Assembly (NCBI GenBank): GCA_921293015.1
Contig: OV121094.1
Coordinates: forward strand, 32,672,054 to 32,736,053
Origin: Phorcus lineatus
Lineage: Eukaryota; Mollusca; Gastropoda; Trochida; Trochidae
DNA length: 64,000 nucleotides
Reading direction: 5' to 3'
Part shown: positions 1 through 64,000 of the stretch, one piece after another
Numbering within the stretch: position 1 is the stretch's first letter
How the letters are laid out: each line of letters begins with the position of its first letter
Translations under genes and position numbers: made by a program
The notes under the pieces: generated by a model
The model's database searches: none
What the model was told of the DNA's origin: nothing
The model's input: the letters and a program-made list of their open reading frames with translations, nothing else

Positions 1-3000
1 TTTTCAAATAACAAGCCAACTGTAAAATCATTCAATAAAAAGAATATTTTCCAAAATAATACGAAGATAAAAAAAAAATTGTAACTATTTCAACAATTAT
101 CTGATCAATATCTGAAACCTCGTTTACAGATAAAATATTTTTTCCATGACCTCATCTGACTATAGATGAAAAAACGTCCTTGAATATCTTCTTCACATTC
201 TGTAAGAATATCAAATATAGACCAACTTGTCATAACTGTCATCCTAAGCTCTTCTCGAACAATGATACTGTTATTATTTATTCCGAAAGGTAAACCCAAT
301 ACATCACAACCGTGACCTCGCTAATCCAGATTAACTCCCTTGCCTCAGATCTCCGAGAGATAAGCCAGTGCACAAAGGGATTAATGTTTCGAGGGGGATA
401 TAGTGAGAAAGTTGACAAGGATTTTCTTATCGCCCTGCAAGTTTTTCAGGTGAGCTTCAGGACTATTGTGTGATTGTGAAACACCTGATTCAAATGTTAC
501 ATAAACTCAGGTAACCGTGGTTAGACGGACTTCATTTCTTTGTGAGAAAGGTGACACATAAAAAGATCAAAGAATCCATTGCTATTTGAATTAAAACTAG
601 CTTGAGCTGTTTTTTTCACATAAGTGTTGTTAACAGGAATGTTTTGTTTTTCTTGTGTTCATGATCTGAATGAAATTGATGTTATTTTATGTATTTTGCT
701 ATGTTGAATCAAAATTAAAGTGAAATAGCAGATTAACACATCAATTTTAACATCAGTGGTTTTGAGTCCTTAATTTTAAGTTATGTGAACAATTCTAAAA
801 CTTATTTTTCAGGACTTTCACTTCACACTCGCTGACTAGTTGACAAATGAGAAAGCTGAAACTAGCAGTGTTAAAATTCTGAGGATGCATCCTTTCAAAA
901 GAACACTTTTAAATTTAGAAATGTCTTTAAAAAACCTCTTCACAGCATAAATCAAAATTGAAAAGGGAGATTTTAAAATATTTACAACTATAATCTGATC
1001 CATAAATAACAGCTTTTCGGGAGATAATTTAAATTTCAATCACAAAAAAAGCAATTCTTGTCAATATGCCACCAACAAAAGCAATCGGAATTCACATCTC
1101 TAAATTTCAGGTGAAATTGGATAATAAACCGTTGGACATTTCTTGGGATATTGAGGATATCAAACCACATCAAACGCCAGAGAATAACCTTTACCACTCA
1201 AGTCTAAAATCCTCGAACCTAAAACAGATCTCCTGCTTAAAATTGCCTGCCCTGAAAACAGGGAAATAAAACGGAGAGATTAGAGCGGCAATAACAGTGA
1301 TGCAACTTCACAATAACTGCAGCTCTCGCTGTGGAATTGCTGATGGCAAAAACAGATTCGGCATTGCATTTCTCTCCTAATGAAAACATAGTACCCAGCT
1401 TGGAAAACATAAACTGCATAGAGTGTCTCAGCTTAGCCACTAGTGGAGATATATCAGTGGATATTGCATGCCACCTCCGACGATAAAACTTGTAAAGAAG
1501 TAGGCCATGGTTGGTTCTTGTAACAATACCCTCTGTTGAATCTTGAAGATATGTTTGCTAGTTCTGAACACTGGAAATACCACCAATATCTACGGCTTGC
1601 AACAATATGTTTCATAAATTCGTTATTTTAGTTATACCGGAGACAAATTGAAAATTCTATGTTATTCAATGCGAGTTGTGATGTTGAAGACATGGAGATA
1701 AAAAAACATATCACAATGACTTATAAAGATTAATTCCACACATGTCTATGCCCTATTTTCAGAGTTCTGAAAAATATTTTTAAAATTATTACTTTTAGAC
1801 AAACATCTTGATTTTGTTCACAGTAAAAAATCACTTACTTTTAGACAAACATCTGGATTTTGGGCACAGCAAACATGATTGAAGTCAATGATACAATTAT
1901 CATGATACAGACAACATAATATCATACGAATAACACCAGATTGAATATCATATATTTGACTATCATATATTGTCCACTCTAAAATTGACATTATGATCTT
2001 TTTCACTGAATCAGAGAAATCTATGCTGTTACCTGAAAGAGTGCCGGAAAATCAGTTTTAGAGTGTTCAATTTACTGGAATCAATACTCGTTAGCACAGA
2101 TGCAATTTGTCAAAGCTTTCCTGTAATTGATATGGAAAATTTATTTCTAGCACCTACACACTACCTTTGCAATTTGCCATAACTTTACACAGTAAAATAT
2201 ATAGACCCATGGTCACAGCAAATCAAACAGAAAATTCATCTTGAAACAATCTCTCAGATTCCAGGACATAGACTCAATTCCCACAAATAGAAAGCAAACA
2301 TGGAATGACTCAGGAGCACGGTTAATAGAAATTCAGCATCATTACCGCAGACAATAAAAGGATCAGCACTAAATGAAGACAGAGTTTGTTTAACACAACC
2401 TGTCGGATCCATGAGATGAGACATCAAAGAGAGCCTGTCGTGAGATATCTCCTTTGCATTTCAATCTCGACCCACGTTCAGGTAACTCACCTGACTGGGA
2501 TCGCTAACAGGTGAAAACAATTACTGCATAACGCTAAAAAATACCTTGAAATCAGATTGAAGCAGATGTGCATATTAACTTGATGCCACGTTTTCAGTAT
2601 TTAACTTGCATTATGATGACTGACGATACTAGGAGCAATATGTTTTTGAAAGGCCTACAGGTGAAAACAATCACTGCACAATATAAAAAATACATTTAAA
2701 TCTGTTTTTAGAAGATGTTCACATGACTATTCATGTTACTCACACATTTTCACTAATTTGACTTAACATGGACTTCGTAGAGAAAATCACAGGTCTATCA
2801 GATTAATTCAAGTTGAAATCTGTAAGCTTTTGCAGGAATAATAATAGCAAAGTGAGATGATTTAGAGTTTGACTCTAGTCAGTGTCCAATCTAGGACTGG
2901 AAAAAATGAGTCGCCGCGAGATACGAGTTAAGGATTGTTTATAAATTGATTATATTTTTTCCTTGCCAACTGAGCTTAAAAATTCCCTCCTTATGAAAAA

Positions 3001-3452
3001 TAACGCTTTTCTGCAAGGACTGTATCACTATTAAAAAAATACAGGTCAAAATTACCATGTGTGACAAATCAAGGAGTGACTTTTATTTAAGACGATTGTA
3101 ATTTTCTTCAGAGTGAATCGCGCGCTCTAGATTGGAAACTGCTACATAGAGCAATATGGTATTTTAAGTGAAGGGGGGTCGTAGTTACAGTATTACATTG
3201 ACAATGTCCTGTTTAGAGGTGATTAGTACATGTATTTACATGAAACGTTATGTATATTTTAAAGTGTTTGATTTGAATAATTACTACATAGAGACAACCT
3301 GCGGAAAGTGGTCTTTTCAAGTCTAAGGTGAAACCACTGAGTTTTTGTAAGGAGTTAATTTGTGAGGATGGATGACTTGAAATCGGGGGATTTAAAGCGC
3401 AATGTTACTGCAAGGAGAAAGGCTGCCACAAAATCATGGCTGCGCCTTGTAG

Positions 3453-3738
3453 TAGGGCTGTGCAATATTACCTGTTTACCGGTTTATACCGGTCCAGAAC
3501 CATGCAATACGATTATCGCGATATGGTTTCAATTCTGCAATATATTTAGCCTCCTTTCACGAAGCAACCTTAACATCTTTTTTGGTAACAAATTCAACAA
3601 CAAAACGATGTTTTACACGGTGAGCTGTACATATTTAGGCAGAATCATTTCAGTCAATATATCGCAATATGTATTGCAATATCTCTCAAATTATTGCAAT
3701 ATATTGCAATATGAAAATCAGGGCAATATCCAGCCCTA
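3453..3738. mobile_element. hAT-type MITE with perfect 8-bp target duplication
   Basis: The 286-bp element begins TAGGGCTG and ends with the inverse, CAGCCCTA. It is flanked by identical 8-bp copies of CCTTGTAG (3445-3452 and 3739-3746). Eight-bp duplications and TAGGGCTG termini are typical of hAT elements. The interior is rich in CAATAT repeats. It has no coding capacity for a transposase; the 139-residue ORF that spans it (3362-3781) is fortuitous. Confidence 0.85.
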
Positions 3739-4494
3739 CCTTGTAGTAATACCTATGCCCTTCAACAGGGACTTTAATTAGTGAACTGTGGGTGGTTATG
3801 TATTGATTTCAATGTATTATCTCATGCAAGCCTTACTAGCTAAAAAAGTCACCAACTGCAGATACAGTTGCAAAGTCGTTTGAACATGAGACCTTTGATA
3901 TTAAGTCAAACGTGCTCCCCACTGTGTTATCTCAGATTGAGGGAAATATTAGTCTCAAGTTGTTCATAGATTAAACATACAACTCTTGAACATGAACCTA
4001 TCGTATAGTTTGTATACCATTAAAGAAACAAAGATTTCCCTTAAACAGAAATGATGAATGCTATGGTCACTTTTTATAATGATACTAGATTTTTACTCAA
4101 AGATCGCAACTCAATATGAATAACTCATTTTTATAGATTTATGAACGGATTGGTTTTATTTCTCCCAAAACCAAAATTAAATCTTTTTAGTTATTTTTTA
4201 AATCTATCTAAAAGGATAAAAACTTGAAAGAATGAATGATTGTTTGAAATCTCAATGATGATCAATGAAATCTCTCTTATATTGAAGCATCTTACACCTC
4301 AATTAAAAGTTTATCACTGGAAGGTAATCTCCTTACCTTCTTAAAGAATGATTTTCAAGAAAAATGAATGAATGTAGCAGTAATGTAATAAAGAAAACAC
4401 ATACAACATCTTTTAATAATATTTTACCTCCTCTAGTCAAAGTCTCATTCAGAAAGAACAAATCTATCAAAATATTTACTTCTTAGATTATAAG

Positions 4495-4583
4495 TGCTGT
4501 GTCCCTTTTGGGATTTGAACCTAAACCCTCAAGTCAGGTAATAAACAAAAGCACTGACTGTAACTACAGCTTAACCACACAAC
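4495..4583 (-). repeat. tRNA-like (SINE-derived) remnant
   Basis: Read on the minus strand, this contains GGTTCAAATCCC, a good Pol III B-box, preceded by a weak A-box-like GTTAAGCTGTAG. There is no complete cloverleaf, so a degraded tRNA-derived SINE head is more likely than a tRNA gene. Confidence 0.4.
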
Positions 4584-5572
4584 TACCAGGCCTGAATAAA
4601 ACAATTTTATTTCTACATTATTCATCTACAGAATTTAACTTGACTAACTTAACAAATACCCCAAGAAAAACTCATATGCGTAACTCAATTTGGTTCAACC
4701 AAGTTCCAGTTTTCAAGTTAACCCCGTCAAAGCTGCATGTGAACTAAGCTGCAGACCATTCCTGTTGCACAGAGTCAATCACTTCTGGCTTAAGCTGAGG
4801 AATCTCGAGGTTTGAAGTCCATAATTTCCCATTAGTTTTAATTATGTATATCTAATCAACTGACTTCCAACAGAGACTGCAGAGTTCAAAGTAAATCCTC
4901 TTCATTCAGTATTTAGTTACTGCAAAGCAGATCAGAAGATGAAAATTCAGCCAAACTGCTAAAATCCTGACCTTTATGATAAAGGTATATTAGATGAAAA
5001 ACTTTCATTTGTAAAACAGACATCAAAAGTTGTATGTAGATACTGAAATTAGATGTAATTTCTTTCAAAATGAAATCTCTTGTACAATGCCAGCTAAACT
5101 TGTACATTGCAGGGAGAAAGCATACAAAGTCTGACAGCAAACTTGTGACTTTCATAGCAGTGAAAAATGAAAGAGGCTAACAAAATATTGCCAGTGATGC
5201 CATTAATAACAATGAAGTGTCCCATAGGTGAACTTGGTGTGTTTGTTCTACTTTTAGGGGGACATTAAGATATGTTCAACTATGTTTATATATCTTGACA
5301 ATTTAAAAAAACACCAATTTACTTTCCCTTTAACCTTAAGCAACTGCATGAAAAACAGTTCTTAGAAGCATCAAAACCCAGACTTCTCCTTTCAAAACCA
5401 AGAATGTTAAGCACTGAATCAAGAACTTTTAGATTATCTCAAAACCTAAAACTTTTTATTGAACAAAAACGCTATGGTGATAAAAAAACCTATCCAATCA
5501 AGAAACAAATCTAATTTTGACAGCTGAGCCATGTCTGAAACTATTATATATAACGTATTCAAAAATTCTTAC

Positions 5573-7766
5573 CCAGGAGACCACACGTCCATTGAAGCAG
5601 GGTAGATGCGCTTCGTCATCTATTATTTCTTCTTTGACCACCCTGCAAACAAAAAACAAATTAGACAATATATTCACAAATTTGTGGCAAGAAAATCTAG
5701 ATTATAGTTCAGTATATATAGTTATTTGCAGTATTCAAGGATGTAATTGAATATTGCGTTATGTAGACTATCTGAATGAGAACCTAGACTGCATTATAGG
5801 CTTTTGGTCATGATGCACGACAACAAAAAGTCATGCAGGCTTATTTTTAGGAAGGATATCATAAAAAAAAACATGATAACCAACATTTGATCTTACATTG
5901 GTCATTTCAATAAACCAATATATTGAATGTCTGACATGATAGGGGTCAATTTTATCCATTTTTTTGGTGCCTAAAGCAACTGTTCAAGATAACAAGTTGA
6001 TATCTCAAAAAGGTGTGAAGCCTTGTAGTCTATTATAACTTCGGGTATGCCACAGGTATCTGACTGTGCTGCTAATATCTGCTATGATAAACTCAGAACT
6101 ATGTAATGCTATGTGCATCATATCTAATGGATAAGCATTTCCTTTTTCACTGAAGACATACGCCAAGCCCTATTTTCACAAAGCTCCCCAAGTGCTAAAT
6201 GCATCTCTAACAAAGAGTTATAATGTTTAGTTTCGCTCATCTCAGTGTAAGGGAGCTGTGTGCAAATGGGCCTGTGTCTTCAAAACGCCTTAGCTCTGTC
6301 CAGCACTAGTTGTGAGAGTATGTAGAGGTCATAAGCACCAGGGGGGCTAAGTCAAGGAATTATGGTATAACTATACCTCAGCACCAAGTGATAAATGATA
6401 CTGGTAACTCATCGCCATAACATTTATTTGTGATGAAAGTTAATATTAGGCCGATGTTGCCTTTGTCCGAAATCAGTTTAATAAATTGTTTGAATTCATT
6501 CATCTGCTAAATATCACTACAAATTGTAAACAGCATATTTCCAAATATCAAGATACGTTTATGCTAAAGCTCTTGGTATCTCAATAAATAAGAGGCAGAT
6601 TGACCTTATGTGTAATTAATTAGATATCCCAGACATCACATCGTAAAACCAATGACTTTTATGATACGTCAAAATTTATTGCCTTGATACATACAAAGAG
6701 ACCTACCTGTGCTCTGACATATAACAAGCAATTACATCTTTATTATCTATATAATTCATATCATTAACAGCTTCAATTCAATCTGTAAATGTAGACAAGT
6801 TTATTTTTCTCTGACTCGGTAACTTTCTGCTTGCTTTGTCAAATTATTTCAATATAATGCTCTTGAAGCTATGAATGGATGCAGCTGGTAATGGAAAGTT
6901 TAACATGCACACTGCTGAATGCAGGTTTTGTTGCAGACACGGGACTATAGCCATTAAGACATTGAATCGTTCAACCTATAGAAAACAATAATTTAGGTTG
7001 GTGTGAAATGTAACTGTTTCATAAAATTATATATTCATAGCTGATACCCTTTAAAAAAACTTAGTAATTTGTGACCAAAATATCCATCATAACGCAATGC
7101 AAACATGAAAAAGAATTGTGCTTTTACAAATGTAACCAAGCGAGTTAGGTCTGCATAAGATACACTGAATGCATATGTTTTTAAATGCTTAAGATATATG
7201 CCTTATCATAAAGTATTAAATGAAATGAGCAAGACTAACTCCCAGTCTTTATGATGTGGAGGTTGAAACATCAAGTGCCTGTTATTTTGACAACATAAGC
7301 AGAAATCAAAAAGAAAATAACAATCAGAATCTACACATTAATAAGTCTTAATAATCTAAAAACGAAACATACACCCATTACATTTTGAATGGTGCGTATT
7401 TTGTCTAAATCAAAGCATGGTGCAACGATGAGATTCACATTGATGTAAAAAGTGCTTGCACCTTATGGCGTGTGTTTCGCCATTTTTGTCGTTGCTTCAA
7501 AGACATTTTCAATCAAAATGCATGCATAAAGTAGCAAACATGTATCAAAATACTGCAGCTTTGTGACATCTGCATTAGTTGATTCTGATTGTCCAAATAA
7601 CTTACCCAAAGTCATCGTCCATCGACTTAAAAAAGAACTTGTAGTTCGGGCGGTTGAGAGCATTTTTGAAATCTCCCAAAGTTACACGATCGGCGGGGAC
7701 AGGGAGTTTGATTAGATATGGAGTATCCTCATCGTCAATATGGTAGATGATTTTCGTCTCCCCCAT
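5573..7766 (-). CDS. DVL: Dishevelled (DVL) homolog, 5' part: DIX domain exons 1-2, gene continues off the left edge
   Basis: Dishevelled is the cytoplasmic Wnt-pathway adaptor. Its N-terminal DIX domain polymerises head to tail and recruits Axin. Two coding exons are visible on the minus strand: 7766-7606 (ATG to donor GTAAG) and 5642-5573 (acceptor TTTGCAG, donor GTAAG). Phases agree (2, then 0), giving 77 residues from MGETKIIYH to RVVSW. Family landmarks are [31 protein letters not shown] and VVKEEI. Y17, F33 and V56/K57 align with human DVL2 Y27, F43 and V67/K68, known DIX interface residues (alignment from memory). An in-frame upstream ATG at 7850 would add 28 residues, but homologs start at M(G/A)ETK, so 7766 was chosen. 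The PDZ and DEP exons are absent: 1-5572 reads as a large second intron. The gene is head-to-head with MIB2. Confidence 0.93.
5643..7605 (-). other. Dishevelled intron 1
   Basis: This interval is bounded by donor GTAAG at 7605-7601 and acceptor CAG at 5645-5643 on the minus strand. A decayed hairpin lies near 6165-6285, where AGACATACGCCAAGCCC and GGGCCTGTGTCT face each other as imperfect inverted arms, suggesting an old MITE. Nothing else was recognised. Confidence 0.7.
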
Positions 7767-9985
7767 CCCGGAGGAAGCGCGGAAACAACTGATATCCTGA
7801 TGTTGATCTTCCTTGATGAACAACAAAATGGCGACCAAATATTTTCCCAATGTCTCTCACTGTCTGTCAGAACGAGGCTCGTCGGGGGATGAATGATCTC
7901 ATATTCAGGTTCATTTCAAAGTGATACTTTTCGCACAGCAGACTTTAAGTCCAGGCATCAGAGCTTTAAAATGCAATGTTGTACCAAACTGAACTTATAA
8001 ATATAAAGTTATCCCACTTTTACTCTTTCACTGACAAGAGCAGTGATTTCTTCGGAGATGAGGTCATACTCCTGTCCAACCCCGGTGCATAGTAATGCAA
8101 TACCCCATAGTATTGATCAAACTTGCACAAATAATGAAATAGTTTAACATTGAGATAATATAAAGAAAGCAAAATCTGCGTTAAAACTTGATTGAGAAAG
8201 TTCAAGTTGCATCCTATTCTGAAAACTGTTGGGCGGTTTGGAGGGAAGAATTACATGAATAATCAGTGGGGGTTTAACAAAAAACGTAACAGCCGTCAAC
8301 AAGCCATGCACCTCGGTTAACCATTCGCGGCAAATAATTTGGGTCTGGATGAATGAATGTTCTTTATCCCGGACTCGCGCACCTGTCCAAATAAAATTTT
8401 TGTAATTAAAATGTTAATATTGTTAACATTTATTAATACCACAAATAATAAGATATAAAAGTTACTTTGTCAGTTAAAATGAAATACTGTAGATCGACGA
8501 TTAAAAAAATATATTTGTGCGGGACTGTCGTGTGATGTAGACCTCTCCTTGGAAAGTTGATGATAGTGGAAGTGTCAAAATTTACAGTTAAACACGTTGT
8601 TTTGTTGTATTTTGATAATTTACATGTTAGTCCATCACTCAAATATTTTAATAATCATTCAAGCTCCGAAACTGCTGTCGAGTGGCCTCGATCTCTTGTG
8701 AGTAAAAGCGAAGGTATGTAAATAAGTCAACATTAGACTCGTATGTTATTTAGGTCCTTTTCTAGACATTTTTTCACGTTAAATATTTTCATACCAACCG
8801 ATTTTCCAGAAGATGGTTACGATGAAGGGTTATGAAAACAATTTTCAAATTCTTGTCAACAATATATTTCAGTTGTCCATGCTTTTCCTCTTCAGTAACC
8901 TGACATTTTCATAATCTTGACATTTATGAGGCCTACAATGATAACGGATGTTCTAAAACTATAATATCATATTGTTATGATAAAATAACTTAATCAAATA
9001 GAGCACAGGCTGGTTTTTGGTTTTATACTGTACCAATGGTAGAAACTAACCATGAATAAATAAAATAGCCATTTAAAATCCTATAATGTGTTTTGACATA
9101 AGAGAAGTGTCATTTTGGTATTTGTATTTGTAATGATGCAAACATAGTTCATAAAGATGAATAAGTTTTAGAACCTGTAAAGAATTATTTCATCTGTTGG
9201 AATGTGTTTTGTTATTCATAATAATCCACCCCATGAAGCAGTAAACATTTACTCCAAAATGCATATCTTTACAATGAGGAAGTTGCTATGTAAGATTCTT
9301 GCTAACAAGTTAATGGCTTTTCTCTTCTGAGTGGTAAATAACATTAACCACAACTTGTTGATAATGAGAAGATCCATTCTTTGGCCACCCACTGATGATA
9401 GGATATCGTGTAGAATCTAGAGCTGCCTGTAATGGTTACAATGCTTTTGTAGAGTCATGTTAATCCTTTAGTTAGAAACAAAGAATATCTATACTGGCAA
9501 TAACTTTTCTCTATTTGTAGAATGAAAACTCAAGAATAATCCAAGTACTGTATTTGTACATGATTGAAATTCATAAAAAAAGCATTGATATTTAAAGAAT
9601 ATTGTAATGTCTTCTATGAAAATATAACATGCACTTATGTAGTAGTAATCATTAACATTTTTCTTTTTGTTTGAAGAATTAAACACTTGATTTAATTTGA
9701 GACATGTTTGTTATGACAACTGAATGGTATAATTATTTGATTACTTGATTATTTTATTTCTCAGTAAAATACACGACAATATCCTTAAAAGCTCTTGCCA
9801 ATATATCTATGATAAATCTGTATCTTCTCTAAGGGTATTCTGCATTATCATTTAAGGGTTTTTGAATTTTACCTTCATCACAAAAACTTTAAAGAAGTTC
9901 TGTATTGACAATGGGATACTTATTAATCACGATTCTGAGCAAAGATAATTCAGAATTTCCACAAACTTATGCAAATCTCTTTCAG
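7767..9985. promoter_or_regulatory. Divergent intergenic region between Dishevelled and MIB2
   Basis: The two start codons point away from each other and lie 2.24 kb apart. The 130 bp just upstream of the Dishevelled ATG are visibly more GC-rich than the surroundings. The MIB2 first coding exon is preceded by an acceptor (CTCTTTCAG, ending 9985) with an in-frame TGA shortly before the ATG. A non-coding MIB2 leader exon therefore probably lies in this interval; one candidate ends at a GTATGT donor near 8713. No TATA box was identified. Confidence 0.5.
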
Positions 9986-10005
9986 TCAATTGATGTTGCT
10001 GAGCA

Positions 10006-13000
10006 ATGGAAGTTGGTTTGCGCTGTGTTCGGGGCCCTGACTGGAAGTGGGGAGTTCAAGATGGCGGCGAGGGGCATATCGGAACTGTTGTAGAGATCGG
10101 CAAACCTGGAAGCCAGACGTCTCCGGACAAAACAGTCGTCGTCCAATGGGACTCTGGAGCTAGAACTAACTATAGAGTTGGTTACCAGGGGGCATATGAC
10201 CTGCGCATACTGGACAATGCTCCAATAGGTTGGTCGCCATTTTCTTTTTAGGTTTTAGTTGTTCAAAGAGGAGACTTTGTCAAAGCATTTAATGACTCAT
10301 TGATTTTAATGAAAAATAGCTTCACCCTCCTCTTTCAATTTCATAAAGTTTTGCTCATTTTCTTTCATTGGAAAATCCCTTTAAAACGTAAATCAGTATT
10401 GGGATAAAGTTTCTTAGAAATTGAAATTTACAATCCCTTTACAAAAGTATAATTAACTTGTTGCATTGTTATTCGAATATATATATATATATATATATAT
10501 ATAGTCATTTGTTTATTGCAGGTGTAAAACATACGAACATAATCTGCGATGCGTGCAAGAAGCAGGGTATACAAGGCATGAGATGGAAGTGCACGAAATG
10601 CCATGACTTTGACCTTTGCACTCTGTGCTACATGTCCGACAAGCATGACCTCAATCATTCCTTCCTTAGATTTGAGTCTGCCAGTTCTAAAGGGTAAGTC
10701 AAAGATTCGAAGAGATTATCTGGGTCTTCTTTTTTTCTGATAGGGTTGCATCCTAATACATGTTTTTTCAAGATTCCTGAAGCTTACCCCTCATGAATGA
10801 AATTACCAAACAATGTGTCACCAATAGTGGTCAAGACTCTGTTAAAGGGCCTGTTCTATTGACTTTTGAGAGGACCGCCATTTTGTTTTTTGTGTTTGTG
10901 AAATAATGAGAAAACTGTATTTTCACATATGTTAATATGTAGTCCAAAACCATAGGATAGAATAATGTATTGATAGATTTACAAAAATTTAGCAATAGTT
11001 ACTCCTTAATAAAATAACAAAGAGAAAGTCCCTTCAAATTGGTTTTCAATAAAAAAATCCTAATAATAAGACAAAGTTTCTAGAACTGTATATCGCATGC
11101 AGGTACAAGATGTCAAAGCGAGTGACGGCGAGCCGATTACAGTCGTGGGGTATCTGCACAGGAGCCAAGGTCGTACGGGGACCCGACTGGGATTGGGGCA
11201 ATCAGGATGGTATGCTTCTTAGAATGTCATTGATTAAACTAATTCTAAAAACAAGAAAAAAAAATTATAAAAAGAATTTTGTTAAAAAAAAATGAAAATC
11301 TTAATTTTTCTCAAATTTAAACATTTCCTGAATATAATTCTAAAAAGTCTTCGAAATAAAAAAATTGGAATAATGATATGCATGATGAAACTAATGTCTT
11401 TGAATATGGAAAGGAATAAATGATTTTCCTTATTTTTATTTTCTAGCTTATAGGTTTTTAAAAATTCTCATACTTATACGCTGTCCTTCAATATCAAACA
11501 TACAATTTTGACCTTTTTTATAGTTGAAATTTGAATTATTCAAAATATACATTAATATCCACAGGTGGTGAGGGTAAGATCGGTAAAGTCACGGACATTC
11601 GAGGCTGGGACTCGGAGTCAAGTCGGAGTGTGGCCCACGTGACCTGGTCGTCTGGGTCAACCAATGTGTACCGCGTAGGTCACAAGGGCAAGGTCGACAT
11701 TAAATACACGCAGGCTGCGGCTGGTATGATGTACTACAAGGATCATTTGCCGGTACTAGGTATGTGTATTGTAAACATTAGGTCTTCTAATATTATTTGT
11801 GGGTTTTTTTATAAATCAAGTAACATGTATAATATTTGATCCTTTCGAATGAGTGTGTATAGAAAGTATGAATACCAACTCTGATTTCGAAAATGCCTAC
11901 CAGAGGTCTCTGAAGCTCTGAATGTGTGTTATGTTTGTCAAATTGTTATCCAAAAACATTTGACAATTCACACAAAAGAATCTTGTAATTTCTATGAGCT
12001 TCTGACTTGTATGCTGACTGAGGACCTATGGCAATATATACAGATCAAATTGTTTGAATTGGTTTAGGGCTATGAAAGCAACATTAAAGACAGTGACAAC
12101 ATTGTCTATTTTTGTCACAGGAGAGTTTGTAGAGACGGCAGGCCCGGGAATCGTGTGCCAGTTCAAAGTCGGGGACAAAGTTCGATGCGACCTTGAGGTC
12201 GAGATTCTCAAACAGATGCAGGAGGGACACGGAGGCTGGAACCCACGCATGGCGGAGGTAATTAGTATCAGTCATATATAAATGCTTTAGTAGGAATGAA
12301 ACGGTTTACAACTACAGTGATTGAACTGGGGTAATTTCCTTTCAGTTCCTGTCCTTTCTCAGGGTAAAAGGTAAACGCTCTCGCTCCATATATATACCCT
12401 GGGTTATAACCCCACTTAACGTAACACGCTTTGACCTATGATCCAGCTAATTAAACAGTTTTAATTGCGATGGTTCACCATAAAATTTAGCCAACTACAG
12501 AGTGCCTCCTATACCACAGTTGGCTTTCACTCAAGCTGGATAAAATAAAATGATATTTGCATTGAATGATGTAGGCGTGGTAAACGTTTTAAAACACTGT
12601 TTTGAAAACCTGTAGGAGTTCTGCAGCGATCAACTTTTCATACCAATTTTTTTCCCCAGTATGTGGGAAAGGTTGGAACAGTGCACCGGATCACCGACCG
12701 TGGAGACGTGAGAGTCCAGTATGACAATTGCACTAACCGGTGGACATTCCACCCAAGTGCTCTGACCCGTGTGCACATGTACGGACCGGAAGATGTGGTC
12801 AAGATTCTGGACAACCTGGCCCAGGTGAAAGAACTGCAGAAGGACCACGGGGAGTGGACCGACACCATGAAGGCTGTGAGTTCAAGTCTGTTATGCATTT
12901 GCGAGGCGTATTGATTCGTAAACTGTTCTCTACCAAAAGCCTTCCAAGGTACAAGGTTTTTTTCTTGTGTATTGAATACACTTTAAGTAACTGGCTGTAA

Positions 13001-16000
13001 TATTAAAAATCCTAACTTTGTGGAGAAAGAAATAAGCATGTATGTTAAGCTCCGTAGGAAAAAGAAAAGTTATACCTTTAACAGATATTCATAAAAAATC
13101 CATTTAAAGTCCAGATTTATCCTCTTCTAAGATCTTTTTGATGATTTTTGGGGCGCTTTTGACTTTTTTACCCTTTTTTGCAGACACTTGGTAAGCTGGG
13201 TCGTGTACTGAAGGTGTACCAGGACGGAGATCTGCGAGTGATTGTGGAGGGACAGACATGGACGTTCAACCCACTCTGCTGTATACTGATGCCGCACGGA
13301 GCCCAGGAGATGAACAACACTATGGGCAGTCACAGGGACCGGCCCGACACTATACGTACGCAGTGTAGGATATAACTTCAGTTGAATTAACTACAAACTA
13401 AACAAAATAATGTTGCTGCTTTGGTGGATTGGTGATGAAACTATTGCCTGTTTGCAGTCCTGTTAAAACGCTGTCGATACCTGAGAACAGGGCAGATTGA
13501 AGACTGAAATTTTGCAATGATTTGAAATTTTCTTGATTGCTCAAGATATTTTTCTGAGAAAATTTCAGATCTCAGTTAAAATCGAAATCTCATCTGACAT
13601 CAGTTCTAGGGGAATATGTTCCTAGTGACTTTGACAGTCTGCTGTTATTGCACTGTTTTATGATCTCTTTCGATCAAGTAATATCCATGCAAATTCAGAT
13701 TTTATTCCACCAAACTCTTGATTCATACTCATTCCATTTGCTACTGTTAAAATCATAGTGTTTGTGACTTAAAAGTGAACCATGCCTGATGCGCAAAATT
13801 ACACTGGTTGCTAAGCAACAACAGTCCTAGAAATGCCTGGATGCAGAATATTTTCTTAAATGTGACATTGACTAACACATCACATTTTGACTCAAATTAG
13901 ATTAAGAGCAATCATAATTCTGTTTTCAGGCACTGATTTCCCCAAACAGTGTGTTTGTCTATTTTGTTCTAAAATTTTATAAACTATATGTCCACAGCGA
14001 CCCTGACCGCCCTCCTTGAACACCTGGTGGAGTTGAGGAGTGCTCCAGGAATGGAGACCGGGCCGGACAGACTCGTCCGTGAAGCTGCGCAGGGTCACGC
14101 AGACGTCGTCAAGGAGATCATCAACAAATACCCAGACAAGGTTTTTATCATCAAACAAAAGATTGCTTATTTAGCTTTTCTTCTTCCAATGTTCTAGCAT
14201 CGAAAGGTTCAATGATTGATTATAGGAAATGTTTGAACAATATGTGCAGATGATATTGAACGTATAATATTGAACAATCTTGGATCACTTGAAATGTTGG
14301 TTGATTGCTTGGTTCCTTTCTTGATTTTGCATACTTGGAGATGACAAGTTCCTTACAGAACAATGAGGGCAGCTTTTATGGATAAACAGTTCTTGGCCTG
14401 GGAAAAAGACGTTTTGACATCAATCCTAATGCTGTTTCAAGCCCTTATCATTCTTCATCAACTCAACTTCTGAAATGCCCATCAAAAATATTACAGATTA
14501 ATGAAAATAACATTTAATAAATGCCATGCTCTCAAAACATGAAAAAAATGATGTATTTTTTTCCAAATTCACAGTGCATCTGAGTGCCAGGGATACATTT
14601 TTCAAAATGAATTACATTGCAGGTTTAATTGAATACCATGTCAGTATATCTTTGGATATTTGTTGGTATATTAGTTGGTACATCTGTTGGTACATTTGCT
14701 GGTATATTTGTGCACAGGTTGACCAGAAGAGTTCAGGAAAGACAGCACTGCAAGTTGCCAGCCACCAGGGACACCGAGAGATTGTGTCGTTACTCCTCTC
14801 TGCAAATGCCAACCTCGAGTTACAAGATGAAGATGGGGACACCGCGCTGCACTACTCCGCTTTTGGGTTAGTCTGGGAGAGTTGACTCTCCCAAACATTT
14901 ATAACCTTACCAAAGTGTTGGCAAATTGGACAAGACTTATAGTAACAAAACAAGACTCATGCGAATCTTTGAGATCATGTCTCTAAAATTGAAGTGGGTT
15001 TTGTAGACTTATTACTCACCATCAAAAGGATTCTGTCTGTGAACTTTATAAAACCTATTTCAAAGGTCAATTGAATACTGGCAATTTGGTCAAGGCCTTT
15101 TAGAAATAACTCGCTAAAATTAATTAATAAAGACTTATTCTGTCTCGGAAAAATTCATATAGTCCTTCTAAATCTTTCTTTCCCAAAATGTTTATGTAGC
15201 TATCTGCAGCCTATCAAAGTACATGCTATTTGAACAAGGATTTAAGTAAAAATTAACCAAAGCATATTGAGCCAAGAAAAGCGTATTAGTCCCTTAAGCA
15301 GCTGTATGTTATTCTTACTTGCATAGCATGTGTAATATCCATCTGCTTGGGGCTTGGTGCTACTGTCTAACCCAAGTTAAGAGAAAATTATCAAAATAAA
15401 CTCATCTACCCATTCAGAAACCAAGCAGAAGTAATGGAACTGCTGTTACAAAAAGGAGCACAGATAAATGCTCTAAACAACGGCGGATGCAGTACACTTC
15501 ACGTCGCGGTCAACAAACAACACGTCCAGTGTGTGATTACGTTACTCAAACAACATTGCAATGTCAATATACAGGTAAGTGAGTTTTTTAAAGTTATATG
15601 ATAATATGTAACAGTTAATTTCTCATGTGTAAGCAGTTTAATTTCTCCTTCGCAGCTGTATGAAGTCTTGTAATTTCCTGGAGAAATCTAAATGTCATTC
15701 ATACAAAGTTGTGACAGTGGGTGAGTTGTTTAAAGTTAGATTTATACAAAGTTGGATTAAAAACAGATACCAACAGTTTATGTATAAATCCTGTTGAGAA
15801 TTCTTATCACTATTTCTTTAAATGCCTATTGTACAAAAAACTGATTAAACTTTCTGATTTCGGTGGAGCACATTTGTATTTTAGCAGGTATATCGGTTAA
15901 CCTTAAACTTGTGTTAGAAGGAAGTGCAGACCTATCACCTAGTCAAAATATAAATGTATTTAAGTCAATCTTTCCCCCTAATGGCAAAGAGATTTTTGTA

Positions 16001-19000
16001 ATTTATCAATAGTATTCATTGTTGTTCTTTATCTTACTATCCTCTTTCTTGTTCCTCCTTCATTCTCTGTCATTCATGTACATGTTAAGAAGGTATTCTA
16101 AGTTGGATAACTTCTTCCTCATTACGCTATAGGGAATTACGCTATAGTACAATTTCAAAAAGCTGGTTTGTTTTGTATATTATTAGACGGAACATTCCTG
16201 AAACTTAATTACAATATTGTATCATCCTAAAAATTATCAAAGGAAAAGAGATAGCATGACGAGGGAAGAAAATAACCGCAACCTGGGGGGTATAACAGCA
16301 TTACTATATGGTAGATGGTTGTTTAAAAAAGCTTATTATATTTTTTCTGCTTTTTATTGCTTTCATAATTTAGGAGTATCAAATTCAAAGCATTGAAATC
16401 CTGATGAACACCCATTCTTTTGTCTCTTCAGGATGCATACGGGGACACTGCTCTTCATGACGCTATAGGAAAGGAGAGTCGAGAAATTATTGATATGCTC
16501 GTTAACTTCCCCGGAATAGACTTTACATTACGCAACAAGCGTGGCTTCAACGTCTTGCATCATGCCGCTCTCAAGGGAAACAATCTGTAAGTTTGTGCGG
16601 TTTTGTCCATATTTTTATGCTTGATGATGTTTATTTTGATTAATCTTTCAATTGTTTGTGTCAACCGACAAAAATGCCTTGTTTGTTTTAAGATTTGTAA
16701 TATTATTGAAGCTGTAAGGATATTAAGGTGTCTTTGTGAGTGAATGGAATGCTTTTTATTTACAGAGCAACGGAGAGAATATTAGTGAAATGTAGACAGA
16801 TAGTTGATATAAAGAAAGACGATGGATTTTCATCCTTGCATTTAGCAGCACTTAATGGACATAAAGACGTGGCAGGAACTCTGCTCAGTGTGGTAAGAAG
16901 AGTGAATTTGTTAACCAGTTAAATTCGCTGACAACGCTCTTTGGGTTTGTGGCATTAACATTTTTTTAAACATCATGCAGCGAAGAGTTTGTTGTATGTA
17001 TAATGCTACAAGAGTAAACAATTTGCCAATTACACACTGTTATCTTTGTAAAAAATATCTCAAGATAAGAGTTTTAGACTCCAGGAATTTTTCAAATTTA
17101 ATATTAAAAATATTCATCTCCCTCACACCTCAAGTTTTTAATCAAATAAAATCAGAATGATACCAGAGGCGTGTCACAGTGATCCCCCCTTAAGTTACTT
17201 GCCCCTAACACCACTCCCTCATCCAGCTGTATCCTAGGTCTGCCACATAATTTCACCATTAACCTTTCCTAGGGTCAAGCTGACATTGAGATCCGCAACA
17301 ACCGGCAGCAGACGCCACTTCTCCTTGCTGTCTCCCAGGGTCACACAGCACTCATAGAACTGCTTGTCACTCAGGGAGCAAACGTAAATGTAGCCGACGA
17401 GGATGGGGACACGTGTCTACATCTCGCTCTCATGAGGCAGACGGTTGCCACGGAGAAGGAGAGCTCGCCCACATTAGATGCTGTGAGTTAATGTGTCATC
17501 TGTCAAGCTGTATGTATTTATGAGTCCTCGATTTTACTGGATCTATTCTAGTTTTAATGAACGCTCAATGTTAAAAACGACACAAAGAACAATATTATTA
17601 CCAAACAAAGGGTTGATTTACTTTAGAACTTTAATCAGGTCTTGTATAAGATAAACGTTGTTGCGTTTAATGTTTTTGAAATGATGTTTTGCCCATATGA
17701 AACCCCACAGTCATTTGTAAAATTTAAAGATTTTTCAGGAGATAAACAACACTTTATGATATCACTCAGCAGGTCCTATCGCGGGAAATGTCATTTTATC
17801 AGCATGTAATTTTTCTATAATTTTATGCATTTCAAATAAGACCTGAGAGTATGGCATATGATTTAAATTACACAGTTGTTGCGATTTTTTTTAATTTCAA
17901 GAGTTGACGAATCGCAGTTATTTCATAAAAGTCATATGATATCCATTCTTGGCTTTACAACTCATGATGATATAACTTTCCACCTCATTCTATGACACAA
18001 ACGTGTATTTGTCAAGAATAAACAGATATCCTCCATACATTTTCTAATGTTCCCCGACAGATCCGGAGCCAGCTGGGTATGAGTGAGGAAGAAGAGCAGA
18101 CGGGTGCGGCCATCGCGTGTTACCTCGCCCAGCAGGGGGCGAACTTGCTGCACCAGAATCAGCAGCAGAAGACGCCACTTGACATCATCAGCGACCCTCG
18201 CATAGAGGAGGTCGTCAAACAGTTCGCAACCGCATAGTCAGTACTTCCTATCCTTCAAATAGTACATCAAACTGTCCTCCCTCCATTTCTTATCATAGAT
18301 TAAACTGTCCTCCCTCCATTTCTTGTTATAGATTAAACTGTCCTCCCTCCATTTCTTATCATAGATTAAACTGTCCTCCCTCCATTTCTTGTTATAGATT
18401 AAACTGTCCTCCCTCCATTTCTTATCATAGATTAAACTGTCCTCCCTCCATTTCTTGTTATAGATTAAACTGTCCTCCCTCCATTTCTTGTTATAGATTA
18501 AACTGTCCTCCCTCCATTTCTTGTTATAGATTAAACTGTCCTCCCTCCATTTCTTGTTATAGATTAAACTGTCCTCCCTCCATTTCTTGTTATAGATTAA
18601 ACTGTCCTCCCTCCATTTCTTGTTATAGATTAAACTGTCCTCCCTCCATTTCTTGTTATAGATCAAACTGTCCTCCCTCCATTTCTTGTTATAGATTAAA
18701 CTGTCCTCCCTCCATTTCTTGTTATAGATTAAGACTGCCCATTTACTGTTCTCGTCCAAGACACCAAAGAAAGTAACTTATTTTTTCATAGATAAATATT
18801 TGAAATGTTGTTTACCAAACCCAATTTGTTTTCAAAAATCTGTTTTTAGGGAATGTTTGAGAGCCTAATAACAGATTTTCAAAAAGGAATGCATAAAGTA
18901 ATGACCAATTTACAAAATATCTTAAGAAATTTAGTTTTTCGAATAGTTTGAGGGTCTTAGTCAAACAGTCAAATGAATTACAGCTGTGGTAATGAGTATT

Positions 19001-20384
19001 TTATGTTTCAGCGCTGCTGGAAACCGGACGGAACTGCCACTGCCTGGAGAAGGAGAAGAGGTTCAGGAGTGTGAAGTCTGCTGTGAAAAACGAGCTTATG
19101 TGACCTTTGAACCCTGTGGTCATGTGATTGTGTGCCTTGAGTGTTGTTTAAAAATGAAGCGGTGTCTGAAATGCAAGGTCCATATAGAGATGAAACGTGC
19201 ACCAGGTAAGTGGAATAGAGCGTAGATCTCTCTAAGGTATTTACACAGTGTTAGTAAAAAGCTTGAAAATTGGAAACTGTAAATTGATAAAAATTGCCAT
19301 TTGTAAAAACAATGATTTCCGTGTTATATAAGTAGCATGCTAGAACTTGATGAATATAGATAACTTTCCTTAAGTTAAAATTGATTAAAATGTTTGTTGA
19401 GCAAATTTAAGTTGACAATTCTGTTGGGAATCAGCTATCTTGTAGGTTCTTTTACTCAAAATGTTGACACAGTCTTTGTGTTTTAAATTCACATGCTCCC
19501 CTGGTATGTGTTTTCTAAGCTTGTGGTGTTGATGTATCAAAAGTCTATACAATTGCCTCCCCTTTATGGGTTTACTTTGCCTGATAATGCCCAACATATT
19601 TTTCAAAATCATTCACTGGATACAGATGGTTCATTGTACACATTTCTCATTTTCACAATGTTAACAGTAAAAAGATGACCCCACTAAAATCTGAATAATA
19701 GTTGGTGATTGATATTGAATAAGGCTGCGTATCGCTCCTCCTTTTTGTATTAGAAAAGCTTATTTCAATACGTTGTGCAATATTTTGGTACTTTCCATAT
19801 TTTATTTTTTCAATGCTCTCTTGACTTAGTAGCAGCTATTAAATCATTGATCAATGCTCATCTGACCGTCGTATTGTATAGAGAGATAATTCAGTGATTG
19901 GTTTAGGACTTTAAACATGTCTGTGCCATTTTAACTTTGCAAGTTCACACTTTGTATACAACTTTTAAGTATTTTTTGGTTACGTTTCTCTTCAATTTTT
20001 CATAGAATTGGTAAATTTTAAAACCTCCGATATATTGGATATTTTCTGAAGGGTGAACCAGTAAGGGTTGTTCCTGTATTGCAATATACCGATATATACC
20101 GATAATACCGTGCACTCTAAATATTGAATGATCTTTCAGACGGCACCCCTGTGGGCACCTCACAGAACGTAGGTCGTCCAGCGATAGAGGAAGCGGACAC
20201 AGTGATTCTGAAAAAGAAACTCCAAGAAATGGAGGACTCATTGATGTGCCCAGTGTGTATGGAGCGAAAGAAGGACACCGTTTTCTTGTGTGGGCATGCG
20301 CTGTGCTACAAGTGTTCGGACGCTCTCAAACTGTGTCCAATTTGTCGGAAACCCATCTCTAGAAAGATTCCATTGTATCAGTGA
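10006..20384 (+). CDS. MIB2: E3 ubiquitin-protein ligase MIB2 (mind bomb 2), complete, 16 coding exons
   Basis: MIB family RING ligases ubiquitinate Notch ligands to drive their endocytosis. Coding exons: 10006-10228, 10522-10693, 11103-11209, 11565-11759, 12121-12257, 12660-12875, 13184-13355, 13998-14140, 14718-14866, 15418-15574, 16432-16586, 16766-16892, 17273-17482, 18061-18236, 19012-19205, 20140-20384. These sum to 2778 nt (925 residues), and every phase closes. Order: MIB/HERC2 domain (1-72, [16 protein letters not shown]); ZZ finger (about 78-125); second MIB/HERC2 (about 150-226); MIB repeats (about 235-405); about nine ankyrin repeats (410-778); RING 1 with C800, C803, C815, H817, C821, C824, C831, C834; RING 2 with C881, C884, C895, H897, C900, C903, C910, C913. 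Two RINGs rather than three point to MIB2, not MIB1. Intron 14 has a weaker GTCAGT donor. The stop follows IPLYQ. Confidence 0.97.
10477..10503. repeat. (AT)n microsatellite in MIB2 intron 1
   Basis: About 13 AT dinucleotides end 18 bp before the exon 2 acceptor, so the tract lies within the branch-point and pyrimidine-tract region. Confidence 0.9.
14655..14712 (+). repeat. 12-bp imperfect tandem repeat abutting MIB2 exon 9 acceptor
   Basis: About five degenerate copies of TGTTGGTACATT run up to the CACAG acceptor of exon 9 (exon start 14718). The T/G-rich repeat replaces an ordinary pyrimidine tract. Confidence 0.75.
18269..18731. repeat. 33-bp minisatellite, 14 copies, at the 5' end of MIB2 intron 14
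   Basis: The array starts about 30 bp after the GTCAGT donor of exon 14. Each 33-bp unit has a pyrimidine-rich stretch (CTGTCCTCCCTCCATTTCTT) followed by GTTATAG or ATCATAG. Units differ mainly at one or two positions (TTGTTATAG versus TTATCATAG). Because 33 is divisible by three, the minus strand carries a 173-residue ORF of 11-residue repeats ([11 protein letters not shown]). That ORF is a by-product of the period and has no flanking gene signals. Confidence 0.93.
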
Positions 20385-20844
20385 TTTAGAATTACTTTTT
20401 ACAAAAACAGAAAAATAAGAAATAATTAATTACGAAATACTTTTGGTGACCCTCTTAGGAATATCTGATCAATCTCTAGAAGAATCCATTGTGACGGTGA
20501 AAATATCTATTCAATCTGTAGTAAAGATTACAATTTATCATCCATATTTTTACAAAAACTCAGAAATAGCTGATATATCTCTAGAAAGTTTCCTTTGCAT
20601 CAGTAATTCAAAATAATTTTGACAAAAACACAAAAGTTGAAAATATCTAATTACATATATAATTTGAAACAATTGCTGAAAATGGACATCCTATTTGTAA
20701 CTTATCTATGTACACATGCTTATTGGCTAATTTATTGCTACACAATAATCAGTCAGACATTCTATTGAGTCATAAAATTACTATTGGCAATACGGAAGAG
20801 AAGATATTGATAAAGATGAAACACTGAAATGGTGCATGTTAGTT

Positions 20845-20850
20845 AATAAA
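20845..20850 (+). terminator. Candidate MIB2 poly(A) signal AATAAA
   Basis: This is the first clear AATAAA seen downstream of the MIB2 stop (about 460 bp). The choice rests on motif and distance only. Confidence 0.35.
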
Positions 20851-22867
20851 ATCACATTTGTTTTCCATTATATACTTGGATAAAAAACTCACCATTAGAA
20901 GGTTGGACTTTTATCAATTTGCCAAGTTCAGAAGGTCCAACCTTTTTGCGAAGACTTATAAACAAAATGATGCATCTGGAAAAAAAATCCCAAGATATAT
21001 ATTTTTCTTCTGTATGTATCGTTAGTTCTGTCACCTAAAAATTTATTTATTTAGTTGTGATAATATTTCAGTCTTCAAAATACTAGTAAGATATTCTGTA
21101 TTGTTAATCATTTTGTTATCTTTGAAAATCTAGTAAATATAACCTTTGAAACTGGCATTTTCTGGTAATATGACAATCTTTGTCTCAACTGTGAGTATTC
21201 TGTAAGGATGTATCATCCTGTAAGCGAGATATGCCTCTCTGCCAAGTCAGTGATAAATCTACAAATATGACCTGCTAATCCAGGAACTCGCCACACAAGG
21301 GCTTGTAAGTTCGAGCATATTTAAGTAAGTCAATCAATACGTGAGCAAATGGTACCACAAAAAAAACCTTAGCAACCTGTGGGCTGGAGACTTTTGGTTG
21401 AGTATTTGATGCAAGACATGGGGGTAAATTTATCATTATATATATTCATTATAGGCATTAAGAAGTTAATAGGTCAAACAAATAGGTTTGATAACTTAAA
21501 GCTTCTAGTATGCATTGGTAATTTTCAATTTACTTTGCATTTTTTTATGACGTTATCATATTTGGTGGTTATAGATGATGGTGATAATCTTGGTCACTCC
21601 AATATGCTATTGAAAGGCTCTATCTAGCTTTTCCTGTTGCCATGACACAACTAAGAAGTGTTCAATAATTATTTTCAGAGGATGGGAAAGGTACGAGGCA
21701 AGCGTCCATTTTGTAATTTGGAAAAAAAATGGTCTGTCAAAATTAGAAGTTTTACTATTGCTTCAAAGGGGAATGGCCCATATAAAATTCTGAATAGCCC
21801 TAATAATTACTCATTGTCAAAAGTGTCTTTTCAATTTCTTCATATGACCAATTATCAAGGATGTTTCTCATTCATTTTGAAAGTTGTCGTATCATCTTAG
21901 TTCATCTTGTATCAACCATCACTGACGACTACCCAAGTGGCACTAAACAAGAACTCTCCCACTTATCAGTGACAAAACCTTGTCACTTTATCCTGGGTGG
22001 CACAAATGATAGTGTGTTTATGGTAAACTTCTCTACGATTATTTCCACGGAACATGGTTGCCAAAAAGCCATATTGGCCACTGGTAGTATATTTTTCTGA
22101 TATCAGAATCAATTGTTGACTTAAATAAAAGTCCATTAGCTCTCATAAGACATTTTATGTTTTCAGTTCTTATCTGCCCGGTAGATTGTGAAGTAAGAGG
22201 CAATCAGAGTTCGATAAAAATTTCAGTACATATGATTAGTATTAGTTTTTTTCTTTTTTCATTTATAATAAATATTTTCTACTTTCTACCATTTCTGTAA
22301 ATTAATCATAACAACTACCAACTGAAAAATAGTTTGTGCGTTTCACAAAAGTCAAATTACTTTTACTTCAATGAGAAATCATTGCAAGAAATTCTTAGAT
22401 ATAAAATATTTACTGAGTTTTATCATGAGTTATCCAAAAATTAATTTTACCTGAGCAATATAGAAATATAGCTTAAATATTTTAGTGATACAAGTTACTT
22501 TATTGCTAAGTGTATAAATTGTCACTGACAGATTCAACTGTATAGATGGTGCTAAACAAAAATACATCGCTTTTTTAGAGAAATTGTGTATATAAACAAA
22601 AGAATGTGAATAGAAAAATACAATGTAAATATAGAATTTGACTTTATAACGATAATATTATGAAAGTAACTAATTCTATTAGAATCTGAGAACTTTTTAC
22701 CATAATGTTGATGTCAAAATTACAATTAATGTTCAATAGCTTGCTTATCTTCTGAAAAGATACTGACACATTAAAACATGTGTCATTGAGATGATAATCT
22801 TGATACTGGAACCACAGTGGTTAAAATGATACATGATTAAGGAGTCTAGTTGATATTTGTTAGGTGA

Positions 22868-23113
22868 GATTGAATTATTGCTGAGAAAAGGACGAAGGAC
22901 GCAGGTTAATGGTAGTATAAGATAGCAATGTTGTCATGTGATTGATGAAGATTGAATTATTGCTGAGAAAAGGACGAAGGACGCAGGTTAATTGTAGCAT
23001 AAGATAGCAATGTTGTCATGTGATTGATGAAGATTGAATTATTGCTGAGAAAAGGACGAAGGACGCAGGTTAATTGTAGCATAAGATAGCAATGTTGTCA
23101 TGTGATTGATCGA
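22868..23113. repeat. 82-bp direct tandem repeat, three copies
   Basis: The units begin GATTGAATTATTGCTGAG at 22868, 22950 and 23032. They are nearly identical: the first has GGTAGTATAAG where the later two have TGTAGCATAAG. Confidence 0.93.
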
Positions 23114-25559
23114 GAAGTGCATTTAATGTGATATGTAAATACCGTGTACAGAATATTTTCCATCTTTGTATCCAGCCTGTACAACTGTATAGTCTCTGAC
23201 TACATCCTTATACTCTCAATGTGTGATACTTCATCAAACTCCACATGTACCACGATTCTAACATGGTTCAGCTTTATGATTTTATTATCTCCCTTTGGTT
23301 GATCATCCAATCAGGTATCTACACTCAGAAATTTAAGTTGAAATTTTCAGTGGCTGATCCAGGAATTTTTATTTTGGGGTCCACCTATTGAAAAAGAGGA
23401 AATGGGGGGGGGGGGGCACCCTTGGGGTTCTCCGTTTTTACAGAGTTTTTGATGTAAAGATCCAAAGAGAGGAGAGAAGTACGAACCCACCCCACCTGGA
23501 ACCTGCCACTGATTTGTTTGTAAGCTTGTAACATGCTTTCTAATGCTTTCTATCAAAATTTGAAACAAGTGCCCACCAAATTACATGCAGTTTGAACACT
23601 GAAAATTAATAATAAACAAATTATAAAGTTATTTCGACAAGAAGTTCAACATTGAATTCATAATTTGTTTGTCTGATTCTATCTTCAGTACCTAGAATGC
23701 TTGTGACTTCTCAACTGGAGAGACTCACAAACTGCGTGTTCTTGGCGCATTTTCTGTGTTTGATTGCTAACTCTTCTCTAGTCAGCAAATCTAATACCTT
23801 CACGGTACAAGTGGAGATTTATTCGAATGAATATTACAGATGTTATTGATGATGCTTTACCAATAATGTCTGAATAATTTTCTTATAAATTATTTCTTCC
23901 CCATGTGTCAAACTTGTTCTATTAATACAGTTACGTAATTTGGATACATTTTGTTTGTTCGCTAGATCAGTACCCACTGAAAGTTATTACTAAAGAATTA
24001 TCTCATTTGATTTTGAGTAAATGACATCCTTGATTTACCAAACAAAGTTTTTATCATATTCCCTGTTTCACATTCTAAGAGATTATTTCCTCAGTCAACA
24101 GGTCTTTCTACTATGAGAAACAATGTGAATTATGGGATTTACTTACATAGTTGCTTGACTTATTGGCTCAATTGTGCCTCAAAAAAGGGAAGAAAAGACT
24201 GAAAATTGTTTCTTTACATTTTGTTTGAACACTGTTAGATTGAAAACAGGAAATGAGATGGTCCTATGATTTCTAAGTGCTTGACAAACTTAACAACCTT
24301 TACATTGTCTCTGAAGCCCTGAGAGTGCTATGTTTACCATTGTGTAGCTTCTTGTGCAGGTGCAGACCATATTGGTCCAGTGACAACCTTCTTTCCTCCC
24401 TTGAAGAAGTAGTAATGCTTTTCTGAATGTGCATGAGAGAAGGCTTCTTGTGGCTATGAGTTGAGACATTTCACTTTGTTTCAAGCAGTCAAATTATCCT
24501 TACATTTGCCATGTAATGTTTTTTAACATTTCATGAACATTTTGATAAAGAATGATATAAAAAAAAGTCAGTTTGTAAAACTCCTTTAAATCTTAGATAA
24601 TGTCAAAAGAACTTAACAATTTTGGAGACTTTGCATTTGATCATTTAAGTTCTTGACTTTTCACTAATTCATTTGTTTTGCTTTGGCTTACATGTCAAAC
24701 TTTTGATTTTGTACTAAAAATTTTAATAAGAATATTACTTTCTCATAAACACAGCTTTATCAAAATTTCAGGAGGCATGGAAAGGAGCTTGTCACTCAAT
24801 TAGATGATCACCTTGCAAAGAAAGTTGACTGTTGTACAGAATGTTTATGTTGTATTTATTTCACCCCTCGTCATAATGTAATGATCTGTTCGGGTCTTTT
24901 GAGGGGTGCCGATTGGTTTCCCCTTTCGACAATAATATGTGTTGTATTGTCCGGGCTACTTGCGGCCAAGTGTTCATGATTGTAAATATATTGTGTAAAT
25001 AATGGTATTTGTAAATAATAAGGTTGGCCAGAAAATAAACAAATTTTTTATGTATGGATTTGTTGTTTTTGTGTGTTTGACCAAGATGTAAGAGCAAGAA
25101 TATTGTGATACAAATATGACATCTGAAAGACAGTCATGTCATGTTTATAAATTGAAAATGTCATTTGCTTTCTTGGAGATGTCACTGGATACATAGGTTA
25201 GATATAAGTTTTCAAAAAAGATTATTGAAGAAGTATTTTGAAATAGGCAGCTGCTTGCCCAGGTGCTTGGAGTAGTTATGGGCACTTGTACACATAATTG
25301 TACCTGGAAATCTTTTTAATTTGCAAGGCGATTTTTTATTAAAGCACAATAATCACTAAAGACTAAAATTTGATATTTTGTATACACCTGCAAGAGTAAT
25401 TTGTATCAGTGATGAAGTAATAAATCTAAATCTATATCAAAACTAAAAGCAGACAGAATCAGTTCTTTCTTCAACCTGACAGATGAACACCTTAAAAAGT
25501 CACAACTCGGTGTTTCTCAGAAACATTCTTTTGAGGAGCTTAATCTGATGGTGGGGACA

Positions 25560-25740
25560 GCTCTTCGTGCTTTGAGTGCAAAGTTAACATGAATTGCAGT
25601 ATGACCATATTAGGTTATTCCAGCCAATGCCTACAGGTTTCACTGCAAGGCAGGATTTCCTCCTTCATTGATACTGGCGGCTGTGATAAGTATTATCTTT
25701 TGAAAGCCACCACTGGACTCAATACCTCATCTAAGTGTGG
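25560..25740 (+). repeat. Degraded SINE body (same family as 46781-47105)
   Basis: It shares landmarks with the full copy: TTCCAGCCAATGC, CAGGTTTCACTG, ATACTGGCGGCTGTGAT and the TTGAAAG region, followed by a decayed ACCTCAT tail. The tRNA-like head is not recognisable. Confidence 0.6.
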
Positions 25741-26194
25741 TGATTAGAGTGCTTCAATTACCCCAAAAGCTATACAAGCTGGAGTCCAAATAATCCTGGC
25801 AACTTTGGTAGATGGACTGGTCTATCGATAGAAGCCTGATCAAGTTTGAGTTGTTCTAAAACCTGCTCTCTTCCCTTGACTAACTGTCAACTCTTTTGCT
25901 GATCTTCATCCGCTTGTTGAATGATTGAAACATTGTTGACGATCGGTTAAACCTTTTTGCTCCCTAATTCACTCATTTGAAACCTCAGATGAAAGTGGCC
26001 TACCAAGAGGTTGGTTCTAGATTTTGAATGAAATACCTCATTCAAGTGAAATGAATTATTTCAGAAATGCATAATGTCATAAAACTGCTGCATGTTGCAA
26101 AAAAAGGGAGATACAATCCAATATTCTTGTGATAAAGGCTGAAACACATCTCTGAAAGAAAAACAATAAAATACCAGTTTTTCTATCAAAAGTA

Positions 26195-26200
26195 TTTATT
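26195..26200 (-). terminator. Candidate SIGMAR1 poly(A) signal
   Basis: AATAAA on the minus strand lies 47 bp past the sigma-1 receptor stop codon, implying a very short 3' UTR. Confidence 0.45.
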
Positions 26201-26246
26201 TACATAAATTTCAGTAAAGAATGTGAAAGCTATGGTAGATGGAGGT

Positions 26247-29200
26247 TCACAATGAATTTTTAATAGATTGGCGTATTTCTGAAAAATAAAAACCTGCCTC
26301 TTGAGCCAATGCTTTGGTATAAACTCTTAAGATATAGAAAAGTGTGACAAAATCTGTTGTACTGAAGAATGTATCTGCTAGAGCAAAGGTGAGGGTGGAT
26401 GGTATAAATCCTCGGCCATACTCCACCATCCATGTATCATGTACCCATGATACGGATGTCACCACCCCGGTAGGATGGTACACCACGTCACCTGCAATGA
26501 CAATTTCGAAGAGACAGTTATTCACCAGAGTGTTTTCTGATATCAAATATATGAACGCAAGTTGATAAAAGTTTTTAAAATCTGAGGCTTGCCGAGGATA
26601 TTTTTACTTTTATCAACGAGTGGTGATACATTTGATATCAGAAGACACGAGGGTGAGATTCTATTTATAATCCATAAGCATTTTTCATTTCCATTACGTG
26701 AAAAATTTATATTTCGGAACACTGCATTACTCTGAGACTCTCGGTGCGATGATGTCATAGCACTCTGATGTTGTCATGTTTATAATGTCATAGCGTTGTG
26801 ATGGCATTACTTGATAATGTAAAACAATTGTGATGTCATGAACTTGACTGTAACAAGGCATTGTTCAAAATCTACTGTCAAAACAATATCTCCTAGATAT
26901 CGCTTGATCTTTTTTTTAAATTGGGTTATGCCAACTATGTACCGGTATATGGTATCATTGTATCAAATAGTGATGTGCTGAAAAGAATTATCATTTATGT
27001 CAAAACTTAAAACAAATGACAGGTAAAACCATTTATCTGCGCTGACTTAAGAGAAACATTTATTATTTGTAATTTACAGGCTGTTCTCTCACTATATGTA
27101 TTATTGCTAATTGCTGAAATATTGCCAAAGCGGCGTTAAACAATAACTCACTCACTCACTCACTCTTATATTTACGATGGGATATCAAAAAGTTTCAATT
27201 ATCGCAGACACATATCAAAGGTACAGACTTTTTTTGTTCTCATGTTTTTAAGACTTCTCTAAATAGTCACCATCCAGAGATACAAATTTTTCCCATCGCT
27301 TCTTGACCTTGCGCAGACCGTCTGAATAGAAGACCCCTGATTTAATGGAAAACCCAGCCTCCACCTCTTGAATGATGTCATTGGTGTCCTCAAAACGACG
27401 TCAACGAAGTGGATTTTTCATCTCAGGGAACAAGAAGAAGTCACTTGTTGCAAGATCGGGTGAATGGGGGGATGCGGTAAGATTTCAAAGCCACATCGCC
27501 GTGCCTCCACAGCAGCTGCTTGACAAGTGTGAGCTGGGGCATTGTCAGCTAACAGGCGTACACCTTTGGTGCTCATATCGCGGCGCTTCTGTTTAATGGC
27601 ATCTCGTAACTTGCTCAGCTGGTTGCAGTAATAAGCTCCAGTAATGGTCTGACCCTTAGCTAGATAATCTGTCAAGATGAATCCACAACAATCCCAAAAT
27701 ACAGACACCATAACCTTTCCTGCAGACTTCTTCACCTTGGCCTTTTTGGGAGGTGGTGACGTAGCATGCTTTCACTCTTTGCTCATCTCTTTTGTCTAAG
27801 GATCATATTGATAGACCCAGCATTCATTGATGGTAACAAAATGTTTGAAGAAATCCTCTTCGTCTTGTTCCAGAAGCTCCAATGCATTAGAGTCAGTAAC
27901 AGGGCTCCAGATAATTATTTGGACTCAGGGGTATTTCACTCCTCAAAATGAAAATTGAGGAGTAAAATTACCAAATGAAAAAAACTAGGAGTATTTCAAG
28001 GTCTATCGTTTCAAATCCTCATTCCAAGTAGGCATCTTTTTCGATGTTTGTTGTTGAATATATTATTAACATGTCTAATCTGTAAATAAATGAGTGATTT
28101 CTCTTTGATGCAATATAAACTCGGTAATATTTGTTTTCATACAGCTTGGCATCAAGTTGGCTACAATTTGAGCTGTAAAGATCATACATGTAGAAATGAA
28201 ACTTTGTTTTGACAAGTCACGATCACTCCTGTAATCAAATATCTTACTAGTATTCTGGGAATGTTGTGCGTATCTGTCACTCATGAATTTCATTTTTAAT
28301 GCGTAAATGTGAATTACCAATGCGTATTTTACGCAGATACGCATCTTATCTGGAGCCCTGCAGTAAGCAAGGAACCCAGCGTGCTGACACTTTGGACATA
28401 TGCAACTGGTAATGGAGTATGTTCCATGCACTGCCATAACTCAGACCTGTTTCCTGCATTATCATTTGTAGAGTTACGCGGCAATCTTCTTGAACCAGCG
28501 TCTCAAGCTTCTTGATGACATCCATATCATCAGTAAGTGCATGAGGGGCGTCCCCTTCTTGGCTCATCTGCAAGGGACATGTGGCCTGTTTGGAAATTCC
28601 TTTTCCATCTCACAACAATAATACAGGATGGGCTGTCATTCTCATAAACAGATTTCATCTCATCATGAATTTGACGTGCAGTATAGCCCTTCAAATGTAA
28701 AAATTTAATTACACTGCGAGCCTCAATTTTCTCCATAATAGGGGGTACTGTGCTATTTGGTCAACAGACGTTAAACTGGCTGTTGCGAAAAAGACTTTTG
28801 TTGACCCAGGAATTGGACAAGGATCACTTATGCTACAGTGACCATTTGGTCCGTATTTACCAGTACATTCTTTGTGATAATTGGAACTTTTTTTCCCTCA
28901 TATACTAAAAATTTAGGCACAATAAGATTACATCTCACCTTGTTTAAATATTTGACTCTTCAGCTCGCCCTCTTTCCACTGTCGGAATGTCCCAGTTATG
29001 ATTGTGTCGGAAATGTTTGCCCAGTAACGTCCTGAAAGGAATCAAAATATAAACCACGTAAAAACTGACAGTCTGAAACTTAACAAATTAAACCCTTGAA
29101 TACCACAGAGGTTGGCACATTTAGTTTCAGATCAAGGGGTCAGGGGTTTGAGTTTGGCAACTTTGCAGTATAAACAAAGTTCTACATGCAGTAAAATTTT

Positions 29201-31715
29201 GGTGCAATACTACACTGAATTTCAGTGCAGTATCACCCATGGTTCACTAATTTCAGCCGATGCTTGCTGGTTTCACTGAATGCGGACTTTATCCCTGCAT
29301 TAATACTAGCAGCTGAGATAAAAGCGAAATACTCTTGAAACTAATGAAAGCACTGTTAAACCCCAAATTACCTCACCTATCCATCTTACCGCCTCCTCAG
29401 AATCCCCCCCCCCCCTTCCCAATAAGCGCCACCCCTACTTTCTGCTCTACCTATATCGATAGAAGCTGCTAAACAATAGTGTGGCTAGGAAATGCAGTGA
29501 GTACTTCAAGCTTTACTTGGAACTAGATAACCTTTTCCGAACTTGAATTACTGTTTAACCCCTACTTCTTGAACTATGAGATTCCAATCCTGAAATTATT
29601 GGTACAATCTCTTCCATAGTTCAGGTAAATATTTCATTATGACCCATGTAGAAATATCATCCCTTGGATATACGACAGTATTTTATTATTTTATCGCTAT
29701 TCAATGATAAATGCACAATCCATTAACAATATATCAAGATATATTCAAATTTCATTTGGAATTATAAATTACTTTTGAAAATAGTGTTAATGCCATTAAG
29801 CACAGACATTTATTCGATTATTATCTATAACTATAACCAAACGCTAGTTCACCCTCCAATCTTAAGAAAACAGATGACAGAAATCAGTATATAGAGGTAG
29901 ATGATAAGAATATAATATCTTAAAGGGACAGTAAGTCGGGTCTTTTTTTTGGAAACAAAATGAATAATAACGTTTGTAAATGAAAAAAATATTTCAATTG
30001 CAAAAAAAGAACTCTTTGCTTAAATCTATTCAGGCTTGATTTTAAAATATGACAACATTTTTTTAACATACATATGAAATAAAACCGACGAGCGGAACCT
30101 ACCAGAATGACCGACGGTATCGACGGCGGTCCCGAAGAAGAGGACGTACTCAGTGACGGAAGCGTGGAGTATACACATTGAGCCCATCCACCCCCCTGCA
30201 TTCATGAAGATCCACTGCATGTCACTGTCTGGTAGGATGTGACCTGGGTACTTCCCCCGAAAATCCTGGAGGATTCTGGGAAAGGCGACTTCTGGGTCCT
30301 GCCCTAAAAACAAAGCAATAATCTTGTAAGGATCTAATGCAAAAATTATTTATGATTAATATTAACACGATAAAGAAGATAAGTTTTGGGAACTTCAGAT
30401 TTGCAGTCACAGCGTTGCAAATCGATTGTGTATTTTTCAGGGCTCTAGATTAGATGCGTATCTGTGTATAATACGCACGGATATTTAAAATATAAGCATT
30501 AAAAATGAAATCAATGAGTGACAGATACGCACAACTTTCCAAGAGTACGAGTCAGATGTTGTTTACATGAGTGATCGTGACTTGTGAAAACAAAGTTTCA
30601 TTTCTTTATTTCTGATCTTTACCACTCAAATTGTAGCCAAGTTAATGCCAACCTGTATGTAAATAAAGATTACCGAGTTTATAAATTATTTCATAAATGA
30701 GAAATCACCCATTCATTTACAGATTAAAAGATGCTAACTTGGAATAAGGACCTGAATACGATAAACCTTGAAATACTCCTAGTTTTTTTTCATTTGGTAA
30801 TTTTACTCCTCAATATTTATTTAGAGGAGTAAAATACCCCTGAGTCCAAATAATTATCTGGAGCCCTGTTTTCGCATTGTCGCTTGTTAAGAAGTTCTGA
30901 TTGTCCTAACTTCATGTTACATCAAATGTTTTTATTTTTCATTGCCTAACTTTTGATTGGATTCAAAACTATCGCAATAAATATTCTAATAGTTGGTCCC
31001 AAGGGGCTATCGATATGTCGATAGTACTATGACAATTGTAAAAGAACTAATGGTATTGAATAGTCAAATCAATAAAGCCTTTTTAGATTGTTTGCAATCT
31101 ATTAGAAACCAGTTAAAAGGGAATTAGCTCTGTATATCTGTCATGGTTATTTTTTTACTTGCAGGCGCTGGGGGATTCTTTGATAATATTGTTAGAGTTG
31201 AAGTTTGCCTCACAAAATTGTTTGAATGCTTCCACTATCATTACCAATGATGCACTATATTTCTTTTCCTCAAAGACATATAAGAAATCATGCATTACAG
31301 AAGGAAAATGTATTTTACCGAAAACAGGTACATAAAATTCAAATTTGATTCATAAAAATCATCTTTAAAATCTGGTACATACCATGATTTTGCGATTAAC
31401 TTTATTTTTGCATTTGTGTAACACATCGTTTCGTGGCTATAAGTTAAAACCTATTTGTTTCACAAAGTGACATTATTAAGGTTATATCATCAATTATTAA
31501 ATGGCCGATCAGTGATCAGCCGATTGTGATAGCGCCCCAGTGAGCGTGTGATAAACATTTATTTTAACCTTTAACTTACCTGCATATTTCTTAGTTATCT
31601 TGGCAACATCTTCGTGGGTAAATAAATATGATTTCTTCTCCAGCCAATACTGGATACAAAATATTATTATTATTATTATAAAAGTCCATTTCGCACATTT
31701 TCGAAAAAATGCCAT
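26247..31715 (-). CDS. SIGMAR1: Sigma non-opioid intracellular receptor 1 (ERG2-like), complete, four exons
   Basis: The sigma-1 receptor is an ER membrane chaperone at mitochondria-associated membranes, with a cupin-like fold related to fungal ERG2 sterol isomerase. Exons on the minus strand are 31715-31580, 30303-30103, 29031-28939 and 26491-26247. All introns are phase 1, and the total is 675 nt (224 residues; the human protein has 223). Residues about 11-27 form one N-terminal transmembrane helix ([15 protein letters not shown]). Conserved blocks are [45 protein letters not shown] and [11 protein letters not shown]121 and E167 align with the human ligand-site acids D126 and E172. Intron 3 carries a mariner with a nested MITE and intron 1 a second MITE copy; neither disturbs the exons. 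Confidence 0.96.
27105..27167 (+). repeat. SINE 3' end with (CTCA)n tail
   Basis: It contains GCTGAAATATTGCC, then AAGCGGCGTTAAAC, then five CTCA units. It looks like the 3' end of a gastropod-type SINE, truncated at its 5' end, in SIGMAR1 intron 3. Confidence 0.65.
27248..28736 (-). mobile_element. Dead mariner transposase gene, interrupted by a MITE
   Basis: Minus-strand coding remnants follow the mariner order. There is an N-terminal helix-turn-helix part from the ATG at 28736 ([16 protein letters not shown], then RWKRNFQTG), a second helical part ([20 protein letters not shown]), SARWVP, then catalytic blocks [34 protein letters not shown] and LLADNAPAH, and C-terminal [15 protein letters not shown] before a stop at 27248. 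Mariners have a D,D34D triad; the first acid reads N in TINECW. There are frameshifts near 28560 and 27440, in-frame stops, and a MITE insertion at 27900-28360. Terminal inverted repeats were not located. It sits in SIGMAR1 intron 3, co-oriented with the host gene. Confidence 0.92.
27900..28360. mobile_element. MITE inserted in the mariner (copy 1)
   Basis: This 461-bp element has perfect 15-bp inverted ends (CAGGGCTCCAGATAA). It is flanked by the 6-bp direct duplication CAGTAA (27894-27899 and 28361-28366). It has an internal palindromic GAGGAGT motif near its left end and TGCGTATTTTACGCA near its right end, and no transposase. Superfamily is uncertain: the CAGGG terminus recalls hAT, but the duplication is 6 rather than 8 bp. 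Confidence 0.88.
29107..29395 (+). repeat. Degraded SINE (same family as 46781-47105)
   Basis: It aligns by eye with the full copy over its length: a decayed tRNA-like head, GGTGCAATACTACACTGA, TTTCAGCCGATGC, TAATACTAGCAGCTGAGAT, ACTCTTGAAA, and an end at TTAAACCCCAAATTACCTC. It lies in SIGMAR1 intron 2. Confidence 0.7.
30438..30868. mobile_element. MITE copy 2, inverted relative to copy 1, in SIGMAR1 intron 1
   Basis: This 431-bp element has ends CAGGGCTCTAG and TTATCTGGAGCCCTG. It matches the reverse complement of the 27900-28360 element throughout (AATACGCACGG, GAGTGACAGATACGCAC, CTGAGTCCAAATAATTATC). Target duplication is obscured by flanking T runs. Confidence 0.85.
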
Positions 31716-32033
31716 TGCTCAGCTGCGATCATACTGGTTTTCTGACAGGTGTGCGACAACTCTGTAGCGTGAAAGACTAACAGACGGAATCGAGTCATGG
31801 AACAAAGGGACAGAACTGTTGCTGCAGTCACTTGCATTAAAATTGTAACAGATTTTACGACGTTATTTTTTGTATTGTATTGTACTGACTATGTTTATTG
31901 TAAATGACTGTCGAATTTGAAGACTATAACGTGTTTTATTCCGCCAGTGCTCGGCAACTTTGTCTGCACTAAGAGAACTGTTCTAGTAATTAAGGTTCGC
32001 TTGTTCCAGCAGACGCTCGCAGGTTTTACTTAA

Positions 32034-34278
32034 AGATAATATATCCACATAGGGGGTACGATTAGCGGAAATACTTCATAACATAGTTAAGAATAAATAT
32101 CAACAACTATTTAGGTTCACATCCACCTGAAAATAGCAGTAAAAACGTGTTTTATAAACACTTCCGGAAAACAGACGCCAAACGTTTTATTAGCCAATCA
32201 GGTGCTAGTGGCGTTGTGACGACATAGACAGGACTCGTTAACGACTGGCTAATCTGTGTAATTGTCTACACTATAGATTCCAGCGAACGTGAACGTATAT
32301 ATTTTCACTGTTTGTTCTTACAAAAAGCCCCTAAGTCACCATAGCTATTAATATCAATACATCGACATATTCTGTTTGACATTAATTAACTTGTTATTTG
32401 TTTGGGTTGTTAATCTCCGAAAATGCCGATCGAGTGAACCCAAACTGATATCTGCTGCCATTGTGACTGTTTTTTGTTTGAACATCTAGACAAATCGACT
32501 ATCCCCCTGTGTAGTAGATTGACCATTGTATATGTAGAATATTTGTTAGTACTTTGTGCCATTTTATAGTGTCAACTCAATATCGTAACTCTGTGTTTCT
32601 GCTTTGCATGACTGTAACAATGAGATTTCGCTTTTGATAGACTGCCTCTCGGCAACTTCCGGAACAGGATACGACGGTTCCGAACAGCTGTTTTGGGGCT
32701 TATTAACCAGTAGATAATGAAGATCAAATTTTTTGTAATTGTACCTCTTGATTCGCGATTTGCAATCTTCATAAAAACTAAGACTTAGTACTTATGTATT
32801 TTTCATAGTAGGGATACAGATTATTGTTGTTTTGTGTGAGTTAATGGTCAGTGTTTGAGATAAAGAGTGTGGTACTAATCTAGAGTGACGTAGGCCAATA
32901 TTGTCAATAATAACACAACATTTATTGTTGATTGTGATTTAAGTTAAAGCCTGCTTGGAAATGTAATGTAAATGTGAAATTCTGTTTCAGTTTTAAGTAT
33001 TTCAACCAAATGAAAATATAAACGCTGAAAAGCATATTATTTCAATTTCCTTCGGTACTTTAGTACCCTTATTTTACCAGAGAGAGGTTTTTAGTTACCT
33101 AACAACACTTTTCACACCAGACAATATAGTCATAAAGTTATTACCTAACAGTCTACATGAAATGCCGCACACCTGTACATTATGGCAATTAAGCAATAAA
33201 CTTAATGACCTCAGCACCTGGCACATTTCTAAAAGGTAATACACAAGACACTGATTAGTTATCTAACTTTATCCTCACACATGATCAACAGCCTTTATTG
33301 AAACTTGATGAAGGTAATTAGGTTTGTCAATACACGTTACACATGAAATTATATTAACAAATCTGTATTTCTAAATATATTATTTCATACTTCAATGTTT
33401 ATCAATATCAAATAGGTTATAAATTATTAAATTTTTAAAATGATTATTTAGTTCAACTCGATTAAATTTTCAACCCTTTATGTAAACAAATACTAAAAAT
33501 GTAAACAACTGTTGGGGTTTGAATTAATAATTTCTGCGACTAATCCTAAGAGACATAAATTTATACTGCAGATAAAAACTCAGCATTCGTCTGCAAATTC
33601 ATCAACTAAAGTCAACTCCCCAAAAGTTTCATGATTATCTACCCCACCTCCCTATGGATAGAATTTTGAATTAGCCTATCTTTCAAATTCCTTACCCTCT
33701 TTCGTTCCCTCTTCTCAAAGTATTCCGTCCGTTTTCTCTTCCGATATTGTTGATTGTCATATCTCGCTGGGCAGACGGGTAGCGGGCCTATTTTCATCTT
33801 TATGTTTATTAACTGTTGGTACGGCATTTTTGACGAGTCTTTTCCTTTGAGGGAGGTCCAAAGTCCGTTTTGAAATCGTAGGAAAGATCATAACAGTCCT
33901 CTATGAAATGATCGGAGCAGATGACAGACCTGTCATTGGGACTCCACTTCGCTCTTTTCTGACTAACAAACTTTGTCCAATTCGCGAATTGGACAGGATC
34001 CTTCGTAAACTGATGCAGTTGAATGTCTCCTGATTTCTTATTAGTACAGTTGAGCGAGTCCTGTCTATTACGTCACATCAGCCGAAGGAGAGCTCAGGCC
34101 ACTCTAGGGACTTTTTTAATTGGGCTTTCGAGGTTGCCAATTTCTACGCACTTTGAACCGTTATATCTTTTTAATTAAAGGACGCATCGAAACTCTGTTT
34201 GGTGTTTTATTTACTTGAATGTATTGTCTTTATGAAAATGGGGATTGAAGTCGGATACAAAACTGGGATATAATATCT
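32034..34278 (-). mobile_element. TTAA-flanked DNA transposon with THAP segment, copy 1 of a direct tandem
   Basis: The 2245-bp element lies between TTAA at 32030-32033 and TTAA at 34279-34282. The first 13 bp inside each TTAA are inverted repeats with one mismatch (AGATAATATATCC and AGATATTATATCC). A further imperfect inverted pair is TAGACAGGACTCG near 32226 and its complement near 34055. The TTAA target is used by piggyBac and Kolobok elements; the AG start suits Kolobok better, and I recall THAP fingers in some Kolobok proteins. The minus strand holds a broken THAP segment (33809-34072) and a reading near 32566-32700 ending in ELTL that could be a later exon. No catalytic domain was recognised. 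Confidence 0.85.
33809..34072 (-). pseudogene. THAP zinc-finger segment, frameshifted (copy 1)
   Basis: This minus-strand open frame contains FANWTKFVSQKRAKW, then SVICSDHFIEDC, the conserved W and the CxxH half of the C2CH zinc site of a THAP DNA-binding domain. Its own frame ends at a stop at 33809. The expected C-terminal landmark AVPT appears in the next frame (33814-33825), preceded by LPQRKRL, so a one-base shift separates them. One N-terminal zinc Cys is present (CTNKK); its partner is not seen. No start codon is in frame. It could be an exon of a transposase, a THAP passenger gene, or a decayed remnant. Confidence 0.8.
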
Positions 34279-34282
34279 TTAA

Positions 34283-36527
34283 AGATAATATATCCACATA
34301 GGGGGTACGATTAGCGGAAATACTTCATAACATAGTTAAGAATAAATATCAACAACTATTTAGGTTCACATCCACCTGAAAATAGCAGTAAAAACGTGTT
34401 TTATAAACACTTCCGGAAAACAGACGCCAAACGTTTTATTAGCCAATCAGGTGCTAGTGGCGTTGTGACGACATAGACAGGACTCGTTAACGACTGGCTA
34501 ATCTGTGTAATTGTCTACACTATAGATTCCAGCGAACGTGAACGTATATATTTTCACTGTTTGTTCTTACAAAAAGCCCCTAAGTCACCATAGCTATTAA
34601 TATCAATACATCGACATATTCTGTTTGACATTAATTAACTTGTTATTTGTTTGGGTTGTTAATCTCCGAAAATGCCGATCGAGTGAACCCAAACTGATAT
34701 CTGCTGCCATTGTGACTGTTTTTTGTTTGAACATCTAGACAAATCGACTATCCCCCTGTGTAGTAGATTGACCATTGTATATGTAGAATATTTGTTAGTA
34801 CTTTGTGCCATTTTATAGTGTCAACTCAATATCGTAACTCTGTGTTTCTGCTTTGCATGACTGTAACAATGAGATTTCGCTTTTGATAGACTGCCTCTCG
34901 GCAACTTCCGGAACAGGATACGACGGTTCCGAACAGCTGTTTTGGGGCTTATTAACCAGTAGATAATGAAGATCAAATTTTTTGTAATTGTACCTCTTGA
35001 TTCGCGATTTGCAATCTTCATAAAAACTAAGACTTAGTACTTATGTATTTTTCATAGTAGGGATACAGATTATTGTTGTTTTGTGTGAGTTAATGGTCAG
35101 TGTTTGAGATAAAGAGTGTGGTACTAATCTAGAGTGACGTAGGCCAATATTGTCAATAATAACACAACATTTATTGTTGATTGTGATTTAAGTTAAAGCC
35201 TGCTTGGAAATGTAATGTAAATGTGAAATTCTGTTTCAGTTTTAAGTATTTCAACCAAATGAAAATATAAACGCTGAAAAGCATATTATTTCAATTTCCT
35301 TCGGTACTTTAGTACCCTTATTTTACCAGAGAGAGGTTTTTAGTTACCTAACAACACTTTTCACACCAGACAATATAGTCATAAAGTTATTACCTAACAG
35401 TCTACATGAAATGCCGCACACCTGTACATTATGGCAATTAAGCAATAAACTTAATGACCTCAGCACCTGGCACATTTCTAAAAGGTAATACACAAGACAC
35501 TGATTAGTTATCTAACTTTATCCTCACACATGATCAACAGCCTTTATTGAAACTTGATGAAGGTAATTAGGTTTGTCAATACACGTTACACATGAAATTA
35601 TATTAACAAATCTGTATTTCTAAATATATTATTTCATACTTCAATGTTTATCAATATCAAATAGGTTATAAATTATTAAATTTTTAAAATGATTATTTAG
35701 TTCAACTCGATTAAATTTTCAACCCTTTATGTAAACAAATACTAAAAATGTAAACAACTGTTGGGGTTTGAATTAATAATTTCTGCGACTAATCCTAAGA
35801 GACATAAATTTATACTGCAGATAAAAACTCAGCATTCGTCTGCAAATTCATCAACTAAAGTCAACTCCCCAAAAGTTTCATGATTATCTACCCCACCTCC
35901 CTATGGATAGAATTTTGAATTAGCCTATCTTTCAAATTCCTTACCCTCTTTCGTTCCCTCTTCTCAAAGTATTCCGTCCGTTTTCTCTTCCGATATTGTT
36001 GATTGTCATATCTCGCTGGGCAGACGGGTAGCGGGCCTATTTTCATCTTTATGTTTATTAACTGTTGGTACGGCATTTTTGACGAGTCTTTTCCTTTGAG
36101 GGAGGTCCAAAGTCCGTTTTGAAATCGTAGGAAAGATCATAACAGTCCTCTATGAAATGATCGGAGCAGATGACAGACCTGTCATTGGGACTCCACTTCG
36201 CTCTTTTCTGACTAACAAACTTTGTCCAATTCGCGAATTGGACAGGATCCTTCGTAAACTGATGCAGTTGAATGTCTCCTGATTTCTTATTAGTACAGTT
36301 GAGCGAGTCCTGTCTATTACGTCACATCAGCCGAAGGAGAGCTCAGGCCACTCTAGGGACTTTTTTAATTGGGCTTTCGAGGTTGCCAATTTCTACGCAC
36401 TTTGAACCGTTATATCTTTTTAATTAAAGGACGCATCGAAACTCTGTTTGGTGTTTTATTTACTTGAATGTATTGTCTTTATGAAAATGGGGATTGAAGT
36501 CGGATACAAAACTGGGATATAATATCT
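34283..36527 (-). mobile_element. TTAA-flanked THAP element, copy 2 of the direct tandem
   Basis: A second 2245-bp copy follows immediately, in the same orientation, offset exactly 2249 bp. The TTAA at 34279-34282 is shared and a third TTAA lies at 36528-36531. Every line compared was identical to copy 1, including the two small minus-strand ORFs (34821-35021 and 35888-36076). Confidence 0.85.
36058..36321 (-). pseudogene. THAP zinc-finger segment, frameshifted (copy 2)
   Basis: This is the same broken THAP segment as at 33809-34072, with the same frame change before the AVPT landmark. The lesion therefore predates the duplication or was copied with it. Confidence 0.78.
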
Positions 36528-36533
36528 TTAAAA

Positions 36534-38476
36534 CAGCCATACCCCGGTGTCTATTCGAGACCCGGCGTCTATTCGAGGAAATAGGTTATTCAATACTATA
36601 AGGCGTTTGTAAAAAACAAAATGAAACATCCTTTTAACTATATTCCATGTGCACAATATTGAAAATATTCAAAAGCAGGTATTATCGAAAATCAACATAT
36701 TATAAAGGGGCACATTTGTCAAATTTTTTCAAACTTCATAAATGGTGTACTATCATCGACAAACGGTGGTTGTTTCTGAAAATTTACATATCAGTGCTTA
36801 TCAGTTAGCATAGAAACAATAAACAAGGAGAAAGTTGGGATTTATGATCGAAAACCGGACAATGGCGCAAGCCAATGACCCCAACGTAATTTTGGAAACT
36901 TATTTATATCAGAAAACACGAGAAAAATATGTTGGAATTGTTAAGTATGTCATTTAACTAATAAAAATGAAAAGGGACGCTGAATGTAGAATTTTTAACA
37001 ATGATATGACCGTGTATAATTCACAATCGAAAACAAGAAAATATCATGATAAAGGCATTTAAGAGAAACAGAAGCAACTAAAGATGGGCGATTTGAGCGT
37101 GACTAAGGTCACATGTAATTTTGACTCTGTTTTAGCCAGATATAAAATTGATGAAACATGATCTGTGCTACTTTAAACAGCTGGAGTCAAGCACTTATTA
37201 CTATAAAAGAAAAGTAAAGGGGTGATCATGTTACCGGATAAACACCCCCTGTATTTTTGGAAATGTAATCGTTACATATATCTTACATCAATTACATCAT
37301 ATTTAACCCAACAATGTTCTGGAATTTCCTTCAAATTATGTCACAAGCAATTCGGCCACGAATTTTTAGGTCTGAAATTCGAATAAGTAAGTAAGTTGAG
37401 CCATTTGCAAGCAGCCCACTCCGGACCCCGAAAAGTCGATATTCACTTTTTAATGAAGAGACAGAAAATGTTATTGGAGTCAAACATTTCCAATTTTATT
37501 AATTATGTTATTTTATCGAAAGAACTGGCGGTTTCTTAAAATCAACATCTTAATGCATATCAGTTCAATATAGAGACAATGAACAGGTTTAAACTGTTAT
37601 TTCTGATCGAAAACCGGACAATGGCGCGCGCCAACGCCTCAAACGTTATTCTGGAAACTTATTTACAGCAGATACAGTAACAAAAAATGGGATTGTTGTA
37701 TTAAGTTAGTCATTTTACTGATATTCATTTCAATTGTACACAAAATGTTGACTTATCCAAATGTATGGAGAGTTTTCATATTATCATTGAAAACAAGAAA
37801 ATGACATAATTTAGGCATTTTAGAGACAAAGATGCAAGGCAATTGTAACATAACTAAAGACAGATAGTATATTGGCTCTTATTTAAGCCACATAGAATGT
37901 TATGAAACATCTTTTATGTCACTTTAACATCGCAGAACTTTCTCCGATAATCAAGTTAGGTTCTAATTGTAGCGTACGACCTTACGTTTCAGATCAGTAC
38001 ATTCTAGTGGTATATCATCTCTTGTTGGTTTTAATAACGAATTATGACCTATGTGTATGATAAATGAGGCACTGCTAAAACAATCTAAAGTAATCTTCGT
38101 CAGGGATTAATTCAACCATTCATTTAGTTGTAGTAAAAACGAACTTTCTTGTGTTTTGCGATCCTTCATCGAAAAACTTGAAAGAAACACGATCATAATA
38201 ACTTTGCTGTATGTTTATTACGAAATAATAGTATCATAGGCGTAGTTACTGGATGGGGAAGCTGAAACCCCGAACCCTACGTAACAAGAAAACATTCTTC
38301 CCCCTATTTTACAAGCCAGAAATTGTTTCCGAATAAAAATCAAATCAAGAGACCTAATCACGCCCCTGGTAAGATTGAAAAACAATCTTGCCTACCCCCA
38401 ACTAAATTGAAAAAAACCCCCAATAGATTAAAACGCATGTTTTATATATCTTGAGCCCCTACATGGTGAGCCAATC
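36534..38476. repeat. Diverged direct duplication (~759 bp offset) next to a TCTATTCGAG-type terminal sequence
   Basis: Just after the third TTAA lie two copies of CCCGG(T/C)GTCTATTCGAG (36543-36577), resembling transposon termini known from marine invertebrates. About 36620-37380 and 37380-38140 then resemble each other: ATCGAAAACCGGACAATGGC recurs at 36847 and 37606, followed by similar GGAAACTTATTTA and GAAAACAAGAAAAT stretches. No coding capacity was recognised. Confidence 0.6.
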
Positions 38477-39466
38477 TTAAAGGGGAAGGTAAATCCCTAT
38501 ACACAGAATGGGTGGAGTCAATTTTCCCAGTAAAGAGTCTTTTCAGTTGAGATATAGTTGGGTACACTCTTGTCTAGCCAATTATCAAAACAACTACTTG
38601 TAATTTAAGAATGATTTTTTGCATCCATGTACACCAGTATTTGAAGAGCACAAAGCTGTAATTTCTGAAAAAATATATTTACTCTCTAAAGAGAATTTTA
38701 AAAATAATATTCAAATACTCCTGCCAAGATTCAAATTTGCCTCTGTATGTGTCCTATGATCAGATAAGTTAGTGTTGCCATGGCAGCAGTCTCTGAGTGG
38801 CTAAGAACTTTCCATTCATGATATCAATTTCACCCCAGTAGTCCTCTCTTTCCCATGTAAAAAAACCCCCCTCCCCACTCCAAGACAGCTGTGACCCCAG
38901 CCTGTCCACTGCTGCCTGTGGGAATGGGCCTTTAGCACTAGAGTAGAGATTGTGCTGAACCTTATTTTGTGTTGTCACCAATGATATGACGAAACTGGGC
39001 ACATAGATATACTTTGTATTGGCTAACAATTATTAAAGGATCATAAGGCCTTACAGTGTAAAAAATCTGATGCATACATAGCTTGAGAATCCACAACAAA
39101 CACCAAACATATATCAAGGGATTAATAAAGGCAAAATATTTAAAATGGGGAATCTTTTTAAAAATAATTTTTATAGGGAAATACAATTTCATTCAAGTCA
39201 TTCTAAGAAAATATCATCTACCAGCACATTCATTCACTTATTTGATTTTTGCCGTGAAATCTCATTTTACTGTAGTATATGTGTAGATCTCTCATAGTAA
39301 AATTCCCATAACCTTTGACCTCCCTGACTCCAGCGACCGTTAGAAGGTGTGGCACATTGGGTGATAAGATCTCCCCCAGTTTGCTAGTAGCCAATCACTG
39401 CTCTTGGAGCCTTAATTGCTTACCCATGGGTAAATCGGGCCTGTTTTACCTTCCCCTACACTTTAA
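38477..39466. mobile_element. TTAA-flanked nonautonomous DNA transposon (~0.99 kb)
   Basis: It is bounded by TTAA at both ends. The left end reads AGGGGAAGGTAAA after TTAA; the right end, inverted, reads AGTGTAGGGGAAGGTAAAAC. The TTAAAGG start matches the Kolobok/T2-type terminal pattern as I recall it. No transposase was seen. Confidence 0.68.
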
Positions 39467-39589
39467 AAAAGCTTCACTACTCAGCCACCGAAACTTCGAG
39501 GGGGACCATAGAGACATTCAAGGATAGCCAGGGCGTTGTGATTAAGAGAGTAAGCGTATTGGTCACTAAGTCGAATATATATATATGTC

Positions 39590-39595
39590 TTTATT
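39590..39595 (-). terminator. Poly(A) signal of lectin gene A
   Basis: AATAAA on the minus strand lies 26 bp past the stop. It is conserved at the same place in gene B (50978-50983). Confidence 0.55.
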
Positions 39596-39620
39596 CTGAA
39601 GAACATTGGGAGTTCTTGAT

Positions 39621-42600
39621 TCAAGGATTCGCCGGTCGCGTTCTCATTTCAGCAAACATGAGAGAGTAGTAATATCCTCGCCATAGGTTCCAGACCACGC
39701 CCCCTGCGTGCCCCGTGTAGTTATACTTCCCGTTCAGATGAGAGGAGTGGCAAGCTCCAAACCACCAGCCGCCGAAGTACCGGGCGGCACAACTAATGGT
39801 TTCATGGCTATCGTTGTCCATATCGTATGTACTGAAGTTTCTGCCATTGCCGTGTGAGAAAGAATTACCTGCAAAAAGTTGAAAGGGGTTAACCGTACAA
39901 TCTCTTTTAAATCGAATCGAATCGCATGACTCACAGGGGTCAAGTCAGGTCACTGTTCCATTCGAATCAATCAGCAACAAGTACGAGTTTGTTATCCAAG
40001 GGGGCCTCTTATTATTATAATGTAGAAGGTGCATAGTAAAAGAAAAGATCACTTGACAAGGCCCCTGACGCAGATCACACCAGAAACGTTGATCCTATTT
40101 CAATGAGATTGTTTAGTTGAGGCGTTGCTCAATTATGTGTATGGATGGGAACGTCAAGAAATTGACCTGATATAAACAAACCTAGATCGAAACAATTTGA
40201 GACCTGGTACAAGACAGTAAGATGTCAACCCAAGTGAAATATAGACGTGCCATTAGTTATGCGACGTGTTCATTGGATGCTTTATAACAGAGCTGGAAAA
40301 TATTTTCTTCAAAATGTGCTTTCTCCATAAAATATATCATTACCATCACCGGAGAACTGAACTAATCGACAAGATTTTAGGAAGAATTATGTGTTTACAT
40401 TTAAAAGGGGCAGTAACACTCTATGAAGATGGATTTCATGAAAACCCATGTAAATGTTTCCAATTTCAAGTCGATGTTTTAAAAGAAGGTGAATATGAGG
40501 AAAACTCTGCCAAAGGATTTTAGTTTAATCTGATTATTGAAATAAACAGGAAGAAAAGTAACATATATATTCTCACCTCAGTAAACAACATTATTTATGT
40601 TAATTTCTCTAAAAGTCCTCGTATTAGAACAGAGGATTTAAAGACTTGGGAAAATGTCATGGTAAAATAATATCCAACAACATATACTGATTCACCTAAG
40701 TGAATTGTCAAGACTCACCACATTCTCCAGAATACCCGCTCACGGACAAGGAGAAAAAGTCGTCTTCGTCTGACAGAGCGAACTGGGAATAATTCGACAC
40801 ACACGTGTTTCCTTCAAAGTCCTTCAAAATTATTTGCAACTCGTACGTCCTCTGAGACGTCAATCGGTGAATGTTGTCATTGCCTGAAAACGAAAATATA
40901 ACATATTACGATGATCTCCTTGATAACGCCAATATGGGTCGAAATCAAAGGGGCAATAGGGATTAATATTTCTGTTGAATGGGGGCTTCTCCTGTCAATG
41001 CTATGAGCTCTATAAATCGTCACTTTATTCTAGGACAGGAGATTTTGTAAGGAATTGATGGAAGTTCACGATTTGACGTGTTTTGATGATACTTTAAGGA
41101 TCCACTGAGTTGTTGGAGTCATATATGCCAAACTTAATCAATGGTGTCATTTGATAGCGAAGTTTCCAGTGGTGATATAAAATCAAAACATCTTAACTTT
41201 TCATGTCCAAAAGACATACATAAGACATATACTGGTTTTCCATGAAAATTTAAAAACAGCCTTATAAATGCCCAGAGGTGTATATATCACGTCCAATACA
41301 CATGGATACTAGTTATATAACCTAACAAACGCTATGAACTCCTAAACTGCCCTCCTGGCTGTTTTAGATAAGTCTCCAAAATTACTCGCGAGCCACTGTC
41401 CGGTATTCGATCATAATTGCGACGTGCTACCTTCATATTGTCACTGCAAAAAAAACAATAAGCTTTAAAATGTGTCTTTTAGCTAACAGTCGATACTTCG
41501 CGACCAAATGACACCATTTATTAAGTTTGGCATATATGACTCCAACAACTCACGGAGTGGCTCTTTAAGGATTTTGGTAATCGTTCTGAACGATCTACTT
41601 TTTAAAATAATTGTCATCATCGAAAGAAAAGCATGAGCCCAATCTCCTCCGCTTAACTTATTGGTTGAACATATATTCTATACGTCGTAACAATATACTA
41701 AGACGAATGTCGATAGTTACGCCATTATGACAGGACGTTTGACAAACCGCTAAATATTTAAAAACGGGTCCAGGACGTGAAAATTCAATAGGCGTCATTA
41801 GAGACCATTAGATTGAGATGAAGAATTGGGATTGCATAATGGGCATCTGCTTTTTCATAAAACAGTATACTTGTTTACCCAGTCTGATTGTTTGACAACA
41901 ATGGACAGATCACAAGCACGGGACACATCGATACAGGTCATATACAATACATAACAAGGTAATCCACATAGACAAATCAAGCTCCGATATATGTGAAGGG
42001 AGGTCGCATCTGGAACGAGGCTTTATACCTCGATCTGGGCACTTCCGTTTTACGATGACGCAATAAAACTCGCTTTTTACTTATTGAAGTAATGAAGCTC
42101 TCATAAAGCAGGTGACGTACACGTAATTCAACTTTTAAATTGGAAGTTGGTCATTTATGAATACGTTACGAGTGATACTTACCGATGTCACTTTATGAGT
42201 ATGTTTATAACAGCACATATATCGGAGCTTGATATGCCTACGTGAATAGCCTTGTTATATATTGTATATGACCTGTATCGATGTATCCCGTGCTTGTGGG
42301 ACAGATGTAGACATGTTGTAGGATAGTTCATATGGCATCGTGTGAAAGCATTATCTTTCGCTTGGAACAATAAAATAATAAATTAAATATCGATTAATTG
42401 AAGGTTTGAATTGTATGTATGACTTTAATATGTTTAATCGGTAACTTATTTATCGGTCGATTTCAGAAATTTAAAGTTAATTAACTGTAAAATTCGAATA
42501 TTTTTTTAGAATCTCGAAAGTTGCCATTGGACATTTCAGTCGATCTTTAAGTGCACTCTGAATCTATGTTGTATAAAGCTGTATTGACTAAATATCCTTT

Positions 42601-45600
42601 AAAAGGATCAATAAAATTGGTAATGATTGGCCGTAGTTTTGTTTAAATCTCAGGCTTATTCTCAACATTGGGCTTTGAGTGTATCTTTCTCCCAACCCAA
42701 ATGTCATATTTCATTAATTTCCTGTTCGAAGCTAATGTTAAAATAATTATTGTAATTTTTATTAACAATTGAAAGACAAATTCAAGGAAAATATGAACAC
42801 AAGGATAAAGCAGCATGACATATTTCTTTATATGTCTACTTAAAATCGTCCACTATTTCGTATATTTATTGTTGTAAATAGTTGAAATGAACTATTAGAT
42901 TTTTTTTCAGTGTTTCTATCTATAAAAAAAAATCTTGAACAATATTCGAAATAGTTTCTTTACTTTAAATTCTTTAAACAAAGTATAAAAGCGTTATTGC
43001 GATTCTTTTTCTTTTCCATTAGCTTCCTTGTCTTAAACATTTTAAAAATGTTAATTTTTTTAATTTGAATGTAGGATGTTAAAGGTAATCTTGATATTCT
43101 GACACGGAATAAGAAAACTCCGTTTCGCAGCACATCGACGAATAAAATCTTTCAATTTAATCAAGTCAGAATCTTAAAGTTGAACATATTATAAGGGTAA
43201 TCTAACTGCTTACCTAGCCAAAACTCGTTTTGAAGGTCTCCAAATCCCTCTTTGTATTCGTTCCAGTTTCTTGTGAAGTTAACTGACCCGTCTGTCCGTC
43301 TTTGGAACACCTGAGAAAAACACGAAAGCTTGCAGACATAATAGGTAGAAAACTGTAGTCATTGACTTTGTACAGCAGTTTCGAATAATTTTCAATTGAG
43401 AATTGGCTATATTTGTAACCATTTACTAAGAAAATTATCATTTCGGGAATTCAACGATACGGAATTACAAAACAGTGAGAAATGACAATTTTTTTATTCA
43501 CATATGTATTTTCTAATAATATCCCTTTAAGAAATGGTTTTGATAAATAGATTTATTTCTAATAATATCAATACTCAATTAAAGAGTTATGAAACGATAT
43601 TTGATTGGAAATAAATAATTTTTTTTATTCAAGTTGCATGTTTGCAATGGGATTTTGAAAGAACCGTGAATTACAAAGCTGACCCGAGTAGTTCCGGTGG
43701 GAAGAGAATGGGCCTCTCGTAAAAACCATAAGATAAACGTATCTAGGGACTCACCAGCCAGTTCCCTCCGTAAGTAGAGAGATCACAGTAGACAGAGACG
43801 GAGCCGTTCCCATCAGCCGGATCCACAGTGTAAACTCCGTCGTCGATACCAGGGACGTCAGAACAATCTGGAGGAAAAAGATGCATCCAATGAAAATTGG
43901 GAGAGATCGTATTACGAATTGAGCGAGTTTATGCCCTGAGCTCAAATACAAAAAAGACAAAACGTTTAAAGCAAATAGTAATTTAATAGTGATATCGAAA
44001 CATTTCAACTATACTTCCGAACTTCCCACCGTTGGTGCACCAAAGACTTTCAGAGACGCATCATACAATGCATGGCCTATACTTTCTCTAGCCCCAATGA
44101 TTTGTTAAGACTAACCTGGCAGCATTTCCCTAACTAGGCTGCTGTGACGCAATGCGATAGTCCAATGCGAAGTCATTTGCGAACTCAACTAGTCGCCGCT
44201 GAGGGCGCTGCACATGAAACACGAATTTTTGAGGGCTGGCAGCAAGGTTTCAAATAGCCGATGATAGAGACAGGTGTAAATTAAAGTCAACGTCAAATGT
44301 CAGAGACGTTGTGTTCTGAATTTGGGAGTCAGAATAGCAACAAAAATGTCTCTTTTTGTCTTAAATTACGTCTAATACTGCAGTGGATGAACGATACGCA
44401 TATTCTCTGAGAAAAAAAATCTTATTTGGAAGGTAGCAATATAGTTCAATCTTAATACCAAATCACCAAGCGCTACACTCCTAGCGTAGTCTGTGAGAGT
44501 TGTCCGGAAACTTTTTGGCCTGACCATGAAAATTGAAAAAAAGGTTGTTTTGGACTTTTTTCGACATAAACACCCCTAAAACTGCACTCTCTTTTTCTAA
44601 CATCTTCAACTCATCTGAAAACCAGTAATTGTCAGGCCAACTTGCCCGATTGACGCAATGGCGTTCTCGAATGTCTCATGGTTATGGTCACGGAGTTCTG
44701 TTTTCGGTCAAGAGACGAGTTTGAAAATAGGCAGGGTGGGGAAGAGCCCTGAATCCTGAATCTTGAATCCTGAATCCTGGGCGATGTACACAGGGACATT
44801 GAACTGAAGCAGTCAGCCACCTTTGAGCAGTTTACCTATCTGTTTCTCTTTGATCTTTTCTAGGAAAAACAGCTGTTAACTTGTTTGATATAAGAAATTA
44901 ATTGTACCACCCTCGCTAAACAGTGATGAGCAACAGTGAAAAATCTAATGGTGAAACGCTTGACTTGTATTATTGCATCTAGAACAGCGTTGATGTTTTC
45001 CTCCTGGTGACATCATATGGTCGACCAGGGTGTGGCTCTTTTTCGATGCTTACTCTACTCCTAATAAACATTGTTTAACACAGCTGTGCGAAGGAGTAAC
45101 ATTTATGACTTATTGTGACTTATCTTCAAAAAACAAATACTCACAGCTCAACATTTTGTCCTTTTGAAATAATCATTAATATGCATTGCGTTTTGGACAT
45201 TTGTTTTGAATCTTTACGGATCCCCTCGTAGCAACCCACCAAGGTCTCTCTTGTCATTAAACTGCAACATCAAAACTTTTTCATCCACACATCAAACCTC
45301 ACCTCTAATACTGCAGTAGACGTAATGTTTCCAGCCAGTCTCAGAGACAAAGTTCTGAGAAGCAGAACCCGAGTGTCCCTGACAGAGGAGGGAGTCCGTG
45401 TTGAAGAAGAAGGACCTGCATCTCTGGTCTCTGTAGCAGTCGGCAGCGCATCCCTCAACTCTCTCACTGTCGTTCCTCGTCCACAACAGGTGCTCGGAAC
45501 TCACACTATCGGTCAGGTTTAGGCAAAAGAAGTCTCTAGTTACAATATGATAGTCTCCACGGATAGAATTCCAAGCACAAACAGATAAGACCATCGCCAA

Positions 45601-45615
45601 GGTTTTCGGCAACAT
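39621..45615 (-). CDS. PAN/apple plus fibrinogen C-terminal domain secreted protein, gene A
   Basis: This is a predicted secreted fibrinogen-related lectin. Minus-strand exons are 45615-45303, 43867-43755, 43310-43214, 40883-40719 and 39868-39621: 936 nt, 311 residues, all phases closing. Residues 1-20 ([20 protein letters not shown]) form a signal peptide. About 22-105 is a six-cysteine PAN/apple-like domain. About 106-311 is the fibrinogen domain: [41 protein letters not shown], a DMDNDSH calcium-site-like motif, CHSSHLNG, and a tryptophan-rich end. Fibrinogen-related proteins commonly bind acetylated glycans in innate immunity; that role here is inference. The ATG was chosen because the signal peptide and gene B agree on it. 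It is a tandem paralog of 51009-61132. Confidence 0.94.
41094..41568. mobile_element. TTAA-flanked hairpin MITE in gene A intron 3
   Basis: It begins and ends with TTAA and has about 65 bp of inverted ends sharing GAGTTGTTGGAGTCATATAT and GCCAAACTTAAT. It is absent at the matching position of gene B, so it inserted after, or was lost from one copy since, the gene duplication. Confidence 0.8.
41905..42305. repeat. Long inverted repeat (arms ~90 bp, loop ~215 bp)
   Basis: The left arm (41905-41995) contains CACAAGCACGGGACACATCG and GATACAGGTCATATACAATA. The right arm (42213-42305) carries their near-complement, including AGCTCCGATATATGTG inverted. It lies in gene A intron 3 and is probably a foldback-type MITE. 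Confidence 0.78.
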
Positions 45616-45732
45616 TTTACCGGAAGATGATTCTGAAAAGGTTCTTTTCACAAAAACAAGGTTATATTTCCAGACAAAGTGTTCAATCACTAGGTTTTGT
45701 TCCCTTATGGAAAATCTTGCTGAAAGTAATAA

Positions 45733-45744
45733 CTCTTTTATGAG
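45733..45744 (-). promoter_or_regulatory. TATA-like box upstream of gene A
   Basis: CTCATAAAAGAG on the minus strand lies about 120 bp before the ATG. It is conserved at 61233-61244 upstream of gene B. This is motif evidence only. Confidence 0.3.
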
Positions 45745-46110
45745 AAGATTATTAACCTAAGGTTATCATCACAAAGTAGAATTCCTTTTTGTTCTTACAG
45801 TTCACTTTCAGTACATTGTATCAGTAGGAGTACATATTTACATTTTGGACACAAATGTGCCTCGTTCACTTAACGAAAACGGTAATTCGGGTGTATTAAT
45901 TCAGGATTCTTCTTCTGTGTTATCCAGTCCAAAATCTCACGAATACTGTGCTGAAAATCTTAACTCTGACACGATTTGGTCAAATAGTCATTGGCCATCC
46001 GAATGTCCTTGACGATAGTTCTGTAGGTATATTCATCAAACAAAGTTATCTTTGATTCTTTAGTTTTATATCCGGCGTCTCAGTTCATATTTTGAGTTGT
46101 TTACATAATC

Positions 46111-46382
46111 CGGTAAAGCTCGACTCGACTAGAACATGGTTTGCTTTGTTTTCAATGGTAAATGTGCAACCTTCTTTTATTACATGTAACTAACTCCTTC
46201 AAATGGTTGTTCCACAAGTCAATATCTCACTGAAGACCTTGCGAACATGATCCTATATCTCTTCGGTTCCTCTATGTACAAAGCGTTACCCTTCGCCACA
46301 AATGATAAAGAGGGTTTACATCCAGTTTGTCACTCTGTACTTCATGCATTACACCTATACCCGGTAAAACTCGACTCGACTA
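46111..46382. promoter_or_regulatory. Repeated 21-bp motif upstream of gene A (two copies)
   Basis: CGGTAAAGCTCGACTCGACT occurs at 46111 and nearly identically at 46362 (AAAC for AAGC). The same pair, similarly spaced, lies upstream of gene B at 61628 and about 61868. Function is unknown. Confidence 0.5.
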
Positions 46383-46780
46383 GATGGCGGTGTGCAGCAG
46401 ACAAGAGATTCATCATGAAGTATTGAATATTGATAATTCACCGCTTTTTTCGCCGTTGTCTATTGACTAGAAATCTTAATATGTAGATTTAAATCTTTTG
46501 TTCAATGGTACGATAATCAATGTCGTATGTGTATTTTGTATTTAACCCTTGCATATCTATATCTGTGAGACGTATCTACATTTGATATGGTTGATTGAAA
46601 TGGGTTTCAATCTTTAAAAAGTATCAGAGAGTTTTTTTAAGTGAGTTGGTTCCATGGTACATGTAATTTCGGCTTCAGGACACATATAAGAATGTTATTC
46701 GATTTTCATTGAACAATAATGCTTCTCATATATTTGGCGTGTGGCGTCCGCCGTGACATGATTACTCTAATCTCCTTTTG

Positions 46781-47105
46781 AGGCAGGTTAGCGCGCTCGG
46801 CTTCGGAACAAGAGGTCTGTGGTTCGAACTGATCCCGCCAGGGGCTCGGAAATTTGTCTGCAGTAGAGAACAGTTCAACACGCAGTCAGGTTTGGGTGCA
46901 ATGCTACACTGAATTTCATTGCAGTACCCCTTATGGTTCGCTAGTTCCAGCCGATGGTCGCAGGTTTCACTTCAATGCATAGCCACAATGTTGTTGAAGG
47001 CTTTCTCCCTGCAATTATACTAGCAGCCGTGATTTAGGGAAATACTCTTGAAAGCGGCGTTAAACCCCTCACCTCACCTCACCTCACCTCACCTCACCTC
47101 ACCTC
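46781..47105 (+). repeat. Full-length tRNA-derived SINE
   Basis: The head has an A-box-like GGTTAGCGCGCTCGG (46786) and a B-box GGTTCGAACT (46821) at tRNA-like spacing. The body contains TGGGTGCAATGCTACACTGA and CCAGCCGATGG. The end is GCGGCGTTAAACCCC, then (CTCAC)n to 47105. It is the best-preserved copy of the family in the window. Confidence 0.85.
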
Positions 47106-47356
47106 TATGTATGCAGCAACTTTGCATATAGTTTGTGTTGCAATCTTAAGCTCCTAGGGGAACCTGCTGGAAGACGGATACAAGCTCAGGTTATTAAATG
47201 TTATTTTGTTACCATAAACTATCACCTGACCTCACCTGATCTCCTTTTATTTCCTGACGTGGATTATATTTCTGTGTAAGCTTCATTCATCGTGTTTCAT
47301 CACTGCTAATACTCACATAGAATTTCACGGAATAAACGTCCGGTGAAATTTTTAAT

Positions 47357-47578
47357 GGCATTTTTTTCTTGATGCAAAATGTAACTCTTCAGAGGCTTAA
47401 ACCAAATTTGTAATTAATCTAGTTTACTTTGAGTTTACTTTGATAGCAAGTTAACTTTGGCTCGCCATATCACTTACTTATCAGCAAAAGTTCAAAGGGT
47501 GTGAACCTTTCGAAATGTGTCCCTGCAACAAAATTTGGCATTTTTTTCTTGATGCAAAATGTAACTCTTCAGAGGCTT
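47357..47578 (+). mobile_element. Short LINE fragment flanked by 42-bp direct repeats
   Basis: Identical 42-bp sequences (47357-47398 and 47537-47578, starting GGCATTTTTTTCTTGATGC) flank 138 bp. The enclosed DNA is similar to the 3' part of the LINE at 48780-50900 (GAGTTTACTTTGATAGCAAG, CACTTACTTATCAGC, CCCTGCAACAAAATTT). Confidence 0.8.
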
Positions 47579-48779
47579 TTGTATTACTCCGCTGTCAAAT
47601 TCCGTATAGATATGGCGCGAAACTATAAGCAATGAATGTTGACATCAGTTTGACTGTTTTCACTAGAATATGAACGATGTCTAAACTACATTCAAACTCT
47701 CATGTGAACCCGCTCGGAAGCTCGTTTGGTTCACACGATCACTGGCCCTTGATCAGGAAGCAACTTAAACACATTTTTGCCGACTTTTTCTCTCAATATG
47801 AATTTCAGTTGTTCACCAACTTTTCGTTGGTTTTACTCAGGAGGTAGACGTGCTTGAAGTGTCTTAATCATTTATCATAAAAGTGTCCACTCCAAAACAG
47901 GATCTCAACTAGAGATAAATTCAGACATTTATCAGTTTGATTGTTATACAGAAAACAAATTTTCTAAGCAACTTGCTATTTGTTTTCATTTGTTGCTCTT
48001 CTTTCACTGATTAAAAAACTGACACAAAATTGGTTATCATTACTCAGCCGCATGTTTATTTCGAAATGATGTTATGAAATAACGTATCTTTCTTCCATTA
48101 GGCAATAAAGAGTTGATTAATTCTTTCTTCTGACGCTAATAGTGCGGAAAGGTTATATTATTATCCCCGTGCTAACATTTACCATTTTTAGATGTAAATC
48201 ATTCAATTATAACTTAATTGAAATAAGAGAAATAAAGAGTTTTTTAGGTGATTTTCAGTCGTCTTTCTTTCACTGCTAGAGTCAGCAAAAATACTAGCAC
48301 AAGGCACATTGCTTTACCTGGAAGTGAAAAATAGATATAGGCCTCTATGTCATCATTTATGACTTTTGAGAATAAATTTGTCTTGACATGACTTGAAAAG
48401 GAACTTCCTGAGAAAGACATAGTTTTTTTTAACTTAGAGGGTTCAAGGTCACTGAGGCAAAACATCTGCAAAGGAAAAGAGAAAAATATCACAACACCTG
48501 TTCTGACCTCTGACCTCTTCCCGAGAGAGTAACAATGTTGTATCAATCATTCAGAGTAAGGTTATATGTTCTGTAACATAATGTGTCAACAGACGCTCAT
48601 GTCTTAATTCAAATTTAATATAAGTTGGTTCTAACAGCATCAACAAATATCATCAAGGGGAATAACTACCATTACTTCCTGCTGACTGCCATGTGCTCTG
48701 TGTCATCGGAGCAATATGTACCTATCAAGGAATAAACAAAGAATCTATGTTTCTTAATTATATTACATGTTCCTCCTTC

Positions 48780-50900
48780 TCTGAGCTGTTACAAATGTCA
48801 ACGTTTTGGGCACACAGCAAACCATTGTAACAGCTCCTCTCAAATTTGTTCCCGCTGTAGTGGTAGCCATTCATAAGAGGATTGTCAATCCAAAAATAAG
48901 CTATAAAGTGTTCAACTTGTGGAGGTAATCACGGTGCTGCATACAAGGGTTGCTCAAAGTATAAGCAGGTTGTTGAGGTATAGCGTGTACGGGTAGAACG
49001 GTAAGATATCCTACAAAGAAGATATACACATAGTTACAGAAAATGCTACATCCTATGCAAGTGTATACTCAAAACCCAAACACATCAGATCACAGAAATA
49101 ACTTGCAAGTGGAATTGCACACATCATGGCCAAGGTCCAAAAATACAACTGTTAAGGCAACACAGCAACCGGTCCCATTTTCCAGAAATGTTGGAATCAA
49201 TTCAGAAAACCTCGTCACTTTCCTACAGGAGGTGCTCACTGTATGCTTTAGCTCCCAAACACGTGGAACTGAAATAAGCAAAATCATAGAAACTTGATGT
49301 CCCGGAAGACAGGCTTAGGACATCGTCACCCTTACTTGACGTTATTTGTATCCAATAAACATTTCTTCGGCCCGATTGTCATTTCAAAATCAATGGAAAA
49401 TTGTTCGGCAATATAAGTCAAAGCAGATCTTAACTACATAACTCTTACCCTCCCAAAACTTAAATTTGTAGCAACAACAGCTGGTAACAGCTTCTCTATC
49501 TGCAAAATGTGGGTAGGATGTATACAAAGAAGATGCTCGAGGAATTGACCACTTTCCAATATACACTCTAGTAACCGCCTGAGTTATTACATGGAACCCA
49601 ATTGACATCTGAAAAGCATTCAATCTGGTTTTAGGAAAAATTGCTCATGCATTGACCAACTTATTCGCCTTCAAATAGAGGCGCGAAAGGCTTTTCGAAA
49701 TCAAGAACATATGTTATGTGTATTCGGAGATTTCGAGAAAGCTTATGACAAGCTCTATGAACAAGAACTTCTTTTTAAACTGCCAAATCTGGGTGTTAAA
49801 CACTGAGGTAGCTCCTTCATATATGCCATTACAACTTCTGTCTTAAAACGAGCGTTTATCGGCCTAGAAGTGTAGAAACCTGATTGGATACAATCAAAGT
49901 TAGTTGTGCCATCAGCGACTCCGTTTTAAAAGTTATCGTTCAAATTGCCAAAGTTGTTTCCATAAGCTTTCCAATAGCTAAATTTCTTTCGATTATGAAT
50001 CTTGTACTTCGAATCTTATTTACAGAACACATACGGCTTATTTAGGGATTACATCATTGCATAGACCTGTGTAATTCATGCATTCGGCGTTTTCATTGGC
50101 TGAAATATTGCCAAGTAATTTAAGTTGCAATAGTGTGCCGCTTGAGGAAACTGTCGGAAGCTCGAGAAAAGCTCGTATTAACACAGAGATTGTATAGAAA
50201 TTTATGACGGAGCTACCTCTGTTGGGAGAGAATTGGTGTTAAAGGGCGTATGGTAAAATGTATTGGACATCTTCTCTCAAATAGAGCTATTCGAGTTCGC
50301 ATAGTCCAAGAACTATTAGGGTTACATGTAATTGAGCAGGGCTACCCCCAAGGAAATGTCATACATCCACTACTTTTAAATCTTTTGATCAATATGGAGA
50401 CGTTTTGGTAATCCATTTAATCAGGACTAGAATATGTTTTTAATGGTGTTTGCAGTGGGGATGTAGAATATCCATCAACAAATATGTGGCTATGAATATT
50501 ACCAGAAGTAGAATTGATTCTATCCTCGCGGGTTGAAGTCAACGAATTAGTTTTGTACTTGATTTCAAATTTCTAGGAGTTTACTTTGATAGCAAGTTAA
50601 CTTGGGTTCGCCACATCACTTACTTATCAGCAAAAGTTCAAATTTGAAATGTATCCCTGCAACAAAATTTGGTGCTGATAAACCTTCACTGCTATTTATC
50701 ATTATTCTCTCAAGATTAGATTATGACAATCAAGTATTTATGACTGCCGCAAGATGCCATTTAACTAAACGTGATCAGTCGAAAGCTTTAAGAATAGCAA
50801 CTTGCAAGTTGACTGTTAAGAAACCTCCTCTGAAGTACTGCCCTTAGGACTAATCTTTCCTTAGCATCTTCCTAGAAATGTTTTTAAAAATGGCGAATAG
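48780..50900 (+). mobile_element. Degenerate Jockey/CR1-like non-LTR retrotransposon
   Basis: An ORF1-type region has zinc knuckles (YKCQRFGHTANHC, ICSRCSGSH, and KCSTCGGNHGAAYKGC in another frame). The reverse transcriptase follows: SGFRKNCSCIDQL, VFGDFEKAYD, then GYPQGNVIHPLL, FLGVYFDSKL after 50570, and RLDYDNQVF. Many frameshifts and stops and large internal deletions make it non-functional. It lies between the two lectin genes. Confidence 0.82.
49805..50219. mobile_element. MITE inserted in the LINE reverse transcriptase
   Basis: Its inverted ends are GAGGTAGCTCC and GGAGCTACCTC. LINE homology stops before it and resumes about 25 bp after it. GGTGTTAAA occurs on both sides (ending 49800 and 50244) and may be a 9-bp target duplication, which would put the true termini slightly outside these ends. 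Confidence 0.65.
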
Positions 50901-50977
50901 ATTATTCAACCCTCATGATTTCATCCACTGGTGATTAAATGAATAAACTTATGGTCACTTGGACGAATATATATATC

Positions 50978-50983
50978 TTTATT
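50978..50983 (-). terminator. Poly(A) signal of lectin gene B
   Basis: AATAAA on the minus strand lies 26 bp past the gene B stop, as in gene A. Confidence 0.55.
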
Positions 50984-51008
50984 CTGAAGAACATTGAGAG
51001 TTCTTGAT

Positions 51009-61132
<10,124 letters not shown>

Positions 61133-62706
61133 TTTACCGGAAGATGGTTCTGAAAAGGTTCTTATCACAAAACCATGGTTATATTTCCAGACAAAGTCTT
61201 TTCAATTATGGAAAATCTTGCTGAAAGTAATAAATCTTTTATGAGAGGATTATTATCCTAAGGTTATCATCACAAAGTAGAATTCCTTTTTGTTCTTACA
61301 GTTCACTTTCAGTACATTGTATCAGTAGGAAAACATATTTACAAATGTGCCTCGTTCACTTAACGAAAACGGTCATTTAGATATATTTGCTCAGGATTCA
61401 CTTCAGTGTAATCCAGTTGAGAACCTTCATGAAATCTCACAAATACTGTGCAGAAAATCTTCACTCTGACACGATTTGGTCAAATAGTCATTGTCAATCC
61501 AATTGTACTTGACGATAGTTTGGTGCTCCTTAAAGATCTCACAATGTATTCCTTAAATACCATTCTCATGAAACCTTTAGTTTTATATTCGGCTTTTCAG
61601 TTCATATTTTGAGTTGTTTACATACTCCGGTAAAGCTCGACTCGACTATAACATGATGTGCTTTGTTTTCAATGAGAGGCGAGCAACCCTCTTTCATTAT
61701 ATTAGTAACTTCTTCAAATGATTGTTCCACACGTCGATATCTCACTGAAGACCTTACGAACCTGATCCAATATATATTTGTCTCCTATATAGCGTTATCC
61801 CGCAACACGAATCCAACTAGCTACACATCCAGTGTAGAGTCTATATTTCGTGTATGACAATTCTACCTTGTAAAACTCGACTGGACCAGATGGCAATAGA
61901 TTCGTCATAAAATACCGAGTATTGATAATTTCCTGATATTTGCCATGGTTTATCGACTTCTGAAATCTAAATATCTTGATGTAAATTCTTTAATCAATGG
62001 TACGATAATCAATGTCGTCAGTGTATTTTGTTGTTAACCCTTGCATATCTTTTTAGATTCACATGTGGGAATGATAAGGTTGCTTAATGTAAAAAGTGTC
62101 TAATTGGATACGGTTAAGAGATATGGATTTCAATCTTTTAAAAGACTCAAAGATTCTTAGCAGAAGAATATGTGCAATGTTACGCGTCATATCTGCTTCA
62201 GCACTCATGTATAGGCGTTGTTCGGTTTTCATTGCACACTTATGCTTATCATCTATTTGACATACGAGATGGTTACGTTAGATGAATATGATCTTAATTG
62301 TCGAATAAAATAAAGTTTAAAAGTTTAAAGATTGATTTTCCTGTTTCATGTTCCATTAAGGGTAAAACGACCACATATTAAAAAGATCATACATGTAATA
62401 AAATGATTTGGTAATTCATTTTTTGAATGATTAGTAAACACTGTTTATTCGTAATTGTTAATTGGCGGTTTTACCCTGTCAATATAATAAATGCACAAGA
62501 GTTCTCTGTTAGCGGGGCCCATGAAATGGAGATAATCTCACGCCATTAGTCTAGTTCAAATATGGCTTCTAGTTTCTACTTGTAACGTCCTCTGGTGGGA
62601 ACAACTATCTTCACAATATTATGTAGAATGTCCACGATTTGTTATAATTCAAGTGGAAATTGTATTTCCAAAACTCGTCAACAGACTACCGAATGCAAAA
62701 CCTTCT
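61133..62706. other. Upstream region of gene B
   Basis: Up to about 62060 this is recognisably paralogous to 45616-46560 upstream of gene A, including AAGGTTATCATCACAAAG, the TATA-like box and the 21-bp motif pair. From there to the satellite it is AT-rich with nothing recognised. Confidence 0.6.
61628..61888. promoter_or_regulatory. Repeated 21-bp motif upstream of gene B (two copies)
   Basis: CGGTAAAGCTCGACTCGACT occurs at 61628 and a degraded version (GTAAAACTCGACTGGACCAG) near 61870. They match the pair upstream of gene A at 46111 and 46362. Confidence 0.45.
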
Positions 62707-63775
62707 ACCAGGTGTGTCAGTGTTCAGTACCAGGTGTGTCAGAGTTCAGTACCAGGTGTGTCAGTGTTCAGTACCAGGTGTGTCAGTGTTCAGTACCAGG
62801 GGGTGTCAGAGTTTAGTACAATGTGTGTCAGAGTTCAGTACCAGGTGTGTCAGAGTTCAGTACCAGGTGTGTCAGAGTTCAGTACCAGGTGTGTCAGAGT
62901 TCAGTTCCAGGTGTGTCAGAGTTAAGTACCAGGGGGTGTCAGAGTTCAGTATCAAGTGTGTCAGTGTTCAGTACATGGTGTGTCAGAGTTAAGTACCAGG
63001 GGGTGTCAGAGTTCAGTATCAAGTGTGTCAGTGTTCAGTACATGGTGTGTCAGAGTTCAGTACCAGGTGTGTCAGAGTTCAGTACCAGGTGTGTCAGAGT
63101 TCAGTACCAGGTGTTTCAGAGTTCAGTACATGGTGTGTCAGAGTTCAGTACCAGGTGTGTCAGTGTTCAGTACCAGGTGTGTCAGAGTTCAGTACCAGGT
63201 GTGTCTGTGTTCAGTACCAGGTGTGTCAGAGTTCAGTACCAGGTGTGTCAGTGTTCAGTACCAGGTGTGTCAGTGTTCAGTACCAGGGGGTGTCAGAGTT
63301 TAGTACAATGTGTGTCAGAGTTCAGTACCAGGTGTGTCAGAGTTCAGTACCAGGTGTGTCAGAGTTCAGTACCAGGTGTGTCAGAGTTCAGTTCCAGGTG
63401 TGTCAGAGTTAAGTACCAGGGGGTGTCAGAGTTCAGTATCAAGTGTGTCAGTGTTCAGTACATGGTGTGTCAGAGTTAAGTACCAGGGGGTGTCAGAGTT
63501 CAGTATCAAGTGTGTCAGTGTTCAGTACATGGTGTGTCAGAGTTCAGTACCAGGTGTGTCAGAGTTCAGTACCAGGTGTGTCAGAGTTCAGTACCAGGTG
63601 TTTCAGAGTTCAGTACATGGTGTGTCAGAGTTCAGTACCAGGTGTGTCAGTGTTCAGTACCAGGTGTGTCAGAGTTCAGTACCAGGTGTGTCTGTGTTCA
63701 GTACCAGGTGTGTCAGAGTTCAGTACCAGGTGTGTCAGAGTTCAGTACCAGGTGTGTCAGAGTTCAGTACCAGGA
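62707..63775 (+). repeat. 22-bp satellite with 487-bp higher-order repeat
   Basis: About 48 units of GTGTGTCAGAGTTCAGTACC plus AG, with variants CAGTGTT, TACATGG, ATCAAG and GGGGGTG. The variant order repeats with an exact offset of 487 bp (TTTAGTACAATG at 62812 and 63299), showing a block duplication. Since 22 is not a multiple of three, all plus-strand frames read the same cysteine-rich repeat; none is a gene. Confidence 0.96.
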
Positions 63776-63792
63776 GTATTACACATGAGTGA

Positions 63793-64000
63793 TCGACAGT
63801 TCTAGAAGGTTAACAATCTTTACTATACACCTATACAGGTATAACACTTGCTAGTGCGGAATAAATATAGATGACATTTTGGAAATACTATGAAGAACAT
63901 CTTTCTGTAATTGATATGCCTTGTATGTAATTGCTCTTGTATTAATTTGATCGTCAATGTGCCTCTATATGTAATCCTAACATCATTGAAGTTTAACTAT
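63793..64000. other. Unannotated right edge
   Basis: AT-rich sequence; nothing recognised. Confidence 0.6.

Follow-up and report, generated by a model that had tools for sequence, protein, structure and literature searches.

The window, a stretch of DNA of 64,000 nucleotides (C29:32672054-32736053), carries two copies of one transposable element, here designated E, at 32030-36531. The copies (W1 and W2) are arranged head to tail as TTAA-E-TTAA-E-TTAA with a period of 2,249 bp. Direct comparison of the two units, 32030-34278 and 34279-36527, revealed 0 differences over 2,249 positions; the coordinates, the 2249-bp spacing, and the zero differences reported in the sequence-only reading were exact, and the middle TTAA that it had described as common to both copies was confirmed at 34279-34282. 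The run of identity at an offset of 2,249 comprised 2,254 bases and ended with the bounding TTAA and a single A that matches by chance, indicating that the flanks of the pair are not duplicated. Head-to-tail copies with one common target-site copy, the arrangement that defines a double-insertion dimer of transposable elements (TEs), were thus found. The window contains no N and is carried on a 45.7-Mb contig. The features of the locus are as follows.

32030..32033, no strand: left TTAA target-site copy, assigned from the sequence and the TTAA flanks of the family
32030..34282, plus strand: element copy W1 including both flanking TTAAs, a putative non-autonomous, THAP-type Kolobok element with 2,245 bp between the TTAAs
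32034..32046, plus strand: left terminal inverted repeat of W1, AGATAATATATCC (W2 counterpart, 34283-34295)
32215..32237, plus strand: left subterminal inverted repeat, 23 nt, 91% complementary to 34055-34077
33639..33827, minus strand: 62-aa ORF, resembling by eye the downstream part of the THAP ORFs of relatives, in another frame
33812..34060, minus strand: predicted THAP-domain relic of the transposase gene, W1 (PF05485, 4.2e-10, profile positions 5-62 of 87)
34055..34077, minus strand: right subterminal inverted repeat, partner of 32215-32237
34266..34278, minus strand: right terminal inverted repeat of W1, reading AGATATTATATCC on the minus strand (W2 counterpart, 36515-36527)
34279..34282, no strand: middle TTAA, common to W1 and W2; the 30-bp junction is 34266-34295
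34279..36531, plus strand: element copy W2 including both flanking TTAAs, identical to W1
36528..36531, no strand: right TTAA target-site copy, assigned from the sequence and the TTAA flanks of the family

The two ends of E are inverted repeats of each other over 17 nt, counting the TTAA, apart from 1 mismatch. The subterminal inverted repeats are possibly a transposase site. When ATG, GTG, and TTG were accepted as starts, the longest ORF in each unit was only 66 aa. The THAP relic, located in W2 at the W1 position +2249, is without its start, and most relatives have about 98-100 bp extra at that place (near 34052). The 62-aa ORF at 33639-33827 alone gave no THAP match in Pfam. A 22-nt palindrome, TGTCCAATTCGCGAATTGGACA, was considered as a signal and dropped; it falls within the THAP-coding relic and seems fortuitous. 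Rfam yielded nothing in the window at the gathering threshold. ORFs of the window matched ankyrin, ERG2/Sigma1-receptor, and PAN domains and a mariner transposase fragment, a content in keeping with an animal genome.

The reading that fits E best is that of a non-autonomous element derived from a THAP-type Kolobok transposon and not from piggyBac; this assignment is based on the TTAA target, the termini, and the THAP domain rather than on a transposase. Both copies start with 5'-AG and end with CT-3', in agreement with the 5'-RR..YY-3' termini that, with a TTAA target, set Kolobok apart from piggyBac (PMC9587614). AG..CT was also observed in the relatives' ends displayed, the exception being the decayed left end of one locus (L051). 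THAP domains are usual in Kolobok transposases (PMC6004289), and PF05485 was detected in all four of the relatives' ORFs scanned for it (best, 2.2e-16), which had been picked as THAP-like. Membership in piggyBac, the usual TTAA superfamily, would fit the target, and no transposase core that would settle the superfamily was found. However, the AG termini of E (AGATAATATATCC / AGATATTATATCC) contain no CC[C/T]T motif, which is characteristic of piggyBac ends (PMC2872659), and E carries the THAP relic; with the wrong termini and this relic, membership in piggyBac was dropped as very unlikely. For a TTAA element presumed to be piggyBac-like, inspection of the ends and the relic domain can reveal a Kolobok-like identity. 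The P element has an 8-bp target duplication, whereas E duplicates the 4-bp TTAA.

No autonomous element with the ends of E was found. ORFs of at least 130 aa in the loci L001-L053 were listed, five of which were scanned with Pfam and the others judged by eye, and among these ORFs, most of them assessed by eye, there was no Kolobok-type DDE core with the ends of E. A genome search with a THAP ORF, in which 150 of 2,166 candidates were scored, gave many copies open over about 200 codons; one further THAP copy (L054) showed no transposase core by eye. The sole transposase domain recognized between E-type ends was that of a MULE with FLYWCH, in L019. MULEs have a 9-bp target duplication. The E sequence in L019 is interrupted, and its two parts overlap by 9 bases (E 1127-1135), which fits a duplication of this length, and the MULE is read as a nested insertion for this reason.

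Among described systems, XKol of Xenopus and its non-autonomous T2-MITEs (PMC6004289) share with E the TTAA target, termini with AG, a THAP domain encoded by the transposase gene, and non-autonomous progeny. E differs from them in its broken THAP exon and in that no DDE core was seen, and the likeness concerns these described features. KolobokP, multimers of which are reported from molluscs, likewise combines Kolobok membership with tandem multimers, but in its description an internal part is bracketed by long terminal direct repeats, 450 or 660 bp in length, and the target preference is not strong (PMC9587614). In contrast, E contains no such direct repeats and targets TTAA.

Whole-genome searches were performed in the window's own assembly (957.8 Mb, 74 contigs). 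The 17-bp end TTAAAGATWWTATATCC had 967 exact occurrences (500 + 467), compared to 1 for the backwards control, and the ends of E are thus present far beyond chance. In the search with E, 40 of 1,046 candidates were scored, yielding 88 matching pieces, and in the search with C5a, a copy described below, 40 of 1,033 were scored; for this reason, the counts of copies in the W and C5 subfamilies are minimum values. The close relatives of W among the scored matches were the pair itself and one single copy on C17 (C17:25501050-25503302), which is full-length and 99.87% identical to the W copies, with 3 differences. Those of the other scored matches that began at E position 1 and extended to about 2023 were 92-96% identical, and most held about 98-100 bp extra near 2023, L030 being without it.

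Of 40 single-copy loci examined, 39 had both ends recovered, and TTAA was present on both sides at 37 of these; the flanks differed at every one of the TTAA-flanked loci. Nine of the 40 loci came from a list made with a TTAA-containing pattern; when these were left out, the proportion was 28/30 (31 examined). The two loci without TTAA on both sides (L051 and L056) have one altered end each. A TA or 3-bp target fits one locus and was ruled out by the TTAA at 37/39 loci. The view of the sequence-only reading that the elements are TTAA-bounded transposons was borne out by these other TTAA-bounded copies. In a comparison of 46 copies, a sample picked by similarity and position, near-identical copies were located at unlinked loci (L052/L053 and L049/L050), which points to recent dispersal of the E family.

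The whole genome was scanned for junctions in all orientations of an abutting pair with up to 3 mismatches, a limit beyond which decayed junctions are missed. Five places matched, and three were true shared-TTAA pairs, located in the window (C29), at C16:14753830, and at C5:44040669; in each, the partners are arranged head-to-tail and separated by a single TTAA. L012, which has no similarity to E, and L013, a single end, were dropped as dimers. The configuration had been called unusual; it is indeed rare, with 3 true junctions against 967 perfect ends, although tandem TE dimers as such have already been described.

The three pairs differ in divergence. The C16 partners are 89-90% identical in two long aligned pieces, differing by about 6% by substitutions alone, and the nearest relative of each is another copy in the 46-copy sample. 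These partners are diverged family members, which argues for a separate second insertion; judged from their sequences, C16 demonstrates second insertion next to a family member elsewhere in the genome. The C5 partners (C5a and C5b) differ at 14/2171 positions and by 6% from the rest of the 46-copy sample. They belong to one small subfamily, and the C5a search located further copies of it on C19 (47.6 Mb) and elsewhere on C5 (35.04 Mb). The copy closest to C5b is that at 35.04 Mb, with 7/2513 differences, and an exclusive sister pair was dropped as a reading of this dimer. Aligned sites uniting C5a and C5b exclusively numbered 0; two sites unite the 35.04-Mb copy with C5b and one with C5a, with a tree support of 0.36, and 13 of the 20 private differences of C5a fall within one short block. 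To take C5 as proof of separate insertion would be too strong, given two sites against one and this support, because the same tree results if the pair arose by duplication and C5b then moved to 35.04 Mb. The C5 pair is ambiguous: a sibling may have inserted beside C5a, or the duplicate C5b may later have given rise to the 35.04-Mb copy. W1 and W2 have derived bases at E222 and E313 in common that are absent from the C17 copy and 43 other copies (one of the 43 being gapped at E222), and neither has a private difference. By this comparison, W1 and W2 are exclusive sisters in the sample and the youngest of the three dimers.

We favor, with moderate confidence, the explanation that E is a non-autonomous THAP-type Kolobok element and that the window pair arose when a sister copy inserted into the TTAA of its twin. 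E, which keeps its ends and a broken THAP exon, would borrow a transposase produced elsewhere, probably that of a Kolobok element. A sister copy would be released, most simply from the other chromatid during replication, and would enter a TTAA bordering its twin, as a second insertion rather than a duplication. Because TTAA is duplicated at every insertion, a second insertion in the orientation of the first produces TTAA-E-TTAA-E-TTAA. Against this explanation stand the failure to find an autonomous element, the head-to-tail orientation of 3/3 dimers, and the weak C5 tree.

A one-step tandem duplication at the TTAA ends is less probable, and two variants of it are serious rivals. In one, the right end of an E and the left end of its counterpart on the sister chromatid are cut or broken and joined via TTAA; in the other, replication slips between two TTAAs. 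This would always yield identical copies in head-to-tail order separated by a single TTAA, as is consistent with the exclusive sisterhood of W1 and W2 with 0 differences, the orientation of all three junctions, and the C5 tree. Related events are described: the piggyBac transposase is able to use ends from two molecules (PMC3952818), alternative transposition of Ac/Ds yields tandem direct duplications (PMC3744419), and replication slippage was invoked by the authors for tandem coral MITEs (PMC2872659). However, without a transposase the homology available is 4 bp only, and the diverged C16 partners need a second insertion, the only route demonstrated in this genome. At the window locus itself, the evidence does not discriminate between a second insertion and a duplication in one step. 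Excised E joined end to end via TTAA, as a circle that recombines with a resident E or as a dimer that inserts whole, would also yield exactly the structure of the window, and circle models are discussed for KolobokP multimers (PMC9587614); nevertheless, no other W-type E-TTAA-E junction was found among the scored matches or in the junction scan, and we consider this origin quite unlikely.

The 0 differences over 2,249 bp would also be expected if the animal had one copy, or more than two, and the pair were an assembly artefact. This is highly improbable, since the flanks are unduplicated, the repeat ending exactly at TTAA, and two more junctions in the assembly have non-identical partners; moreover, the E-TTAA-E junction should derive from reads, and the window lies without N in a 45.7-Mb contig. 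With regard to the three origins put forward in the sequence-only reading, insertion into a neighbor's TTAA is demonstrated at C16 and ambiguous at C5, and an assembly duplicate is unlikely.

The number of TTAA sites in the genome, estimated from the density in the window, is about 8.3 million, and the number of dimers expected from chance abutment is 0.03 for 484 elements, 0.12 for 1,000, and 1.1 for 3,000. Three dimers are suggestive of an excess, the expectation hinging on family size (0.03 to 1.1). Random insertion predicts that half of the dimers are head-to-tail, and the probability of 3/3 by chance is 0.125. In two of the three dimers, the partners come from small subfamilies, of which at least 3-4 copies were found, and chance would hardly pick such partners from the whole family. 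The simplest cause of such dimers of kin is a local or sister-chromatid source, whatever the joining route.

We regard it as doubtful that the ends of the E family are preferred landing sites for their own siblings. The idea draws on the two dimers formed within small subfamilies instead of across the whole family, and on the base before TTAA, a pyrimidine at 29/37 loci, which the right end of E itself supplies (..CT|TTAA); the matching purine after TTAA was weakly seen (21/37 loci). If true, sibling landing would let a cut-and-paste element give rise to tandem arrays and eventually to satellites. The proposal that the pair could mobilise as a composite gained no support, as no dimer of any type beyond the three was found genome-wide with up to 3 mismatches, and nothing shows that the dimer moved and left a copy. 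A moved dimer could escape notice because a cut-and-paste move leaves no copy.

Tandem TE dimers in Drosophila are attributed to a second insertion into the duplicated target site (McGurk and Barbash 2018, cited in PMC7214746 and PMC12628747), the same explanation as that favored for the E pair; here, the dimers belong to a TTAA-targeting Kolobok family in another animal genome, and the relations of the partners are given at three junctions. The coral CMITEs are also TTAA elements in tandem arrays, but are about 100 bp long with piggyBac-type ends and, in at least one array, a gap between units, and replication slippage is favored for them (PMC2872659). The part of the literature surveyed contained no description of dimers with a shared TTAA in a THAP-Kolobok family. 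The gain is modest because the general phenomenon is already described, and the E pair is a clear, very young example of this known type of tandem insertion. It cleanly captures the initial stage of a path along which a dispersed DNA transposon could turn into a tandem repeat, within one genome that provides three dimers of differing divergence.

Across the genome, many members of the family of E, the TTAA-bounded transposon present as a tandem pair in the window, carried ORFs of about 200 codons for the THAP DNA-binding domain, and many of these ORFs were free of stop codons (150 of 2,166 candidates scored). No transposase core was seen in the THAP-ORF-bearing members inspected. Such THAP ORFs without a transposase core may be the first exon of a spliced gene, or may encode a DNA-binding protein that has been retained.

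A longer family member was present as two copies, about 96–98% alike and separated by about 33 kb, on contig C1 (L020/L021 and L028; 35.02 and 35.06 Mb). An extra segment containing an ORF was common to both copies, and one of the two contained an apparent non-LTR retrotransposon, as judged by eye. Comparison of the flanks of the two copies revealed no similarity. At another locus on this contig (L016; C1:47922500–47930500), two family members lay in opposite orientation, one adjoining an internal point of the other (E 1937), and the rest of the latter's right part was not detected within the 8-kb locus. This arrangement may reflect nested insertion or rearrangement.

In the head-to-tail, shared-TTAA dimer on contig C5 (L015), whose partners are C5a and C5b, an extra segment of about 300–330 bp, adjoining an AT microsatellite, was found only in C5b (C5b 1570–1890; L015 about 6450–6775). 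In C5a, a short block at 528–545 (L015 about 2863–2880) contained 13 clustered differences, and a 32-bp extra stretch beside it matched its own neighbourhood on the opposite strand, the kind of pattern expected from local template switching.

The window also contained the following features:

27418–27771, minus strand, mariner transposase relic (PF01359, 2.5e-20)
45292–45756, minus strand, PAN-domain ORF
60809–61201, minus strand, ORF resembling the preceding one

The mariner relic was adjoined by inverted-repeat arms of about 460 bp each (27898–28360 and 30438–30870; 84–92%) enclosing about 2 kb. The two ORFs lay one in each copy of a region of about 7–11 kb that was present twice in direct order (39538–46558 and 50931–62050), with piecewise identity of 81–88%, and that probably arose by an old tandem gene duplication. 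A minisatellite with a 22-bp unit occupied 62706–63774, where a higher-order unit of 487 bp was repeated in 2.2 copies at 99%.
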